Origin: Blautia sp.
GTDB lineage: Bacteria > Bacillota > Clostridia > Lachnospirales > Lachnospiraceae
DNA: 64,000 nt
Reading direction: 5' to 3'
NCBI GenBank assembly: GCA_023667395.1
Contig: JAMPAC010000009.1
Coordinates: 16,510 to 80,509, forward strand
Made by a program: the position numbers and the translations under genes. Below the pieces are notes generated by a model. The model ran no database searches. It worked only from the letters and a program-made list of their open reading frames with translations, and had not been told where the DNA came from. Below are positions 1 through 64,000 of this stretch, one piece after another (the stretch's first letter is position 1; each line of letters opens with the position of its first letter).

Positions 1-1586
1 AGGGGCTTGCAGGCGCCCTGGACGCCGCAGGAGGCTCCGGGGAGCCGGTTCCCGCCATGGTGCTCTGCAATATCGACTGGAAAACCATGGAGGCGGAGGG
101 GCTGACAGCGGATCAGCAGCTGTTAAAAGACGCCTTTGACCGCTACGGCGCAAAGGATTATATCATGGTGGAAAAGGGCGGCGTCAGGATCGCCATCCTG
201 GGAGTCTTCGGCGAGGACGCCCTGGCCTGCGCCCCTACCTGTGTGCTGAAATTCAGGGATATCTCCGAAGCCGCCGCAGAAACGGTTCAGGAGATCCAGG
301 AAAAGGAAGACGCGGATATGATCATCTGCCTTTCCCACAGCGGCACCAACGCGGACGAAAGCAAGTCGGAGGACGAAATTCTGGCAAAAAGCGTTCCCGA
401 GATCGACCTGATCGTCAGCGGGCATACCCACACCACGCTGGAGGAACCTATCCGGCACGGCGACACTTATATCGTATCCGCCGGGGCATATGGCAAGAAT
501 CTGGGCTTTCTCACCATGCGCCAGACGGAAAGCGGTCGGTGGAGCATGGATACGTCGGATTACGGCCTGACCCCCATTACGGACGATATTGTCCCCGACC
601 CCGCCACACAGGAGAAGATTTCTTCCCTGATGGATCTGGTGGATTCGGTGTACCTTTCTCAATTTGGCTATACGAACGATCAGGTGCTGGCACAGAATGA
701 CGTTGTGTTCTGTCCCCAGGAGGATCTGGGCAGAACCCATACCGACCAGAATCTGGGCAACTTTATGTCTGACGCTTATGTATACACGGTGGAAAACGCC
801 GCCGATTATGACGGGCATCCGGTGGATGTGGCGATTGTGCCCAACGGATGCGTCCGCGATACCTACTCCACAGGCGATATCACTGTGACAGATGTGTTCA
901 ATTCCTTTTCCCTGGGCATCGGCCCCGATGAGATTCCCGGATACCCGGTGATCAGCGTCTACCTGACGGGAAAGGAGTTAAAGACGGTGGCGGAGATCGA
1001 CGCGTCCATATCGGATCTCATGACTGCTGCCAGGCTTTACACTTTCGGCCTGGAATTTGCCTACAATCCCAACCGGCTGATCCTGAACAAGGTGACGGAC
1101 TGCTACCTGCGGGATCATGACGGGAACCGCGTGGAGATAGAGGACGACAGGCTTTACCGTGTGGTAGGCGACCTCTACAGCGGCCAGATGCTGGGCGCAG
1201 TCACCAAGGTTTCCTATGGTCTGCTGACCGTGACCCCTAAATTCGCGGACGGCACGCCCATTGAAAATATCGAGGATGCCATTGTCACGGAAAATGGGAA
1301 AGAACTGAAAGCCTGGACCGTCTATGCGAGATACATGGAATCCCTGGAGGATACCGACGGGGACGGCATCGCCAATATACCGCAGATTTACGCCACGGCC
1401 CAGGACAGGAAGATTGTGGAGGACAGCCATTCCCTGAAAGATCTGGTAAAACAGCCTAACAAATATGCTGTCATGATCGTAGGCGTGATATTAGTGGCGC
1501 TGATCATTATCATATTGCTGATCGTGCTGATCTGTAAACTGATCCGAAAAATTTTACGTAATAAGAAAAATAAGTTAAAATCATGA
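1..1586 (+). CDS. 5'-nucleotidase / metallophosphatase family surface protein, 5' truncated
   Basis: The reading frame is open from base 3, so the N-terminus lies outside the window. The visible part has the second half of a calcineurin-like metallophosphoesterase: SHSGTNAD and the metal-binding GHTHT motif (SGHTHTTLEEPI, near base 418). A 5'-nucleotidase C-terminal substrate domain follows (about 700-1330). The family hydrolyses nucleotides or other phosphomonoesters outside the cell. The C-terminus is one strong hydrophobic helix (about 1450-1545) followed by a Lys/Arg-rich tail, so the enzyme is probably membrane anchored at its C-terminus with the catalytic domains outside. A hairpin terminator follows directly. 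Exact substrate cannot be read from the sequence. Confidence 0.85.
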   Translation, partial: GLAGALDAAGGSGEPVPAMVLCNIDWKTMEAEGLTADQQLLKDAFDRYGAKDYIMVEKGGVRIAILGVFGEDALACAPTCVLKFRDISEAAAETVQEIQEKEDADMIICLSHSGTNADESKSEDEILAKSVPEIDLIVSGHTHTTLEEPIRHGDTYIVSAGAYGKNLGFLTMRQTESGRWSMDTSDYGLTPITDDIVPDPATQEKISSLMDLVDSVYLSQFGYTNDQVLAQNDVVFCPQEDLGRTHTDQNLGNFMSDAYVYTVENAADYDGHPVDVAIVPNGCVRDTYSTGDITVTDVFNSFSLGIGPDEIPGYPVISVYLTGKELKTVAEIDASISDLMTAARLYTFGLEFAYNPNRLILNKVTDCYLRDHDGNRVEIEDDRLYRVVGDLYSGQMLGAVTKVSYGLLTVTPKFADGTPIENIEDAIVTENGKELKAWTVYARYMESLEDTDGDGIANIPQIYATAQDRKIVEDSHSLKDLVKQPNKYAVMIVGVILVALIIIILLIVLICKLIRKILRNKKNKLKS

Positions 1587-1593
1587 CACCCGG

Positions 1594-1632
1594 AAAACGG
1601 ACTGCCTCGTCTTATAAGGCAGCCCGTTTTTT
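1594..1632 (+). terminator. Rho-independent terminator after the 5'-nucleotidase
   Basis: AACGG-A-CTGCCT and AAGGCAG-C-CCGTT form a stem with a one-base bulge, followed by TTTTTT. It begins 8 bases after the nucleotidase stop codon. Confidence 0.75.
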
Positions 1633-1708
1633 CACCACATAATCACTATTTCGGGACAAAAGTAAAGACTTTCCGCAGAAGAAACAATCCAAGCCATCGC
1701 AAGTCTCG

Positions 1709-1765
1709 CAAAATTGCCAGGCAATTACAATCGCCGGGCGCAATCGCCCTGGGAACGCAATTTTG
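1709..1765. other. Structured intergenic stretch between convergent genes
   Basis: An outer inverted repeat CAAAATTGC / GCAATTTTG encloses smaller repeats, including GGGCG-caat-CGCCC. It lies between the nucleotidase terminator and the 3' end of the hybrid kinase gene. It could be the kinase terminator on the minus strand or a decayed repeat; no T tract is convincing. Confidence 0.4.
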
Positions 1766-1803
1766 ACTTCGCTGGAGGGGCTGTCTGAACTGTGACCAAG
1801 GAT

Positions 1804-4350
1804 TTACTGCAGATAATGAGCCAGGATATGCGTCAGCGCGTCCATATCAATGGGCTTGGAGGTATGGTCGTTCATGCCGCACTCCTTACATTTCTGCACA
1901 TCCTCGGAAAAGGCGTCCGCCGTCATGGCAATAATAGGCAGCCCTGCGTCAGCGCGGTCAAGCGCCCTGATGCTCCGGGTGGCTTCATATCCCGACATCA
2001 CAGGCATCCGGATATCCATCAGGATAACCTGATAATAACCCACCTGTGACTTTTGAAACATTTCCACGCAGACCTGGCCGTTTTCCGCCCAGTCGATCTC
2101 TATGCCCCGGCTGGAAAGCAATTCCTTGGCGATCTCATAATTGAGATCGTTGTCCTCCGCCAGCAGGATCCTGACGCCGCTGAAATCCTCCCTAGGCGCT
2201 TTCTGCGCTTCCGGTACTTCCTGTCCGGAACCCATACATTGCAGCAGGCCGTGGTAGAGCGTGGACCTGAACAGGGGTTTCTGGATGAAACCAATGATGC
2301 CTGCCCCGTTCGCATCCTCTTTCAGATCGCTCCAGTCATAGGACGCCGCCAAAAGCAGGGGCGCTTTCTCTCCGCACTTTTCACGGATTTTCCGGGCTGT
2401 TTCCAGACTGTCCCTGTTGTCCGCTTCCAGGTCAAAGATCACCGCCTGATAAGCGTCCTGCTGCCCCTGACGCTTTTCCATCATATCCATGGCGGAACTG
2501 TCATCCAGCGCCCACTCGCAGTTGACTGACATTTCCCCGAGGTGTGCCCCGGTTTCCCTGCAGGCCTGCTCGTTTTTGCTTACCAGCAGCACGTTCCAGC
2601 CGGGAAGCGCCATATCCGCTTCCTTGCCAGTGACGCGTTCCATATCGATGGTCACATGGAATTCCGTTCCTTTGCCGACCTCGCTCTTTAACTCGATGGT
2701 TCCGCCCATGGTGTCCACGATATACTTGCTGATGGCCATGCCAAGACCGGAACCCTCCGTCTTATTGACCCTGGCGTTGTCCTCCCTGGAAAAAGATTCA
2801 AAAATCTTATCCTGAAATTCGGGAGGCATTCCGATTCCGTTATCCTTTACCCGGAAGTGAACCCGCACATACCTGTCTCCCCGGGGCGATTCCTCCTGCG
2901 CCATGAAGAAAAGGATCTGGCCGCCCTCCGGCGTAAACTTGTAGGCATTGGACAGGAAATTGATCAGCACCTGGTTCAGCCTTACGCTGTCGCAGTACAC
3001 TCCCTCTGTCAGGATATCGGAAAGGATGATCTCGAACTTCTGGTTCTTCGACCTGACCTGGGGCAGGATAATGCTCACGATGCTCTCCATGGTCTCCCTA
3101 AGCGAGATGATCTCCGGATTCAGCGTCATCTTCCCGCTCTCGATCTTGGACATGTCCAGGACGTCGTTGATCAGCCCGAGGAGATGACGGCTTGACAGCG
3201 TGATCTTGTTCAGGCAGTTGGCCAGCTGGTTCTTGTCGTCCATATTGGCGGTGGCGATGGCAGTCATTCCTATAATGGCGTTCATGGGCGTCCTGATATC
3301 ATGGCTCATGTTGGACAGGAACTCACTCTTTGCCTTATTCGCCTTGATGGCCTCATTGCGGGCCGCCTCCGTCTCCGCAAGCTGCGCTTTTGTCATCCTG
3401 TAGTACAGGACAAACACGATCATGAAGATCGCAAACATGATCAGCAGCGCCATCGAGAAAGCGTAAAGCCTCTGATGATCCAGTTTCTGCACAATATGAT
3501 CCAGTTCGTCAAAGGAGAGTACCGTCACCAGATACCATTCGGAATACGCCAGAGGCGTCACATACACGCACTTCGTCCCGCCGTAGGTGGCCACAATATC
3601 CGTAAAAAGCGTCCTGTCCATGATAGCATCCCGAATGTTTCTCTCATAGTATTCCGCGTCCTTTTCCCCTGTATCCTTTACCCGTGCGTAGATGCGTTCA
3701 TAAAAATTAGCTTCCGTCACGGCATTATTTTTAATCACAAAATCGCCGTTGCTTCTGATGATATGGGAATAAGACTCCTCGTCACCGTTATCCAGGGCAA
3801 GCGTTGTGTAGACATACCGAAGATCGATACCGCCCACCAGCGCCACGCTCTTTCGCCCGTCTTTCATATCATACCCACAGGGAACGCCCAGCAGCACCAG
3901 TTCCATTTCCTGATCCGGGATATAGGCGGCGGCTATCTTTTCCTCGCCGTTCAACAGATCCTCCAGAAACGCTTCCGTATAAGGTATGATTACCGGATCG
4001 CCCAGGATCTGCTCGAAGCTGCCGTCCGCCGCCATAAGCGCCAGGAACTCAAATTCCCTGGCAATGGCGCTTACGCGCATGCTTTCTGTCAGCTCCTCCC
4101 CCTGAAGCTTCCCGTCGGGAGGCATGGTCTTAATGATACTTTCCACCTGGGCCAGCTTAATATCCATGGTGGTACGGAAATGGCTCGTTATCTGCGCGCT
4201 CATCCTTTCCATGTACAGATTGCTGATCTCTGTGGTGGTCTCCCTGCTCTTTGCCGCCATTCGGTTCATCAGAAAGAAAAAGACGCATGCACACAATATG
4301 AACATCAGTACAAAGCTGCCCGTCAGGACACGAGAAGTTTTATTTTTCAT
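1804..4350 (-). CDS. Membrane hybrid histidine kinase with two receiver domains
   Basis: 848 residues. An N-terminal transmembrane helix, a large extracellular sensor region of Cache type, and a second helix at about 300-320 are followed by HisKA with phospho-acceptor His in SNMSHDIRTPMNAI, HATPase_c with N box and GSGLGMAI, then two receiver domains. The first receiver is degenerate: its acidic pair is replaced (LLVSKNEQ), although an Asp remains in VIFDLEAD. The second is intact (LLAEDND, ILMDIRMPVMSG). No output domain or HPt is attached, so phosphoryl groups probably pass to a separate partner. ATG start with AGAGGG upstream. It is the last gene of a minus-strand run shared with the SGNH hydrolase and the fused kinase. 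Confidence 0.9.
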   Translation of the reverse strand: MKNKTSRVLTGSFVLMFILCACVFFFLMNRMAAKSRETTTEISNLYMERMSAQITSHFRTTMDIKLAQVESIIKTMPPDGKLQGEELTESMRVSAIAREFEFLALMAADGSFEQILGDPVIIPYTEAFLEDLLNGEEKIAAAYIPDQEMELVLLGVPCGYDMKDGRKSVALVGGIDLRYVYTTLALDNGDEESYSHIIRSNGDFVIKNNAVTEANFYERIYARVKDTGEKDAEYYERNIRDAIMDRTLFTDIVATYGGTKCVYVTPLAYSEWYLVTVLSFDELDHIVQKLDHQRLYAFSMALLIMFAIFMIVFVLYYRMTKAQLAETEAARNEAIKANKAKSEFLSNMSHDIRTPMNAIIGMTAIATANMDDKNQLANCLNKITLSSRHLLGLINDVLDMSKIESGKMTLNPEIISLRETMESIVSIILPQVRSKNQKFEIILSDILTEGVYCDSVRLNQVLINFLSNAYKFTPEGGQILFFMAQEESPRGDRYVRVHFRVKDNGIGMPPEFQDKIFESFSREDNARVNKTEGSGLGMAISKYIVDTMGGTIELKSEVGKGTEFHVTIDMERVTGKEADMALPGWNVLLVSKNEQACRETGAHLGEMSVNCEWALDDSSAMDMMEKRQGQQDAYQAVIFDLEADNRDSLETARKIREKCGEKAPLLLAASYDWSDLKEDANGAGIIGFIQKPLFRSTLYHGLLQCMGSGQEVPEAQKAPREDFSGVRILLAEDNDLNYEIAKELLSSRGIEIDWAENGQVCVEMFQKSQVGYYQVILMDIRMPVMSGYEATRSIRALDRADAGLPIIAMTADAFSEDVQKCKECGMNDHTSKPIDMDALTHILAHYLQ

Positions 4351-4452
4351 TCTTCCCTCTCATTCCGCCGCGCAAGCGGCATTTTAATCAGTGGAACTTT
4401 AGGACGCACAGCGTCACAAATTCCGAAATTGAAATTTTCAATTTTCAATCTT

Positions 4453-5469
4453 TTACCCCTTTTTAATTGCGGTTTTCAACACCGGGTACAACGATTGTGC
4501 CATTCTCATAAAGCCCAGAGCGTTGGGATGAGTTCCGTCCACAAGACATTCCGTCCGTTCCTCATCGCTGAAAAAGCCGCCACCGTCCAAGAACCATACC
4601 CTGCGATCCCCATCCGCCAGGGCGTTCTCATAAGTCCGGCGGATCATGTCCCTCCGCTCAGCCGCATTACTTTTATCTCCCTCCACATCCGGTCTGCTCA
4701 TAATGATAACGGGAACCTCCGGGTGCGCCCGTCTGACGATCCTGAAAAACTTCTCATGGGTATCGGCCAGATGTTCAGGGTCGGGAGCATTGTGGTCATA
4801 GTCGTACACAAATGCGCTCATCTCCGGCAATGATGCTATATATTCGGCAAATTCCCTTTCTCCCCGGGCAGAACCGGAAAAGCCGAAATTATAATAATCC
4901 GCGTCCAGCCACCTGCACACAATGCTGGTGTAGGCGTTTCCCACTCTCGACGCACAGCCGCCCTCCGTGATGGATGAGCCGTAGAAAACAATGGGCTGCC
5001 TGACAGAATACTCCTCCGCTTCCTCCATATGGGCATCCTCATCGATGCCGATCTCCATACTGAGCAGGTGGTCGTTTCTGGGCAGATTGATTGTGACCGT
5101 CTCCATCCGCGCATTTTTCTGAAAAAGCTTCTCCACCGTTACCTCTTCCATGGTGTGTTCCTGCGGAGCCACATAACCCCAAAATACGGATTCCCTGCCT
5201 TTGCCCAGGTATAGATCCGCCCCTGCGGAGCCGGAAAGGGGGATATTGATATCCTCCTTCGCCTGCGCCAGGGTCATCCGCACGCAGAGATCGGCGGAAT
5301 CCGTGCGGAAACGAACCCTGCCCCCTACGGCCCTTTTCCCCAGGAAATCATACTGTGGCAGCAGATCCATAATGTGTGGCTCCAATCTCCAAAACTGTCT
5401 CTTTTCTCTGTCCGCCACCGCAAGACCATATATTCGAATGGGAAATTCCGTTATATGATAAAATTTCAT
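4453..5469 (-). CDS. SGNH/GDSL-family hydrolase
   Basis: 338 residues. A beta-rich N-terminal domain of about 150 residues is followed by a GDSL/SGNH hydrolase domain: block I Ser in FYGSSITEG, block II Gly in NFGFSGSARG, and block V Asp-His in VDGTHPNALGF near the C-terminus. The family are esterases, including carbohydrate acetyl-esterases and lipases. No signal peptide is seen, so a cytoplasmic role is likely. The gene lies 27 bases downstream of the pyrophosphatase-kinase fusion and 102 bases upstream of another hybrid kinase, all on the minus strand, so it is probably cotranscribed. Why a hydrolase sits among sensor kinases is not clear. Confidence 0.85.
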   Translation of the reverse strand: MKFYHITEFPIRIYGLAVADREKRQFWRLEPHIMDLLPQYDFLGKRAVGGRVRFRTDSADLCVRMTLAQAKEDINIPLSGSAGADLYLGKGRESVFWGYVAPQEHTMEEVTVEKLFQKNARMETVTINLPRNDHLLSMEIGIDEDAHMEEAEEYSVRQPIVFYGSSITEGGCASRVGNAYTSIVCRWLDADYYNFGFSGSARGEREFAEYIASLPEMSAFVYDYDHNAPDPEHLADTHEKFFRIVRRAHPEVPVIIMSRPDVEGDKSNAAERRDMIRRTYENALADGDRRVWFLDGGGFFSDEERTECLVDGTHPNALGFMRMAQSLYPVLKTAIKKG

Positions 5470-5496
5470 TTCTATGCAAACCTTTCTGCTTCATTA

Positions 5497-8190
5497 TCAG
5501 GAAACGTTGTTCCTGCCCAGGACTGTCTGGATCAGTTCCTGCAGTTCATGGATATCGATGGGCTTCGGGAAATGGGCGTTCATGCCTGCGTCCATGGATC
5601 TCTGATAATCCTCCGCAAAGGCGTTGGCCGACAGGGCTATAATGGGAATGCGCGCCAGCTGCCGGTTTTCAAGCTGCCGTATCCTTCTCGTGGCCTCGTG
5701 CCCATCCATCACCGGCATCTGAATATCCATCAGGATCAGGTCATAATAACCCGGTTCGGAATGTTCCACTTTCCCCAGTCCTATGCTTCCATCCTCCGCC
5801 GTTTCCACAAGGAATCCCTGCCTGGTGAGCAGTTCCTCCGCGATCTCCATATTGATCTCATTGTCCTCCACCAGCAGGATTCTCTTTCCTTTCAGGAAAT
5901 CCTGATCGACATCGATGTCTGATACTGTGGCGTCGTTGGATTCCTGACCCTCCTGCAGTCTCAGGCGCAGGCTGACCGTGAACCGGCTTCCTTTCCCCGG
6001 TTCGCTCTCAACCTTGATATCCCCTTTCATCATATCCACCATGTTCTTCACTACCGTAAGACCCAGGCCCGTCCCTGGGACGCCGCTCTGGGTGGTGTTG
6101 CTTTCCCGCTTGAAAGGATCGAACAGGCTGCCGATAAATTCCTGTGAGATGCCGATTCCATTGTCCTCCACGATAAACCGGTACATGCCGTAACCCGGAA
6201 AATCGTTCTCTACCTCCTCGGCGGTCAGGGAAATATTTCCTCCCGGTTCCGTATATTTTACCGCATTGTCCAGCAGCTGGCACAGAACCTCCTTGATACG
6301 TCTGTAATCCGCCACCACCGCAAAACGGTTGATCCCGGATTTATTCAGCAGAAAATGCAGGGATTTGGCATTTATCTCAAACATCACTGCTTTCTCTACC
6401 TCCGCAAGCAGATCCGCCAGATGACATTCGCCTTCCACCAGATTGACTTTCCCTGACTCCATGCGGGTGATCTCAAGGGACTCGTTGACAATGGAAAGCA
6501 GCTGTTCGCCGGAGATACGGATCTTCTTATTATATTCATCGATCCTGTCCGGTTCCATGACGTGATTCCTGATCAGTTCCGTATAGCCGATAATGGCGTT
6601 TAAGGGCGTGCGAATGTCATGGGACATATTGGATAAAAACACGCTCCGCGCCAGGTTGGCAGTCTCCGCCCGCTGCAGGGCGCTCTGCAGAAGATTCTGC
6701 CTCTCAACCTGGTCGGTGATATCTTTTACCACAAATAAAGTCACAATATCGCCCGTATACTCATTTTTCCCAAGCAACAGCATGTAAAAACACAGTCGCT
6801 TCTGTCCCATGGCGTCCATGGACCATCCCTCAAAGGTCTGCTCCAGTTCCCCCGCCTCATAGCACCGGATCAGCCGCTTGATATCGAAAAACTCCCTGTA
6901 TTCCTCCAGGGATTCCGGCGCCACATTCCGCGCGCAGGACTCGATATAATCCGTGTACTTCCCATAGGGCTTCGGATTCATATACTCAAACAGATCATAA
7001 ACCTTTCCCTCCGATAACTGCGGGACGTCGCCGATCAGCCTGTCCGTACTCAGGTTGACCTCAAAAAAGGTGATGGCGTCATATAAAATGGCTTTCTTAT
7101 ACTGGCTCTCCCGCACGTTTGCGCTGCGGAGTTCCTCGTTCACCCTCTCCAGCTTATGCATCCTCTGTTTCATCCGGTCGGTGGCGTCCTCAATGAATAC
7201 CAGGAAGATATCCCCATACATCTCCGTATGCAGGAAATGACCGTAATCCTCTATCCAGCGCACGCTTCCGTCTTTCTGGATGATCCTGTATTCCACATAA
7301 TCCAGGTCATAGACGCTGTTCGCGATCTGCGAGGCAATACTTTTCTCCACACTGTCAACATCCCCGGAATACACCATCCCCCTGAAAGTATATCCCGTCA
7401 GTTCCCGGAATTCGGCCTCCGTATCACAGCCGAATATCCGCAGTATGGCCTTGTTGGCATAGATCAGTTCTTCCTTTCCGTCCGCGTGATAAATGAAAAA
7501 GCCTCCCGGCATCCCCTCCAGGATCAATTCCATCATGGGAATGGTCTTTTCATCAAAATTCCGGAAAAAGTCCTTTTCCCGCTTCGTATGTATGGAAGTT
7601 CGTTTAAAAAATTCCAGAAACCCGTCCTCCACCGCCACCTGATCCAATTCCGCTTCCGGCAGATCATAGTAATATTTGCCTGTTTTAATGTCCATGGACA
7701 GACTGTCCAGGGGAAAGCCCTTATTTAAGATTCCATGGGGCTTTGACGTAATAATGAATTTCGCGCTTTCCAGGGACGCGTCCATGGCCTCGTAAGTATG
7801 CTCCTCGTCCATCACAAAACAGATGGCGTTCTTATAACAGGCAGTCAGGTCGCCGTATTTTACCGCCAGCGCGGCATAATGAGCCAGCATCTCCTCGTCG
7901 CTCAGATACTTCCCATTGACAGTCCTTACATGCACCCCCGGCTGATCCTCCTCCGGTACATTGTCAAAATACAGCCCGGAATCGCAGGAAAATACAGGCA
8001 TGTGGAATGCCTCATAATATGCCGCTGCTTTCTGCCTGGCATTTTCCAGAGGGGTTTCCCCATCCTCCGGGACGTCAGGGATCTCCATATCCAAATCTTT
8101 CAGCCCGATCAGTTCTATGTCCAGAGCTGCCAGACGGCGTTTCATTGATGTCAGTTTTGCCGGATTGCCTGTGCCGTATAATATCTTCAT
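5497..8190 (-). CDS. HAM1/RdgB-like NTP pyrophosphatase domain fused to PAS hybrid histidine kinase
   Basis: 897 residues in one uninterrupted frame. Residues 1-200 resemble the HAM1/RdgB (non-canonical purine NTP pyrophosphatase) fold: GTGNPAKL for the TxxNxxK nucleotide-binding motif, a conserved acidic PEDGETPLENA segment, and CDSGLYFD with the catalytic Asp. The C-terminal SHR motif of true RdgB is not recognisable. Two PAS-like regions follow (about 215-340 and 365-495), then HisKA (His524 in SNMSHDIRTPLNAI), HATPase_c (GTGLGLTVV) and a receiver with Asp822 in LILMDIQMPVMDG. There is no transmembrane segment, so the protein is cytoplasmic. Start ATG at 8190 has AGAGG six bases upstream and gives the classic HAM1 N-terminus MKILYGTGN; a longer frame extends to 8301 but overlaps the upstream gene. 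The fusion is discussed as a finding. Confidence 0.88.
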   Translation of the reverse strand: MKILYGTGNPAKLTSMKRRLAALDIELIGLKDLDMEIPDVPEDGETPLENARQKAAAYYEAFHMPVFSCDSGLYFDNVPEEDQPGVHVRTVNGKYLSDEEMLAHYAALAVKYGDLTACYKNAICFVMDEEHTYEAMDASLESAKFIITSKPHGILNKGFPLDSLSMDIKTGKYYYDLPEAELDQVAVEDGFLEFFKRTSIHTKREKDFFRNFDEKTIPMMELILEGMPGGFFIYHADGKEELIYANKAILRIFGCDTEAEFRELTGYTFRGMVYSGDVDSVEKSIASQIANSVYDLDYVEYRIIQKDGSVRWIEDYGHFLHTEMYGDIFLVFIEDATDRMKQRMHKLERVNEELRSANVRESQYKKAILYDAITFFEVNLSTDRLIGDVPQLSEGKVYDLFEYMNPKPYGKYTDYIESCARNVAPESLEEYREFFDIKRLIRCYEAGELEQTFEGWSMDAMGQKRLCFYMLLLGKNEYTGDIVTLFVVKDITDQVERQNLLQSALQRAETANLARSVFLSNMSHDIRTPLNAIIGYTELIRNHVMEPDRIDEYNKKIRISGEQLLSIVNESLEITRMESGKVNLVEGECHLADLLAEVEKAVMFEINAKSLHFLLNKSGINRFAVVADYRRIKEVLCQLLDNAVKYTEPGGNISLTAEEVENDFPGYGMYRFIVEDNGIGISQEFIGSLFDPFKRESNTTQSGVPGTGLGLTVVKNMVDMMKGDIKVESEPGKGSRFTVSLRLRLQEGQESNDATVSDIDVDQDFLKGKRILLVEDNEINMEIAEELLTRQGFLVETAEDGSIGLGKVEHSEPGYYDLILMDIQMPVMDGHEATRRIRQLENRQLARIPIIALSANAFAEDYQRSMDAGMNAHFPKPIDIHELQELIQTVLGRNNVS

Positions 8191-8233
8191 GTGATCCCTC
8201 TTTACTTTTGCTTTGTCTCTCCAGGTTTGACCA

Positions 8234-8680
8234 TTATTGATTCCCTTTCCGCTCTCTCCGCTTTTTCTGCGCTTCGCTTGACCATGTACAGATAAATACA
8301 AAGAACATGATGAGCGCCCCTATGAGCGCCACAAAATATGCGGTGGCAACAGGGGTTGAAGTCTGCACGCCCTCCACATTCGCATATAGCTTCCCGTTGG
8401 AAAGATACGCCGTAACCGTCGAACCCTCGCGGTAAGAATACGCGTTATGCGCGTTTTTCAGATCGTATTCCCTGCCCTGATACAGAACCTTGATCTCATA
8501 TTCCGTTGTGGTAGACCTGGAATATCCCGTCCTGTAGGTTGTCTGTACCGTGTTCGAACTGACCACCGTTACCTTTACTTCCTCATACTCCACATCGGCG
8601 TTGTCCATGGGTCCCCTCAACAGTACAGCCGCCACGATCAGGATCCCGGTGATGATCCCCAATACCCATACTTTTTTCAT
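8234..8680 (-). CDS. Small two-helix membrane protein, DUF3592-like
   Basis: 148 residues: an N-terminal transmembrane helix, an extracytoplasmic beta domain of about 80 residues (TEYEIKVLYQGREYDL; GSTVTAYLSNGKLY), a second helix near 112-132, and a basic tail. The layout resembles DUF3592 proteins, whose function is unknown. A relative, also DUF3592-like, lies at 59.0-59.7 kb. It is the first gene of the minus-strand run that continues into the fused kinase 43 bases downstream. ATG start with GGAGAAAG upstream. Confidence 0.65.
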   Translation of the reverse strand: MKKVWVLGIITGILIVAAVLLRGPMDNADVEYEEVKVTVVSSNTVQTTYRTGYSRSTTTEYEIKVLYQGREYDLKNAHNAYSYREGSTVTAYLSNGKLYANVEGVQTSTPVATAYFVALIGALIMFFVFICTWSSEAQKKRRERKGNQ

Positions 8681-8818
8681 AGTCTTTCTCCTTTGACTGT
8701 AATACTTATTTCGTATCTATTATAATTTACACGCCATAAAAAAACAATTATTTTCACATATTTTGGCGTAGTAGAAAAATACTACCGCTCTTTTTGGCCG
8801 GTAGTACGATTAACCGCC

Positions 8819-8848
8819 TTGTTAAAAACAAAAATCTTCCGGTAAGAT
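8819..8848 (+). promoter_or_regulatory. Candidate sigma-A promoter for the ABC exporter
   Basis: TTGTTA, an 18-base spacer and TAAGAT lie 33 bases before the ABC ATPase start. Just upstream are small inverted repeats (GTAGTA-gaaaaa-TACTAC at about 8769, and a second GGTAGTAC copy) that could bind a regulator. Confidence 0.5.
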
Positions 8849-8880
8849 GAAGAAAAACAACAGAAAGGCAGGTAATCATC

Positions 8881-9831
8881 ATGACAGAGATTGTATTCAA
8901 GGCAAGCGGACTCACAAAGAAATATCTGAAACCGGGCTTCGGACCCGGATGGATGACGCCTGTGCTGGATCATTTTAATATGGAGATCAGGCGCGGCGAG
9001 ATCTACGGATTCGTGGGTTCTAACGGCGCGGGGAAGACCACGCTGATCCGCATTCTGGCAGGATTTGCCAGACCCACGGGCGGCAGGCTGGAATTATTTG
9101 GGGAAGAGGATCCCCGAAAGCTGTACCTGCAGCGCAGACGCATCAACGGCATCATTGAAAAACCCGCGATCTACCCCCATCTGACGGCAAAGGACAATCT
9201 GGAGGTCTGCAGGCTGCAGCGCGGAATCAGGGGAACGCAATGCATCACGGAAATCCTAAAGGCCGTGGATCTGTCTGATACCGGCCATAAAAAGGCAAAG
9301 AACTTTTCCCTGGGGATGAAACAGCGGCTGGGTATTGCCATGGCGCTTTTGGGGGAGCCGGAGTTTCTGTTCCTGGATGAACCCATCAACGGCCTGGATC
9401 CCGAGGGAATGGCGGCTCTGCGGGAACTTTTGGGAAGACTGCACCGGGAAAGGGGCATTACCATCCTGATCTCCAGCCACCTGTTGAGCGAACTGCATCA
9501 GCTGGCCACATGTTACGGGTTCATCCACGACGGGAAAATGCTGGAGCAGATCACTTCAGAAGAACTGGACAGGAAATGCGGGAAGTACCTGCATATAAAG
9601 GTAGACCAGGCGGCAAAAGCGGAAGCTTTCCTGCGGAAAACCTTTCAGCTGCACAATCTGGAAACAGTACCGAACAACGAGATCAATGCATACGACATAC
9701 CGGATCAGCTGGAAAGCGGGGAAATATGCAAGGCGCTGATCCAGGCAGGAATCCATGTGAAAACAGTGGCGGTAAAGGATACGGATCTGGAAAAATATTA
9801 TCTTTCACTGATAGGGAGGACAACAAAATGA
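8881..9831 (+). CDS. ABC transporter ATP-binding protein (BcrA/bacitracin-export type)
   Basis: 316 residues. Walker A GSNGAGKTT (about residue 49), signature FSLGMKQRLG, Walker B FLFLDEPINGLDP and the H-loop SSHLL are all intact. The C-terminal extension of about 95 residues is typical of BcrA-like exporters for lantibiotics and other peptides. Start ATG follows AGAAAGGCAGG. It overlaps the permease gene by ATGA, so the two are translationally coupled. Function is drug or peptide self-protection export or lipid handling; the substrate is unknown. Confidence 0.9.
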   Translation: MTEIVFKASGLTKKYLKPGFGPGWMTPVLDHFNMEIRRGEIYGFVGSNGAGKTTLIRILAGFARPTGGRLELFGEEDPRKLYLQRRRINGIIEKPAIYPHLTAKDNLEVCRLQRGIRGTQCITEILKAVDLSDTGHKKAKNFSLGMKQRLGIAMALLGEPEFLFLDEPINGLDPEGMAALRELLGRLHRERGITILISSHLLSELHQLATCYGFIHDGKMLEQITSEELDRKCGKYLHIKVDQAAKAEAFLRKTFQLHNLETVPNNEINAYDIPDQLESGEICKALIQAGIHVKTVAVKDTDLEKYYLSLIGRTTK

Positions 9832-10565
9832 AGAATTTGATTAAGGCGGAATTTTTTAAGCTTTTCAAATCGACGGGCTACAGGATCATGCTGGCGCTGT
9901 CTGTGGGAGTGGGACTGTTTTTTGCCTCATTTGCGGTCAGTCATGCCTCCCGGATGTCGGGATACGCCGTATTATCCAATATGGTCTCTTTCGTCCTGTT
10001 CCATTTCATCTTCACGGGTTCCTTTACAGCCGTTTTCCTTTGCGGCGAATTTTCCGACCGCACCATGGGAACAGGCCTGTTCTGCGGTCTGCCCCGGCGC
10101 AGCGTGTTCCTGTCCAAGCTTGCGGCCTATTTCGCGGGACTGTTAGTCCTGTTGTCCATGGTGGTGGTAGTGCCGACGGTGATCATCTCCAAAGTAAATG
10201 GGTTTGGAATAGAACTGACAGCGGCAAACAACATGACGATCCTGACGCAGATAATCTTCTTCTGGCTGGTATGCTCCGCCATGGGAGGTTTCTTCCTTTT
10301 CCTGGCGCTGGCAACGAAAAGCGCAATAGCCACCATAGGGGTCGGCCTGGGGATCGCACAGTCCCTGTTGGTACTGACTTCCAACTATGTTAATTCGGGC
10401 GTGGAAAGATATGCCCCGGCAAAATATTCCTTTGTCTACCAAATGTTCGTCCTGGAGGACTGGGAGCATCTGCAAAAGGGACTGTTCCTCGAGGTTTCCC
10501 TGATCACGCTTGCCGTGACGCTGATCGCGTCGGCATGGATCTTTGAGAGATCGGAACTGAAGTAA
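9828..10565 (+). CDS. ABC-2 type permease partner of the BcrA-like ATPase
   Basis: 245 residues with about six hydrophobic helices, beginning MKNLIKAEFFKLFKSTGYR, the usual amphipathic start of BcrB/LanFEG-type ABC-2 permeases. Start ATG at 9828 overlaps the ATPase stop (ATGA) and has GGGAGGA upstream; the frame is open further upstream but inside the ATPase gene. It ends 8 bases from the convergent peptidase gene. Confidence 0.85.
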   Translation: MKNLIKAEFFKLFKSTGYRIMLALSVGVGLFFASFAVSHASRMSGYAVLSNMVSFVLFHFIFTGSFTAVFLCGEFSDRTMGTGLFCGLPRRSVFLSKLAAYFAGLLVLLSMVVVVPTVIISKVNGFGIELTAANNMTILTQIIFFWLVCSAMGGFFLFLALATKSAIATIGVGLGIAQSLLVLTSNYVNSGVERYAPAKYSFVYQMFVLEDWEHLQKGLFLEVSLITLAVTLIASAWIFERSELK

Positions 10566-10573
10566 GGCGGGAA

Positions 10574-11275
10574 TCATTCCAGCAGTTGTATTTCCACCTG
10601 CTCTTTTATCAATCCGCCCTGATCAAATTTGATCATATACGCATTTGATGATGGATTGGCCCTGACATAACTGATCTTTCCATCCTGTTCCACAAACGCC
10701 GTGTCTGACTCCATTGCCAGTCCCGGCAGCGTCTTTTCCCTTAACATCCCGTCAAAGCTGTCTGCCCGCTCCTCATAATGCGGGCAGTAAGCATACGGGT
10801 GAATATTCAGCAGGTCGTCCACCCATCCGTATCCAACCTCCCCATTGACCCAAAAGATCTCACTGTCGCTGTGCCCGCAGTGAAACCAGCATATCGCCCC
10901 GGCGCTTATGCCCGCTAAAATGGCGGCGTCGTTTAAATAGATTTCTCTCAGCTTCCTGTCAAGTCCGTATTTTCTCCAGACCTCCATCATGAAAAAGGTA
11001 TCGCCGCCACCGACATAAATGATGTCAGCCCATGCCAGAAGTTCGTCGATTTCCTGCGGGGTATACTCTTTGGTAACCAAGCACAGCGCCTTTACATTAC
11101 AATCCAGCTGCCCGAATGTATTCTTAATGTTGTCGATATATCCTTCTGCGTCTTTGCTTGCCGTCCCGATAAACAAAAGGTTATGCCGCTCTTTTTTGTC
11201 CATGTTTACAATGTATTTGTTGATCGCGTGATTTGACCGCAGATCCCCGCCTGCCATGGCAACGATTCTTCCCAT
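10574..11275 (-). CDS. Peptidase E-like (family S51) protein
   Basis: 233 residues. It shows the type-1 glutamine amidotransferase-like fold of peptidase E: YVGGGDTFFM (about 88), nucleophile elbow Ser124 in AGISAGAICW, and downstream His residues (FHCGHSDSE; NIHPYAYCPHYEER). E. coli PepE cleaves N-terminal Asp dipeptides; specificity here is not established. ATG at 11275 has GGAGG seven bases upstream and is preferred to a TTG six bases earlier, which would sit too close to that site. Confidence 0.8.
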   Translation of the reverse strand: MGRIVAMAGGDLRSNHAINKYIVNMDKKERHNLLFIGTASKDAEGYIDNIKNTFGQLDCNVKALCLVTKEYTPQEIDELLAWADIIYVGGGDTFFMMEVWRKYGLDRKLREIYLNDAAILAGISAGAICWFHCGHSDSEIFWVNGEVGYGWVDDLLNIHPYAYCPHYEERADSFDGMLREKTLPGLAMESDTAFVEQDGKISYVRANPSSNAYMIKFDQGGLIKEQVEIQLLE

Positions 11276-11356
11276 ATCCAAACCTCCCGCATTTCGATTG
11301 TAGTTTTAAGAACTGTCTTGCCAGGTCATTTTCGGACAGTTCCTTCATCTTATATG

Positions 11357-12364
11357 TTATAGATCCAACTGAATATCCTTTGCATATGAATATGATATCA
11401 CTTCACCCGCCTTAGTGGAACTGTACCCCTTTTCCCTGTGGGAATAATTCGATATTTCAACGGATCCGAACTCCGCAAATTTATCATAAATCCGTTCCAG
11501 TACGGCCAATTCCGCATCTGTCAGGATTCCCTCCGGGACATCACACTCGGGAATGACCTGATGCCTTTCATATCCGCTATCATACGTCACTTCTATATGG
11601 GCGATCCGGTCGGCTGTCATTGTTCCAAACAAGATATCATAATTCTCCGGCACAGGCCCATAAGGCAGATGAACATACTTCGTTCCGGAAATGGATATGC
11701 CGTTCTCCCGATAGAAGATCATATCCGAATAATTCAGCAGCTTTAATAATTTTGTCTTTAGAAGCCCGGCATTCTTATGCGCAAAGAACAAAACCATGGC
11801 ACAGAATTTCTCGTAATCAAATGCCTTGAATCCATTCTCCTCAGATGGAACCGTCGAAAAAAACCGCTGCAGGAATCTCCGGTCAGGATCGTATTTCATA
11901 TTCTGCTCCAGTTTATTTACATTTTCCAGCAGTCTGGCTTTCTGTTTTTCAGAGAAAGCGACTTCATTCTCCGTCAGGTAAACCCGCATATTTTCCGGCT
12001 CGCGCAGAAATAAAAGAAGACTGTTATGGGCTTTATCCTGGACGGAGCCATTCTCATATCTGAAGATCGTCTTGTCACCCCAGTTAAGCAGTTTCGCGAA
12101 ACTGCGCTGGCTCAATCCATACTGTTCCCTGATCTGTCTGATCTCTTCCGGCAATAACAGCCTGTGCTTTCTCCGATATTCATTATACGCGTTCACCAGA
12201 GTGGCATTATCCAACTCTTCACAGTAGAACTCTTCCCCGCAATCAGCGCATACCAGGATCTGTGCGTCAACCTCGACGGATTCCCCGCATACGGTATAAG
12301 CTTCTCTTTTGGTCACAATCTTTGTTTCGACTTCCTTACCACATTCCTCACAATATTTTCTCAT
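11357..12364 (-). CDS. MqsA-type antitoxin with zinc ribbon, HTH and Panacea (SocA-like) domain
   Basis: 335 residues. The N-terminus has a YgiT/MqsA-like zinc ribbon (Cys5, Cys8, Cys39, Cys42). An Xre-type helix-turn-helix follows (about 73-110: IRQIREQYGLSQRSFAKLL), then a coiled linker and a C-terminal DUF4065/SocA/Panacea-like domain (about 185-300; LLKTKLLKLLNYSDMIFY, YVHLPYGPVPENY). It probably neutralises the upstream toxin and represses the operon. Start ATG at 12364 has AGGAGG with 8-base spacing; a GTG nine bases earlier would leave no spacing. It starts 20 bases downstream of the toxin stop. The fusion of an MqsA-like module to Panacea makes it about three times the length of E. 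coli MqsA. Confidence 0.85.
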   Translation of the reverse strand: MRKYCEECGKEVETKIVTKREAYTVCGESVEVDAQILVCADCGEEFYCEELDNATLVNAYNEYRRKHRLLLPEEIRQIREQYGLSQRSFAKLLNWGDKTIFRYENGSVQDKAHNSLLLFLREPENMRVYLTENEVAFSEKQKARLLENVNKLEQNMKYDPDRRFLQRFFSTVPSEENGFKAFDYEKFCAMVLFFAHKNAGLLKTKLLKLLNYSDMIFYRENGISISGTKYVHLPYGPVPENYDILFGTMTADRIAHIEVTYDSGYERHQVIPECDVPEGILTDAELAVLERIYDKFAEFGSVEISNYSHREKGYSSTKAGEVISYSYAKDIQLDL

Positions 12365-12383
12365 CGATACCACCTCCTGCAGT

Positions 12384-12728
12384 CTAAAGAAAATCGGTCT
12401 CGTGAAAACTCAGGCATTTAAGAATGTCTTCTCCATTTTCCTGTGTAATCTTTATTTTTACATAAAACTGCATCCCATCAACCTCTTTCTTAAATTCCCA
12501 GATATCCCCGGTTCTTTTGGGATCCAGATCCTGTTTGGGACCCCTGTAATAATCGTTAGCAACAAGCGACAGAATCTCGGCTTTTGCATCTGTGATCGTA
12601 AGGCCGTGTGCCGCCAGCGCCTGCATATTTTTTCTTCTGGGCACAAAATCATATTTTCCTTTCGATATCAGTCTTTTGGCCTTTTCCAAAAATGTTACAA
12701 TGTCTGTTCTGTTCGTCTGGCCAGTCAC
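12384..12728 (-). CDS. MqsR-family toxin (predicted mRNA interferase)
   Basis: 114 residues. Length, position before an MqsA-like antitoxin, and the pattern AKRLISKGKYDFVPRRKN ... ALAAHGLTITDAKAEILSL ... DYYRGPKQDLDP ... IWEFKKEVDGMQFYVKIKI fit the MqsR/RelE-like RNase fold. MqsR cleaves mRNA at GCU/GCA; this specificity is not established here. It probably starts at GTG 12728, with GGAGG seven bases upstream. Toxin-first gene order matches mqsRA and differs from most other type II pairs. Confidence 0.8.
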   Translation of the reverse strand: MTGQTNRTDIVTFLEKAKRLISKGKYDFVPRRKNMQALAAHGLTITDAKAEILSLVANDYYRGPKQDLDPKRTGDIWEFKKEVDGMQFYVKIKITQENGEDILKCLSFHETDFL

Positions 12729-12749
12729 TCTTTTTCCTCCGTATATTTT

Positions 12750-12777
12750 ATTATATGCATAAATAGTTTTTTGTCAA
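12750..12777 (-). promoter_or_regulatory. Near-consensus sigma-A promoter of the toxin-antitoxin operon
   Basis: Reading the minus strand: TTGACA (12777-12772), 16-base spacer, TATAAT (12755-12750), then the toxin start 22 bases on. Both hexamers are perfect consensus, which suggests a strong promoter that needs repression. Confidence 0.75.
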
Positions 12778-12786
12778 GCATAATAT

Positions 12787-12798
12787 GGTCATATGACC
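12787..12798. promoter_or_regulatory. Palindrome upstream of the toxin-antitoxin promoter, candidate operator
   Basis: GGTCATATGACC is a perfect 12-base palindrome 10 bases upstream of the -35 element. It may bind the HTH of the antitoxin; this is inferred from position only. Confidence 0.4.
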
Positions 12799-12810
12799 GC
12801 ATTTTATATT

Positions 12811-13587
12811 TCATGACCCGCAAGACTTGTAGTGTCTCACCCCGAAGCTCCACATCCCATACGCCGGAAACAGGAACCACAGCGCCAGAAGCGGAAGAAA
12901 TGCACATCCCGCGTTTGTGTTCCTGTCCAGCAGGTACAGCAGCGGGTAATACTGCACCAGCGCATAAGGTATGACAAAAGTGATGATCCGCAGCATCCGT
13001 TTTCCATATACCCCGAAAGGATATTTCCCATATTCCACAGCGCCATTGGTGAACACATTGATGAATTCCAACCCCTCCAGCGTAAAAAAGCTGAAGGACG
13101 CGCACAGCATAAAGATTGCCGAAAACAGGCACATCCCGCCAAAGATCATCAAAAATACGGTCAGAACCTTCATTCCCGTCCACCTGATCCCACTCTTACG
13201 GATCCCGTATGCCAGCATCACCGCCGCCTGGAGCAGCCTCCCGAACCGTCCGTACTCAAACCGGCTCACAAGCACCTGGAACACGATATTTCTGGGGCGC
13301 AGCAGGATCCGGTCGAACTCTCCGTTCCTGACCAGCCCTGAAAAAGAATCAAATCCCCTGGCAAACATTTCCGACAAAGTATACCCCGTGAGAAAGATAC
13401 CATAGCATAAGAGCACTTCGCTGTAGACAAATCCTTCCACATTGGTGAATCTCTGGAACATGAAGAAAATTCCTGCAAACACACTGAAGGAACTGAGGAA
13501 GATTCCTATGGAATACATGAAGAAAGACGCTTTATACTCCATTCTGCTTTTTAAGATAATGGATAAATAATGTTGATATAAACGCAT
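12811..13587 (-). CDS. ABC-2 type permease, second subunit of the exporter
   Basis: 258 residues with six predicted hydrophobic helices and the opening MRLYQHYLSIILKSRMEYKASFFMY seen in the DUF990/ABC2_membrane_6-type permeases that come in pairs with a daunorubicin-type ATPase. ATG start with AAAGGAG upstream. It is last in the minus-strand operon ATPase - permease - permease. It is separated from the first permease by 170 bases that carry structured element R1. Substrate unknown. Confidence 0.8.
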   Translation of the reverse strand: MRLYQHYLSIILKSRMEYKASFFMYSIGIFLSSFSVFAGIFFMFQRFTNVEGFVYSEVLLCYGIFLTGYTLSEMFARGFDSFSGLVRNGEFDRILLRPRNIVFQVLVSRFEYGRFGRLLQAAVMLAYGIRKSGIRWTGMKVLTVFLMIFGGMCLFSAIFMLCASFSFFTLEGLEFINVFTNGAVEYGKYPFGVYGKRMLRIITFVIPYALVQYYPLLYLLDRNTNAGCAFLPLLALWFLFPAYGMWSFGVRHYKSCGS

Positions 13588-13629
13588 ATGAGACTCCTTT
13601 CACCACTTCAGCAGTACAAACTTTTATGG

Positions 13630-13757
13630 GAAGAATGCCTGTTCTTTGGGCATTCTTCGGCGTGAGACTTAGAACTTCTTCGTATGCGGATTTATCCGCA
13701 TTATGCCCCTCTGGCATGAGCCAAAATTGCTAAAGCAATTAGAAGTTCTTCTCACGC
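13630..13757 (-). repeat. Structured 3'-end element, copy R1
   Basis: Hairpin GAAGAATGCC / GGCATTCTTC (13630-13658) lies next to an outer stem GCGTGAG plus AGAACTTCT (13660-13679) pairing with AGAAGTTCT plus CTCACGC (13741-13757). The outer stem encloses three hairpins: TGCGGAT/ATCCGCA, ATGCC/GGCAT and AATTGC/GCAATT. Read on the minus strand, the outer stem begins at the stop codon of the upstream permease gene, so the element forms the spacer inside the exporter transcript. It matches copies at 29.3 and 57.5 kb in architecture. Confidence 0.75.
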
Positions 13758-14563
13758 TATCCGCCCTGCACCACCACGCGCTTCTCCGCCCTCCGCCAGA
13801 GGACTTTGCCCAAAATCGTCAGCACGATCAGCCAGAATACCTGTAACAAAACCGCCCGTTCCATCTCCGTACCCGTCAGATTTCCGCTGTAAATCCTCAA
13901 GGGCGCATTCTGTATGGCGGCAAAGGGCAGGATCTCCAGCACACGCTGCAGCTTTTGCGGGAAAAAAGGGAACGGAATGACCGCCCCTGTCAGAAAATCC
14001 CGCAGCGAAGCGAAAAGTATCCCTATGCCGTTTGCGGACAATGTATAAAAGACAACCATATACAGGATCATGCTCATTGCCGTGAACACTGCTCCCCCTA
14101 AAAAGAGCGTGATCACAAACCATATAAAATGCGGCATATCCACAGGCGCAGTCAGCCCATACCCATCAGGCAGGAACACCACAACTCCCAGGATCGGCAG
14201 ACATCTCAGCATAGCCCTTGACATTCTGCCCGCCATGATCCTTGCAAACCACATATCATAAAGGGAAACCGGCCTGCATAATTCATAAGCGATTCCGCCG
14301 TCCGTCACGCTGTTCAACAATTCCGGTTCAAATACATTTCCCTGGATAAACGCAAGGAACGCCTGCTGTAACCAGATATAGCAGCAGGTCTCTTCCATGG
14401 TCATGGGATAGGCTCCCGGATCCGCTTCATAAAAAGCCCGCAGTACCATGATTTCCATGAAGCCCCAGAAAAACTGCGTCACAATCCCCGCCAGCGCCGC
14501 CGAGCGGTACTGCAATCCCGTCACAAGCCGGAGCCGGAAAAAGGAAAAATATTTTTTCATCAT
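13757..14563 (-). CDS. ABC-2 type permease, first subunit of the exporter
   Basis: 268 residues, six hydrophobic helices, starting MMKKYFSFFRLRLVTGLQYR, with the conserved MWFARIMAGRMSR loop typical of the ABC2_membrane_6 group. Start ATG at 14563 is 10 bases after the ATPase stop and has GGGGGTG just upstream; the frame remains open into the ATPase gene but that part is not coding. Its stop codon coincides with the edge of element R1. Partner of the ATPase at 14574 and the permease at 12811. Confidence 0.8.
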   Translation of the reverse strand: MMKKYFSFFRLRLVTGLQYRSAALAGIVTQFFWGFMEIMVLRAFYEADPGAYPMTMEETCCYIWLQQAFLAFIQGNVFEPELLNSVTDGGIAYELCRPVSLYDMWFARIMAGRMSRAMLRCLPILGVVVFLPDGYGLTAPVDMPHFIWFVITLFLGGAVFTAMSMILYMVVFYTLSANGIGILFASLRDFLTGAVIPFPFFPQKLQRVLEILPFAAIQNAPLRIYSGNLTGTEMERAVLLQVFWLIVLTILGKVLWRRAEKRVVVQGG

Positions 14564-14573
14564 TCCACACCCC

Positions 14574-15398
14574 CTATATCTCATAACTGCGGTACAGTTC
14601 CGCCAATGTCTCATCAATACTGGCGTCACCCTTTTTGATATCCTCCAGCGTGCCGTCCATGAGAATCCGCCCCTTGCCGATCAGGATAATGCGCTTTGTC
14701 AGCGCCTCGATATCCTGCATATCATGGGTAGTCAGGATCACAGTCGTGCCATGGGTCTGATTCCGCTTTTTGATAAAGTCCCGGACTGCCAGCTTTGACA
14801 CGGCGTCAAGGCCGATGGTGGGCTCGTCCAGAAACAGGATCTGCGGATCATGCAGCAGGGACGCCGCGATCTCGCAACGCATACGCTGGCCGAGGGAAAG
14901 CTGTCTCACCGGAGTGCGCAGAAATTCCTTCAGATTCAGTAATTCCGTTAATTCCTCGAGATTTTCCCTGTACAGGGAATCTGAAACAGAATAGATATCC
15001 TTTAATAATTCAAAGGAATCCATGACCGGAACATCCCACCAAAGCTGCGACCGCTGCCCGAAGACCACACCGATCTGGCGCACATGCTCGATGCGGCTGC
15101 GCATTTCCTGCTTTGTCAGGGGCGATACCCTGCTGTTGAAAAGCAGCCTGCCATCCACCGTCACACTGCCGCTGTCCGGTGTCAATATTCCGCTTAGAAT
15201 TTTGATCGTGGAGCTTTTCCCCGCTCCATTGGGGCCGATGTAGCCCACCATTTCCCCATCGTCAATGGTAAAGCTGACGTCCTTAAGCGCCTGAATTTCC
15301 TCATACTCTCTGTGAAAGAGAGCCTTACAGGCTTCCCGGAAGCCTGCGTTCCTTTTTGCAACCCTGTACGATTTACATACGTTCTCCATCGTAATCAT
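14574..15398 (-). CDS. ABC transporter ATP-binding protein (daunorubicin-resistance type)
   Basis: 274 residues. Walker A GPNGAGKSS, Q-loop region with FGQRSQLWWDVPV, signature LSLGQRMRCE, Walker B ILFLDEPTIGLD and H-loop TTHDM. The FGQRSQLWWDVPV segment is characteristic of this exporter subgroup. Start ATG at 15398 has GGAGG eight bases upstream; an in-frame TTG at 15440 is less likely. First gene of an ATPase-permease-permease operon. Likely exports a hydrophobic compound; substrate unknown. Confidence 0.9.
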   Translation of the reverse strand: MITMENVCKSYRVAKRNAGFREACKALFHREYEEIQALKDVSFTIDDGEMVGYIGPNGAGKSSTIKILSGILTPDSGSVTVDGRLLFNSRVSPLTKQEMRSRIEHVRQIGVVFGQRSQLWWDVPVMDSFELLKDIYSVSDSLYRENLEELTELLNLKEFLRTPVRQLSLGQRMRCEIAASLLHDPQILFLDEPTIGLDAVSKLAVRDFIKKRNQTHGTTVILTTHDMQDIEALTKRIILIGKGRILMDGTLEDIKKGDASIDETLAELYRSYEI

Positions 15399-15850
15399 GT
15401 TTGCTTCCTCCTGGTAGTTTAGATTTTGTCTACTTTCCAAGTAGGTCTGTCTCCGTCGGATTTTGCCGGCGGATACCCGCTATGAAATTGTTCCCCCGCA
15501 CAGGGATATTGCGGGAGGGAGTTTCATAATATCAAATCAGGAAAAGACTGTCAAGTAAAAATAATCCTTGGTTCCATCGATGATTCACTGCTGGTAATAT
15601 TTTCTGATATTAAGATATTGTTGAAATAAAATATTGCCTATGATACAATGCATTTAAGCGTTACTAATATCAATTTAGTTTTTATCGGTGTCATTCCGGT
15701 TTTATTTTATGGCAGGATAACCAAATACGGCTATGTTACCATAAAATGAAACCGGATTTTTTATACATACCAAATAACTATTGAAAGCCATCCGCGAAAA
15801 TTCTGCATATCTCTTCGTGTTTGGCTCATGAAACGAAAAGGAGAGACGAT
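15399..15850. other. 452-base divergent intergenic region
   Basis: This holds the start region of the minus-strand exporter operon, an imperfect palindrome at about 15481-15528 (ATGAAA ... CCCCGCA / TTGCGGG ... TTTCAT), and a long leader for the chemoreceptor gene that contains the hairpin listed separately. No small gene is supported. Confidence 0.6.
15696..15764 (+). terminator. Long hairpin with T tract in the chemoreceptor leader
   Basis: A 17-base left arm (15696-15712, CCGGTTTTATTTTATGG) pairs with 15739-15755 with one G-T pair around a 26-base loop, then ATTTTTTAT. It ends 86 bases before the chemoreceptor start. It could be an attenuator of that gene, or a bidirectional terminator. 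Confidence 0.6.
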
Positions 15851-17497
15851 ATGCGAAAAAGTGTGAAACTGATGGTTGGAACCCGTGTGGCGGCAGCCTT
15901 TCTGTCCATGGTGCTGTTCAGCGTGCTGACCACGAAGAACATCATCAACATGGATCATTCCGAGGAAAACAACATTGCGGTAAACTCCCTGTTATCACGG
16001 GTTCAGCAGGCGGAGACCGCCCATTACAAATGGGCCAGCAATCTCAGCAACGCCCTGTACGCCGGAACGGAATTTACTGGCAGTACGGATCCTACCGGCT
16101 GTGTGCTGGGGCAATGGATCTACGGCGAGGCCGGAACAGAGGATGAAGCTATCCTTGATCTCCGTTCCCAACTGCAGCCTCTTCACGAGGAACTTCATCA
16201 GTCAGCCGTTCATGTGCTGGAACTGCTGAAGACCGATCCGGAACAGGCTCAGAAATATTATCAGGAAACGATCCAGGGCAACCTGACAGTTCTGGTGGGC
16301 CTGCTGGATGAAGTGATTGCCCGGGGCACGGTTCTGAACGATGCCAGCGCGGAAAATATGCAGTCCATCGTTTCCACCATGCATATCGTCACCGCCGTAG
16401 GCCTGAGCCTGGCGCTGGTCTGCCTGATCAGCCTGGTGTTTTATGTCATGAAGCGCATTGTGAGACCGATCCTCATGATCACCCATAAGACCAGGCCCCT
16501 GCAGGAGGGCCGCCTGAAAATAGATCTGAATTACCGCCATAATGACGAGATAGGAGATCTGGCCGCAAACCTGCATCAGTCCCTGGAACAGACCAACCTG
16601 TATGTAGAGGATATCAACCGTATTCTGCAGGAACTTTCCACAGGTAATTTCAATGTGGCGACTTCCGTGCCTTTTATCGGTGACTTCCGTTCCATTGAGG
16701 AATCCATTGACAGCTTTACCACCTCGCTCTCCTCCGCCATGTCCAATATCAGCAAAGTGGAGCATGAGGTGTTCGACCACGCGCAAAATCTCTCCAACAG
16801 TTCCCAGAAGCTGGCACAGGGGGCAACGGAACAGGCCAGCGCAGTGGAGGAACTTTCCGCTACCCTGAACGAACTGTCCAGAAGCGCGAAGCAGAACATT
16901 GAGATGGCCGCCCATGCCCAGGGAAACGCCAGGCTTACCGGAGACCAGGTATCGCTCAGCAGCGACCAGATGAAACTGCTGGTGGAGGCCATGGAGGATA
17001 TCAGCGCCACGTCCACCCAGATTGAAAAGATCATTTCCACCATCGAGAATATTTCGTTCCAGACCAATATCCTGGCGCTGAATGCGGCCGTTGAAGCAAG
17101 CCGGGCCGGGGAATCCGGCAGGGGCTTCGCGGTGGTAGCCGAGGAAGTGCGCAGCCTTGCGGGGCAGTCGGAACAGGCAGCCAAGGCCACCAAGAATCTG
17201 ATCGGGAATTCCGTAAAAGCTGCGGAGCGGGGCAACCAGATCGTGACAGAAGTCTCCGCCACCTTGCAGAAGACCATAGAATTGGTTCTCCAGTCCAACG
17301 ACACCATCGGCGAGATCACCGGCGCGGTGCAGACAGAAGCAACTGCCATCTCACAGGTGGCGGAAGGCCTGGAACAAATTGCCGCCGTAGTGCAGACCAA
17401 TTCTGCCAACAGCGAGGAATCCGCCACCGTCAGCGTGGAACTGTTCGAGCAGGTTAACCTGTTACAGGAACAGACCAGCGGATTCCGGCTGAAATAA
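15851..17497 (+). CDS. Methyl-accepting chemotaxis protein with extracytoplasmic CZB zinc-binding domain
   Basis: 548 residues. TM1 (about 9-28), an extracellular region of about 165 residues, TM2 (about 188-212), HAMP, a long helical region and the MCP signalling hairpin (conserved [18 protein letters not shown]). The outer region carries a chemoreceptor zinc-binding (CZB) signature: His58 in HYKW, Cys84 in [10 protein letters not shown], and His112/His116 in LHEELH. CZB domains bind zinc through 3 His and 1 Cys and sense zinc or oxidants; most known ones are cytoplasmic, so the outside location here is notable. Start ATG at 15851 has AAAGGAG with good spacing. Confidence 0.88.
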
Positions 17498-17528
17498 TGT
17501 CCGTTCACCATACATACAAAATGATACA

Positions 17529-17568
17529 CCCGCCAATCTGTTTTGATCCATTTACACAGATTGGCGGG
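17529..17568. terminator. Bidirectional terminator
   Basis: CCCGCCAATCTG and CAGATTGGCGGG form a perfect 12-base-pair stem between the convergent chemoreceptor and ferredoxin genes, with a T-rich run after it. Confidence 0.85.
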
Positions 17569-17579
17569 GGCATATTTTT

Positions 17580-18437
17580 TCAACTTTTTTCTTTTTTTTT
17601 TTCCTGTGTAAAGCGCAGGCACTTTGTGGGACACGCCCCCACACATTTTCCACACCTTATACACTCCGGGGAACAGGATATCTCATTGACCGAAAGGGAT
17701 ACCGGGCACACTTTCTCACAGGCGCCACAGGAAATACACTCATCCTTTTCCCAATGGATCTGCACAAGGCTAAAACGGTTAAACAAGCCATAGATTGCCC
17801 CCAGCGGACACAGGTACTGGCAGAACGGCCTGTAGATTTTCACGGAAAGAATGAGGATCAAAAGCAGAATCCCCAATTTCCAGAGAAACAATCCCCCCGC
17901 CTGGCTGCGAAGCATTTCATTTCCCGCCAGAAGCGGTATGGCGCCGAATAATGTCCCCGAGGGACACAGGTATTTGCAGAACGCCGGAACCTTGGCAAAT
18001 CCTCCAAACAGAAACATGGAACCAACGCACACCAAAAGAACCAGGACCGCATATTTCCCATATTTCAGGACGGAATGCAAGGGCAGCCTCTTCCTCTTGC
18101 GAAAAAGGGGAATCTTATGCAGAAGATCCTGCACCAGCCCGAACGGGCACAGCCAGCCGCAGACGAATCGTCCCAGAACGCTCCCAAACAGGAAGAAAAA
18201 TCCCAGCGCCGCGAAAGGAATCCGGAAGCCCTGCCTATTCAACAGAGCCTGAAGCGCCCCGATGGGGCAGGAAGCCACCGCCCCGGGACAGGAATAACAG
18301 TTCAGACCCGGCACACAGGCATATTTCATTTTCCCCTGATAAATCTTTCCGTTTAAAAAACCGTAAGCATATCCATTTGTAAGGATGGTAAAAAGAAGCT
18401 GTACGGCCAATCGTAATTTTGTCACATTAGCTTTCAT
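17580..18437 (-). CDS. Membrane-bound 4Fe-4S ferredoxin (NapH/YccM-like)
   Basis: 285 residues. Four to five membrane helices carry cysteine motifs of the polyferredoxin type (GRFVCGWLCPFG; FCKYLCPSGTLFG; FCQYLCPLGAIYG), then two C-terminal 4Fe-4S clusters (CISCGACEKVCP; CIRCGKCVGACP). It likely moves electrons across or along the membrane to a periplasmic-side reductant. Start ATG at 18437 has GGAG seven bases upstream; an in-frame TTG at 18452 is weaker. Downstream of a CD1871A-type CXXC protein and a TlpA-like lipoprotein, so it probably supplies electrons to that thiol system. Confidence 0.88.
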   Translation of the reverse strand: MKANVTKLRLAVQLLFTILTNGYAYGFLNGKIYQGKMKYACVPGLNCYSCPGAVASCPIGALQALLNRQGFRIPFAALGFFFLFGSVLGRFVCGWLCPFGLVQDLLHKIPLFRKRKRLPLHSVLKYGKYAVLVLLVCVGSMFLFGGFAKVPAFCKYLCPSGTLFGAIPLLAGNEMLRSQAGGLFLWKLGILLLILILSVKIYRPFCQYLCPLGAIYGLFNRFSLVQIHWEKDECISCGACEKVCPVSLSVNEISCSPECIRCGKCVGACPTKCLRFTQEKKKEKS

Positions 18438-18469
18438 GGTCTCACTCCGCAATCACCCGGTGGCATTCC

Positions 18470-18595
18470 TTACCCAATCCCGATACATTCCATGCAGATC
18501 ATCACAGCCTTTTTCCATATGACGGCAAACTGGTCTCCGGCGGCGCCAAGGCCGAAAAATATAATTCCAACTAACAGTCCCCATAACCATCCCAT
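18470..18595 (-). CDS. Small CXXC membrane protein, CD1871A-like
   Basis: 41 residues: one transmembrane helix (GLLVGIIFFGLGAAG) and the C-terminal CXXC motif in ICMECIGIG, the hallmark of the CD1871A-type small proteins that occur with membrane ferredoxins and thioredoxin-like lipoproteins. It lies 7 bases after the thioredoxin-like gene and 32 bases before the ferredoxin gene. It may relay electrons between them; no experimental function is known to me. Start ATG at 18595 is the only one in frame; the ribosome site is weak, so translation may be coupled to the upstream gene. Confidence 0.75.
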   Translation of the reverse strand: MGWLWGLLVGIIFFGLGAAGDQFAVIWKKAVMICMECIGIG

Positions 18596-18602
18596 CCGTC
18601 TG

Positions 18603-19157
18603 TTATTCCAGAAGCGCATTCACTTTTTCCTCCCATGCGGACTTTTCCATGGAGCCGACCACCGTGTCCAGTATCACGCCGTTCTCATCGATGAAAAACG
18701 TTGTCGGTACAGCGGACACATCCGTAAGAAGCGCGTAATACACGGATTCATTCAGGATCAGATGGGTGTAATCCGCTCCCGTCTGCTCGATCAGGCCTGA
18801 CGCATAATCCATGACTTTCTGGTCCGCGCCCTCCTGCACATCGCTGATGATGCCAATGATCTGAAAGTCTTCGGCGTCATATTCCCCGGCCAGTTCACCC
18901 AGCCCAGGCATTTCCCTGAGACAGGGATTGCAGTAGGTAGCCCACACATTTACCATGGTAAGCCTGGACTGCGAAAAAATATCGGAAGAAACTGTATTTC
19001 CTGCCATGTCCTGCGCTTCAAAGGTGATTGTGGCAGCAGGTTCCTCACTTTCCCGGGACGACGGCTCTACATCCGCCTGGACGGAACTGCTTTCCGCACT
19101 TTCCGTATCAACCGTCCGCCCGCAGCCGCATAATATCAATATGATGGCAGCGGACAA
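18603..19157 (-). CDS. TlpA/ResA-like thioredoxin-fold lipoprotein
   Basis: About 185 residues. Lipobox LILCGC gives a predicted lipidated Cys, then a Ser/Glu-rich linker and a thioredoxin-fold domain with the redox pair WATYCNPCLREMPG and cis-Pro VPTTFFIDENG. It likely acts outside the cell as thiol reductase, fed by the membrane ferredoxin downstream. The boundary given is the first canonical start codon (TTG 19157), but that leaves a signal peptide without positive charges. The better ribosome site, AGGAGG, is six bases before an in-frame ATA at 19178, which would add IGKKTGLL and give a normal signal peptide; see findings. Confidence 0.85.
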   Translation of the reverse strand: MSAAIILILCGCGRTVDTESAESSSVQADVEPSSRESEEPAATITFEAQDMAGNTVSSDIFSQSRLTMVNVWATYCNPCLREMPGLGELAGEYDAEDFQIIGIISDVQEGADQKVMDYASGLIEQTGADYTHLILNESVYYALLTDVSAVPTTFFIDENGVILDTVVGSMEKSAWEEKVNALLE

Positions 19158-19209
19158 CAGACCTGTTTTCTTTCCTATTATGACCCTCCTGCTTGAAATT
19201 AATATGATT

Positions 19210-20781
19210 TTATGCCTTATCCTGCCCTGAAATCTTTTTCATACATTTCCAATAATTCCTCTCCCGGACGGACTCCGCATTTTGAAGCTGCTTCTCGATC
19301 ACAGCCACATCCGCCATCCAGTCCGCCCTGACAGAGCCCAGGGTCAGGCAATGCCTCACTTCCTCCGTCTTTTCCTCCGGCTGGCCTGCATCTCGCATCT
19401 GTTCCAGCAGCCGCGCAGTTTCCCGCCCATAACATGCATTATGGAACATTCTCTCCTCCGCCAGGTAATCCAGTTCGATGACGCAGCTGCCCTTGACATC
19501 CGGCAGAAAGCAGACGTCTTCGGAAGACTCCGCCACATGCAGGTAATACAGCGAGGCTCTGTCTTTTCCTTCTTTTTTACGGATGATCCGCCCCAGGCGC
19601 TGGATCCTCTGACGCCTGGCTGAAGTCCCTGACAGAATGATGCCGATTGATGCATCCGGCACATCCACCCCCTCGTCGATGGCCTTGCAGGTAATCAGTA
19701 TACGGATATCTCCCGAACGGAAACGTTCCAGCGCATTCTTATTCGCCTGCGCCCCCAGCTTGGAATGATATCGGCCAATTCTGCCAGGATAATAACTCTG
19801 CAATAACCCATACAGCGCATCCGCCTGTTGGATACGTTCCCCAAATATCAGTATTTTATCACGGATACCCAGATACTGCACCAGGCTGCACGCACAATCG
19901 ATCCTCTCACGGGCCATGCAGACCAACCCTTTTCTCTTATAAGAAAGATTCATGTACTGACGGGCGGCATCCGCAATATTTTTGTTACTGTTTCCAGCAA
20001 GATTTTGCAGTAATTCAAAACGGCCGCCCTGATCTAAACTACGGAAAAACGGGTAAGCCGAAACCAACCTGCCATACAAGACAGTCAGCCGGTCGGAAAG
20101 TTCCTGATACTCTTCCCATTCGTCCTCCTGAAAAGAAATCCCAATGTGAAAAATATCATAGGGACACACGGTATTCTGTTCCGCAGCCGCCTCCGCCCCA
20201 TAATCGTAAATCCGGCATCCCAGCGCTGCGGCGAGTTCCTTTCCCGCCTGCCCGGAGGGCAATGTGGCGGAGATTCCCAGCGAATAAAAATGATCCTCAT
20301 ATGATTGGATATGCGGCAGGAATTCGAAAATCAGACTGTTCTGCCCGCTTATATAGTGATGGCATTCATCCGCAATGAGCAATACAGCCTTGCCTTCCCG
20401 AAGTTCGGACAAAATTTGGCGCGCAAGTTCATACCGCGCGGAATTGATCACATAAATCATATATCTGCAGTTGGATGCGTCTTTATACCCCGCGCCCCGC
20501 AGGCCGATCAGTTTTCCCGCTTCCTTTTCCACGTCCTGCTGTGCGTATTTTCTGTCGCAGAACTCCCTTAATGTCCGGTTCCACTGCCACATAAGGGTTG
20601 CCGTGGGAACTACGATTTTGACATGCAGTTCCGCTTCCGTCATCTGCCCCAGCCGGTCAGCTGCGCTCAGTGCAAGCCGAGTTTTCCCCGAACCGGTCAC
20701 CGCCTGCACAATTCCTCTTCCATGATTGGCAAACCACTTTTTCAGGCAGTCTTCCTGCCACTGATAAAGATCCTGTTCCAT
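19210..20781 (-). CDS. DEAD/DEAH-box superfamily II helicase (XPB/SSL2-like)
   Basis: 523 residues. Motif I TGSGKT (29-34), motif II DECHH (138-142), motif III GISATLPSG, and motif VI QRIQRLGRIIRKKEG are intact; helicase C-terminal domain follows. There is no nuclease or methylase domain. Start ATG at 20781 has AGGAG five bases upstream; an earlier ATG (20820) lacks a site. It is divergent from the coiled-coil protein and two ATPases at 21.0-24.2 kb, with the promoter region between. The context recalls the BrxD-BrxHI ATPase/helicase pair of type 2 BREX, but BREX core genes are absent nearby. Confidence 0.85.
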   Translation of the reverse strand: MEQDLYQWQEDCLKKWFANHGRGIVQAVTGSGKTRLALSAADRLGQMTEAELHVKIVVPTATLMWQWNRTLREFCDRKYAQQDVEKEAGKLIGLRGAGYKDASNCRYMIYVINSARYELARQILSELREGKAVLLIADECHHYISGQNSLIFEFLPHIQSYEDHFYSLGISATLPSGQAGKELAAALGCRIYDYGAEAAAEQNTVCPYDIFHIGISFQEDEWEEYQELSDRLTVLYGRLVSAYPFFRSLDQGGRFELLQNLAGNSNKNIADAARQYMNLSYKRKGLVCMARERIDCACSLVQYLGIRDKILIFGERIQQADALYGLLQSYYPGRIGRYHSKLGAQANKNALERFRSGDIRILITCKAIDEGVDVPDASIGIILSGTSARRQRIQRLGRIIRKKEGKDRASLYYLHVAESSEDVCFLPDVKGSCVIELDYLAEERMFHNACYGRETARLLEQMRDAGQPEEKTEEVRHCLTLGSVRADWMADVAVIEKQLQNAESVRERNYWKCMKKISGQDKA

Positions 20782-20932
20782 ATTCTCTCCTGCAAACCAC
20801 AGGGCAGACGCTTCGTTCATCAAATCCCCGAGTCAAATACCCCGCCGCAAACACGGCAGCTATTTCTTCGGGCACCTGGCTCTGCCCTTTGCGCACATTA
20901 TAGCAGATTATCTACTTTATTGAAACAAAATG

Positions 20933-20961
20933 TTGAAAAGCGGTTCTGATTCATATATACT
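20933..20961 (+). promoter_or_regulatory. Sigma-A promoter of the three-gene ATPase operon
   Basis: TTGAAA (20933-20938), 17-base spacer, TATACT (20956-20961), 57 bases before the first gene start. Confidence 0.75.
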
Positions 20962-21018
20962 TTTTATAGTTTTTAAAATCTTAAGCATATGCACGTAAAC
21001 GTGTGGATTGGAGAAAGA

Positions 21019-21786
21019 ATGAATTACGAAGATTTTTATCAGGAATTACAGCCCCATGAGAAAAACGTAAAGGACGGCCTGGCTTCCCTGCAAAAGCTTT
21101 TCAAGGCCGTGAACCGGGAAATGGCGGGAGGGGATGTCAAAAACCTTTCAAAAGACCTGGAATCCATGTCTGCTACCATCGCGGATATGACGGAAGCTGT
21201 CAATACCCTTAAGGCATCTACAGACAGTTTTGATGCCAGGAATTATTTTGAGGGAGGGGAATTTGCGGAACAGATGCTGGCGGCATGCGAGGAAAAGGGC
21301 GTGGATGTGCGCGGGGAATTCCCCGTTTATGAGATGTTCCCATACCGCGTCAGACTGGACCTGGAAAACCAGGATGTGTACATGGATCGGAAAAAGGTAC
21401 AATGCATGCGTCCCCGGAGTTTTGTGGACATCATTAAGAACGGCCAGGAGAAACTGAATAAAGCCCCTTTCAATGCGGTTGCTTTTGCCGGTGAACTCGC
21501 CGAGGCATATGATCTCGCCATTTTAAAACTGAAGAGACAGGATCAGTCGGATATTTATCTGACCAGTTTATACAAGATCCTGGCTCCCATGAGCCGTTTC
21601 CGGAAGGACTACGACCAGCAGAGTTTTGCCTTTGACCTGGCCAGGCTGTATATTTCCGGTATAGAAGAGACAAAGAACGGAAGACGCTTCCAGTTCGGGC
21701 CCAGCAGGGCAAACGGGAAAGCAATCCGCATTTTGGATAAGGATGGACAGGAACAGTTCCTTGCAACCATTCGCTTTTTTCAATAA
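21019..21786 (+). CDS. Unrecognised helical protein, first gene of the ATPase operon
   Basis: 255 residues. I do not recognise the family. The N-terminal 80 residues are predicted helical and coiled-coil (LQPHEKNVKDGLASLQKLFKAV ... DLESMSATIADMTEAVNTL, shown in part). The rest is a mixed domain with VYEMFPYRVRLDLEN, suggesting a small beta sheet, and KLNKAPFNAVAFAGELAEAYDLAIL helix. No membrane segment and no catalytic motif is visible. ATG at 21019 with GGAG upstream. Nineteen bases separate it from the first ATPase, so it is likely a structural or adaptor subunit. Confidence 0.7.
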   Translation: MNYEDFYQELQPHEKNVKDGLASLQKLFKAVNREMAGGDVKNLSKDLESMSATIADMTEAVNTLKASTDSFDARNYFEGGEFAEQMLAACEEKGVDVRGEFPVYEMFPYRVRLDLENQDVYMDRKKVQCMRPRSFVDIIKNGQEKLNKAPFNAVAFAGELAEAYDLAILKLKRQDQSDIYLTSLYKILAPMSRFRKDYDQQSFAFDLARLYISGIEETKNGRRFQFGPSRANGKAIRILDKDGQEQFLATIRFFQ

Positions 21787-21805
21787 GCGGTGAGGAGGAT
21801 AAACT

Positions 21806-23008
21806 ATGGCGGCTCAAATCAACGAAGTTTCCGATGTGCCAAAAAGCGGCGGCGTCTTTTCCACGCAGCTTACATGCGGAATCAGGTTTCTCACGGATTT
21901 CTGGCGGGAAAAGTACCTCCAGGAATATATTCGGAACGGCGGCAGTAAGATCAAATTTGTAACTGGACGGCAGGGAAGCGGCAAAACACATTTCCTGCGG
22001 CTGATGAAAGCGATTGCCGAGACAGAGAATTACAGGACGGTCCAGTTTTCGGCAAAGGATATCTGGGTACATGATTTCAAGGAAATCTATGTGGAAATCT
22101 TCCAGCAATGCGATATCATGAAATGCCTGGAGGCCGTAAGCCGTAAACTGATAGAGAATATGGGATTTGACTGCGGGGATATCCCGGAAGAGATGCGCTT
22201 TATCGATTATCTTTCCCAAAACGGATCCGGGGACGCACTGACCAAACGTGAGATCCGCTACCAACTCCGCAAACTTTTCCTGGACAATCCCATGATGGAC
22301 AATAACTTTGCCCTTGCCTGCAGTATGCTTACGGGAAGCATTCTGGGCTACCCCGTCCTGGAGGAACAGAACAGGGAACTGCTCCTTGCATGGCTGGAGG
22401 GCGACCGTTCCGTCAAATTGTCCCAGCTGCGCGCAATGGATTTCTACCCCAGCCGTATTACAAAGTACAATGCCAGACATATGCTGCGTTCCCTGGCGGA
22501 ACTCGTCCGCATGGGGGGATATTCCGGCCTGTTCATTACAATCGACGATATGGAAATCCTGATCAGCCGTTCCAGCCTGGAGCAGGTACATTACACTAAA
22601 ATGAAGAGGGAAGACACCTATGAAAGCATCAGGCAGCTGATCGATGATATTGACAGTATGAAACATATCATGTTCGTGTATGCCTTTGACCGCGAACTGC
22701 TGGATAACGAAAATGCCGGACTGAAATCCTACCAGGCGCTGTGGATGAGGATCCAGAATGAAATCGTGGGAGAACGTTTTAACCGTTTTGCCGATATGAT
22801 CGATATGGACAGGCTGGCCGCGCAGGAATATACGCCGGAAGTGATCGTTGCCATTTCTGAAAGCATTGCGGGCATCCAGAACAATGTCTCTGTCAGCCCT
22901 CTGGACCGTGAAACCGCCAGACAGCTTACGGAACGTGCACGCACGGGAGCAGTGGGAATCCCCCAGCTGATTCAGATTGCAATGCAGGAGGTGAATGCCG
23001 ATGTATGA
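21806..23008 (+). CDS. P-loop ATPase of the BREX-like cluster, first copy
   Basis: 400 residues. Walker A GRQGSGKTH (54-62), Walker B GLFITIDDMEIL (about 240), and a later sensor-like segment HIMFVYAFDREL. The arrangement is that of ORC/STAND-like AAA+ ATPases close to the BrxC/BrxD group, but I see less similarity than in the next gene. The start has GAGGAGG upstream. The stop codon overlaps the start of the next ATPase gene, so the two are translationally coupled and probably form a complex. Confidence 0.75.
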   Translation: MAAQINEVSDVPKSGGVFSTQLTCGIRFLTDFWREKYLQEYIRNGGSKIKFVTGRQGSGKTHFLRLMKAIAETENYRTVQFSAKDIWVHDFKEIYVEIFQQCDIMKCLEAVSRKLIENMGFDCGDIPEEMRFIDYLSQNGSGDALTKREIRYQLRKLFLDNPMMDNNFALACSMLTGSILGYPVLEEQNRELLLAWLEGDRSVKLSQLRAMDFYPSRITKYNARHMLRSLAELVRMGGYSGLFITIDDMEILISRSSLEQVHYTKMKREDTYESIRQLIDDIDSMKHIMFVYAFDRELLDNENAGLKSYQALWMRIQNEIVGERFNRFADMIDMDRLAAQEYTPEVIVAISESIAGIQNNVSVSPLDRETARQLTERARTGAVGIPQLIQIAMQEVNADV

Positions 23009-24191
23009 TATGGAAGCAAGACACATGATCGAAGCATTACGTTCAGGAGTCCCCTCCCGCGCCGTGGGACAATATTTCTCGGAAGCGCGCCCGAAGATCA
23101 TGAAAGAAATATCCGACCGGCTGGATCAGGTATGCGAACAGGGCAAATCCAGCGGTATGGTCATATGCGGAAAGTACGGAGAGGGAAAGACGCATCTGTT
23201 GAACACGGTGTTTAACCTTGCACACTCCAACAATATGGTGGTGTCCTACTTATCCCTAAGCAAGGAAACTCCCATGGACAAACTCTATCTGGTGTACCAG
23301 AAGCTGATGCAAAATACATATCTTCCCAAGCGCGAACAGCCCGGATTCATGTTTGAACTGGAACAGATTTCCGGCAACAGTCCCGTTGCGAATGAAATGC
23401 TCCTTTATGCCGCCAAGCATCTGGAAACGGATAAACTGTATTACCTCTTCCGATCTTACCTCAACACGGAAGACGCGGATGAGAAATTTTTGCTGCAGGC
23501 GGATCTGGAGGGCGATTTCATCGCAAACGCGCCGCTGAAAAAGATTTACAAACGTATCTTTAATCAGCCGGTAAAATATAATGTAAATTTCACCAAGACA
23601 AAACACTGCGGCGATTACATTACCTTTATGAGCCACCTTTTTACACAGCTTGGCTATCATGGATGGGTAATTCTGATTGACGAGACAGAACTGATGGGAC
23701 GCCTTGGGAAAAAGGCCCGCCTGAACGCATATCGCAATATGGCGCAGTTTCTTCTGCCGGATCGATGCCCGGAAACAACTTTCAGCATGTTTGCGCTCAG
23801 CGCATCCTATGTGGAAGATGTCATTGAGGGCAAGCATGAATATGAAAATCTGCAGGAAATCTATCCTGAGGAACCGGAACCTGCCAAAACAGTTCTGGAT
23901 CTGCTGGTAAGGGCTCCACAGCTTTTGCCTTTGACAAAGGATGAAATTAACGAAATACTATGCAAAATACAGGATTTCCATGGCAGGGCATATGGCTGGA
24001 CGCCTAATTTATCCTCCGCTTCCCTGGCGGCATCTACCCAGTCCGGTGGTTACCTGCTGCGCACCAAGATACGGGCGGCAATCGAATTTCTGGATCAGCT
24101 TTATCAATATGGAAAAGCCGGAAATACTACCATCAATGAACTTGGCGAGGAAACCTTCGAAGAAGATATACCTGTGATTGATGATCTGTAA
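23001..24191 (+). CDS. BREX-type ATP-binding protein (BrxC/BrxD domain, DUF2791-like)
   Basis: 396 residues. The N-terminus IEALRSGVPSRAV ... and Walker A CGKYGEGKTHLLN (57-68), followed by SYLSLSKETPMDKLYLVYQ, match the BrxC/BrxD (DUF2791) ATPase pattern; Walker B is GWVILIDETELM. BrxD of type 2 BREX phage defence carries such a domain. ATG at 23001 is nine bases after AGGAGG; an ATG six bases earlier is also possible. It overlaps the previous ATPase by 8 bases. No pglX, pglZ, brxA, brxB or brxL lies in the neighbourhood. Confidence 0.8.
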   Translation: MYDMEARHMIEALRSGVPSRAVGQYFSEARPKIMKEISDRLDQVCEQGKSSGMVICGKYGEGKTHLLNTVFNLAHSNNMVVSYLSLSKETPMDKLYLVYQKLMQNTYLPKREQPGFMFELEQISGNSPVANEMLLYAAKHLETDKLYYLFRSYLNTEDADEKFLLQADLEGDFIANAPLKKIYKRIFNQPVKYNVNFTKTKHCGDYITFMSHLFTQLGYHGWVILIDETELMGRLGKKARLNAYRNMAQFLLPDRCPETTFSMFALSASYVEDVIEGKHEYENLQEIYPEEPEPAKTVLDLLVRAPQLLPLTKDEINEILCKIQDFHGRAYGWTPNLSSASLAASTQSGGYLLRTKIRAAIEFLDQLYQYGKAGNTTINELGEETFEEDIPVIDDL

Positions 24192-24232
24192 GCAAAACGG
24201 GCTTTGCCTTTTCAACTTTTAGGCGCATAATA

Positions 24233-24262
24233 AAATCCCCGGTATTTCCACACCGGGGATTT
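24233..24262. terminator. Bidirectional terminator after the ATPase operon
   Basis: AAATCCCCGGT and ACCGGGGATTT form a perfect 11-base-pair stem between the convergent ATPase and hybrid-kinase genes. Confidence 0.85.
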
Positions 24263-24273
24263 CCATTCCTGTG

Positions 24274-27200
24274 TCATTTCACAAACCGACTTAGCACCTC
24301 CATAAATATCCCAATATCCAAAGGCTTCGCAATATGGGCATTCATGCCGTTCTTGATGGCCGCTTCCTTGTCTTCCTCCAGGGCGTTGGCCGTCATGGCG
24401 ATAATGGGCAGGTCTTTTACATCATCCCTGGGCAGGCTCCGGATGGTTCTGGTGGCCTCATAACCGTTCATAATGGGCATCTGTACGTCCATCAAGACCA
24501 CATCATAGTAATTTTCCTCAGACTTCCTCACCATATCCACCGCGTCCGTTCCGTCCGGCGCCGATTCCACCACAAAGCCGGATTCCGTCAATATGACCTC
24601 CGCAATCTCGCGGTTCAACTCGATATCCTCCACCAACAGGACACGCTTTCCACTGAAATCAGCCAGTGTCCACATGGAAGACTCCTCGCTTTTTTCCAAC
24701 AGATTATTCGCCGCAAGCAGCGCAGATTTCAGATCCGATAAGAACAGAGGTTTTGCGCAAAAGGCAGTGACCCCCGCTTTCTTGGCATCTTCCTCAATAT
24801 CGGTCCAGTCATATGCCGTCAGGATGATAATAGGCGCTTCGTCCCCCACTGCGGCGCGGATCTTCTTAGCAGTTTCCACCCCGCTCATCTCCGGCATCTG
24901 CCAATCGATAATATAAGTGTGATAGGAATCCCCTTCTTCATAAGCCCTCCGGGCGCGGTATGCCGCTTCCCTGCCGGAAGTAGTCCACTCGGAACGCATA
25001 CCGATATGTTTCAGCATCTTGCTTACACTGTCGCATACATTAAAGTCGTCATCCACCACCAGCGCGCGTAGTCCGCTAAGTTCCTTGATCTGTTCCGCAT
25101 TCTTTTCCACATCCTGCAGCTTCAGGCTTAATTCCACCGTAAAAGTAGTGCCCTTGCCCACTTCGCTTTCCACGGAAATAGTCCCATTCATCATCTCCAC
25201 GATATTTTTCGTGATGGCCATGCCAAGCCCTGTTCCTTCGATTCCGCTGCGGGTAGTGCTTGTCTCCCGCTCAAAGGGCTCAAAAACATGATCCACGAAA
25301 TCTTTTGACATACCGATCCCGTTATCCTTGATCACAAAGACATAATCCCCATATCCATGGCGGAACGTGGTTTTCTGTGTGATCCTGAAAGAAATGCTTC
25401 CTTTCGCAGGCGTATATTTAACGGCATTGCTCAACAGATTGATAAATACCTGGTTCATCTTCAGCGGATCCGCTATCACATCCTCGTTGGCAACCTCAAA
25501 GGTATCGATGAACAATTCCAGCTGTTTCGCCTTAACCTGGGGCTGTATGATATTGACCAGATTATGCATCAGTTCGGAAATATTGCATTCCTGCTCCTTG
25601 ATCTGCACCTTGCCGCTCTCGATCCTGCTCATATCCAGGATATCGTTGATCAGGCTGAGCAAGTGATTGCTGGACGAAAGTACTTTCTGCAGGCAGTCTT
25701 CTACCTGCTCTTTATTGTTAATATGGCTCACTGCAATGGTGGTAAAACCTATGATGGCATTCATGGGCGTGCGGATGTCATGGGACATATTGGAAAGGAA
25801 AGTAGTCTTTGCCGCATTGGCATGCTGCGCCTGCATCAGGGCATCCTGCAGGGCCTGGGTCTGTTCCCGCTGCTTCTGCACCTGCTCCGTGATCTCCTTT
25901 GACACCACCATGACCATGATATCGCCCGTGTCGTAATCCTGCGTCATGATGAATGTCTGCCTTACGCACATCTGCCGCTCGGAGGATGTCCTTTCCCAGA
26001 AATCCACATTTACCTCCGCAGTACCCCGTTCAAAGCATTTCTTCAGGTAATCCATGTTGACAACCCTGTCATATTCCTCCAGGGATTCCTTTAAAATAAA
26101 CTGCTTCCATCTCTCAAAACATTCCGAAGCCCTGCAGGGAGCGCTCAGACCCACTTTCTCCAGCATGGAAAAAGTCCTGCCATCCAGTTCGCGTACAATA
26201 TCCTCCTCGATCAGATCCTGAGTCAGGTTAAATTCAAAGGTACAGAAAGCGTTGGAGGTAATAGCGATCCGATACTGTCTCTCTTTCCTGTCCGCAAGGG
26301 ACATTTCCGCTTGGATGCGCAGTTCCTTTTCCTTGACCTCGGTGATATTCTGACGGATGAACATGACTTTGCTGGCCTTTCCGTCCTTTCTCTCCAGGCA
26401 GACTATGTTGATATGCTCCCATTCCTCCCTGTTTTGATTCATTACATGGCTTTCATAACGCAGGTCATTATGCTTATCCATAGCCTCGATAATGGAATCC
26501 TTATCAAGTATTTCCGTAAAATTCTGATGGTCTTCCTCCTCGATCAATTTATTACAAATATGATTTACCAGATCCTGATAATTGCCGTTGTCCGAAAAAC
26601 TGCTGTCTTCCGGCTTTGTCCCCGCCAGATACCGATAAGTACCATTCTCAAAATCAGCCATGGCAAAACGGGCAAACAGGATATTGACACCTTTGATAAT
26701 ATATCCCATCTCCTGATTTTCCTGCTCCAACAGCTTCTTTTCCCGTCTTGCATTCACAAGCATCAGTATGATATAGATCACAAACATGCAGATCAGCATG
26801 GCCTCCAGCCGGATTCCCACAAAATTCTCGGCTTTTATCATATTTTCCGTGACGCTCTTGGGGAATGTCTGTACCAGGACAAATTCATTTCCCTGAAGAT
26901 ATCTCACACAGATATTATCCGTTTTGCTGCCGGGAGCACAGATAAAAGCACCTTCACCGCCATTTTCAAACACAGCTTCTGTCTGCCTTGCGGTATCCGC
27001 ATCGATCATCTCCATCTCCAGAAGTGTATCGACGATCTTTCCCGCATGTCCTCTGGCATCGGAGCAGGCAAGGATCCGCCCATCCGGCATGCACAGATGT
27101 ACTGACGCAGCCTCACCGAAATAAGTGGTTTTCAGCATATCTTTCAGGTACTCTTCCGCAAGATATGCGCCCCGCAGTACCCCGATGATCTCACCTTTGT

Positions 27201-27663
27201 ATCGCACCGGAGCATAAAAGCACAACATGGTCTCATCATAAAATGCAGAATCAAAGACCACGGAAATTCCTGTCTCTCCCTGCATACCGCGCACATAATA
27301 ATCCCTCCCGGAAGCGTCGGATGTCCGTCCGTCTGAAATATGATTCATTCCTTTGACATCCGTAAACAAAAGGGCGTCAAATAGCAGGTTATCTTCCATC
27401 TCCTGCAGCGTTTGTCTGGATACCTCCGGTTCTGTAAGGCTTTTTCCCACAAAATACGCATATGTATCAATCAGATCCAGGGCATTATTCAACTTTTCAT
27501 TAATTTCATCAGCCATCTGACGCGCCGAATCTGACGCATAACTCTTATTCCGGTCTTCCATACGCTTTCTGTTCTGTGTGGTATACCATTGGAACAGGAT
27601 AATAATGGCTATTAAAAGCAATATGACATATATGATTTTCTGTAGTTGTTTTCTCTTTTCCAT
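24274..27663 (-). CDS. Large membrane hybrid histidine kinase with two receivers
   Basis: 1129 residues. TM1 (about 9-26), an extracellular Cache-type sensor, TM2 (about 285-305), PAS-like regions, HisKA with SNMSHDIRTPMNAIIG, HATPase_c (GTGLGMAIT), then two receivers that both keep the acidic pair and acceptor Asp (VVDDD/IIDWQMPEMSG and LVEDI/VLMDVQMPIMNG). No output domain. ATG start with GGAGG five bases upstream. It starts 21 bases after the CZB chemoreceptor gene, which suggests that the soluble receptor and the kinase share one pathway. The kinase and receiver domains resemble those of the two hybrid kinases at 1.8-8.2 kb. Confidence 0.9.
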   Translation of the reverse strand: MEKRKQLQKIIYVILLLIAIIILFQWYTTQNRKRMEDRNKSYASDSARQMADEINEKLNNALDLIDTYAYFVGKSLTEPEVSRQTLQEMEDNLLFDALLFTDVKGMNHISDGRTSDASGRDYYVRGMQGETGISVVFDSAFYDETMLCFYAPVRYKGEIIGVLRGAYLAEEYLKDMLKTTYFGEAASVHLCMPDGRILACSDARGHAGKIVDTLLEMEMIDADTARQTEAVFENGGEGAFICAPGSKTDNICVRYLQGNEFVLVQTFPKSVTENMIKAENFVGIRLEAMLICMFVIYIILMLVNARREKKLLEQENQEMGYIIKGVNILFARFAMADFENGTYRYLAGTKPEDSSFSDNGNYQDLVNHICNKLIEEEDHQNFTEILDKDSIIEAMDKHNDLRYESHVMNQNREEWEHINIVCLERKDGKASKVMFIRQNITEVKEKELRIQAEMSLADRKERQYRIAITSNAFCTFEFNLTQDLIEEDIVRELDGRTFSMLEKVGLSAPCRASECFERWKQFILKESLEEYDRVVNMDYLKKCFERGTAEVNVDFWERTSSERQMCVRQTFIMTQDYDTGDIMVMVVSKEITEQVQKQREQTQALQDALMQAQHANAAKTTFLSNMSHDIRTPMNAIIGFTTIAVSHINNKEQVEDCLQKVLSSSNHLLSLINDILDMSRIESGKVQIKEQECNISELMHNLVNIIQPQVKAKQLELFIDTFEVANEDVIADPLKMNQVFINLLSNAVKYTPAKGSISFRITQKTTFRHGYGDYVFVIKDNGIGMSKDFVDHVFEPFERETSTTRSGIEGTGLGMAITKNIVEMMNGTISVESEVGKGTTFTVELSLKLQDVEKNAEQIKELSGLRALVVDDDFNVCDSVSKMLKHIGMRSEWTTSGREAAYRARRAYEEGDSYHTYIIDWQMPEMSGVETAKKIRAAVGDEAPIIILTAYDWTDIEEDAKKAGVTAFCAKPLFLSDLKSALLAANNLLEKSEESSMWTLADFSGKRVLLVEDIELNREIAEVILTESGFVVESAPDGTDAVDMVRKSEENYYDVVLMDVQMPIMNGYEATRTIRSLPRDDVKDLPIIAMTANALEEDKEAAIKNGMNAHIAKPLDIGIFMEVLSRFVK

Positions 27664-27684
27664 ACCGGCCTCCGTACCATATGT

Positions 27685-29118
27685 TTATTCAAAAATACGG
27701 ATATTTTCCTTTGTCAGATCCTGTATGATTTGGATCAGCGACTGAAAATCCGCAATCAACCCATTGGAACAGGTCTCTGCTTTCTCATAAATCTGTCCTA
27801 TCTCCCCGGTATGTCCGGAACGTATGGCGGAAATCATTTCCGTACCGTATGTATGGAATGTTTTATGTTTTTCCTCAAGACCGTTCCATATCCCTGTCAC
27901 ATTAGGATTCAGGGGCTTAAACGCATAATAGAAACGTCCCAGCCCGCATTTTCTGTAGTCCGTTTGCAATACTCTAATCTGTCCTGTCTGTGCTATATCT
28001 TTTAAGGTGTTAAGCCAGTTCCTGTGCGCATCTATGGCGCTGTTTAAGCAGTTGATGACCACCTGGTTATCCAGCATATAAAAGGCATCCTGCGCCATGG
28101 ATCCCATGATCTGCGCGGATTCTTCCAAATGCTTCTCAATGGTTTTGGAAGGTTCCACAAGTTCCGCAATGGAATGACTGGAAACAGTCAGTGAGGCAGT
28201 ATCTTCATTTAATTCCTGGCACTCCTCATTCACATACTGCATCTGGTTGTCCAATTCGTTCATGGAACTGCTGATCTCCTCACTGACAGCGGCAAGGGAG
28301 GAAACGGAATCGGAAATATGATCCATGCTGGCACGGTTATTTTCCGTGATCTTCCACACATTTCGGATATTTTCATTGATATGCTCCATTTTCGCAACAG
28401 TGGTATCCACACTGGCGGAACTTTTCTGGGACGCGGCCTCAATGTTGGTCACAAAGGCTCCCATCTTCCCTGTCAGGGACTTCGTTTCATCCGCAAGCTT
28501 ACGAATTTCATCCGCCACCACCGCGAATCCTTTTCCTGCTTCCCCCGCCCGGGCCGCTTCTATGGAAGCGTTCAGCGCCAAGAGATTGGTCTGGGCAGAA
28601 ATGGAACTGATCGCTTCGATGGCCTGATTCATGTTCTGGATGATATCAAGCAATCCATATATGTCTTCTTTCATCTCCTGCGCAGTGGAAATGGCGGAAG
28701 ATGAAAGCCCCGTAATGGAGGTAAGTTCATTCTCACAATTACGGATATCTTCCATGACCTTATTTGATTCATCAGCTACTTCAATGATCGTGGAAGTAAG
28801 GTTTTCATGCGCTTTTGACACTTCGGCGGCAATGTTCGCCGTTGCCCCGGCCGATTCACTGATGGCGTTTACAGCGGTCGAAATGGCGGTATTAATCTGC
28901 TCCACAGTGGCCACATTCGTTTCCAGCGTAAGATCCATGGCACTCATCTGGATCACAGCGTCCATATTTTTCATCACAGCCTGCTCGAATTCTTTTCTTC
29001 CTTTCATCAGACGCTGATGAACGCTGTTCCATTCTCCGTTAGATGGATTATACTGCATATCAACAAGCCTTGAAATAGAATTGACAATAGAATTTGAAGC
29101 TTTTTTCCTGATTTTCAT
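27685..29118 (-). CDS. Soluble methyl-accepting protein with C-terminal CZB domain
   Basis: 477 residues without a transmembrane segment. The N-terminal two thirds form the MCP signalling hairpin ([22 protein letters not shown]). The C-terminus has a CZB zinc-binding domain: [14 protein letters not shown] and EEKHKTFH supply the 3 His/1 Cys ligands. Such soluble receptors sense cytoplasmic zinc or hypochlorous acid in characterised cases. ATG at 29118. Cotranscribed with the large hybrid kinase. No cheA, cheW, cheR or cheB is present in the window, so its output may be through the kinase. Confidence 0.88.
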
Positions 29119-29284
29119 AACCCCTTTTCCTTTCTGTTCCCCCTATGATTCTAAAAACAATTTTAGCATTTTCATGTGGTTTGTCAACGAAAAAAGGCAT
29201 ATGCTTTTCAACACATGCCTTTTATTCATATCCATGCCGCCTGCGGCGGCACAAACCAATCCAACAGAACCTAACCAGTTCCGG

Positions 29285-29449
29285 GAAGAATGCTGTCCAA
29301 AGAGGTGTGCTATGCACTTTCTTGCGTTCTTCAGGGTGAAAAAAGTCTGCAAAGCAGACTTAGAATTTCTTTGCATGCGGATTTATCCGCATTACGCCCC
29401 TTTGGCGTGAGCCAAAATTGCTAACGCAATTAGAAATTCTTTTCACCCT
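29285..29449 (-). repeat. Structured 3'-end element, copy R2
   Basis: GAAGAATGC / GCGTTCTTC hairpin lies next to an outer stem AGGGTGAAA ... AGAATTTCT pairing with AGAAATTCT ... TTTCACCCT (to 29449). The stem encloses AGTCTGC/GCAGACT, TGCGGAT/ATCCGCA, ACGCC/GGCGT and AATTGC/GCAATT. On the minus strand the outer stem starts at the TAG stop of the M56 gene, exactly as R1 does for its permease. Confidence 0.75.
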
Positions 29450-31667
29450 ATTCCCTTACAGCCCGGAAGAACACTCCCTCATACCAGATCAGGGCGTTAT
29501 TCGCGTCGATCTGGTAAAAATACCGTCCAAACAGCGGAGCGGAATCCTCTACTCCCTCCAGTTCAAAATAGTCAAACTCCGTCACGGATAGCCCCATGGT
29601 GTCAAGATTCGTTCTAAATCCTTCCTCAAACTGGCTGGCGTAAATTTTCTCTTTCCTGTAATTTTCCACAGTATAAGCCGGAACATCATAATTATAAGGC
29701 TGAGAACCCATATAATACCAATATCTGCCATACTCCAAATGAATATCCTCAAAGCTTTTGATCTCTTCATCGGATAATGCGTAGATTCCCGCAGGCGGGA
29801 TATGTTCCGTCACTTTCCATTTTCCATAAATGGTTGTTCCAGCAAAATAATCCTGATACTCCGGCTGGGCTGTAAAATTCTGTATATCGGTGATCGTCTT
29901 CTGGTCATGGAAATTGTTATACGCTTCTTCCAGGCTTCCTTCTTCCACAAAATTCCCATTTTCCCTGCCAGTGTAAATACGGGCTTCCAAAAGCGTATCT
30001 TCTGCAGGTCCGCCCTCGTCAAAAATATAATTTGTTATGGTGATCACATCCGTATAACCGTCACCGTTGATATCGGGAAAAGAGACTGCTGCCACATTAT
30101 GAAATTTCCAGATATTTTTATCCTGCCGGATACTATGTCCTCCAAAGGTATAGAGCACCTGTCCGTTCTGGAGCAGTTTGAAAGCCACGTCTTCACCTGG
30201 GTTGAATTCCGTGTTTGGGGCATAGGCAGCGAAAGTTACCTGACCATGAGGGTTAAATTCCACGTCAAAGGATTGTCCCGTTATCATGCCGTCGTTCCCC
30301 GTACTGTTTGCTCCGCCGCTTGTCTGTACACCGTTATTTCCTGCGCTTCCTGTTCCGCCGCCTGTCTGTACGCCGTTGTTTCCTGCGCTTCCTGTTCCGT
30401 TGCCTGGCTGTATACCGCCGTTTCCTGTGCCGTTTATTTCATTGTCTGCTTGTATGCCGTTTCCCTCATTGTCCGCTCTACCGCCTGCCTGTATGCCTAT
30501 GCTTCCCTCATTGTCCGTTCCTGAACTGCCCGTTCCCTCGGCATCAATTTTTGGAACAGTCATAAAGGCAGCCGTACAGAATACCGCCAGCATTATCACC
30601 AAACCTATGACCATAATACTGCCGTTTTTCTTCCGCGCCAAGTTTCGCACCCTTCTTTCCGTGTGGGACTCCCCAAAGGCAAGTCCTATGGACAGACCGC
30701 TGCGCTTCTCCGCAAAGGAGAGGAGTGTCCTGGCATAAGATTTCTTCTCCTCTGGCGACGCATTCCGCAGAACCGATTCATCACAGAACATTTCCATATC
30801 CTGATTCATCTTAAATACTGCCATCCACACCAGCGGATTCCACCAATGTAGGCAGATGCAGAAAGTCCCTATCAGCCGGATTAGCGGATCATGATGTCTG
30901 ATGTGGGTCTGCTCATGCTTTAAAATCTGGTAGCCTTCCTGCTTTGTCAGGCCATAGGGCATGATAATCCTGGGTCTGATAATCCCCAACACAAAGGGCG
31001 AATCAATCCTGTCGCAGAACCATACGTTCTGTTTTCCTCTGACTGCGGCGGAAACCCTGCGCTTCATGACCAGGTACTGCACTGTATAGAAAATGAAAAA
31101 TACTCCTGTTCCTGCCAGATAAATTATGGAAAGAATGTTCAAAATTCCTGTTGAACCGGATGACGCCGAATTGGATGTTTTCTGTAAAAATTCCGCTATT
31201 ATATTTTCATGATTCGATGTATGATTGCCGCTGGATAAATTATCATTTTCCAAATGATTCGCATTGGCATCTTTTTCTGGAGATAGCGGATATACTCCAT
31301 TTTCTTCCATTCCAATTCCGGCGTTTATATCTTTCGGCAACTCACCCAAAAGATTATTTTCCTGCCCGGAAATATCCGCCTGTGTTCCTTGGCCGTCTGG
31401 CAGCAGTCTTTCTAAATCGCGATCTCCTCCTACCGGAATTCCCCCATTGCGCACGATTCCGTCAGGGCGTATGGTCTCCGGCTGCAGGCTGAAAGGCGCT
31501 TCCACAAAAACAGGACACAGAAGCCTCACACCCACCAGCATCCACAGAAAATACATATATACTTTTGGATACTTTTTCAGGAAAAACCTGACTGCCAGAA
31601 CTACAAGGATCAAAATACCGGCCTGCAGGCTCATGCTCCACAACCTGCTGATTACCTCCATCATCAT
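29448..31667 (-). CDS. M56 (BlaR1/MecR1-like) sensor metallopeptidase with novel C-terminal extension
   Basis: 739 residues. Membrane helices at about 10-30 and 40-58, a long Asn/Gly-rich extracellular loop (60-170), helices near 183-205, then the M56 protease core with SPFVLGIIRPRIIMP and zinc motif HEQTH (251-255). After a further helix (KKNGSIMVIGLVIML) comes a low-complexity Gly/Asn/Thr repeat tract of about 80 residues and then a 230-residue extracellular domain that is not a penicillin-binding domain. Start ATG 31667 follows GGAGG; the longer upstream frame overlaps blaI. The protease part presumably cleaves the BlaI-like repressor upstream in response to an outside signal. Confidence 0.85.
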   Translation of the reverse strand: MMMEVISRLWSMSLQAGILILVVLAVRFFLKKYPKVYMYFLWMLVGVRLLCPVFVEAPFSLQPETIRPDGIVRNGGIPVGGDRDLERLLPDGQGTQADISGQENNLLGELPKDINAGIGMEENGVYPLSPEKDANANHLENDNLSSGNHTSNHENIIAEFLQKTSNSASSGSTGILNILSIIYLAGTGVFFIFYTVQYLVMKRRVSAAVRGKQNVWFCDRIDSPFVLGIIRPRIIMPYGLTKQEGYQILKHEQTHIRHHDPLIRLIGTFCICLHWWNPLVWMAVFKMNQDMEMFCDESVLRNASPEEKKSYARTLLSFAEKRSGLSIGLAFGESHTERRVRNLARKKNGSIMVIGLVIMLAVFCTAAFMTVPKIDAEGTGSSGTDNEGSIGIQAGGRADNEGNGIQADNEINGTGNGGIQPGNGTGSAGNNGVQTGGGTGSAGNNGVQTSGGANSTGNDGMITGQSFDVEFNPHGQVTFAAYAPNTEFNPGEDVAFKLLQNGQVLYTFGGHSIRQDKNIWKFHNVAAVSFPDINGDGYTDVITITNYIFDEGGPAEDTLLEARIYTGRENGNFVEEGSLEEAYNNFHDQKTITDIQNFTAQPEYQDYFAGTTIYGKWKVTEHIPPAGIYALSDEEIKSFEDIHLEYGRYWYYMGSQPYNYDVPAYTVENYRKEKIYASQFEEGFRTNLDTMGLSVTEFDYFELEGVEDSAPLFGRYFYQIDANNALIWYEGVFFRAVRE

Positions 31668-31755
31668 ACCTGATAAGCCTCCTGTCTCGGATCTTCTGTG
31701 ACTTTCGCTTACGCTCCACTCACAAAAGCATTCCGCAAGAACATCTTCCAGACAA

Positions 31756-32103
31756 TTACATCTGATCGATGATCTGCCTGATCTTGTCCGCATCCTCCCT
31801 GGATAACTTCCTGTCCTTAAGAAAAGCGGCAAAGAAAGCGGGAATGTTTCCCTTGCTGGTGCGTTGTAACAGTTCCTCACTATCCTGTCTGTCCACTTCC
31901 TCTTTCGTCACCAGGGCGGATACGATGGTGTTCTCATTTTTCACAATGCCTTTGTCGATCAGTTTCTTGATTACGGTATAGGTGGTGGATTTCTTCCATC
32001 CAAGCTGCTCGTTGCACAGCTGTACCAGTTTCGGGCTGGCAATGGGTTCATTTTCCCATAAAATGTTTAAAAAGCGGTATTCTCCTTCATATATTTTTTC
32101 CAT
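31756..32103 (-). CDS. BlaI/MecI/CopY-family repressor
   Basis: 115 residues, with the winged-helix start YRFLNILWENEPIASPKLVQL ... GWKKSTTYTVIKKLIDKG that defines BlaI/MecI repressors. The protease-sensitive region lies near residues 75-90. Two palindromic operators precede it. It is followed by the M56 sensor gene 88 bases downstream. ATG at 32103 has GGAGG 11 bases upstream. Confidence 0.9.
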   Translation of the reverse strand: MEKIYEGEYRFLNILWENEPIASPKLVQLCNEQLGWKKSTTYTVIKKLIDKGIVKNENTIVSALVTKEEVDRQDSEELLQRTSKGNIPAFFAAFLKDRKLSREDADKIRQIIDQM

Positions 32104-32122
32104 GAATGCTTACACCTCCTCA

Positions 32123-32162
32123 GTCTATACTTATAGACTAATTATAGTCTATCACTATAGAC
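32123..32162. promoter_or_regulatory. Two palindromic operators for the BlaI-like repressor
   Basis: GTCTATACTTATAGAC (32123-32138, perfect 7-base arms) and GTCTATCACTATAGAC (32147-32162, one mismatch) lie 24 bases apart centre to centre directly upstream of the repressor gene. Arrangement and position suit autoregulation by a dimeric BlaI-type repressor. Confidence 0.75.
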
Positions 32163-32227
32163 CAGAGATGTCAATACATTTATCATTTTTCAGTAAAACA
32201 CGGTGTTTTTGAAATGAATCCTGAATA

Positions 32228-32971
32228 TTAATAAAGCGTTGCATACAAATATTGGCTGCCTCTTTTTCCCACTCTGGTCACTACTTCCACATGGTACAGG
32301 ATGTTCAGCACGGTCTGCGCCAGCGAAACGGAAATATGCGCCGCTTTGGCAAATTCCTTTGAGGTAAATTCATCCTCCAGTTCATAGGGTACGAACTGCA
32401 TATAATCCTTTGGACAATTGATTTCCACTTCCTCCACCAGTTCCATGGGAATCCTGTCATAGCGGGTGGAACCCTTTTTCTTATCCCTGCTCCATCCGTT
32501 TAAAAGTTTATATTCCTCCACATCCATAAGCGCCAGCTTCAAGTGCAGATTCGGTTCTTTCAGAAACGGTTTTATCTTATATAATTCCGGAAAGACAAAA
32601 TAGGGATTTCCCTTTACGGGAGATTTCCGTCTCTGGCTTAGTTCCCCTGATTCCTCATCTATCCAGATGATCCATTTTTCCCTTGGAATGGGATAGACGA
32701 TGGTAACGGGATAAAGGGGCAGGAAGTATTTCAGTTTTTCCCTCATCTTATTAAACTGCCTGGTCTGAATCTCTATGATTTCACCGTCCGCATAAATATC
32801 CGCCACGAAATTTTCTATGGGAATCTCCTGCCTGTCCTCATCCGGTTCATAATAATTCTTCAAAATGGCATGAACCGTTTTCTCCGATAAAGTACCAATT
32901 CCGAGCCGTTGTCTGTCCACACCGACTATTTTCTTTTTCGCGTTTTCAAAAGCTTCCTTATTCGGCATCAT
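32228..32971 (-). CDS. Conserved protein with possible PD-(D/E)XK-like N-terminus and winged helix
   Basis: 247 residues, no membrane segment. ENFVADIYADGEIIEIQTRQF resembles the D...ExQ core of PD-(D/E)XK nuclease-like folds (shown with spacing D-x9-E). The C-terminal 60 residues (EFTSKEFAKAAHISVSLAQTVLNIL, in part) look like a winged helix. I do not know an established function. ATG ATG start with GGAG upstream. Followed by tcdA 22 bases downstream on the same strand. The nuclease reading is a weak inference. Confidence 0.55.
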   Translation of the reverse strand: MMPNKEAFENAKKKIVGVDRQRLGIGTLSEKTVHAILKNYYEPDEDRQEIPIENFVADIYADGEIIEIQTRQFNKMREKLKYFLPLYPVTIVYPIPREKWIIWIDEESGELSQRRKSPVKGNPYFVFPELYKIKPFLKEPNLHLKLALMDVEEYKLLNGWSRDKKKGSTRYDRIPMELVEEVEINCPKDYMQFVPYELEDEFTSKEFAKAAHISVSLAQTVLNILYHVEVVTRVGKRGSQYLYATLY

Positions 32972-32993
32972 AATTTACTCCAATTGGTATCAC

Positions 32994-33761
32994 TCAACAG
33001 TCAGCGCATAAATCCCTGATCACTTCTCCTGCAATGATCAGTCCTGCCACAGAGGGCACAAACGCCACGCTTCCCGGAATGGCGCGCTTTCCTGTGGGCG
33101 GCTCTTCCACTGATGATTTTCCGATTATTTTCTGTTCTATTTCCTGGCTGACAGTTTCCTGATCTGCCGGAAGCCGAACGGGAATTTCTTCCGAATATAC
33201 CACTTTCAGTTTTTTGATATTTCTCTTTTTCAGTTCATGGCGCATTACCTTTGCCAGGGGACATACTTTTGTCTGGTAAATATCCGCCACCTTAAACTGA
33301 CTGGCATCCAGTTTGTTTCCGGCGCCCATGCTGCTGATAACAGGGATTTTCTTTTCATCCGCTGTCACTGCCAGCTGAATTTTCGCCGTCACCGTATCCA
33401 CCGCGTCCACAATATAATCATATTCGGTAAAGGGAAATTCGTCCGTATTTTCAGGCAGGAAAAAGCTTTTATAAATCCTCACATCCGCATCCGGATTGAT
33501 CTCCAGAATGCGTTCTCTCATCACTTCCACCTTATCCCTGCCTATGGTTTTATGGGTGGCGATGATCTGCCTGTTCAGATTTGTCAGGGATACCTTATCA
33601 TTGTCTATCAGGTCAAAATATCCTACCCCGCTCCTTGCAAGAGCCTCGCACACATAGCCGCCCACCCCGCCTACTCCGAAGACGGCCACACGAGATTTTT
33701 TCAATTTCTCCATGGCAGTTTTTCCCAATAATAGTTCTGTTCTCGCAAATTGATCTGACAT
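32994..33761 (-). CDS. tcdA: tRNA threonylcarbamoyladenosine dehydratase (ThiF/E1-like)
   Basis: 255 residues. ThiF/MoeB-type nucleotide-binding GVGGVGGYV (about 29), NLNRQIIA with the adenylation Arg, and VDAVDTVTAK. C-terminal SVAFVPSVAGLIIAGEVIRDL is typical. TcdA catalyses ATP-dependent cyclisation of t6A37 to ct6A37 in tRNAs. ATG at 33761. It lies beside gyrA but separated by a terminator. Confidence 0.85.
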   Translation of the reverse strand: MSDQFARTELLLGKTAMEKLKKSRVAVFGVGGVGGYVCEALARSGVGYFDLIDNDKVSLTNLNRQIIATHKTIGRDKVEVMRERILEINPDADVRIYKSFFLPENTDEFPFTEYDYIVDAVDTVTAKIQLAVTADEKKIPVISSMGAGNKLDASQFKVADIYQTKVCPLAKVMRHELKKRNIKKLKVVYSEEIPVRLPADQETVSQEIEQKIIGKSSVEEPPTGKRAIPGSVAFVPSVAGLIIAGEVIRDLCADC

Positions 33762-33796
33762 TTTTATACCTCACATTTTGCTTTTCAATCTAAGAA

Positions 33797-33828
33797 AAAG
33801 AGCCCATTATCCCATGAGCCCTTTTTCA
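33797..33828 (-). terminator. Terminator of gyrA
   Basis: On the minus strand AAAGGGCTCAT pairs with ATGGGCTCTTT with two G-U pairs around a six-base loop, followed by a short T tract. Confidence 0.75.
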
Positions 33829-33848
33829 TTCTGTTTTACAGTCAATTA

Positions 33849-36392
33849 TTATGAATCACTCTCTTTGGAATCATCTTCCTCCAAAACGCTATCTTCAGGA
33901 ATCTCCTCCAGGGCATCATCCACATTTTCAAATTCCTGTTCACCGTTGGAAATTTTTCCTCTTACCTTGGCGATCTTGGCTACTTTCACGCCCTGATCCA
34001 GATTGATCATCTTGACGCCGGAGGTGATCCTGCCCAGCTTGGAGATATCCTGCGCCCGAAGCTGGATGATGATTCCGCCGTCCGTGATCATCATGATCTC
34101 GTTTTCTTCCTCCACGGCCTTGGCGCCGATTACGTCGCCGGTTTTATCGGTAATCTTATAGCATTTGACGCCTTTACCACCGCGCTTCTGAACCGTAAAT
34201 TCTTTCAGGTTCGTGCGTTTGCCCAGACCATTTTCAGATACAATCAACATGTAATCGCCCTGGCTCTGCAGCTGCATCCCTACAATCTCGTCGCCGTCGG
34301 ACAGGTTCATACCGATCACGCCCATGGAACTCCTGCCGGTAGTCCTTACATCCGTCTCCTGAAAGCGGATGCACATGCCCTGTTTTGTCACCAGGAATAT
34401 CTCGCTATCCTTGTCGGTAACTTTTACCTCGATCAGTTCATCGTCATCTTTCAGATTAATGGCCATCAGGCCGTTCTTGCGGACATTGGCAAATTCCATA
34501 AGGGAGGTTTTCTTCACAATCCCATTTTTCGTTACCATAAAAAGACGCTTGTCTTCATCATATTCCTTAATAGGAATCATGGCTGTTATCTTCTCTCCCG
34601 GGGAAAGCTGCAGCAAGTTGATCACAGCGGTACCCCTGGCAGTTCTGCCCGCCTCGGGAATCTCATAGGCTTTCAAACGGTAAACACGCCCAAAGCTGGT
34701 AAAGAAATTCAGGTAATGATGGGTAGTGGTCATCAGCAGATCCTCAATGAAATCATCCTCAATGGTCTGCATTCCCTTTATCCCCTTGCCGCCACGGTTC
34801 TGCGCCTTAAAATTATCCACGGTCATCCTCTTGATATATCCAAGGTTCGTCATGGCGATCACCGTATTACCATAAGGGATCAAGTCTTCCATGGAGATAT
34901 CCGTCTCGTCATACCCGATCTTACTCCGGCGGTCATCCCCATACTTATCGGAAATCTCAACAATCTCCTTTTTGATCACACCAAGCAGAAGCTTTTCATC
35001 GGCAAGGATCGCCTTTAACTCCGCAATCTTAACCTGTAATTCCTGATGTTCATTCTCAAGCTTCTCTCTTTCCAGACCGGTGAGGGCACGGAGACGCATA
35101 TCCACGATTGCCTGAGCCTGGGCATCGGAAAGTTCAAACCTTTCGATCAGCCTGTCCTTTGCAATCTGGGTATTCTGGCTGCTGCGGATAATGGAAATCA
35201 CTTCGTCAATATAATCAAGCGCCTTTAACAGACCCTGTAAAATATGATCCCTTTCCTCCGCCTTGTTCAGATCGTATTTTGTTCTTCTGGTGACTACATC
35301 TTCCTGATGCTTCAGGTAATGGTTCAGCATATCAAGCAGACTCATGACCTTGGGCTCGTTATTCACCAGAGCCAGCATGATCACGCCGAAAGTATCCTGC
35401 AGCTGGGTATGCTTATAAAGCTGGTTCAAAATTACATTGGCGTTGGCGTCTTTCCTCAGTTCAATGACAACCCTGACGCCTTCCCTGTTGGACTCGTCCC
35501 TGATATCAGTGATCCCGTCAATCTTTTTCAGCTTTACAAGCTCCGCTATCTTAACGATCAGGTTTGCCTTGTTCACCATATAAGGCAGTTCCGTGGCAAT
35601 GATCTGGCTCTTGCCGTTAGGCAGCGTCTCAATATTCGTCACGGCCCGGACAACGATCTTGCCCCGGCCCGTCCGGTATGCCTCCTCGCAGCCCCTTGTA
35701 CCAAGAATCAGGCCGCCTGTAGGAAAATCGGGAGCCTTAACAATCTCAAGGATTTCCTCAATGGAAGTAGCCCTGCCCTCCTCCACCTTATTGTCAATAA
35801 TCCTGGTAACAGCTTTCACCACCTCACGGAGATTATGAGGCGGAATATTGGTAGCCATACCTACTGCAATACCGGTAGTTCCGTTTACCAGCAGATTAGG
35901 ATAACGGCTGGGCAGGACAACCGGTTCTTTCTCCGTGTCGTCAAAGTTAGGCACGAAATCAACAGTATTCTTATTGATATCCGCGAGCAGTTCCATGGAA
36001 ATTTTGGAAAGCCTTGCCTCGGTATAACGCATTGCCGCCGCGCCATCGCCGTCCATGGAACCGAAATTGCCGTGGCCATCCACAAGGGGATATCTGGTAG
36101 ACCATTCCTGCGCCATATTCACCAGGGCGCCGTAAATGGAACTGTCCCCATGGGGATGATATTTACCCATGGTATCACCTACGATACGGGCGCTTTTCCT
36201 GTGAGGCTTGTCAGGACCGTTATTTAATTCGATCATGGAGTAAAGGACACGCCGCTGAACAGGCTTCAGGCCGTCCCTGACGTCCGGAAGCGCACGGGAA
36301 GCGATCACGCTCATGGCATAATCTATGTAAAAGGTTTCCATCCGCTCCTTTAAATCTACCTCATGAATCTTATCAAAAATATCGTCGTTCAT
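33849..36392 (-). CDS. gyrA: DNA gyrase subunit A
   Basis: 847 residues. Winged-helix and tower domains with the catalytic Tyr in [11 protein letters not shown], the quinolone-determining region [13 protein letters not shown], then six beta-pinwheel repeats and the GyrA box [10 protein letters not shown] short acidic tail ends the protein. Type II topoisomerase breakage-reunion subunit, forms A2B2 with GyrB. Downstream of gyrB in the same minus-strand arm. Confidence 0.98.
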
Positions 36393-36461
36393 AATACCTC
36401 TTTCTTTTCTGAGAATATTTTAAGCAATGTTTCGAGGCTGATTCTGAATCGTTCTGCTGTC

Positions 36462-39741
<3,280 letters not shown>

Positions 39742-39781
39742 TCTCATACTCCTGTCCGCTTTTGCGGGCATTCTATTCCAG

Positions 39782-39988
39782 TTACTCTATTTTGATCGTT
39801 TCTCCGGCAAATTCCACCATATCGCCTGCAACAAGCTTTTTGCCGCGCTGTAATTCCGTCTGGCCGTTCACCTTTACCTTACCGCCCTGAACCGCGTATT
39901 TTGCATCCACGCCGGATTCTACCAGACCGGCGGCTTTCAACGCCTGGCCAAGCTTAATAAAATCGTCCCTCAAATGAAGTATTTCCAT
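39782..39988 (-). CDS. S4-domain RNA-binding protein (YaaA-like)
   Basis: 68 residues with an S4 fold: LIKLGQALKAAGLVESGVDAKYAV ... GKVKVNGQTELQRGKKL (in part). Small S4 proteins sit between dnaN and recF in many Firmicutes (yaaA of B. subtilis), where a role in ribosome assembly is suspected. GGATGG upstream of ATG 39988. Confidence 0.85.
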   Translation of the reverse strand: MEILHLRDDFIKLGQALKAAGLVESGVDAKYAVQGGKVKVNGQTELQRGKKLVAGDMVEFAGETIKIE

Positions 39989-40020
39989 TTTTATCCATCC
40001 TTTTCACATTTCTTACACTT

Positions 40021-41130
40021 TTAGCTTACAGTTGTAAAGTTTACGGGCAGGATCAGGTAAATATAGCTTTCCTCCTGATTCTTGATAAAACAGGGGGCTT
40101 TCGGATTCACCATGTAAAGTTCCACTTCCTCATCGTCTATCACACGCAGCGCATCGATCAGGAACTTCGGGTTAAATCCTATCATCAGATCCTTACCCTG
40201 CTTTTCAATGTCGATGTCCTCATTCATGCTTCCAAGGATGGAATTGATCCTCAGTTCCATGCTTCCGTCCAGGATATTGATGATGATGGGCTTCTTATCG
40301 CCCTCTTTCACCAGAAGGGTAGCGCGGTCGATACAGTTCAGGAACTCTTTTTTATTGATCCTTACCTTTGTCTCGTAATCGCTGGAAAGCATCTGGTCTA
40401 TCCTGAAATATTCGCCCTCTATCAACCTGGACACCACTGTGGTATTACCGAACTCAAACACGATATGCTTATCCGTAAAGGAAATGATCACGTCATTCTC
40501 GGCTCCGCCGGGCAGGATCTTGCTCACCTCATTCAAAGTCTTCCCCGGAACGATCACTTTCTTGGACGAGTAGCTGTTCTTCAACTGGATCTTCCGGATG
40601 GAGATGCGGTGACCGTCCAGGGATACCACCTTTAACTCATCCTCATTGATCTCAAACAATTCCCCTGTCATTAACTTATTATTGTCATTATCGGAGATGG
40701 AAAAAATGGTCTGCCGCACCACTTCTTTCAGGGTAAACTGGCTGATGATGATGCTGTCATTCTTTTCCACCACGGGAAGATAAGAAAAATCCTCCCCTGA
40801 TTTGCCGATGATATTGAATTTGGCTTTCTCACAGGTAATAGTGGTCTTAAAGGAGGAATCTGTCTCTATCGTAATATCGCTGTCAGGAAGTTTTCTCACG
40901 ATTTCAAGGAATATCTTCGCATCCAGCGCGATTGCTCCCTTTTCAATGATGTCTCCCTCGATGACAGTCTCTATCCCAAGATCCATATCGTTTGCGGTAA
41001 GGGTAATGGATCCTTTCGTTGCATCTACCATGACACACTCTAAAATAGACATCGTTGTTTTATTAGAGACAGCTTTGGATACGATCTGTACCCCATTCAA
41101 CAGATTTGATTTGGAACAAACTAATTTCAT
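40021..41130 (-). CDS. dnaN: DNA polymerase III sliding clamp (beta subunit)
   Basis: 369 residues with three clamp domains. Typical segments are MKLVCSKSNLLNGVQIVSKAV, FLEIVRKLPDSDITIET (in part), and the C-terminal YLILPVN clamp ending. ATG at 41130 with AAGGGAGT upstream. Follows dnaA, as is standard. Confidence 0.97.
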   Translation of the reverse strand: MKLVCSKSNLLNGVQIVSKAVSNKTTMSILECVMVDATKGSITLTANDMDLGIETVIEGDIIEKGAIALDAKIFLEIVRKLPDSDITIETDSSFKTTITCEKAKFNIIGKSGEDFSYLPVVEKNDSIIISQFTLKEVVRQTIFSISDNDNNKLMTGELFEINEDELKVVSLDGHRISIRKIQLKNSYSSKKVIVPGKTLNEVSKILPGGAENDVIISFTDKHIVFEFGNTTVVSRLIEGEYFRIDQMLSSDYETKVRINKKEFLNCIDRATLLVKEGDKKPIIINILDGSMELRINSILGSMNEDIDIEKQGKDLMIGFNPKFLIDALRVIDDEEVELYMVNPKAPCFIKNQEESYIYLILPVNFTTVS

Positions 41131-41431
41131 GTGAATAACTCCCTTCGTATTTTGAGCGTATCTATCAAACGGACAAATGATAGAAATATTAAAAAAAATT
41201 AATATTATTAGTAATATAAAGTGTTGATATGTGCATAACTAATCCTATTATACTATTTTTCAAGGAAAAATGGAATGGAAAAGTGGTGAATTATCAAATA
41301 ATAAGTTAAGGATAACTCTCAGGTTATTCACAAAGCCCTTTTTACCACTTTTTCCTTATGAAAGATTGTCAACACATTAACCACATATTTATCCCCTGGG
41401 AAAGGTTTATCTTTCAAGAAAGGTTTATCTT
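41131..41431. other. dnaA-dnaN intergenic DnaA-box cluster (second part of oriC)
   Basis: A 301-base AT-rich gap with at least three DnaA-box-like 9-mers: TTATTCACA (41324-41332), TTAACCACA (41377-41385) and TTATGCACA on the minus strand (41230-41238). This matches the bipartite origin layout known in Bacillus. No gene is present. Confidence 0.65.
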
Positions 41432-42805
41432 CTAGGAAGGATTTATCTTCCTTGTTATGATTTCCACTTTGTTTTTCAATTCCTCATTGATCTCCAGTTC
41501 CGTGGTAATCTTCCTGATACCATGGATCACTGTCGTATGATCCTTTTTTCCAAGGATCTTGCCGATGTTGGACAGTGAGTTATTGGTGTATTTACTGCAA
41601 AGGTACATGACTACCTGTCTTGGCTGTACAAATTCGGAGTTTCTCCTTTTTGAAGTAATGTCTTCCGGTTTGACGCCGAAATGCTCCGCCACCACATTGA
41701 TGATAAGGGTGGGCGTTATCTCTATGGGTTTGTCGGGATGGATGACATTCTTTAAAGCTTCTTCCGCTGCTTCCAGGGAAAGTTGTTCCACCTTGTTCAG
41801 CTTCGCGAAAGCGATCAGTTGGTTAAAAGCGCCTTCCAGTTCGCGGATATTTGAATTGATGTTGTTGGCAATATATTTGATGGCTTCTTCGTCGATCTTG
41901 TGGTCATATATTTCCGCATTCTTACGCAGGATGGCCATACGCGTCTCATAATCCGGCGGCTGGATGTCGGCGATCAGCCCCCACTCGAACCTTGACCGGA
42001 AGCGTTCCTCCAGGGTTTCCATTTCTTTAGGAGGTTTATCCGAGGAGATGATGATCTGTTTTCTGGCGGAATGGAGTACGTTAAAGGTATGGAAGAATTC
42101 TTCCTGGGTACTTTCCTTTCCTATGATAAACTGAATGTCGTCTATCATCAGCACATCGACGGTACGATACTTTTCCCGCAGTTTTGTCATGGAGGCGGCA
42201 TTACCGCTTCGGATGGATTCGATCACTTCATTAAGGAAGACTTCACTGGTGACATAGAGAACCTTTTTGTCCGGATTCTGTTCCAGGATGAAGTGGCCGA
42301 TGGAATGCATCAGGTGGGTCTTGCCCAGCCCGGATTCCCCGTATATGTAAAGAGGGTTGTAGACTTCCCCAGGGGTTTCCGCCACTGCAAGGGCGGCGGA
42401 ATGGGCAAATTTATTATTGCTGCCTACCACGAAAGTGTCAAACTTATATTTAGGGTTAAGGTTCGCGTTCTCATAATTGATGTTATAGCCGGATCCGGAC
42501 ATGGCAAGGCTGTTCTGGTCGTTAAGCTTTATGTCCTTTTCCAGGATGAACTTTACATCGTAATTATGGTCGAACAGTTCCGTGATCGTAACCTGAAAAA
42601 AACTTCTGTATTTGGTCGAGATGTAATTAAGGGCATGAGCCTGGTCGGAAGGTATGATAATGCTTACCACATCGTCTTCCACATCGTAATATTCCAGGGG
42701 ATTTACCCATGTTCTGTAGGAAACGTCAGATATATTATATTCTTTTCTGATGGTTTCCTTGATAGTAGTCCAGTTTTCTTTTATTTCATCCATATGATTA
42801 ACCAT
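41432..42805 (-). CDS. dnaA: Chromosomal replication initiator protein DnaA
   Basis: 457 residues. N-terminal DnaB-interaction domain, AAA+ domain with Walker A GESGLGKTH and Walker B VLMIDDIQF, and the domain IV DNA-binding signature GKKDHTTVIHGIRKI. Start ATG at 42805 (AAGGGA directly before) or ATG at 42793; neither has ideal spacing. Flanked by DnaA boxes on both sides. Confidence 0.97.
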   Translation of the reverse strand: MVNHMDEIKENWTTIKETIRKEYNISDVSYRTWVNPLEYYDVEDDVVSIIIPSDQAHALNYISTKYRSFFQVTITELFDHNYDVKFILEKDIKLNDQNSLAMSGSGYNINYENANLNPKYKFDTFVVGSNNKFAHSAALAVAETPGEVYNPLYIYGESGLGKTHLMHSIGHFILEQNPDKKVLYVTSEVFLNEVIESIRSGNAASMTKLREKYRTVDVLMIDDIQFIIGKESTQEEFFHTFNVLHSARKQIIISSDKPPKEMETLEERFRSRFEWGLIADIQPPDYETRMAILRKNAEIYDHKIDEEAIKYIANNINSNIRELEGAFNQLIAFAKLNKVEQLSLEAAEEALKNVIHPDKPIEITPTLIINVVAEHFGVKPEDITSKRRNSEFVQPRQVVMYLCSKYTNNSLSNIGKILGKKDHTTVIHGIRKITTELEINEELKNKVEIITRKINPS

Positions 42806-43117
42806 TCCCTTGCGCAGTATTATACGGATACATTTTAATATAGATTGTCCAGAATTTCAAATGCCAGTTATCAACATTAAAGGGATAAAGTTATACACAT
42901 ACTGTTGATAACTATGTTCATAATTCATGTATTAACATTGTTATGTGGATATTTAGTTTATTAAAAAGTTGTAAAAATAAGGAAAAATTAAAATTATCCA
43001 CAAGTAATCAACAATCTGTGGATAACTTAATATACATGTTTATATGTGGATATCTATGTGTATAACTTTTTTAGAAAAATTTTATTTCTCAAAATAACGT
43101 ATTTTTAAGGATTTTTC
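42806..43117. other. Replication origin oriC with DnaA boxes and AT-rich element
   Basis: At least eight DnaA boxes or near matches: TTATCAACA 42868, TTATACACA 42891, TGTTGATAA 42903, TGTGGATAT 42944, TTATCCACA 42994 (consensus), TGTGGATAA 43017 (consensus, reverse), TGTGGATAT 43045, TGTGTATAA 43057. The AT-only stretch at about 43066-43112 is a likely unwinding element. It is placed between dnaA and rpmH with divergent transcription away from it. Confidence 0.85.
42832..42860 (-). promoter_or_regulatory. Candidate dnaA promoter
   Basis: On the minus strand TTGAAA (42860-42855), 17-base spacer, TAAAAT (42837-42832). A DnaA box starts 8 bases upstream of the -35, which fits autoregulation. 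Confidence 0.55.
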
Positions 43118-43146
43118 TTGACATTGAGGGAAATTTCTTATACAAT
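43118..43146 (+). promoter_or_regulatory. Strong sigma-A promoter of rpmH
   Basis: TTGACA (43118-43123), 17-base spacer, TACAAT (43141-43146); rpmH starts 41 bases later behind AAAGGAGG. Confidence 0.85.
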
Positions 43147-43187
43147 CAATATGCTATTTTCCTGAAAAGAAAAGGAGGTGCATTTCC

Positions 43188-43322
43188 ATGAAAATGACAT
43201 TTCAGCCTAAAAATCGTCCTCGTAAGAGAGTTCACGGCTTCAGAGCAAGAATGAGTACTCCCGGCGGAAGAAAAGTTATCGCTGCCAGACGTGCGAAAGG
43301 AAGAAAGAGACTGACTGTTTAA
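43188..43322 (+). CDS. rpmH: 50S ribosomal protein L34
   Basis: 44 residues, [18 protein letters not shown] then [18 protein letters not shown], the full length L34 sequence. AAAGGAGG precedes the ATG. First gene of the rpmH-rnpA-yidD-yidC-jag group. Confidence 0.98.
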
Positions 43323-43391
43323 TCCGGTACATCGAGCAGTAATGTGACAGGTCACAGAAATGTGGCCTTTTCTCTTTCTGTTAGGAGTCAT

Positions 43392-43745
43392 ATGAGATTT
43401 TCAGAGAGTTTAAAGAAAAATCACCAGTTCCAGTTCGTTTATAAGTACGGAAAATCTTACGCAAACAAGTATCTGGTCATGTATATTAAGGAAAATGGCA
43501 TGGAGATAAACAGGATTGGAATTAGCGTGAGTAAAAAAGTAGGCAACAGCGTTGTGAGACACCGGGTCACAAGGCTGGTGCGGGAAAGTTACCGGTTACA
43601 TGAAGCGGTATTCAATAGTGGTTTGGATATTGTGATCGTTGCAAGGCAGAGCGCAGCCTCGGTGGGTTATAATGAAATAGAAAGCGCGCTGCTCCACCTT
43701 GGGAAGCTTCATCATATTATTAAAGTATTTTTTTATTTTGATTGA
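43392..43745 (+). CDS. rnpA: Ribonuclease P protein component
   Basis: 117 residues with the RNR motif region: [22 protein letters not shown]. Protein cofactor of RNase P, which matures tRNA 5' ends. ATG at 43392 has TAGGAG seven bases upstream; upstream in-frame sequence lacks a better start. Confidence 0.95.
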
Positions 43746-43749
43746 GAAC

Positions 43750-43959
43750 ATGAAAAAAGTATTGATTGCCGTTATTAAATTTTATCAAAAATATATCTCT
43801 CCCATGAAAAGCACCAGATGTCCCTATATTCCATGCTGTTCCCAGTATGGGCTGGAGGCGGTACAGAAGTACGGAGCGCTGAAAGGAGGTCTTTTGGCTG
43901 CCTGGAGGATATTGAGATGTAATCCTTTTTCAAAAGGAGGGTATGATCCCGTACCCTGA
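43750..43959 (+). CDS. yidD: Membrane protein insertion efficiency factor YidD
   Basis: 69 residues with the family pattern [20 protein letters not shown] and [13 protein letters not shown], ending [13 protein letters not shown]. Four bases after the rnpA stop, consistent with coupling. Helps YidC-dependent insertion. Confidence 0.93.
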
Positions 43960-43978
43960 CGGCAAAACAGGAGGATAA

Positions 43979-45277
43979 ATGGATTTTATTTTATTGACGC
44001 AAAATTCCACTCCTATCATAGGACAAGTTGCCAAGCTGCTTGGATGGATCATGAACGGTATCTTTTACGTGATCGACAAGATTGGCATTCCTAACGTAGG
44101 TCTGGCAATCATTCTTTTTACCATCGTTATCTATATGCTGATGATGCCCCTGACCATCAAACAGCAGAAGTTTTCCAAACTTTCTGCCAAGATGAATCCG
44201 GAACTTCAGGCAATCCAGGCAAAGTACAAGGGTAAGACCGACAACGATTCAGCCATGGCGCAGAATGCGGAAATCCAGGCTGTATATGCCAAATATGGCG
44301 TTTCCCCTTCGGGAAGCTGTGTGCAGCTGTTGATACAGATGCCCATTCTGTTCGCGCTGTATCGTGTTATCTATGCGATGCCTGCCTATGTTACGAAGAT
44401 AGGGAATACATTCCGGGTGCTTGCAGAGAAGATCATTTCCGTGGATAACGGCGCATTTATCCAGAATTCAGGGGTGGAAAGCATTGCCAATACTGTGGCT
44501 ATGTATGGAAAATCCTTAACGGAAGGGACTAATATATCCAATGGTATTATTGATGTGTTAAATAAACTTTCTTCCACGGATCTGGCGGCGGTTGCGGAGC
44601 ATTATGACTTAAGTCGGCTGACCTATGAGGGACAGTTGATACTGAACAGTGATACTACCAGGGGTCTGATTGATACTTATAATATTTTCCTTGGAATGAA
44701 CATGGCAGATTCACCCATGACCCTGATCAGGAGCGGATGGATGGCAGGTACGTGGGGACTCGTGATAGGGGCGGCTCTGATTCCGATTCTTTCTGCGGTT
44801 ACTCAATGGATCAATGTGAAACTGATGCCCCAGGCGCCTGAAAATAAGGAAAATGAGCAGGCATCTTCCATGGCGCAGTCCATGAAGACCATGAACATGG
44901 TTATGCCTGTCTTTTCCGCCTGGCTTTGTCTGTCAATGCCTGCAGGTATGGGTTTGTATTGGGTTGCCGGTAGTGTGGTGAGAAGCGTACAGCAGGTATT
45001 GATCAATAAGCATATTGATAAGATGGATTTTGAGGAGATCATCCAGAAAAATTCCGTCAAGAGCGCCAAGAAGATGGAAAAGATCAAGAAGCAGCAGGAA
45101 ATGATGAAAGAATATTCCAGTATGAATACCAGGAATATTCAATCAAAAGCTACAACAAACACTGCAAATACTTCTTCCGGTACTTCCCAGGGCGCTTCTT
45201 CAACCGCGAAACCCGGAAGTATGATGGCAAAGGCCAATATGGTAAAAGAATATAATGAAAGAAATAATAATAAGTAA
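43979..45277 (+). CDS. yidC: Membrane protein insertase YidC/OxaA
   Basis: 432 residues. Five hydrophobic helices of the YidC core (TM1 about 33-57, then PLTIKQQKFSKLSAKMNPE; QMPILFALYRVIYAMPAY; GLYWVAGSVVRSVQQ). An extracellular loop of about 100 residues lies between the second and third core helices and is longer than in Bacillus SpoIIIJ. The C-terminal Lys/Ser/Thr-rich tail is typical of Gram-positive members. GGAGG before the ATG. Confidence 0.95.
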   Translation: MDFILLTQNSTPIIGQVAKLLGWIMNGIFYVIDKIGIPNVGLAIILFTIVIYMLMMPLTIKQQKFSKLSAKMNPELQAIQAKYKGKTDNDSAMAQNAEIQAVYAKYGVSPSGSCVQLLIQMPILFALYRVIYAMPAYVTKIGNTFRVLAEKIISVDNGAFIQNSGVESIANTVAMYGKSLTEGTNISNGIIDVLNKLSSTDLAAVAEHYDLSRLTYEGQLILNSDTTRGLIDTYNIFLGMNMADSPMTLIRSGWMAGTWGLVIGAALIPILSAVTQWINVKLMPQAPENKENEQASSMAQSMKTMNMVMPVFSAWLCLSMPAGMGLYWVAGSVVRSVQQVLINKHIDKMDFEEIIQKNSVKSAKKMEKIKKQQEMMKEYSSMNTRNIQSKATTNTANTSSGTSQGASSTAKPGSMMAKANMVKEYNERNNNK

Positions 45278-45298
45278 TTTATGGGAGGGTGACAGGAT

Positions 45299-45937
45299 AT
45301 GGAACTTGAATATATTGAAGTATCTGCCAAGACAGTAAATGAAGCGATTACCGAAGCGTGCCGGAAGCTTGGCGTAACAAGCGACAGGCTGGAATATACG
45401 GTGTTGGATGAGGGTTCCAACGGGTTTCTTGGAATCGGTTCCAGGCCTGCGGTCATTAAAGCGGCGGCTAAGATCGAGGAAATTTCCGTGGAAGATGCGG
45501 CAAAGAATTTCCTGAATGATGTTTTCTCCGCAATGCATATGATGGTGGTTGTGGATATCAAATATGACGAGACAGATCATTCCATGGATATCGACCTCAG
45601 CGGCGACGAGATGGGAGTACTGATCGGTAAGAGAGGGCAGACCCTTGATTCCCTGCAGTATCTGGTTTCCCTGGTGGTAAACAAAGGTTCCGAGGAATAC
45701 ATCAGGGTAAAGGTTGATACGGAGAATTACAGGCAGAGGAGAAAGGAGACCCTTGAAAACCTGGCTAAGAACATTGCATATAAGGTTAAAAGAACCAAAC
45801 GGCCCGTTTCCCTGGAGCCCATGAATCCTTATGAGAGACGGATCATCCACTCAGCCCTGCAGAATGACAAATATGTGACAACTTACAGCGAGGGAGAAGA
45901 ACCTTTCAGGAGAGTGGTTGTAACAGTGAGAAAATAA
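45299..45937 (+). CDS. khpB: RNA-binding protein Jag/KhpB (Jag-N, KH, R3H)
   Basis: 212 residues: Jag-N domain (ELEYIEVSAKTVNEAI), KH domain with the loop LIGKRGQTLDSLQ, and R3H domain near the C-terminus (NPYERRIIHSALQ). KhpA/KhpB complexes bind mRNAs and affect cell division. GGAGGGTGACAGG precedes the ATG. Confidence 0.93.
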   Translation: MELEYIEVSAKTVNEAITEACRKLGVTSDRLEYTVLDEGSNGFLGIGSRPAVIKAAAKIEEISVEDAAKNFLNDVFSAMHMMVVVDIKYDETDHSMDIDLSGDEMGVLIGKRGQTLDSLQYLVSLVVNKGSEEYIRVKVDTENYRQRRKETLENLAKNIAYKVKRTKRPVSLEPMNPYERRIIHSALQNDKYVTTYSEGEEPFRRVVVTVRK

Positions 45938-45947
45938 TGGTATATTT

Positions 45948-45979
45948 AAACCGGATATATTTTATGTATATCCGGTTTT
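45948..45979 (+). terminator. Terminator between khpB and mnmE
   Basis: AAACCGGATATA and TATATCCGGTTT form a perfect 12-base-pair stem around a seven-base loop, followed by TATATTTG; the U run is weak. Confidence 0.7.
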
Positions 45980-46016
45980 ATATTTGACAGTTGTATTGAC
46001 AGGAAAGGGAGTTGAA

Positions 46017-47429
46017 ATGTATCAGGCGGATACCATTGCGGCGATTGCCACGGGAATGACAGATTCCGGGATCGGTATTATACGGGTCAGCGGCAGGGAT
46101 GCTGTCGTCACATGCAGCAGATTGTTTTGTACCCCTTCCGGCGGAAATATATTAAAAGATGTGGACAGCCATACTTTTCATTACGGTTATATTGTGGATA
46201 GGGTTCAGGATCCATCTGATGACTGGAAAGATTGTATTATTGACGAAGTTATGGCCGTGGTCATGAAAGCGCCCAGAAGCTATACGGGGGAGGATACCGT
46301 TGAAATCCAGTGTCATGGCGGAGTGCTTGTGATGCAAAAGATATTATCCGCCGTGATCGATGCGGGGGCAAGGCTGGCTGAACCGGGAGAGTTCAGCAAG
46401 AGGGCATTTTTAAATGGAAAAATGGATCTGTCCAGGGCGGAAGCTGTGATGGATGTGATCCATTCCCAGAATGAATATGCCCTGCAGTCTTCCATGAACC
46501 AGTTGAAAGGCAGGCTGTCGGAAAAAGTAAGATCTTTAAGAAAGCAGATCATTTATGAGATTGCTTATATAGAATCCGCGTTAGACGATCCCGAACATAT
46601 CAGTCTGGATGGATATGACGACAGATTATCTGAAAAACTGGATAAAATATCCGAAGACCTGAAAAAACTGATAGTTTCCTCTGAAAACGGTAAATTGATC
46701 AAAGAGGGCATTAATACCGTTATCGTGGGAAAACCCAATGCCGGAAAGTCTTCCCTTTTAAATATACTGGTGGGGGAAGAGCGGGCAATCGTTACGGATA
46801 TTGCAGGCACTACCAGGGATATCCTGCAGGAAACCGTAAAGCTTCACGGGATCAGCCTGAACATAACGGATACGGCAGGTATCAGGAATACGGAAGATAC
46901 CGTGGAAAAAATCGGAGTAGAGAAAGCGCTGCGATATGCTGAAAATGCCGACCTGATCCTGTATGTGGTTGATACTTCCGTGGAACTGGATGAGAATGAC
47001 AGGAAAATCATTTCCAGGTTAAAAGATAAAAAGGTAATCGTGTTGTTGAATAAATCAGACCTTTCCATGATAGTTGGTGAAAAAGATTTAAAAAATGTGC
47101 TTCCTGAAAATGCCAGGATCATCAGAACATCGATTGTGGATAACAGTGGAATCGACGAACTGGAAGAAGCTGTGAAAGATATGTTTTTTCAGGGACAACT
47201 TAAAAGCAGCAATGAGGTAGTTATCACAAACATACGGCATAAAGAGGTTTTGCAGGAGGCTTTCAATTCTTTGGAACTTGTGAGGAAAAGCATAGAGGAT
47301 AGTATGCCGGAGGATTTTTATTCCATTGACCTGATGAACGCTTACGCATCGCTGGGCAGGATCATTGGAGAAGAAGTGGATGACGATCTGGTGGAAGAGA
47401 TTTTTTCAAAATTTTGTCTGGGCAAATAA
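46017..47429 (+). CDS. mnmE: tRNA uridine-5-carboxymethylaminomethyl GTPase MnmE
   Basis: 470 residues. N-terminal formyl-THF-binding domain (DTIAAIATGMTDSGIGIIRVSG), G domain with GKPNAGKSSL, DIAGTTRD, DTAGI and NKSD, and the catalytic C-terminal CLGK (canonical CxGK). ATG at 46017 with AAAGGGAG upstream; an in-frame GTG or ATG further up is not preferred. Works with MnmG on wobble U34. Confidence 0.96.
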   Translation: MYQADTIAAIATGMTDSGIGIIRVSGRDAVVTCSRLFCTPSGGNILKDVDSHTFHYGYIVDRVQDPSDDWKDCIIDEVMAVVMKAPRSYTGEDTVEIQCHGGVLVMQKILSAVIDAGARLAEPGEFSKRAFLNGKMDLSRAEAVMDVIHSQNEYALQSSMNQLKGRLSEKVRSLRKQIIYEIAYIESALDDPEHISLDGYDDRLSEKLDKISEDLKKLIVSSENGKLIKEGINTVIVGKPNAGKSSLLNILVGEERAIVTDIAGTTRDILQETVKLHGISLNITDTAGIRNTEDTVEKIGVEKALRYAENADLILYVVDTSVELDENDRKIISRLKDKKVIVLLNKSDLSMIVGEKDLKNVLPENARIIRTSIVDNSGIDELEEAVKDMFFQGQLKSSNEVVITNIRHKEVLQEAFNSLELVRKSIEDSMPEDFYSIDLMNAYASLGRIIGEEVDDDLVEEIFSKFCLGK

Positions 47430-47507
47430 AATTTTGAAATTGAAATTCCAAATATTGATTGTGCCTGTGCCAAGGTATGTCAGCGGAGTAAAGGGAAGGA
47501 AATACAG

Positions 47508-49481
47508 ATGGATGCAATTATGGAGAAAGCGGATGTGTGCGTGGTTGGAGCCGGTCACGCGGGATGTGAGGCAGCGTTGGCCTGCGCTAGGCTTGGTCTT
47601 GAGACGGTTATTTTTACTGTCAGTATAGACAGCATTGCTTTGATGCCCTGTAATCCCAATATAGGAGGTTCTTCCAAAGGTCACCTGGTGCGGGAACTGG
47701 ATGCCCTTGGGGGGGAGATGGGCAAAAATATTGATAAGACTTTCATCCAGTCAAAAATGCTGAATGTATCAAAGGGGCCTGCTGTTCATTCTCTCCGTGC
47801 CCAGGCGGATAAAGCGGATTATTCCCGCGCCATGAGAAAGGTGTTGGAGAATCAGGAACACCTTACCATCAAACAGGCGGAGGTCTGCGAGCTTTTGTGG
47901 GAGGAATATTCCTGTGAGAAAGAAATTGCGGATAAAAAGGTGAAAGGCGTCAGGACTTTTACCGGAACGGTCTATGAATGTAAGGCTGTGATCCTCTGTA
48001 CTGGCACTTACTTGAAAGCGAGATGCCTTTGCGGGGAAGCAATTACTTATACCGGGCCTAATGGATTGCAGGCTGCCAACCATTTGACGGATTCTTTGGA
48101 AAAGATGGGGATAGAGATGCGTCGTTTTAAGACGGGAACTCCCGCCAGGATGGATAAGCGAAGCATTGATTTTTCCAAAATGGAAGAGCAGTTCGGGGAT
48201 GAAAGGATTGTGCCTTTTTCCTTTTCCACCGACCCTGATTCCATCCAGAAAGATCAGGTTTCCTGTTGGCTTACCTATACCAATGAGCAGACCCATGAGA
48301 TCATCAGGAATAATCTGGACAGATCCCCTATTTACGCGGGAATCATTGAGGGAACGGGACCCAGGTATTGTCCTTCCATTGAGGATAAGGTGGTTAAGTT
48401 CGCGGATAAGGAACGGCATCAGGTTTTCATTGAGCCGGAGGGGCTTCATACCAATGAGATGTATGTGGGCGGGATGTCTTCCTCGCTTCCTGAGGATGTG
48501 CAGCTTGCCATGTACAGGACAGTTCCCGGTCTGGAAAACTGTAAGATCGTGAGGAATGCCTATGCCATTGAGTATGACTGCATCAATGCCAGGCAGCTTT
48601 ATCCCTCCCTGGAGTTTAAGGCTGTAAAAGGACTTTTCAGCGGGGGACAGTTTAACGGAAGCAGCGGTTATGAAGAAGCCGCCTGTCAGGGGCTGGTGGC
48701 AGGTATCAACGCTTCCATGGAAATCCTTGGGAAAGAACCCTTTCTTTTTGACAGGGGAGAGAGTTATATCGGCGTGTTGATCGATGACTTGGTGACGAAA
48801 GATAACAGGGAGCCTTACAGGATGATGACTTCCAGGGCCGAGTACCGTCTGCTGCTCCGTCAGGATAATGCGGACTTAAGGCTCAGGGAAAAAGGATATG
48901 AGATTGGATTGATTTCCGAAAAACAGTACAGGGAACTTCAGGCAAAAAAGTATCTGATTGATAAAGAGATAAACAGGTTAAAAAATACCATGGTGGGCGC
49001 CAATAAGGAGATTCAGGATTTTCTGGAATCCAGGGGAAGTTCTTCCCTGAAAACTGCTGCCAGCTTTGCGGAACTGATCTGCCGTCCGGAGCTTTCTTAT
49101 GATATTTTGAAAGACATTGACAATGACCGTGAAAAATCTGTATCCCAGTTCATAAAAGAGGCGGAGGAATTATATGGCGTCGTAAGCAGGAATCTTCTGG
49201 ATGCAGCGATCGAGCAGGTGGAGATTGAGATTAAGTATGAGGGATATATTATTCGTCAGCAGCGCCAGGTAGAGCAATATAAGAAAATGGAAAAAAAGAA
49301 GATACCTGAAAATATGAATTACGATAAGGTTCCATCCCTGCGGCTGGAGGCCAGGCAGAAGTTAAAGGAATTTCGTCCTGTTTCCGTGGGACAGGCATCC
49401 AGAATTTCAGGGGTATCGCCTGCGGATATTTCTGTGCTTCTGGTGTATCTGGAAAATGAATATGTGAGATGTGTTTACTGA
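47508..49481 (+). CDS. mnmG: tRNA modification enzyme MnmG (GidA), FAD-dependent
   Basis: 657 residues, about 30 longer than the usual 620-630. FAD-binding [12 protein letters not shown], signature [16 protein letters not shown] and the second motif near [17 protein letters not shown]. Forms the cmnm5U34 modification complex with MnmE just upstream. GGGAAGGAA before the ATG. Confidence 0.96.
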
Positions 49482-49515
49482 CTGATAGAATAATAACACG
49501 AGGTTAAAATTTTTT

Positions 49516-50247
49516 ATGGAACAAAATAAGAAATATGATACTTCACAATTTGTTAAGGATTCCAGAGAATTGGGAATCATTTTAACTGACTCCCAGATAC
49601 AACAGTTTATTATTTATTATGAAATGCTTGTGGAATGGAACCAGTTTATGAATCTTACCGCCATCACGGAATATGATGGGGTGATGAAGAAACATTTTAT
49701 TGACAGCATTTCCCTCTGTAAGGCTTTCGATGTTTCCGCGAATATTTCCTGTATCGATGTGGGAACGGGCGCAGGCTTTCCGGGATTGGCATTAAAGATT
49801 GCTTATCCTGGATTACAGATCACTTTGATGGATTCCCTGAATAAAAGGATTCAGTTTCTTGATGCGGTGATCGATAGGTTATCGTTGACCGGAGTCCGGA
49901 CGATCCACGGGAGAGCGGAAGATTATGCAAAGCCGGAGAAGCTGCGGGAAAGTTTTGACTTGTGCGTTTCCCGGGCTGTGGCGAATCTTTCAACTTTGTC
50001 GGAATATTGTATTCCTTTTGTGAAAAAGGGCGGGTATTTTATTTCTTATAAATCGGAAAAAATAACGGAAGAAATGGAAGCGGCCCAGAATGCGATTTCC
50101 ATTCTTGGCGGCGAGGTAAAAGAACAGGTAGAATTTACGCTGCCGGATTCTGATATTTACAGGAATCTTTTTATTATTGAGAAGAAAAAGGAGACGCCGA
50201 AGAAGTATCCAAGGAAAGCTGGACTGCCGGGTAGGGAGCCGTTGTAA
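49516..50247 (+). CDS. rsmG: 16S rRNA (guanine527-N7)-methyltransferase RsmG
   Basis: 243 residues with the Rossmann SAM motif DVGTGAGFPGLALKI, the conserved NLTAITEYD and CVSRAVANLSTL. Methylates G527 of 16S rRNA. Start 34 bases after mnmG. It ends the conserved origin-side operon. Confidence 0.95.
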   Translation: MEQNKKYDTSQFVKDSRELGIILTDSQIQQFIIYYEMLVEWNQFMNLTAITEYDGVMKKHFIDSISLCKAFDVSANISCIDVGTGAGFPGLALKIAYPGLQITLMDSLNKRIQFLDAVIDRLSLTGVRTIHGRAEDYAKPEKLRESFDLCVSRAVANLSTLSEYCIPFVKKGGYFISYKSEKITEEMEAAQNAISILGGEVKEQVEFTLPDSDIYRNLFIIEKKKETPKKYPRKAGLPGREPL

Positions 50248-50367
50248 ATATAAAAAAGATAAATTGTTAAATTTTTATTTTACTTATCCCTATTTATGGT
50301 ATATTATATAGGTAATATAATAGATTTTATAATTATTATATGAACATATGTTCTTATTGAGGTATTT

Positions 50368-51321
50368 ATGGATCCGGAAGTTTATAATTTATTATCTGAA
50401 ATTGTAAGTGAACTTAAGCAGGATAGAAACGGTATTGATAAAAAATTGCGGGACAATATTTGTCATATTAAAGAGGAAGAGGTTTATGCGGAAACTTTTT
50501 TAGGTTCTGAACCTGAGGAAGATATTAAAGTATTTTCTCCCAGGAATATAGATTCTGTATATAGAAATGAAATGAAAGATATTGAGAACAGAAAGTCTCA
50601 ATATGAAGAAGAAAATAAATTTCTTATAGAGAAGAGAAAAAATATTTCTGCCCGGATTGAACGGATTGAGAGTATTTTGGAAAATGGGACTGATAATCTT
50701 ACCGTTTTAAGTATACAGGAAGAAGACCGGAAAAGGATTGCCCGGGATCTGCATGATACTTCATTGCAGAATCTAACGCATTTGATTCATCAGATTGAAT
50801 TAAGCGGATTATATATTGACAAAGATCCTTTAAGAGCCAGGATAGAATTGTCAATCGTAAATAAGAGATTAAAAGAAATCATTGAGGAAATACGGAATAC
50901 TATTTATGATCTTCGTCCCATGACCTTTGATGATCTGGGGTTGAAAGCAACGATTGAGAGGCTGGTTGATTCTATTAATGAGGACAGGAAGTATGATGTA
51001 GAGTTAGACCTGGAAGATGTTTCATGTGAAACAAATATTATTCTGGTGACTATATATAGGATTGTACAGGAATGTCTTAATAATATAGTCAAACATGCAG
51101 AGGCAACTAAGATTTCTGTAAAGTGTAAGTGTAGGAATAATAATTGTTATATTTTTATAAGTGATGATGGAAAAGGATTTAATACGGACGATTATAATAA
51201 GGAAAAGCATTTTGGAATTTACTGCATAAAAGAACGTGTAAAACTATTGGGTGGAAGAATTAAACTGGATTCCATACTTGAAAGGGGAACGACCATATCA
51301 ATATCCATTCCGTTGATTTGA
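50368..51321 (+). CDS. Soluble DegS-type sensor histidine kinase
   Basis: 317 residues and no transmembrane helix. A long N-terminal helical/coiled-coil part (about 62-117) precedes HisKA_3 with His129 in ARDLHDTSLQNL, and HATPase_c with DDGKGFN and the truncated G2 box. It is a HPK7/DegS-like kinase. AT-rich compared with mnmG/rsmG. Forms an operon with the HELGH protein (16 bases downstream) and the LuxR-type response regulator, which is its likely target. Confidence 0.88.
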   Translation: MDPEVYNLLSEIVSELKQDRNGIDKKLRDNICHIKEEEVYAETFLGSEPEEDIKVFSPRNIDSVYRNEMKDIENRKSQYEEENKFLIEKRKNISARIERIESILENGTDNLTVLSIQEEDRKRIARDLHDTSLQNLTHLIHQIELSGLYIDKDPLRARIELSIVNKRLKEIIEEIRNTIYDLRPMTFDDLGLKATIERLVDSINEDRKYDVELDLEDVSCETNIILVTIYRIVQECLNNIVKHAEATKISVKCKCRNNNCYIFISDDGKGFNTDDYNKEKHFGIYCIKERVKLLGGRIKLDSILERGTTISISIPLI

Positions 51322-51337
51322 TTATTGGAGAATCGTT

Positions 51338-52189
51338 ATGAATGTAGTGGATACTTATCCTGCCATATTGACGGCATATGACGGAACCTGTTTTTCTTTT
51401 GAAAAATGGAAAAAATATATTGATTTCGTGCTTCCCGACATATTCCAAATGCTTGTTTCAGATGTGCAGAAATGTTTGGAAACGGGAAAAGTATCCTGGG
51501 ACAGAGATTATTTTCCTGTTTTGAATAATGTTGTGAATAATAATGTATTGCGTGAGAATGCGCACGTTTCCTTTTGTAAGGCGACAGAAAACCTGGAACA
51601 TACTTTATATTTTCAGTTTGGTAAAAAGCTTGATGTTGATATCATATTTTATCTTGGACTTTGTAATGGAGCGGGATGGGTGACAGAGTATAATGGACAT
51701 AATGTTATACTGCTCGGCATAGAAAAAATTATGGAGTTGAAATGGTGCAGCCTTGATGATATGTATGGGTTGATTTATCATGAACTTGGACATATCTATC
51801 AAAAACAGTATGGTATCCTTAAGCGAACTTTTAATAATAATACGGATTCTTTTCTTTGGCAGCTGTTCACAGAGGGTATAGCAATGTACTTCGAGCAATG
51901 CCTGATTGGAAGTGCAAACTATTATCATCAGGATAAAGATGGTTGGAAGGTGTGGTGCGATGATCATTTAGAACAGATTAAGGTAGATTTTAGCCATGAT
52001 ATGAAAACAATGACATTTGCTGATCAGCGTTATTTTGGCGATTGGGTTATGTACAACGGACATTGTGATGTCGGATATTATCTTGGTTGTCAATTCGTCC
52101 GTTACATTCTTTCCATGTATGGATTGGATGAGGTTATATGTTTTGATATCGGTATGGTGAAGAACTTATTTAAACAATATGTTCAATAG
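51338..52189 (+). CDS. Gluzincin-like HELGH protein, family not recognised
   Basis: 283 residues, no signal peptide or transmembrane segment. A zinc-protease motif YHELGH (His148, Glu149, His152) is followed at 26 residues by FTEGIAMYFE (Glu179), the spacing of gluzincin metallopeptidases. I do not recognise a characterised family. Its position between a sensor kinase and its regulator suggests a part in signal input or processing. GGAG upstream of the ATG. A catalytic role is inferred from motif spacing only. Confidence 0.6.
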   Translation: MNVVDTYPAILTAYDGTCFSFEKWKKYIDFVLPDIFQMLVSDVQKCLETGKVSWDRDYFPVLNNVVNNNVLRENAHVSFCKATENLEHTLYFQFGKKLDVDIIFYLGLCNGAGWVTEYNGHNVILLGIEKIMELKWCSLDDMYGLIYHELGHIYQKQYGILKRTFNNNTDSFLWQLFTEGIAMYFEQCLIGSANYYHQDKDGWKVWCDDHLEQIKVDFSHDMKTMTFADQRYFGDWVMYNGHCDVGYYLGCQFVRYILSMYGLDEVICFDIGMVKNLFKQYVQ

Positions 52190-52274
52190 AAATTAAATAC
52201 AAATTTTCATTCATTATCCATGAAATGAATTACGGATATAAACTTACTAAAACAAATTGAAATGGAGAACGGAA

Positions 52275-52919
52275 ATGTGTATTAGGGTTATGTTAGCAGA
52301 CGATCATTTGTTGATGAGGGAAGGAATTAGAAATCTGCTGGAGTTTGATGGAAAAATAAAGGTAGTTGATGAAGCCAGTGACGGCGTGGAGTGTATTGAA
52401 AGATTGATTGCTTCCAAGCCGGAAGTATTGCTGCTGGATATTAATATGCCTAAGAAAAATGGTCTGGAAGTTTTACAAAAGATCAGGGAAGATAATATTG
52501 ATGTGAAAGTATTGATATTGACAGTCCATAATGAAATTGAATATCTAATTAAGGCAGTAGATATAGGAGTAGATGGTTATATTCTGAAAGATTCAGAATC
52601 TGCTGAATTAAAAAAGGCAATAGACATTGTGATGAAAGGTGAAAGTTATATCCAGCCTAAATTGATTCCGATGCTGAATAATAGACTTGTAGCCAGGGAT
52701 ATGGATAAGGATAAGATTGATTCTTTAACCGGAAGAGAAAAAGAAGTTCTTATCCATGTTGCAAATGGATTGTTTAATAAAGAAATTGCCACGATATTAA
52801 GGATTAGTGAGCGTACTGTTAAAAATCATATATCTAATATATTTAAAAAAATAGATGTGTCTGACAGAACTCAGGCAGCGGTGTTTGCTATAAAGAATGA
52901 TTTGATTAAGTTGTTCTAA
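52275..52919 (+). CDS. NarL/LuxR-family response regulator
   Basis: 214 residues. Receiver with VMLADDH and acceptor Asp in LLLDINMP, then a C-terminal LuxR helix-turn-helix (LTGREKEVLIHVANGLFNKE; ISERTVKNHISNIF). Partner of the DegS-type kinase in the same operon. ATG at 52275 has GGAGA upstream. The first parS palindrome follows the stop after 14 bases. Confidence 0.9.
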   Translation: MCIRVMLADDHLLMREGIRNLLEFDGKIKVVDEASDGVECIERLIASKPEVLLLDINMPKKNGLEVLQKIREDNIDVKVLILTVHNEIEYLIKAVDIGVDGYILKDSESAELKKAIDIVMKGESYIQPKLIPMLNNRLVARDMDKDKIDSLTGREKEVLIHVANGLFNKEIATILRISERTVKNHISNIFKKIDVSDRTQAAVFAIKNDLIKLF

Positions 52920-52933
52920 ATGTTGTGTTTTGT

Positions 52934-52961
52934 GGGGAATGTTTCACGTGAAACATTCCCC
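52934..52961. promoter_or_regulatory. parS site 1, inside a perfect 28-base palindrome with T tract
   Basis: The 16-base ParB target TGTTTCACGTGAAACA (52940-52955) is extended on both sides by six bases (GGGGAA / TTCCCC) into a perfect palindrome that is followed by TTTTGTT. It is both a consensus parS and terminator-like for the regulator gene. Confidence 0.9.
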
Positions 52962-52989
52962 TTTTGTTACTATATAAAATACTAGATAA

Positions 52990-53005
52990 TGTTTCACGTG
53001 AAACA
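52990..53005. promoter_or_regulatory. parS site 2
   Basis: TGTTTCACGTGAAACA, identical to the core of site 1, 34 bases further right. Two half sites (GTGAAACA, about 53036 and 53058) follow. ParB encoded at 54.96 kb is the likely binder. Confidence 0.9.
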
Positions 53006-53202
53006 TTTAGACCCAAGATGTTGGGGCAATAATTGTGAAACATTTTATGCGGAAAATGTGAAACATTTTGTAGAAAAGGTCGTAGAACTAGATATTGTAG
53101 ATAAAGAAACGACGTAAGCATACCGTCCTGCCACGGGACAACGTGGAATTGAACGAACTACCAATTGCGTACCCAAAACTACCTATCAATTTTCTATTAA
53201 AG

Positions 53203-53434
53203 TAACAGTTTAACTCCGATGAAGTCCGGCGATTTGGCAGTTTATGGCTGATGGGACGGCAGCGTCATGCAGTCCTGTTCTGTGCGGACGGGACAATGCG
53301 GTGCTGAACTAACTGCCAACTACGACTAGCACGCGAATAAGGCGTTCGCGTACAAGTCTCCGTAGGCAGTGGATTTCATCCCCGCTAAGTGCGTTCCCCA
53401 AAGTCCGCTCAGGACAGGACAACACGCCGCTGCC
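53203..53434 (+). repeat. Inverted-repeat element A
   Basis: The core 53258-53434 has 32-base imperfect terminal inverted repeats (53258-53289 and 53403-53434; shared core GTCCTGT.CTG.GCGGAC). Homology to the reverse complement of element B extends further left to about 53203. No open frame of interest. Confidence 0.6.
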
Positions 53435-53640
53435 TGATATCAGCAGATTTTCCAAAAGAAATGCAGGTCGCTTTCAATTGTCCATATATAAACAGATAAT
53501 CCAGGCAGCCATATAATGCTTTTTCACAACATGTAGTATACCAGAACTGGAACAACAGGATCTTTCAGGCCATCAGAAAATATGCTGCCAATTCTATAGA
53601 ACATGCTGATCCCTTACCATAGGAGAACTTTCAGAAATCA

Positions 53641-54065
53641 GGCGGAGATGTGCTGCCCTGTTCTGAGCGGACTTTGGGGAGCGCCTTTAGCAGGGATGAA
53701 ATCCACTGCCTACGGAGACTATGGCGCGAAGACGCAATTCGCGCCATAGGAACTGGCGCATGTTTTCGCGACAGTTCCGTAGTCGTAGTTGGCAGCCAGA
53801 AACTATTCATAAATAACTTTGCAGTTGACGCAGGATGAATCCGCAAATGCAAGGCGGAGGAAAGAGTCGATGTGGACATCGACGATTGACGACAACGCGG
53901 CATTTGTGGATTCAGACAAGGCAAATGTAAAGATTTATTTATGAACAGTTCCCGGGTTCAGCACTGCATTGCCCGTCCGCACAGAATAGGGCAGCACATC
54001 TCCGCCGTCCCCTTAGCTCCTTACCACCAAGTCGCCAGCCAGCATCAGGACTGAACTATTACTCT
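53641..54065 (-). repeat. Inverted-repeat element B (related to A, opposite orientation)
   Basis: 31-base terminal inverted repeats at 53641-53671 and 53976-54006 match at 29 positions. The interior shares CACTGCCTACGGAGAC and GTAGTTGGCAG with element A in reverse orientation. Homology to the left flank of A continues to about 54065. It carries a nested element at 53799-53951. Confidence 0.65.
53799..53951. mobile_element. Nested MITE-like palindromic element inside element B
   Basis: About 153 bases with ends of about 50 bases that are inverted copies: GAAACTATTCATAAATAAC on the left, GAACTGTTCATAAATAAAT on the reverse strand of the right end. The centre holds TCGATGT-ggacatcga hairpin sequence. 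Element A lacks it at the matching place, so it is an insertion. No transposase is encoded. Confidence 0.6.
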
Positions 54066-54111
54066 ATGAAACAACATTTTGAAAATAATAATAGCTATAT
54101 CACAAAATAAG

Positions 54112-54120
54112 TGTTATAAT
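54112..54120 (+). promoter_or_regulatory. Extended -10 promoter of parA
   Basis: TGTTATAAT (TG motif plus consensus TATAAT) lies 31 bases before the parA start; no clear -35. Confidence 0.55.
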
Positions 54121-54151
54121 TGAAAAGCAAAATAATGAAAGGCGAAAGAAT

Positions 54152-54913
54152 ATGGGAAGAATAATTGCAATAGCAAATCAGAAAGGCGGCGTAGGAAAGA
54201 CCACAACATCAATTAATCTGTCTGCATGTCTTGCAGAAAAAGGTAAAAGAGTTCTGGTTATTGACACAGATCCCCAGGGAAATACCACCAGCGGTTTCGG
54301 CATTGATAAAAACAACCTGGATAATACCATCTATGAACTGATACTGGGAGAGTGTACGATTCGCGACTGCATCATCAAAGATGTGGTGAACGGCGTATCC
54401 GTGCTTCCCTCCAATGTAAACCTTGCGGCGGCGGAGATTGAACTGATCGGTGTGGAAAAGAAAGAGTACATATTAAAAAACGAAGTTGACTATGTAAAAG
54501 ATGATTATGATTTCATAATTATCGACTGTCCTCCCTCACTAAACATGTTGACCATTAATTCTATGACTACTGCGGACAGCGTTCTTGTTCCTATCCAATG
54601 TGAGTACTATGCGTTGGAGGGATTGAGCCAGCTGATCCATACCATAAATCTGGTGAAAGAGAGACTGAATCCTGAATTGACAATGGAGGGTGTGGTGTTT
54701 ACCATGTACGATTCCAGGACAAACCTTTCCATGCAGGTAGTGGAAAACGTGAAACAAAATCTGAGCCAAAAAGTATATAAAACTCTGATTCCCAGAAATA
54801 TCAGATTGGCGGAGGCGCCCAGTTATGGAAAACCTATTAATCTGTATGATGGAAGATCAGCAGGCGCGGAAGCATATATGCAGCTGGCAGATGAAGTAAT
54901 TGATAACGAATAG
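54152..54913 (+). CDS. parA: Chromosome partitioning ATPase ParA/Soj
   Basis: 253 residues with deviant Walker A KGGVGKTT at the N-terminus, DTDPQGN and DCPPSLNMLT. Partner of ParB for origin segregation and, in Bacillus, for DnaA control. AAAGGCGAAAG before the ATG. The two parS sites lie 1.2 kb upstream. Confidence 0.96.
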   Translation: MGRIIAIANQKGGVGKTTTSINLSACLAEKGKRVLVIDTDPQGNTTSGFGIDKNNLDNTIYELILGECTIRDCIIKDVVNGVSVLPSNVNLAAAEIELIGVEKKEYILKNEVDYVKDDYDFIIIDCPPSLNMLTINSMTTADSVLVPIQCEYYALEGLSQLIHTINLVKERLNPELTMEGVVFTMYDSRTNLSMQVVENVKQNLSQKVYKTLIPRNIRLAEAPSYGKPINLYDGRSAGAEAYMQLADEVIDNE

Positions 54914-54960
54914 AAAATATTGATCACGGATTTGCAAACTGAGAAAGGAGCATGAACAAT

Positions 54961-55854
54961 ATGGCAGCAAGAGGTTTGGGTAAGGGACTTGATTCATTGA
55001 TTCCTAACGCAGTAGGAGAGGCCAGAGTAAAAAAAGATGCGGCAAAGGAAACCGTTGTAGAAAAAAAGGAACCGGAAACCTTGGTTAAGATTACTATGGT
55101 AGAACCTAACAGAAAGCAGCCGCGTAAGAATTTTGACGAGGATGCGCTGCAGGAATTGTCAGATTCCATAAAACAGTTCGGACTTTTGCAGCCTATTTTG
55201 GTGCAGGACAGAAAAGATCATTATGAGATCATTGCAGGAGAGAGGAGATGGCGTGCGGCAAAACTTGCAGGATTAAAGGAGATTCCCGTTATTGTACGTG
55301 ATTACTCGGATCAGGAGATCATGGAGATTTCCCTGATTGAGAATATCCAGCGTGAAGATTTAAATCCGATTGAAGAAGCCCAGGCTTATAAGAGACTGTT
55401 GACAGAATTTAATTTAAAACAGGATGAGGTAGCGGAACGGGTATCCAAGAGCCGGGCTGCTGTCACTAATTCCATCCGTCTGCTGAAACTCAGTGATGAG
55501 GTACAGCAGATGGTCATTGACGATATGATCAGCACCGGACATGCCCGTACCCTTCTGGCAGTGGAAGATAAGGATGAGCAGTATAATCTGGCACAGAGGA
55601 TCTTTGATGAAAAACTCAGTGTCCGTGATGTAGAGAAGCTTGTGAAGAATCTTCATAAACCTGAGAAAACGCCAAAGAAGACAGATAATAAAACCATGGA
55701 AGCAATCTACCAGGATATTGAGGAAAAGCTGAAACAGAAACTCAGTACCAAGGTTATTGTCACTTCCAAAGGAGAGGGCGCGGGAAAGATCGAGATTGAA
55801 TTTTATAATAATGAAGATCTTGACAGAATACTGGATATGATAGGCAATCATTAA
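54961..55854 (+). CDS. parB: Chromosome partitioning protein ParB/Spo0J
   Basis: 297 residues: N-terminal GLGKGLDSLI (ParA interaction), CTPase/ParB domain with EIIAGERRWRAAK and IENIQREDLNPIEEA, HTH KQDEVAERVSKSRAAVTN, C-terminal dimerisation. ATG at 54961 gives the standard MAARGLGKGL and 10-base spacing to AAAGGAG; an ATG nine bases earlier is too close to it. Confidence 0.96.
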   Translation: MAARGLGKGLDSLIPNAVGEARVKKDAAKETVVEKKEPETLVKITMVEPNRKQPRKNFDEDALQELSDSIKQFGLLQPILVQDRKDHYEIIAGERRWRAAKLAGLKEIPVIVRDYSDQEIMEISLIENIQREDLNPIEEAQAYKRLLTEFNLKQDEVAERVSKSRAAVTNSIRLLKLSDEVQQMVIDDMISTGHARTLLAVEDKDEQYNLAQRIFDEKLSVRDVEKLVKNLHKPEKTPKKTDNKTMEAIYQDIEEKLKQKLSTKVIVTSKGEGAGKIEIEFYNNEDLDRILDMIGNH

Positions 55855-55879
55855 GCGACGGAAAATACAAAGGAGTATT

Positions 55880-56422
55880 ATGGGTACATATAATAACGGG
55901 AGTAAGATATTAAGTCAGATCGGACTGACAAATTTTGATCTGGGATATGCGGTAATCGCTGTAGGGGTGCTTTTGATCCTGTTTTTGGTCGTGATGGTTC
56001 TGTTGATCGTACAGATCGTAAAAACAGGTAAATTGAAAAGGAGGCTTGACAGTTTTCTTGTCGGAAACGACGGGGCAAGCCTGGAGCAGGATATTGTCAG
56101 TCTGTTTGAAGATAATAAGTTGTTAAAGAGTTCAACAGAGAATAATAAGAAAGATATCCGGACGTTATACAGAAGACTGGAATCTGCCTACCAGAAGATG
56201 GGTCTGGTAAAATATGACGCCTTTAATCAGATGGGTGGGCAGCTGAGTTTCAGCCTGGCATTACTGGATGAAAATAATAACGGATTCATTATCAACTCTG
56301 TTCACAGTACGGAAGGCTGCTATTCTTATACGAAAGAGATTAAAAACGGAGAGTGTAAGATTTCTCTTGGGCAGGAAGAGGCGGAAGCCCTTGCCATCGC
56401 TATAGGGGAAGCAGAAAAGTAA
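55880..56422 (+). CDS. DUF4446 membrane protein
   Basis: 180 residues: one N-terminal transmembrane helix (about 24-46), a short coiled coil (about 65-105), and the conserved C-terminal domain with KYDAFNQMGGQLSFSLALLD ... GFIINSVHS. DUF4446 genes commonly follow parB in Firmicutes; function is unknown. GGAG before the ATG; 25 bases after parB. Confidence 0.85.
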   Translation: MGTYNNGSKILSQIGLTNFDLGYAVIAVGVLLILFLVVMVLLIVQIVKTGKLKRRLDSFLVGNDGASLEQDIVSLFEDNKLLKSSTENNKKDIRTLYRRLESAYQKMGLVKYDAFNQMGGQLSFSLALLDENNNGFIINSVHSTEGCYSYTKEIKNGECKISLGQEEAEALAIAIGEAEK

Positions 56423-56436
56423 AGTGGTGAGTGATT

Positions 56437-57495
56437 ATGAAATTAAAGAGATTGCAGGAATTAGAAGGCGGAGAAATTCTGGCCAGGGAAATCAAGACAT
56501 CTGATTTCCAGGTGGTTCTGCCGGAAGGTGCAATACTTCGAAAGGAATATATAGAAAGACTAAAGGAACTAGGCATCACAGAAATATATATTACAGAGAA
56601 AGCTGCAGAAATAAAGGAAACTGCCATATTAAGATCAGATATTGAAATTTCCATCAGGGAAAAAGTGAAAGAAATCCTGGAACGGCATACTTATCATCAT
56701 AATGATGAACTGATTGAACTGAAGAAAGCAGCCGACAGTATTATTGCCGTTATTCTGGAGGAAAACAGAGTAGTAGAGAAAATATTTGATATCAGGGAGA
56801 GAAGCACTGATATTTATGAACATTCCATCAGTGTATGCTCAATGGCTATTCTCACTGCCCTGAAACTGAAGATAGAAATAGGCAGGATACATGAGATTGG
56901 CATAGGCTGCCTGCTGCATGACATTGGTCTGCGTTATTCGGCTTCCGATTATTTTAACAGGGATATTTATACATTGAACCAATGGGAACTGACGGAATAC
57001 AGGAAACACCCCATTTATGGATATTCGTCCCTGAAAGATGAAACATGGATATCCGAACTCAGCAAGACAATCATACTTCAACATCATGAGAGGCTGAATG
57101 GGTTTGGTTTTCCCCTTAAGATGAAAGAACTTCCCCTTGAGTGTCAGATCGTAAATATCTGTGACCTTTTTGATGAGATGATATGTGGGATTGCCTCACA
57201 GAGGGTAAAAGTGCATGAAGCGATTGAAAACCTGAAAAGTTCCAAAAATGTACTGTTTGATGAAAAAGTTGTAAACGCGTTTTTAAGCTTTGCAGCCGTA
57301 TATCCTGCCGGTACCCAGGTGATGACCAACGAGGGGGAACAGGCGCTGGTGTTGTCACAGAATACTAATTTTCAGGACAGGCCCGTGATCCGTATTTTGA
57401 AAGATAAGGACGGAAATGATGTAAAGGGCGAGGTTATCAAGGATATGGTGAAAGTCAATAATATATTTATAGAAAAGACAATAGACTCAAAATGA
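56437..57495 (+). CDS. HD-GYP-type phosphohydrolase with altered GYP motif
   Basis: 352 residues. N-terminal DUF3391-like region (LQELEGGEILAREI; LPEGAILRKEYIERLKELG, in part), then an HD-GYP domain: YEHSISVCSMAI, metal-binding LLHDIG, KHPIYGYSSL and QHHERLNGFGFP. The GYP Tyr is Phe (GFP). HD-GYP enzymes degrade c-di-GMP. ATG at 56437; a GTG six bases earlier is possible. R3 follows its stop. Confidence 0.85.
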   Translation: MKLKRLQELEGGEILAREIKTSDFQVVLPEGAILRKEYIERLKELGITEIYITEKAAEIKETAILRSDIEISIREKVKEILERHTYHHNDELIELKKAADSIIAVILEENRVVEKIFDIRERSTDIYEHSISVCSMAILTALKLKIEIGRIHEIGIGCLLHDIGLRYSASDYFNRDIYTLNQWELTEYRKHPIYGYSSLKDETWISELSKTIILQHHERLNGFGFPLKMKELPLECQIVNICDLFDEMICGIASQRVKVHEAIENLKSSKNVLFDEKVVNAFLSFAAVYPAGTQVMTNEGEQALVLSQNTNFQDRPVIRILKDKDGNDVKGEVIKDMVKVNNIFIEKTIDSK

Positions 57496-57509
57496 TCGCA
57501 TGGAGGTAA

Positions 57510-57617
57510 GTGTGCAAAGATTTTCTAAGCGGCTAAAGGACACCCGCTAAGAAAATCTACGGTTCCGTAATGCGGAACCTATGCACACGGAAGAACGCCA
57601 AAGGCAGGCGTTCTTCC
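57510..57617 (+). repeat. Structured 3'-end element, copy R3
   Basis: Outer stem GTGTGCA / TGCACAC (57510-57516, 57582-57588) encloses hairpins AGATTTTCT / AGAAAATCT (57518-57558, extended by GCGG/CCGC) and GGTTCCG / CGGAACC. It is followed by GGAAGAACGCC / GGCGTTCTTCC (57589-57617). Same order as R1 and R2 read on their sense strand. It lies between the HD-GYP gene and serS. No T-box motif. Confidence 0.7.
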
Positions 57618-57697
57618 AGACTTGCACCAATTGTTTGTGCCGGCGGCATGACGGAAAGTGCGAAAAATGAAAGTTACAGAAAGGAATGGTTATTATT

Positions 57698-58987
57698 ATG
57701 CTTGATATTAAATTTCTAAGGGAGAATCCTGAGATTGTAAAAGAGAATATTAAGAAGAAATTTCAGGATGCGAAACTCCCCCTGGTGGATGAAGTGATCG
57801 CGCTGGACGCCGAGAGCAGAAAGGCAAAGCAGGAAGGCGATGATCTCCGCGCTGCCCGCAACAGGATTTCAAAAGAGATTGGCGCTCTTATGGGTCAGGG
57901 TAAAAGGGAAGAAGCGGAAGCGAAAAAAGCGGAAGTAGCAGCAGGAGCCAAAAGACTTGCAGAATTGGAAGTACTGGAGGCGGAACTGCAGGAAAAGATT
58001 ACAAAGATCATGATGGTGATTCCCAATATTATCGATTCCTCCGTGCCTGTGGGTAAGGATGACAGTGAAAATATGGAGATCCAGAAGTATGGCGAGCCTG
58101 TGGTTCCCGACTTTGAAGTTCCTTATCATGCCGATATCCTGGATAGTATAAGCGGCCTGGATAAAGAGGCGGCGGGGCGTACCAGCGGAAATGGGTTTTA
58201 TTATCTGATGGGCGACGCCGCAAGGATCCATTCCGCCATGATCAGCTATGCCAGGGACTTTATGATCGATAAGGGATTTACCTACTGTGTCCCTCCCTTT
58301 ATGATCCGCAGCAGTGTGGTGAACGGCGTCATGAGTTTTGCGGAAATGGAAGCTATGATGTATAAAATCGAGGGGGAGGATCTTTACCTGATCGGTACTT
58401 CCGAGCATTCCATGATAGGCAAGTTTAAGGGACAGATTGTCAGTGAAGCCAGCCTGCCCATTACCATGACTTCCTATTCTCCCTGCTTCAGGAAAGAAGT
58501 AGGTTCCCATGGAATCGAGGAAAGGGGCGTGTACCGCGTACACCAGTTCGAAAAACAGGAGATGGTGGTACTTTGTAAGCCTGAGGAGTCCATGGACTGG
58601 TATGATAAAATGTGGTCTTATACCGTTGAATTTTTCCGCAGCCTTGATATCCCCGTGCGCACGCTGGAATGCTGCAGCGGCGACCTGGCGGATCTGAAAG
58701 TGAAGTCCTGCGACGTGGAGGCATGGAGCCCCAGACAGCAGAAATATTTTGAAGTAGGTTCCTGTTCCACTTTGGGCGACGCCCAGGCGAGACGTCTGGG
58801 AATCCGTACAAAAGGGGAAAATGGTACTTACTTTGTGCATACCTTAAATAATACAGTGCTTGCGTCACCCAGAGGACTGATCGCGTTTCTGGAAAATAAT
58901 GTAAACGCGGACGGAAGTATTACTATTCCGGAAGCGCTGCGTCCTTATATGGGAGGTAAGGAAAAGGTCATACCTGTTGCAAAGTAA
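57698..58987 (+). CDS. serS: Seryl-tRNA synthetase
   Basis: 429 residues. N-terminal coiled-coil arm that binds tRNA-Ser (about 30-100) and class II catalytic core: motif 2 SPCFRKEVGSHG, then QFEKQEMV and motif 3 region LNNTVLASPRGLIAFLENN. ATG at 57698 gives MLDIKFLRENPE, the family start; an ATG twelve bases earlier abuts the AAAGGA site. Confidence 0.96.
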   Translation: MLDIKFLRENPEIVKENIKKKFQDAKLPLVDEVIALDAESRKAKQEGDDLRAARNRISKEIGALMGQGKREEAEAKKAEVAAGAKRLAELEVLEAELQEKITKIMMVIPNIIDSSVPVGKDDSENMEIQKYGEPVVPDFEVPYHADILDSISGLDKEAAGRTSGNGFYYLMGDAARIHSAMISYARDFMIDKGFTYCVPPFMIRSSVVNGVMSFAEMEAMMYKIEGEDLYLIGTSEHSMIGKFKGQIVSEASLPITMTSYSPCFRKEVGSHGIEERGVYRVHQFEKQEMVVLCKPEESMDWYDKMWSYTVEFFRSLDIPVRTLECCSGDLADLKVKSCDVEAWSPRQQKYFEVGSCSTLGDAQARRLGIRTKGENGTYFVHTLNNTVLASPRGLIAFLENNVNADGSITIPEALRPYMGGKEKVIPVAK

Positions 58988-59006
58988 AAAGGATAAGATA
59001 TAAAAT

Positions 59007-59720
59007 ATGAAAATAGGGAAATTTGCAAATATATTTTGCGCGATATTTGCAGTAGTAGGCGCTTTCTTAGTGGCAGGCGCTGTTATAGTATGTATATCAG
59101 ACCGGAAATTCATGGCCGAAGCGGAAGAGATCAGCGGTGTCATCAGCGTCATTGAAACATACAGGGATTCGGATAATGAAACGCACCACAGGGTTTATGT
59201 GGATTATACATATAACGGCCAGCAGTATGGTAAAGTACGGATTAATTTTTACACCAGCAGTATGTATGAGGGAAAAGAGATCACTTTATACTGTGATCCC
59301 CGGCACCCTGAAAAAGTGGTGGTACAGGGAGCGAATACTTTTGTATTTAGTATGTTCATAATAATGGGGATTATCTTCTTATGTGGAGGTATCATTCCCC
59401 TTATCATATCCATTCGTGTCAGGACAAAAAGAAAGAAAATGCGGGAAACCGGAAGAGCACTTTACGCCACTGTGGACGAGATCAATTGTAATACAAATTA
59501 CAGGTTTAACGGACGGCATCCTTACGTGATCCTCTGCAGCTACAGGGATGATTACAAAGATATTACATACCGCTTTAAAAGTGAAAATCTCTGGGTTGAT
59601 CCAGAACCTGCAGTCACGATAGGATCCATGATCAAGGTTTATGTGGAAGAAGATAATTATGCAAACTATTATGTTGATGCGGAGAGTATGATTCAGGGCA
59701 AAGTTGTAGATTATACTTAA
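59007..59720 (+). CDS. DUF3592-like membrane protein
   Basis: 237 residues: TM helix (about 8-30), extracellular DUF3592-type beta domain (HHRVYVDYTYNGQQYGKVRI, in part; GKEITLYCDPRHPEKVV), second helix (about 110-135), and a C-terminal second beta domain of about 95 residues. Function unknown. 19 bases after serS, so probably in the same transcript. Distant relative of the 8.2-8.7 kb gene. Confidence 0.7.
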   Translation: MKIGKFANIFCAIFAVVGAFLVAGAVIVCISDRKFMAEAEEISGVISVIETYRDSDNETHHRVYVDYTYNGQQYGKVRINFYTSSMYEGKEITLYCDPRHPEKVVVQGANTFVFSMFIIMGIIFLCGGIIPLIISIRVRTKRKKMRETGRALYATVDEINCNTNYRFNGRHPYVILCSYRDDYKDITYRFKSENLWVDPEPAVTIGSMIKVYVEEDNYANYYVDAESMIQGKVVDYT

Positions 59721-59760
59721 ATGATCTGAAAATGATTATTTTGGAAAGAAGGTGAGGTCT

Positions 59761-60651
59761 TTGCATAGATATATGCGCGCTATTGGTTTCAGCAGTTTTG
59801 AGAACAAAAAGAAGCTTCAGGAACTTTTGACGGATGTAGTGATGAATTCTGATAAAAGAAGCATCACCATGAACCAGGAAAATACATTGTTGGGAGAATT
59901 TTGCAAAGATTTTGCCGCAAATCTTGGAATTGCCGTATGCGGTGAATTTGATGATGAGGACAGGTTCATCTATGAATATTATTATCCATATATTAAGGGA
60001 ACTGGCATCACTTCCCATGAGGACGTGTCCGTGGAACGCCATGCGGATAAGGATTCTTATGCTGGAGTGTGCGATGATATCAAGGTGGGAATTTCCCTGA
60101 TCTTCTACCTGAAGAATAAAATTCCCTATGTAAAAGCCCAGGCTACGGGCAAACTTCCTGTCCGTGGAACTTCCCTGACTCTTTCCGCCCTGTCAACCAA
60201 TGCTTCCATCCTGCTGCCCATCCAGAAAGACGCGGAACAGCTTCAGCGGGTAAAGCAGGCGTCCATCAACAGAAGTTCGCTGATGGCAGCAGCAAGAAAA
60301 GGGGATGAAGACGCCATAGAAACCCTGACCTTGGAGGATATGGATATGTACACCGCCATTTCTAAAAGGATTCCCAAAGAGGATATTTTCAGTCTGGTGG
60401 ATACTTATTTTATGCCCTATGGCGTTGAATGCGACCAGTATTCTGTCCTTGGTGAGATCCTGGCGATGCGCCTTATCACGAATCAAATGACCGGGGAAAA
60501 AATTTATATTTTAACAATTTGCTGTAATGAATTGACATTTGACGTTTGTGTGAATATAATAGACTTATTCGGAGAACCTCAGGTGGGCAGAAGATTTAAA
60601 GGTGTCATCTGGTTACAGGGTCAGATTAATTTCCCTGAGGAAGCTGAATGA
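59761..60651 (+). CDS. DUF3881 family protein
   Basis: 296 residues, no membrane segment. HRYMRAIGFSSFENKKKLQELL at the start and DTYFMPYGVECDQYSVLGEI towards the end fit DUF3881, a family found mainly in Lachnospiraceae, function unknown. The likely start is TTG 59761 (MHRYMRAIGF) with AGAAGG eight bases upstream; GTG 59752 and ATG 59773 are alternatives. Confidence 0.75.
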   Translation: MHRYMRAIGFSSFENKKKLQELLTDVVMNSDKRSITMNQENTLLGEFCKDFAANLGIAVCGEFDDEDRFIYEYYYPYIKGTGITSHEDVSVERHADKDSYAGVCDDIKVGISLIFYLKNKIPYVKAQATGKLPVRGTSLTLSALSTNASILLPIQKDAEQLQRVKQASINRSSLMAAARKGDEDAIETLTLEDMDMYTAISKRIPKEDIFSLVDTYFMPYGVECDQYSVLGEILAMRLITNQMTGEKIYILTICCNELTFDVCVNIIDLFGEPQVGRRFKGVIWLQGQINFPEEAE

Positions 60652-60655
60652 TAAG

Positions 60656-60750
60656 TTGGTGTAGCACAGTGGATAGTGCAGCCGCCTCCTAAGAATCAGA
60701 TGAACGGAGTCCTGGGAGGACAAAAAGTACCAAAAATTTCATATTCACGT
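60656..60750 (+). pseudogene. tRNA-like fragment resembling tRNA-Arg(CCT)
   Basis: GTTGGTGTAGCACAGTGG has the look of an acceptor arm, D arm and AGTGCAGCCGCCTCCTAAG an anticodon arm with CCT. The variable region is replaced by about 55 unrelated bases before TTCGAGTC, and the acceptor 3' strand is missing. It directly abuts the intact tRNA-Arg. Confidence 0.4.
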
Positions 60751-60754
60751 TCGA

Positions 60755-60828
60755 GTCCTCGTAGCTCAGCTGGATAGAGCACACGCCTCCTAAGCGTGGG
60801 GTCGGAAGTTCAAATCTTCTCGGGGACG
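60755..60828 (+). tRNA. tRNA-Arg (anticodon CCT)
   Basis: Seven-pair acceptor (GTCCTCG / CGGGGAC), D arm GCTC..GAGC, anticodon stem CACGC/GCGTG with loop CTCCTAA, T loop TTCAAAT. Discriminator G; CCA is not encoded. It is probably the integration site of the element to the right. Confidence 0.93.
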
Positions 60829-60831
60829 CTG

Positions 60832-60866
60832 AAATGCCGTAAATTCAAGGTTTGCGGCATTTTTTA
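60832..60866 (+). terminator. Terminator of the tRNA transcript
   Basis: AAATGCCGTAAA and TTTGCGGCATTT (one G-U) followed by TTTT, 4 bases after the tRNA. Confidence 0.85.
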
Positions 60867-61023
60867 TTGCCTACTTTTTCCTGACAGGATTGGAATACCC
60901 ATTCGGGATACTGGAGGACAAAAAAGCTTTTCCCAAGGAGGATTTGAATGCTTTTCCGGGAAAAACAAGAAAAATCAATTTCCTGCTAATCTGGCGTTTT
61001 ATGTGCCCTTGTGTCCTGCTGTG

Positions 61024-62468
61024 TCATACGGTGCCGTTTTGTTCGCCCAGCATTTTCTGCGCTAACTGGAGCATGAGCTTATCCCCAAACTGTTCCATGA
61101 ATCTCTGTGTAAAAGCATCCACAAGCTGGGGGGATTCCTCAAGCTGTTTCATAAACTGTTCGGCGCTGGGAGCCGCCCCGCCCGGTGCGGATTGCAGGCT
61201 GCGTTCCACAGGGCGCATATCAGGGTTGGAGTAAAAAGCCGTTTCAAATTTCTGTGCATTTATCTTCCTGTCCTCGTCAAGGATGTGTGCATAGATGTCA
61301 GTGATCATGTCAATCTGTGCGTGCCCGGTATCCCCCTGGGTGGCTTTCAGGTCCCCTTTGTTCAGCTTCAGCTTGTAGGTGGTGCTGGAATGGCGCAGGG
61401 AATGGAAGACCACATCCGGGAGCCCGGCAGATTTTTTCAGCCGTTCAAACTGGTTCCCGATGATCCTGTCCTCGCAGGGGCGGCCGGTTTCCTGTGCCAG
61501 TACAAAGTTATAGTCCGTATAGTCCGCGCCCATCAATTTCTTCAGCCGATCCTGTTTTTCTTTCCAGTCCCGGAGGATGTAAGCCAGGGTCTTTGGCACC
61601 CATACTTTTCTTTCGCTGCTCTGGGTCTTTGGTTTTTTCAGCACAAGCCTTGTGGAGGATTTCCCGCCCATCAGCCTGGGGAATACAAACAGGATGTCCT
61701 TGCTGCCAACGGCGTCTATGGATTCCTGGTCTACGCGGGCAAGCTCTTTCTCAATCCATACATGGGCGTCATCATTGGATATGTCAGTGTCTGAAATATG
61801 TACACAGTCCCATGTGAGCCCGGTGATCTCCCCAATCCTCATGGAACAGGCGAAAGCCAGGTTGATTGCCACATACAGCTTTCCATCCGAACAGCTGTCC
61901 AGTGCTTTCCTGATAGTATCCGCATCCCATATGGCGCGGACTTTTTTCTCTTTTTTTGGCAGGATCGCGTCCTCAAAAGGGTTCTTTCCTATCATGTCCC
62001 AGCGGACGGCCTGGTGGAAAGCGCAGCGCATGAGTTTAATGATTTTTTCAATGGTGCAGGGGGTGAGGAACTCCGTCCTGGCATGACGGTAAGGGATTTC
62101 CACGGGAGGGGTTTTCTGCAGGTCAAGGATAAACCGGTCCACCACCCTCCTGTTGATGTCCTGTATGCTCTGATTCCCAAGCAGAGGGTTGATGTAGTTC
62201 CGGATCAGGCCCGTGTTGCTTGCGTACACAGAGAGCCCCATCTTTTGGTGCCGTAGAGTTCCACAAAATCCTTCAGGAACATCTCCACCGTGGTATCACT
62301 GGGGGCAATGAAAGTGCCGCTGTTCAGTTCATTTTCAATGGCGGCCTTACGGATCAGCGCCTCCTTCTTTGTGGGGAAGGATTCCCATTTCTGTTTTTTG
62401 CTGCCGTCACTGTCCTCATATGAGTAGACAACAGCGTATTTCTTTCCTCTTTTCTGGATTGATGCCAT
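61024..62468 (-). pseudogene. Tyrosine recombinase (integrase) with one-base frameshift
   Basis: Two overlapping minus-strand frames, 62468-62205 and 62241-61024, join into a normal phage/ICE integrase of about 480 residues: N-terminal arm-binding domain (ASIQKRGKKYAVVYSY), core-binding domain, and catalytic domain with RIGEITGLTW, HSLRHSSTTYK, GHAQIDMITDIYAHI. The break is at a GGGG run near 62236 (KRWG / LSVYASN); a fifth G would restore the frame. It lies 160 bases downstream of the tRNA, facing it, as usual for tRNA integrases. Confidence 0.85.
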
Positions 62469-62492
62469 AATCGTATAGGCTCCTTTCGGTCG

Positions 62493-62657
62493 TTAAGTAT
62501 TGCCATCAAGCCATTCGTCAAAAGATTTCCTGGATATCCTGAGCATATTCCCGACACGGACTGTCTTAAAGGCGTTTTCCGAACACAATTTATAAACAGA
62601 GTGCCTGCTGACACCCAGGATTTCCGCTGCATCCGCAACGGAGTAGCTTCTTTTATC
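62493..62657 (-). pseudogene. Excisionase-like helix-turn-helix gene without a start codon
   Basis: The minus-strand frame encodes KRSYSVADAAEILGVSRHSV then KTVRVGNMLRISRKSFDEWL, a MerR/excisionase-type fold. The frame is open upstream but has no ATG, GTG or TTG, and joins the pilin-like gene in another frame. It lies 24 bases upstream of the integrase. Confidence 0.65.
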
Positions 62658-62679
62658 TGAACCGGCCTGGGGCTGGCGC

Positions 62680-62863
62680 TTAAGTTGTTCAGTTCCATCT
62701 TGGCTCCGTTCCGGATGTTGATGCAGGTGATGCGCACGGACGCATAGAGCAGCAGGAAGGCAACAATTATAATGACTGCCACAACAAGGACACAGGCCAT
62801 AAGGGTCATCTCGCCTTTTTCATTTGCTGTTTTTCGGCGGATGTTTTTCAGTAGTCTCTTCAT
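62680..62863 (-). pseudogene. Truncated pilin-like membrane protein gene
   Basis: MKRLLKNIRRKTANEKGEMT, then one hydrophobic helix (LMACVLVVAVIIIVAFLLLY) and a short tail up to about residue 60, like TadE/DUF4320-type pseudopilins. The frame then runs into the excisionase gene out of frame, so the 3' part is lost. Start ATG 62863 with GAGG upstream. Confidence 0.55.
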
Positions 62864-62871
62864 AGGCTTCC

Positions 62872-63333
62872 TCACTTCCAATAATGTTCGCTGACGCCCG
62901 CACCCCGGGAAACGATCCGGATATGCACCAGGTCAAAGTTCCAGAACCCTCCCAGCTTTGCCTCCCCCGTGATCGTGATGTAGAACGGGCTCCCCAGTTG
63001 GATGGCATCCCGCATCCCGGAGGGCGTGGGCGACTTATAATAGGCGTTGATGGAATACGTGATGTTCTCCGCCCCGCTTATCTGGGAACAGAGGAACTGG
63101 AACAGCTGCTCTGTCTCGTCATTGATGCCCCCTGCCAGCTGTATCTGCTTCACCATCTGGTCGGCACAGTGGTTCAGTTCCTGCTTCGTGGAAATGATGG
63201 AGAACAGGTTGATGATGAAAGCAATCAGCAGCACTGCTATGAATATAAAGATCAGTGCGCTGAAGTAGTTGGCTTCTCCCCTGTCGTTTTTCAGGATTCT
63301 GCGGATCTTTTTGGATAAAATAGCAACCACCAC
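62872..63333 (-). CDS. DUF4320/TadE-like pseudopilin
   Basis: About 153 residues: basic N-terminus with RRILKNDRGEANYFSALIF, one long transmembrane helix, and a C-terminal domain (QMVKQIQLAGGIND...). Such proteins occur in conjugation modules of clostridial integrative elements. The start is uncertain: GTG 63333 or the next GTG. It is followed by the truncated pilin gene after 8 bases. Confidence 0.6.
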   Translation of the reverse strand: MVVAILSKKIRRILKNDRGEANYFSALIFIFIAVLLIAFIINLFSIISTKQELNHCADQMVKQIQLAGGINDETEQLFQFLCSQISGAENITYSINAYYKSPTPSGMRDAIQLGSPFYITITGEAKLGGFWNFDLVHIRIVSRGAGVSEHYWK

Positions 63334-63540
63334 CTTTACAGGAAAGAGGCCGCCCTGATCCCCGGACGGCCCCTTTACAAAATTTTGACTGTACTAAGTA
63401 TAACAGATATGGATTTGCGGGGAAAGGGCAGAACCGTGCCAATGTTGTGCCAAAGCTGTGCCAATTTTGGAAATGTGGTAGAAAAGCCACAATTTTTATT
63501 TCAGGAGGCGCGGTAGAAATGAAAAGGACTGCAATAACGG
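63334..63540. other. Intergenic stretch before the IS element
   Basis: No gene is supported. It contains three closely spaced TGTGCCAA-type repeats at about 63436-63465 and a GC-rich inverted repeat near 63340-63375. Confidence 0.5.
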
Positions 63541-64000
63541 GTAGTGTAAAATAGTTTGTGTCTTTGGAAAGAAATACCTCTTTTTTGGTAAGAATCAAGA
63601 TATGACAATTCTTATCATAAAGGAGGATTTTTTATGCCTGTGGCAAAAGAACAGATTCGACAGATTATTACAGATAACAACCTGAGCAGTGTGGCTGACG
63701 TCTACAGCCTGCTTAAAGACAGCTTCAAGGATATCTTGCAGGAACTCATGGAGGCAGAACTGGATGCAACCCTTGGTTATGAAAAAAACCAGAAAGGGGA
63801 TGCCCCCACATCCAATAAGAGAAACGGCCACTCCCCCAAAACAGTCAAGAGCCAGTATGGGGAATTTCAGATTGATGTCCCAAGAGACCGCGAAGGCGAG
63901 TTTGAACCAAAGCTCATCCCCAAATACCAACGGGATATCTCCGGGATAGAGGAAAAAGTGATCTCCCCCTATGCAAGGGGCATGAGCACAAGGGACATCC
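63540..64000 (+). mobile_element. IS256-family insertion sequence, left part
   Basis: The left end looks like GTAGTGTAAAATAGTTTGTG (from 63541), similar to IS256-family terminal repeats. The transposase follows, and the element continues beyond the window. Confidence 0.75.
63634..64000 (+). CDS. IS256-family transposase, 3' truncated by the window edge
   Basis: 122 visible residues: MPVAKEQIRQIITDNN ..., LMEAELDATLGYEK, RNGHSPKTVKSQYGEF, and IDVPRDREGEFEPKLIPKYQ, the classic N-terminal DNA-binding part and start of the DDE domain of IS256-type mutator transposases. AAAGGAGG seven bases before the ATG. Confidence 0.9.
   Translation, partial: MPVAKEQIRQIITDNNLSSVADVYSLLKDSFKDILQELMEAELDATLGYEKNQKGDAPTSNKRNGHSPKTVKSQYGEFQIDVPRDREGEFEPKLIPKYQRDISGIEEKVISPYARGMSTRDI

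Follow-up and report, generated by a model that had tools for sequence, protein, structure and literature searches.

A Ham1/RdgB-like domain joined in frame to a PAS hybrid histidine kinase in Blautia

The fused gene and its neighbours

The window, by which we mean the whole stretch of 64,000 nucleotides of a Blautia sp. contig that was analysed, carries on its minus strand a single open frame of 897 codons (5497..8190) that begins with an ATG at 8190 and stops at 5497. This is exactly the range that an earlier note on the DNA had assigned to a HAM1/RdgB-like pyrophosphatase fused to a PAS hybrid histidine kinase. A purine-rich, Shine-Dalgarno-like run lies 5′ of the start codon (AGAGGGATCAC-ATG, by eye). 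The protein of 897 amino acids reads Ham1-like domain, linker, PAS domain, PAS-like region, HisKA, HATPase_c and receiver, and the Pfam models Ham1p_like, PAS_3, HisKA, HATPase_c and Response_reg each scored over their cut-offs in this one frame. All parts lie on the minus strand. The Ham1/RdgB-like domain (residues 1-198, 7597..8190) was delimited by Pfam, profile comparison and an alignment of conserved residues, and the junction or linker (residues 199-213, 7552..7596) begins directly 3′ of a run of six T. Then come the PAS domain (residues 214-345, 7156..7551; best Pfam stretches 221-263 and 243-321) and a putative second PAS-like region (residues 360-495, 6706..7113), which has no Pfam match and is proposed from its position and its VVKDITDQ ending. 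The HisKA domain (6451..6648, Pfam) holds the phospho-acceptor His524 within SHDIRTP, the HATPase_c domain (5959..6309, Pfam) has motifs that we take to be N-box-, G1- and G2-like, and the receiver domain (5530..5880, Pfam) holds the phospho-acceptor Asp822 within LMDIQMP. With H524, the N/G1/G2-like motifs and D822, the fused protein has the marks of a hybrid histidine kinase. No transmembrane stretch was apparent in it (highest 19-residue Kyte-Doolittle mean 1.0), which agrees with the cytoplasmic PAS-HisKA-HATPase-receiver protein in one frame that the earlier note had described.

By eye, none of the other possible starts of the kinase frame in the window has a ribosome site at a suitable distance. 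ATG227 of the fused gene lies directly 3′ of GGAGGGG, a spacing too short for a usual ribosome site, though a start there is conceivable. A phage origin of the gene was considered and set aside, as there was no near DNA match in a phage collection by a search that is blind to distant matches, which are possible.

Several neighbouring features were observed in the window. A protein with a 5′-nucleotidase C-terminal domain is encoded at 57-1586; at 509 aa it compares with 656 aa in the genome labelled G063 and 662 aa in G129, and its frame starts near the window edge and may be cut or have another start. The stretch 8833-10515, which carries two overlapping ABC-transporter-type frames on the plus strand (8881-9831 and 9510-10565), is absent from the otherwise syntenic region of G063. 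The product of 11357-12373 combines HTH, MqsA-antitoxin-like and Panacea (SocA-like) domains.

The Ham1-like domain and its stand-alone relatives

The assignment of residues 1-200 to the HAM1/RdgB family was borne out by profile searches. The Pfam model Ham1p_like (PF01725) matched residues 4-132 (E 4.7e-14, 53.1 bits versus a cut-off of 22.5), and a profile-profile comparison with hhalign extended the Ham1/RdgB relation to residue 186 (probability 98.8, E 7.7e-17). In the latter, a profile of 37 subfamily sequences was compared over residues 1-186 with one of eight RdgB-type proteins, namely the genome's own and seven clostridial ones, L064 among them, that read NHR and not SHR. Against solved structures, the subfamily profile matched seven distinct chains of the RdgB/ITPase kind (best 3tqu, 2.8e-12; 1k7k, 8.4e-8). 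The motif written as TxxNxxK in the earlier note is present as TxNxxK (T7, N9 and K12), and the catalytic-type Asp mentioned there was found as D70 together with E42 and K54, all aligned with the genome's own RdgB; N50, F159 and D162 are also kept. We presume that TxNxxK binds phosphate and that the Glu, Lys and Asp residues are catalytic. The fused domain scored under the NCBIfam equivalog cut-offs (TIGR00042, 41.8 versus 145.35; NF011397, 51.1 versus 234).

A degenerate domain finds no support in the near-invariant columns of the subfamily. When 72 stand-alone relatives were selected by a motif filter, the window domain showed no deviation at 51 such columns, as did 39 of the 73 sequences in all, the worst having four. 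Without the filter (82 relatives, 50 columns), it again had none; no deviation was seen in 44 of the 83 rows, the window included, and the worst had five. The branch length of the window domain was ordinary, at 0.28 versus a median of 0.22. Since the genome carries a separate canonical RdgB with SHR, the fused Ham1-like copy is accessory.

Where the genome's own RdgB reads SHR, the fused domain has AVE (residues 186-188), and the stand-alone subfamily likewise lacks SHR at the aligned place, with AVE or other letters there. The letters SHR occurred in one of 82 distinct stand-alone rows (L016), in the tail beyond the domain. In human ITPase, according to the available text of PMC5075207, Arg178 of SHR touches the 6-keto oxygen of ITP and is termed essential. 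Because SHR is gone, the base preference is probably other than ITP/XTP, and this change would hold for the whole SHR-less subfamily; alternatively, the subfamily may have become inactive when SHR was lost. The fused domain resembles an enzyme whose base pocket has changed, is predicted to be active, and would most likely still bind and hydrolyse a nucleotide. The absence of SHR stands as the earlier note had reported it, and its use there as a sign of a sensor does not, since the stand-alone subfamily has the same loss; for the same reason we rejected SHR absence as a mark of fusion.

The SHR-less proteins of about 200 aa were found across Lachnospiraceae and other Clostridia, and the closest stand-alone relatives share up to 78% identity with the fused domain. 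Scanning the contigs of GTDB genomes brought up 59 loci with Ham1-like matches. Genus, family and class samples, which overlap, were also searched, and the genus and family counts are among the matches listed, that is, the stronger rows. In the genus, 119 of 138 genomes matched at E 0.001 or better, canonical RdgB counted in; among the 67 rows listed at E 2e-26 or better, the window has an open frame of 940 residues and the other 66 have at most 425. The family sample of 397 genomes added 40 rows listed at E 4e-22 or better with frames of at most 378, and in the class sample 28 of 391 genomes matched the profile at 1e-25, the window alone lying in a frame longer than 378. Thus the search for the same architecture that the earlier note had proposed yielded no second kinase fusion of the Ham1-like domain among the matches listed in the contig scan and the three samples.

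The longer subfamily frames, where read, are C-terminal fusions with NUDIX-type (L033 by Pfam; L035 and L071 by eye), HAD (L031 by Pfam) or GNAT-type domains (L028 by Pfam; L095 by eye), so the C-terminus of the subfamily tolerates partners. A weak Ham1 match in a 782-residue frame of genome G272 was examined as a second kinase fusion and rejected: this frame holds a long membrane protein and an SHR-bearing RdgB, and the partner is not a kinase. At L178 (736-3054, G272:C181), a 772-residue frame encodes a multi-span membrane protein followed by a canonical SHR-bearing RdgB. The membrane partner presumably resembles a carbon-starvation CstA-type transporter.

Orthologous kinases and N-terminal stubs

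At 1e-30, the N-terminal half of the kinase had matches in 34 of the 138 genomes of the genus, the window included. The closest kinases, in frames of 712-722 residues, share 92% (G063), 84% (G132) and 84% (G102) identity with the N-terminal query; the kinase of G129 shares 68%, over 151 residues only, and that of G445 64%. In the family sample, four of 397 genomes, the window included, matched the kinase at 1e-70, and the kinases of G445, G196 and G505 from this sample begin without a Ham1 remnant. The Ham1 domain is missing from the kinases of G063, G132, G102, G129 and G445, and is thus not kept among orthologues; among the genomes searched, the whole domain stands with the kinase only in the window's genome, a 206-contig assembly. 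Between species the kinase is under strong purifying selection, with dN/dS relative to the window of 0.086 (G063), 0.077 (G132) and 0.083 (G102) at dS of 0.36 for G063 and about 1.0 for G132 and G102. Because three syntenic orthologues are without the domain, the kinase can probably do without it, and we regard kinase function as likely to be independent of the Ham1 part.

Over the first 19 kb, the window and G063 share 87-91% DNA identity in the main blocks. Within the gene, a clean in-frame stretch of 552 bases (7586..8137, minus strand, ends ambiguous by a few bases) is missing from the G063 orthologue, and on both sides of this gap the identity is about 90%. What remains in G063 is a stub equal in length to the first 18 Ham1 codons (8137..8190, minus strand), which opens its kinase gene; in G132 and G102 the kinase gene opens with the first 12 Ham1 codons. 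The N-termini read MKTLYGTGNPAKQASMKRQKDFF in G063 and MENLYGTGNPAKYTKKGSMDFF in G132 and G102. Besides the window, such a stub was found at L118, L119 and L120 among the 30 kinase loci of the genus that were inspected, some of whose N-terminal stretches are cut by the locus end; four further genus matches had no locus. The deletion ends differ, as G063 keeps 54 Ham1 bases and little of the linker and G132 and G102 keep 36 bases and more of the linker, so that neither stub state derives from the other. Since each stub has bases that the other lacks, the simplest reading is two separate losses from a longer ancestor. No stand-alone SHR-less copy was found in the stub species; G063 had two canonical matches and G132 and G102 had zero PF01725 matches, a point of little weight since these two genomes (86 and 93% complete) lack even a canonical RdgB match.

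The G063 stub agrees with the window at 50 of 54 bases; among 83 distinct 5′ ends of stand-alone genes, the best reaches 44. The G132 stub agrees at 31 of 36 bases, a value equalled by the best stand-alone genes, so identity alone cannot tie it to the window domain; a common origin of the two is suggested by place and letters together. A 21-mer, GGCACAGGCAATCCGGCAAAA, is present in the kinases of the window, G063, G132 and G102 and in none of the 83 stand-alone 5′ ends, one stand-alone gene matching 20 of its 21 bases; it is likewise in none of the 72 genes of the pattern-filtered set. The stronger argument for an ancestral fusion is place, the site, the kinase and the neighbours being identical.

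The gene order in G129 is that of the window (a 148-residue gene, the kinase, a second kinase and the 5′-nucleotidase), with no Ham1 domain or stub. Its kinase begins MNAMGVQAKGNRDFF, a 5′ end that we examined as a candidate stub and did not accept. G129 is best read as the pre-fusion state, though a loss there is conceivable. Two further observations concern this genome: its orthologous kinase (L176, 8421-10037) has a shorter frame of 539 aa in which the second PAS-like region is apparently missing, and a TfoX_N-domain gene lies between the kinase and the 148-residue gene. The linker of the fused protein (TKREKDFF) is similar to the N-terminus of the kinase in G132 (TKKGSMDFF) and in G129 (AKGNRDFF). 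The true kinase start of G132 could be an internal ATG that follows a purine-rich stretch.

Taken together, these results suggest that in the common ancestor the Ham1 domain most probably preceded the kinase, and that it has since been lost two or more times. The two could have been separate neighbouring genes in this ancestor instead of a single fused one. A fused ancestor is favoured by the lack of another well-spaced kinase start in the window and by both deletions being in frame; the latter favours it weakly, as two such deletions would be in frame by chance in about 1 in 9 cases.

Origin and possible role of the fusion

On balance, and with some reserve, we favour a genuine, fairly old in-frame fusion, in which an enzyme-type domain is tethered to, and may modulate, a kinase that can manage without it. 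By this account, an accessory stand-alone Ham1-like pyrophosphatase gene of Clostridia would have landed complete before the gene of a cytoplasmic PAS hybrid histidine kinase in the ancestor of four related species, and the kinase would then have come to be translated from the start codon of Ham1. Two lineages would have lost the Ham1 part again by in-frame excision, leaving a stub of 12-18 codons that still supplies the start, and the window's species would have retained the whole domain. The domain would be produced in a fixed ratio with the kinase, with the PAS region as the main input, and if nucleotide binding affected the kinase at all, it would do so as an additional modulation.

Other accounts of the same gene differ in what the domain does or in how it came to stand there. 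A dedicated nucleotide sensor is the chief, though less likely, alternative, in which a non-standard or signalling nucleotide would bind to a Ham1-like homodimer, with slow hydrolysis as a possibility, and the linker would relay this binding to the PAS-kinase dimer, altering autophosphorylation. The position of the domain at the N-terminus, the usual place of kinase inputs, suits this, as does its intact state while two related lineages dropped it. ITPases are homodimers with the ligand cleft beside the dimer interface, as described in the portion of PMC5075207 at hand, which would fit a dimeric kinase, and the NrtR-family regulators built on a Nudix fold offer a precedent (available part of PMC4666351). 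Against it, three orthologues of the kinase are without the domain and still under strong purifying selection, SHR loss is common to the stand-alone subfamily, and the Nudix signature is described as impaired in the NrtR regulators of NAD metabolism (same part of PMC4666351) whereas here the near-invariant residues are all kept. That the domain is a ligand-controlled kinase input reporting an unusual or modified intracellular nucleotide, derived from a house-cleaning enzyme whose base pocket has changed, is in our view rather doubtful; the lineage would then have been caught with a domain that sister species had already discarded.

It is improbable that the whole domain was regained by recombination into a stub, or that an independent insertion of Ham1 at this site gave rise to the stub of G132 and G102. 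Such events would spare the second loss that is otherwise needed with G063 closer to the window (dS 0.36) than G132 and G102 (about 1.0), and the G132 stub is no nearer to the window than to some stand-alone genes (31/36); however, some bases of the G063 stub are missing from the G132 stub and vice versa, any stub must derive from a longer gene at the site, and the 21-mer common to the four kinases is in 0/83 stand-alone 5′ ends. Still less probable is a false join of two genes, the refutation that the earlier note had foreseen, in which the T6 run (GAATTTTTTAAACG) would contain a homopolymer error that masks the stop of the Ham1 gene. A seventh T would indeed give EFF-stop, right after the Ham1 helix and near the usual end of the stand-alone proteins; yet the kinase in the window's genome would be left without a plausible, well-spaced start and ribosome site, which is why we give this reading low weight, and the kinase of the sister species G063 is in frame with the Ham1 start. 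Relatives carry Ham1 remnants at the same site, which also makes a sequencing-error join unlikely.

Even if the domain of our favoured tethered fusion is not a sensor, the five-species series records the gain of a domain by a signalling protein and its loss from it, from no domain in G129 through the full fusion in the window to two different stubs in G063 and in G132 and G102. The SHR-less stand-alone subfamily with its NUDIX, HAD and GNAT fusions appears to be a set of enzymes that merits assays. If the kinase receives input from this domain, the protein would be, as far as the portions of literature searched extend, the first two-component sensor described whose input is a nucleotide house-cleaning fold, and would make it possible to study whether bacteria survey their damaged nucleotide pools. 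The earlier note had known of no such sensor, and none was found in the open-licence PubMed Central literature as partly available, an absence of little weight.

Compared with known systems, the fused domain is like the RdgB/HAM1/ITPA pyrophosphatases of non-canonical purine NTPs (PF01725, TIGR00042) by its profile over residues 1-186 and by TxNxxK, Glu42, Lys54 and Asp70, and differs from them by the absent SHR, the TIGR00042 score below cut-off and the fusion to a kinase. To the SHR-less stand-alone subfamily it is tied by identity of up to 78% and by all the near-invariant residues; members of this subfamily stand alone or are fused to NUDIX, HAD or GNAT domains, and among the matches listed a kinase is the partner only in the window. 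The PAS hybrid histidine kinases of G063, G132, G102, G129 and G445 are the same PAS-HisKA-HATPase-receiver protein as that of the window, but these orthologues are without the Ham1 domain and retain a stub in G063, G132 and G102. The NrtR and AraR transcription regulators likewise use a nucleotide-hydrolase fold, that of Nudix, as a ligand-binding input; their output is a DNA-binding domain, and in the part of PMC4666351 available their Nudix catalytic signature is described as impaired, whereas the window domain keeps its near-invariant residues.
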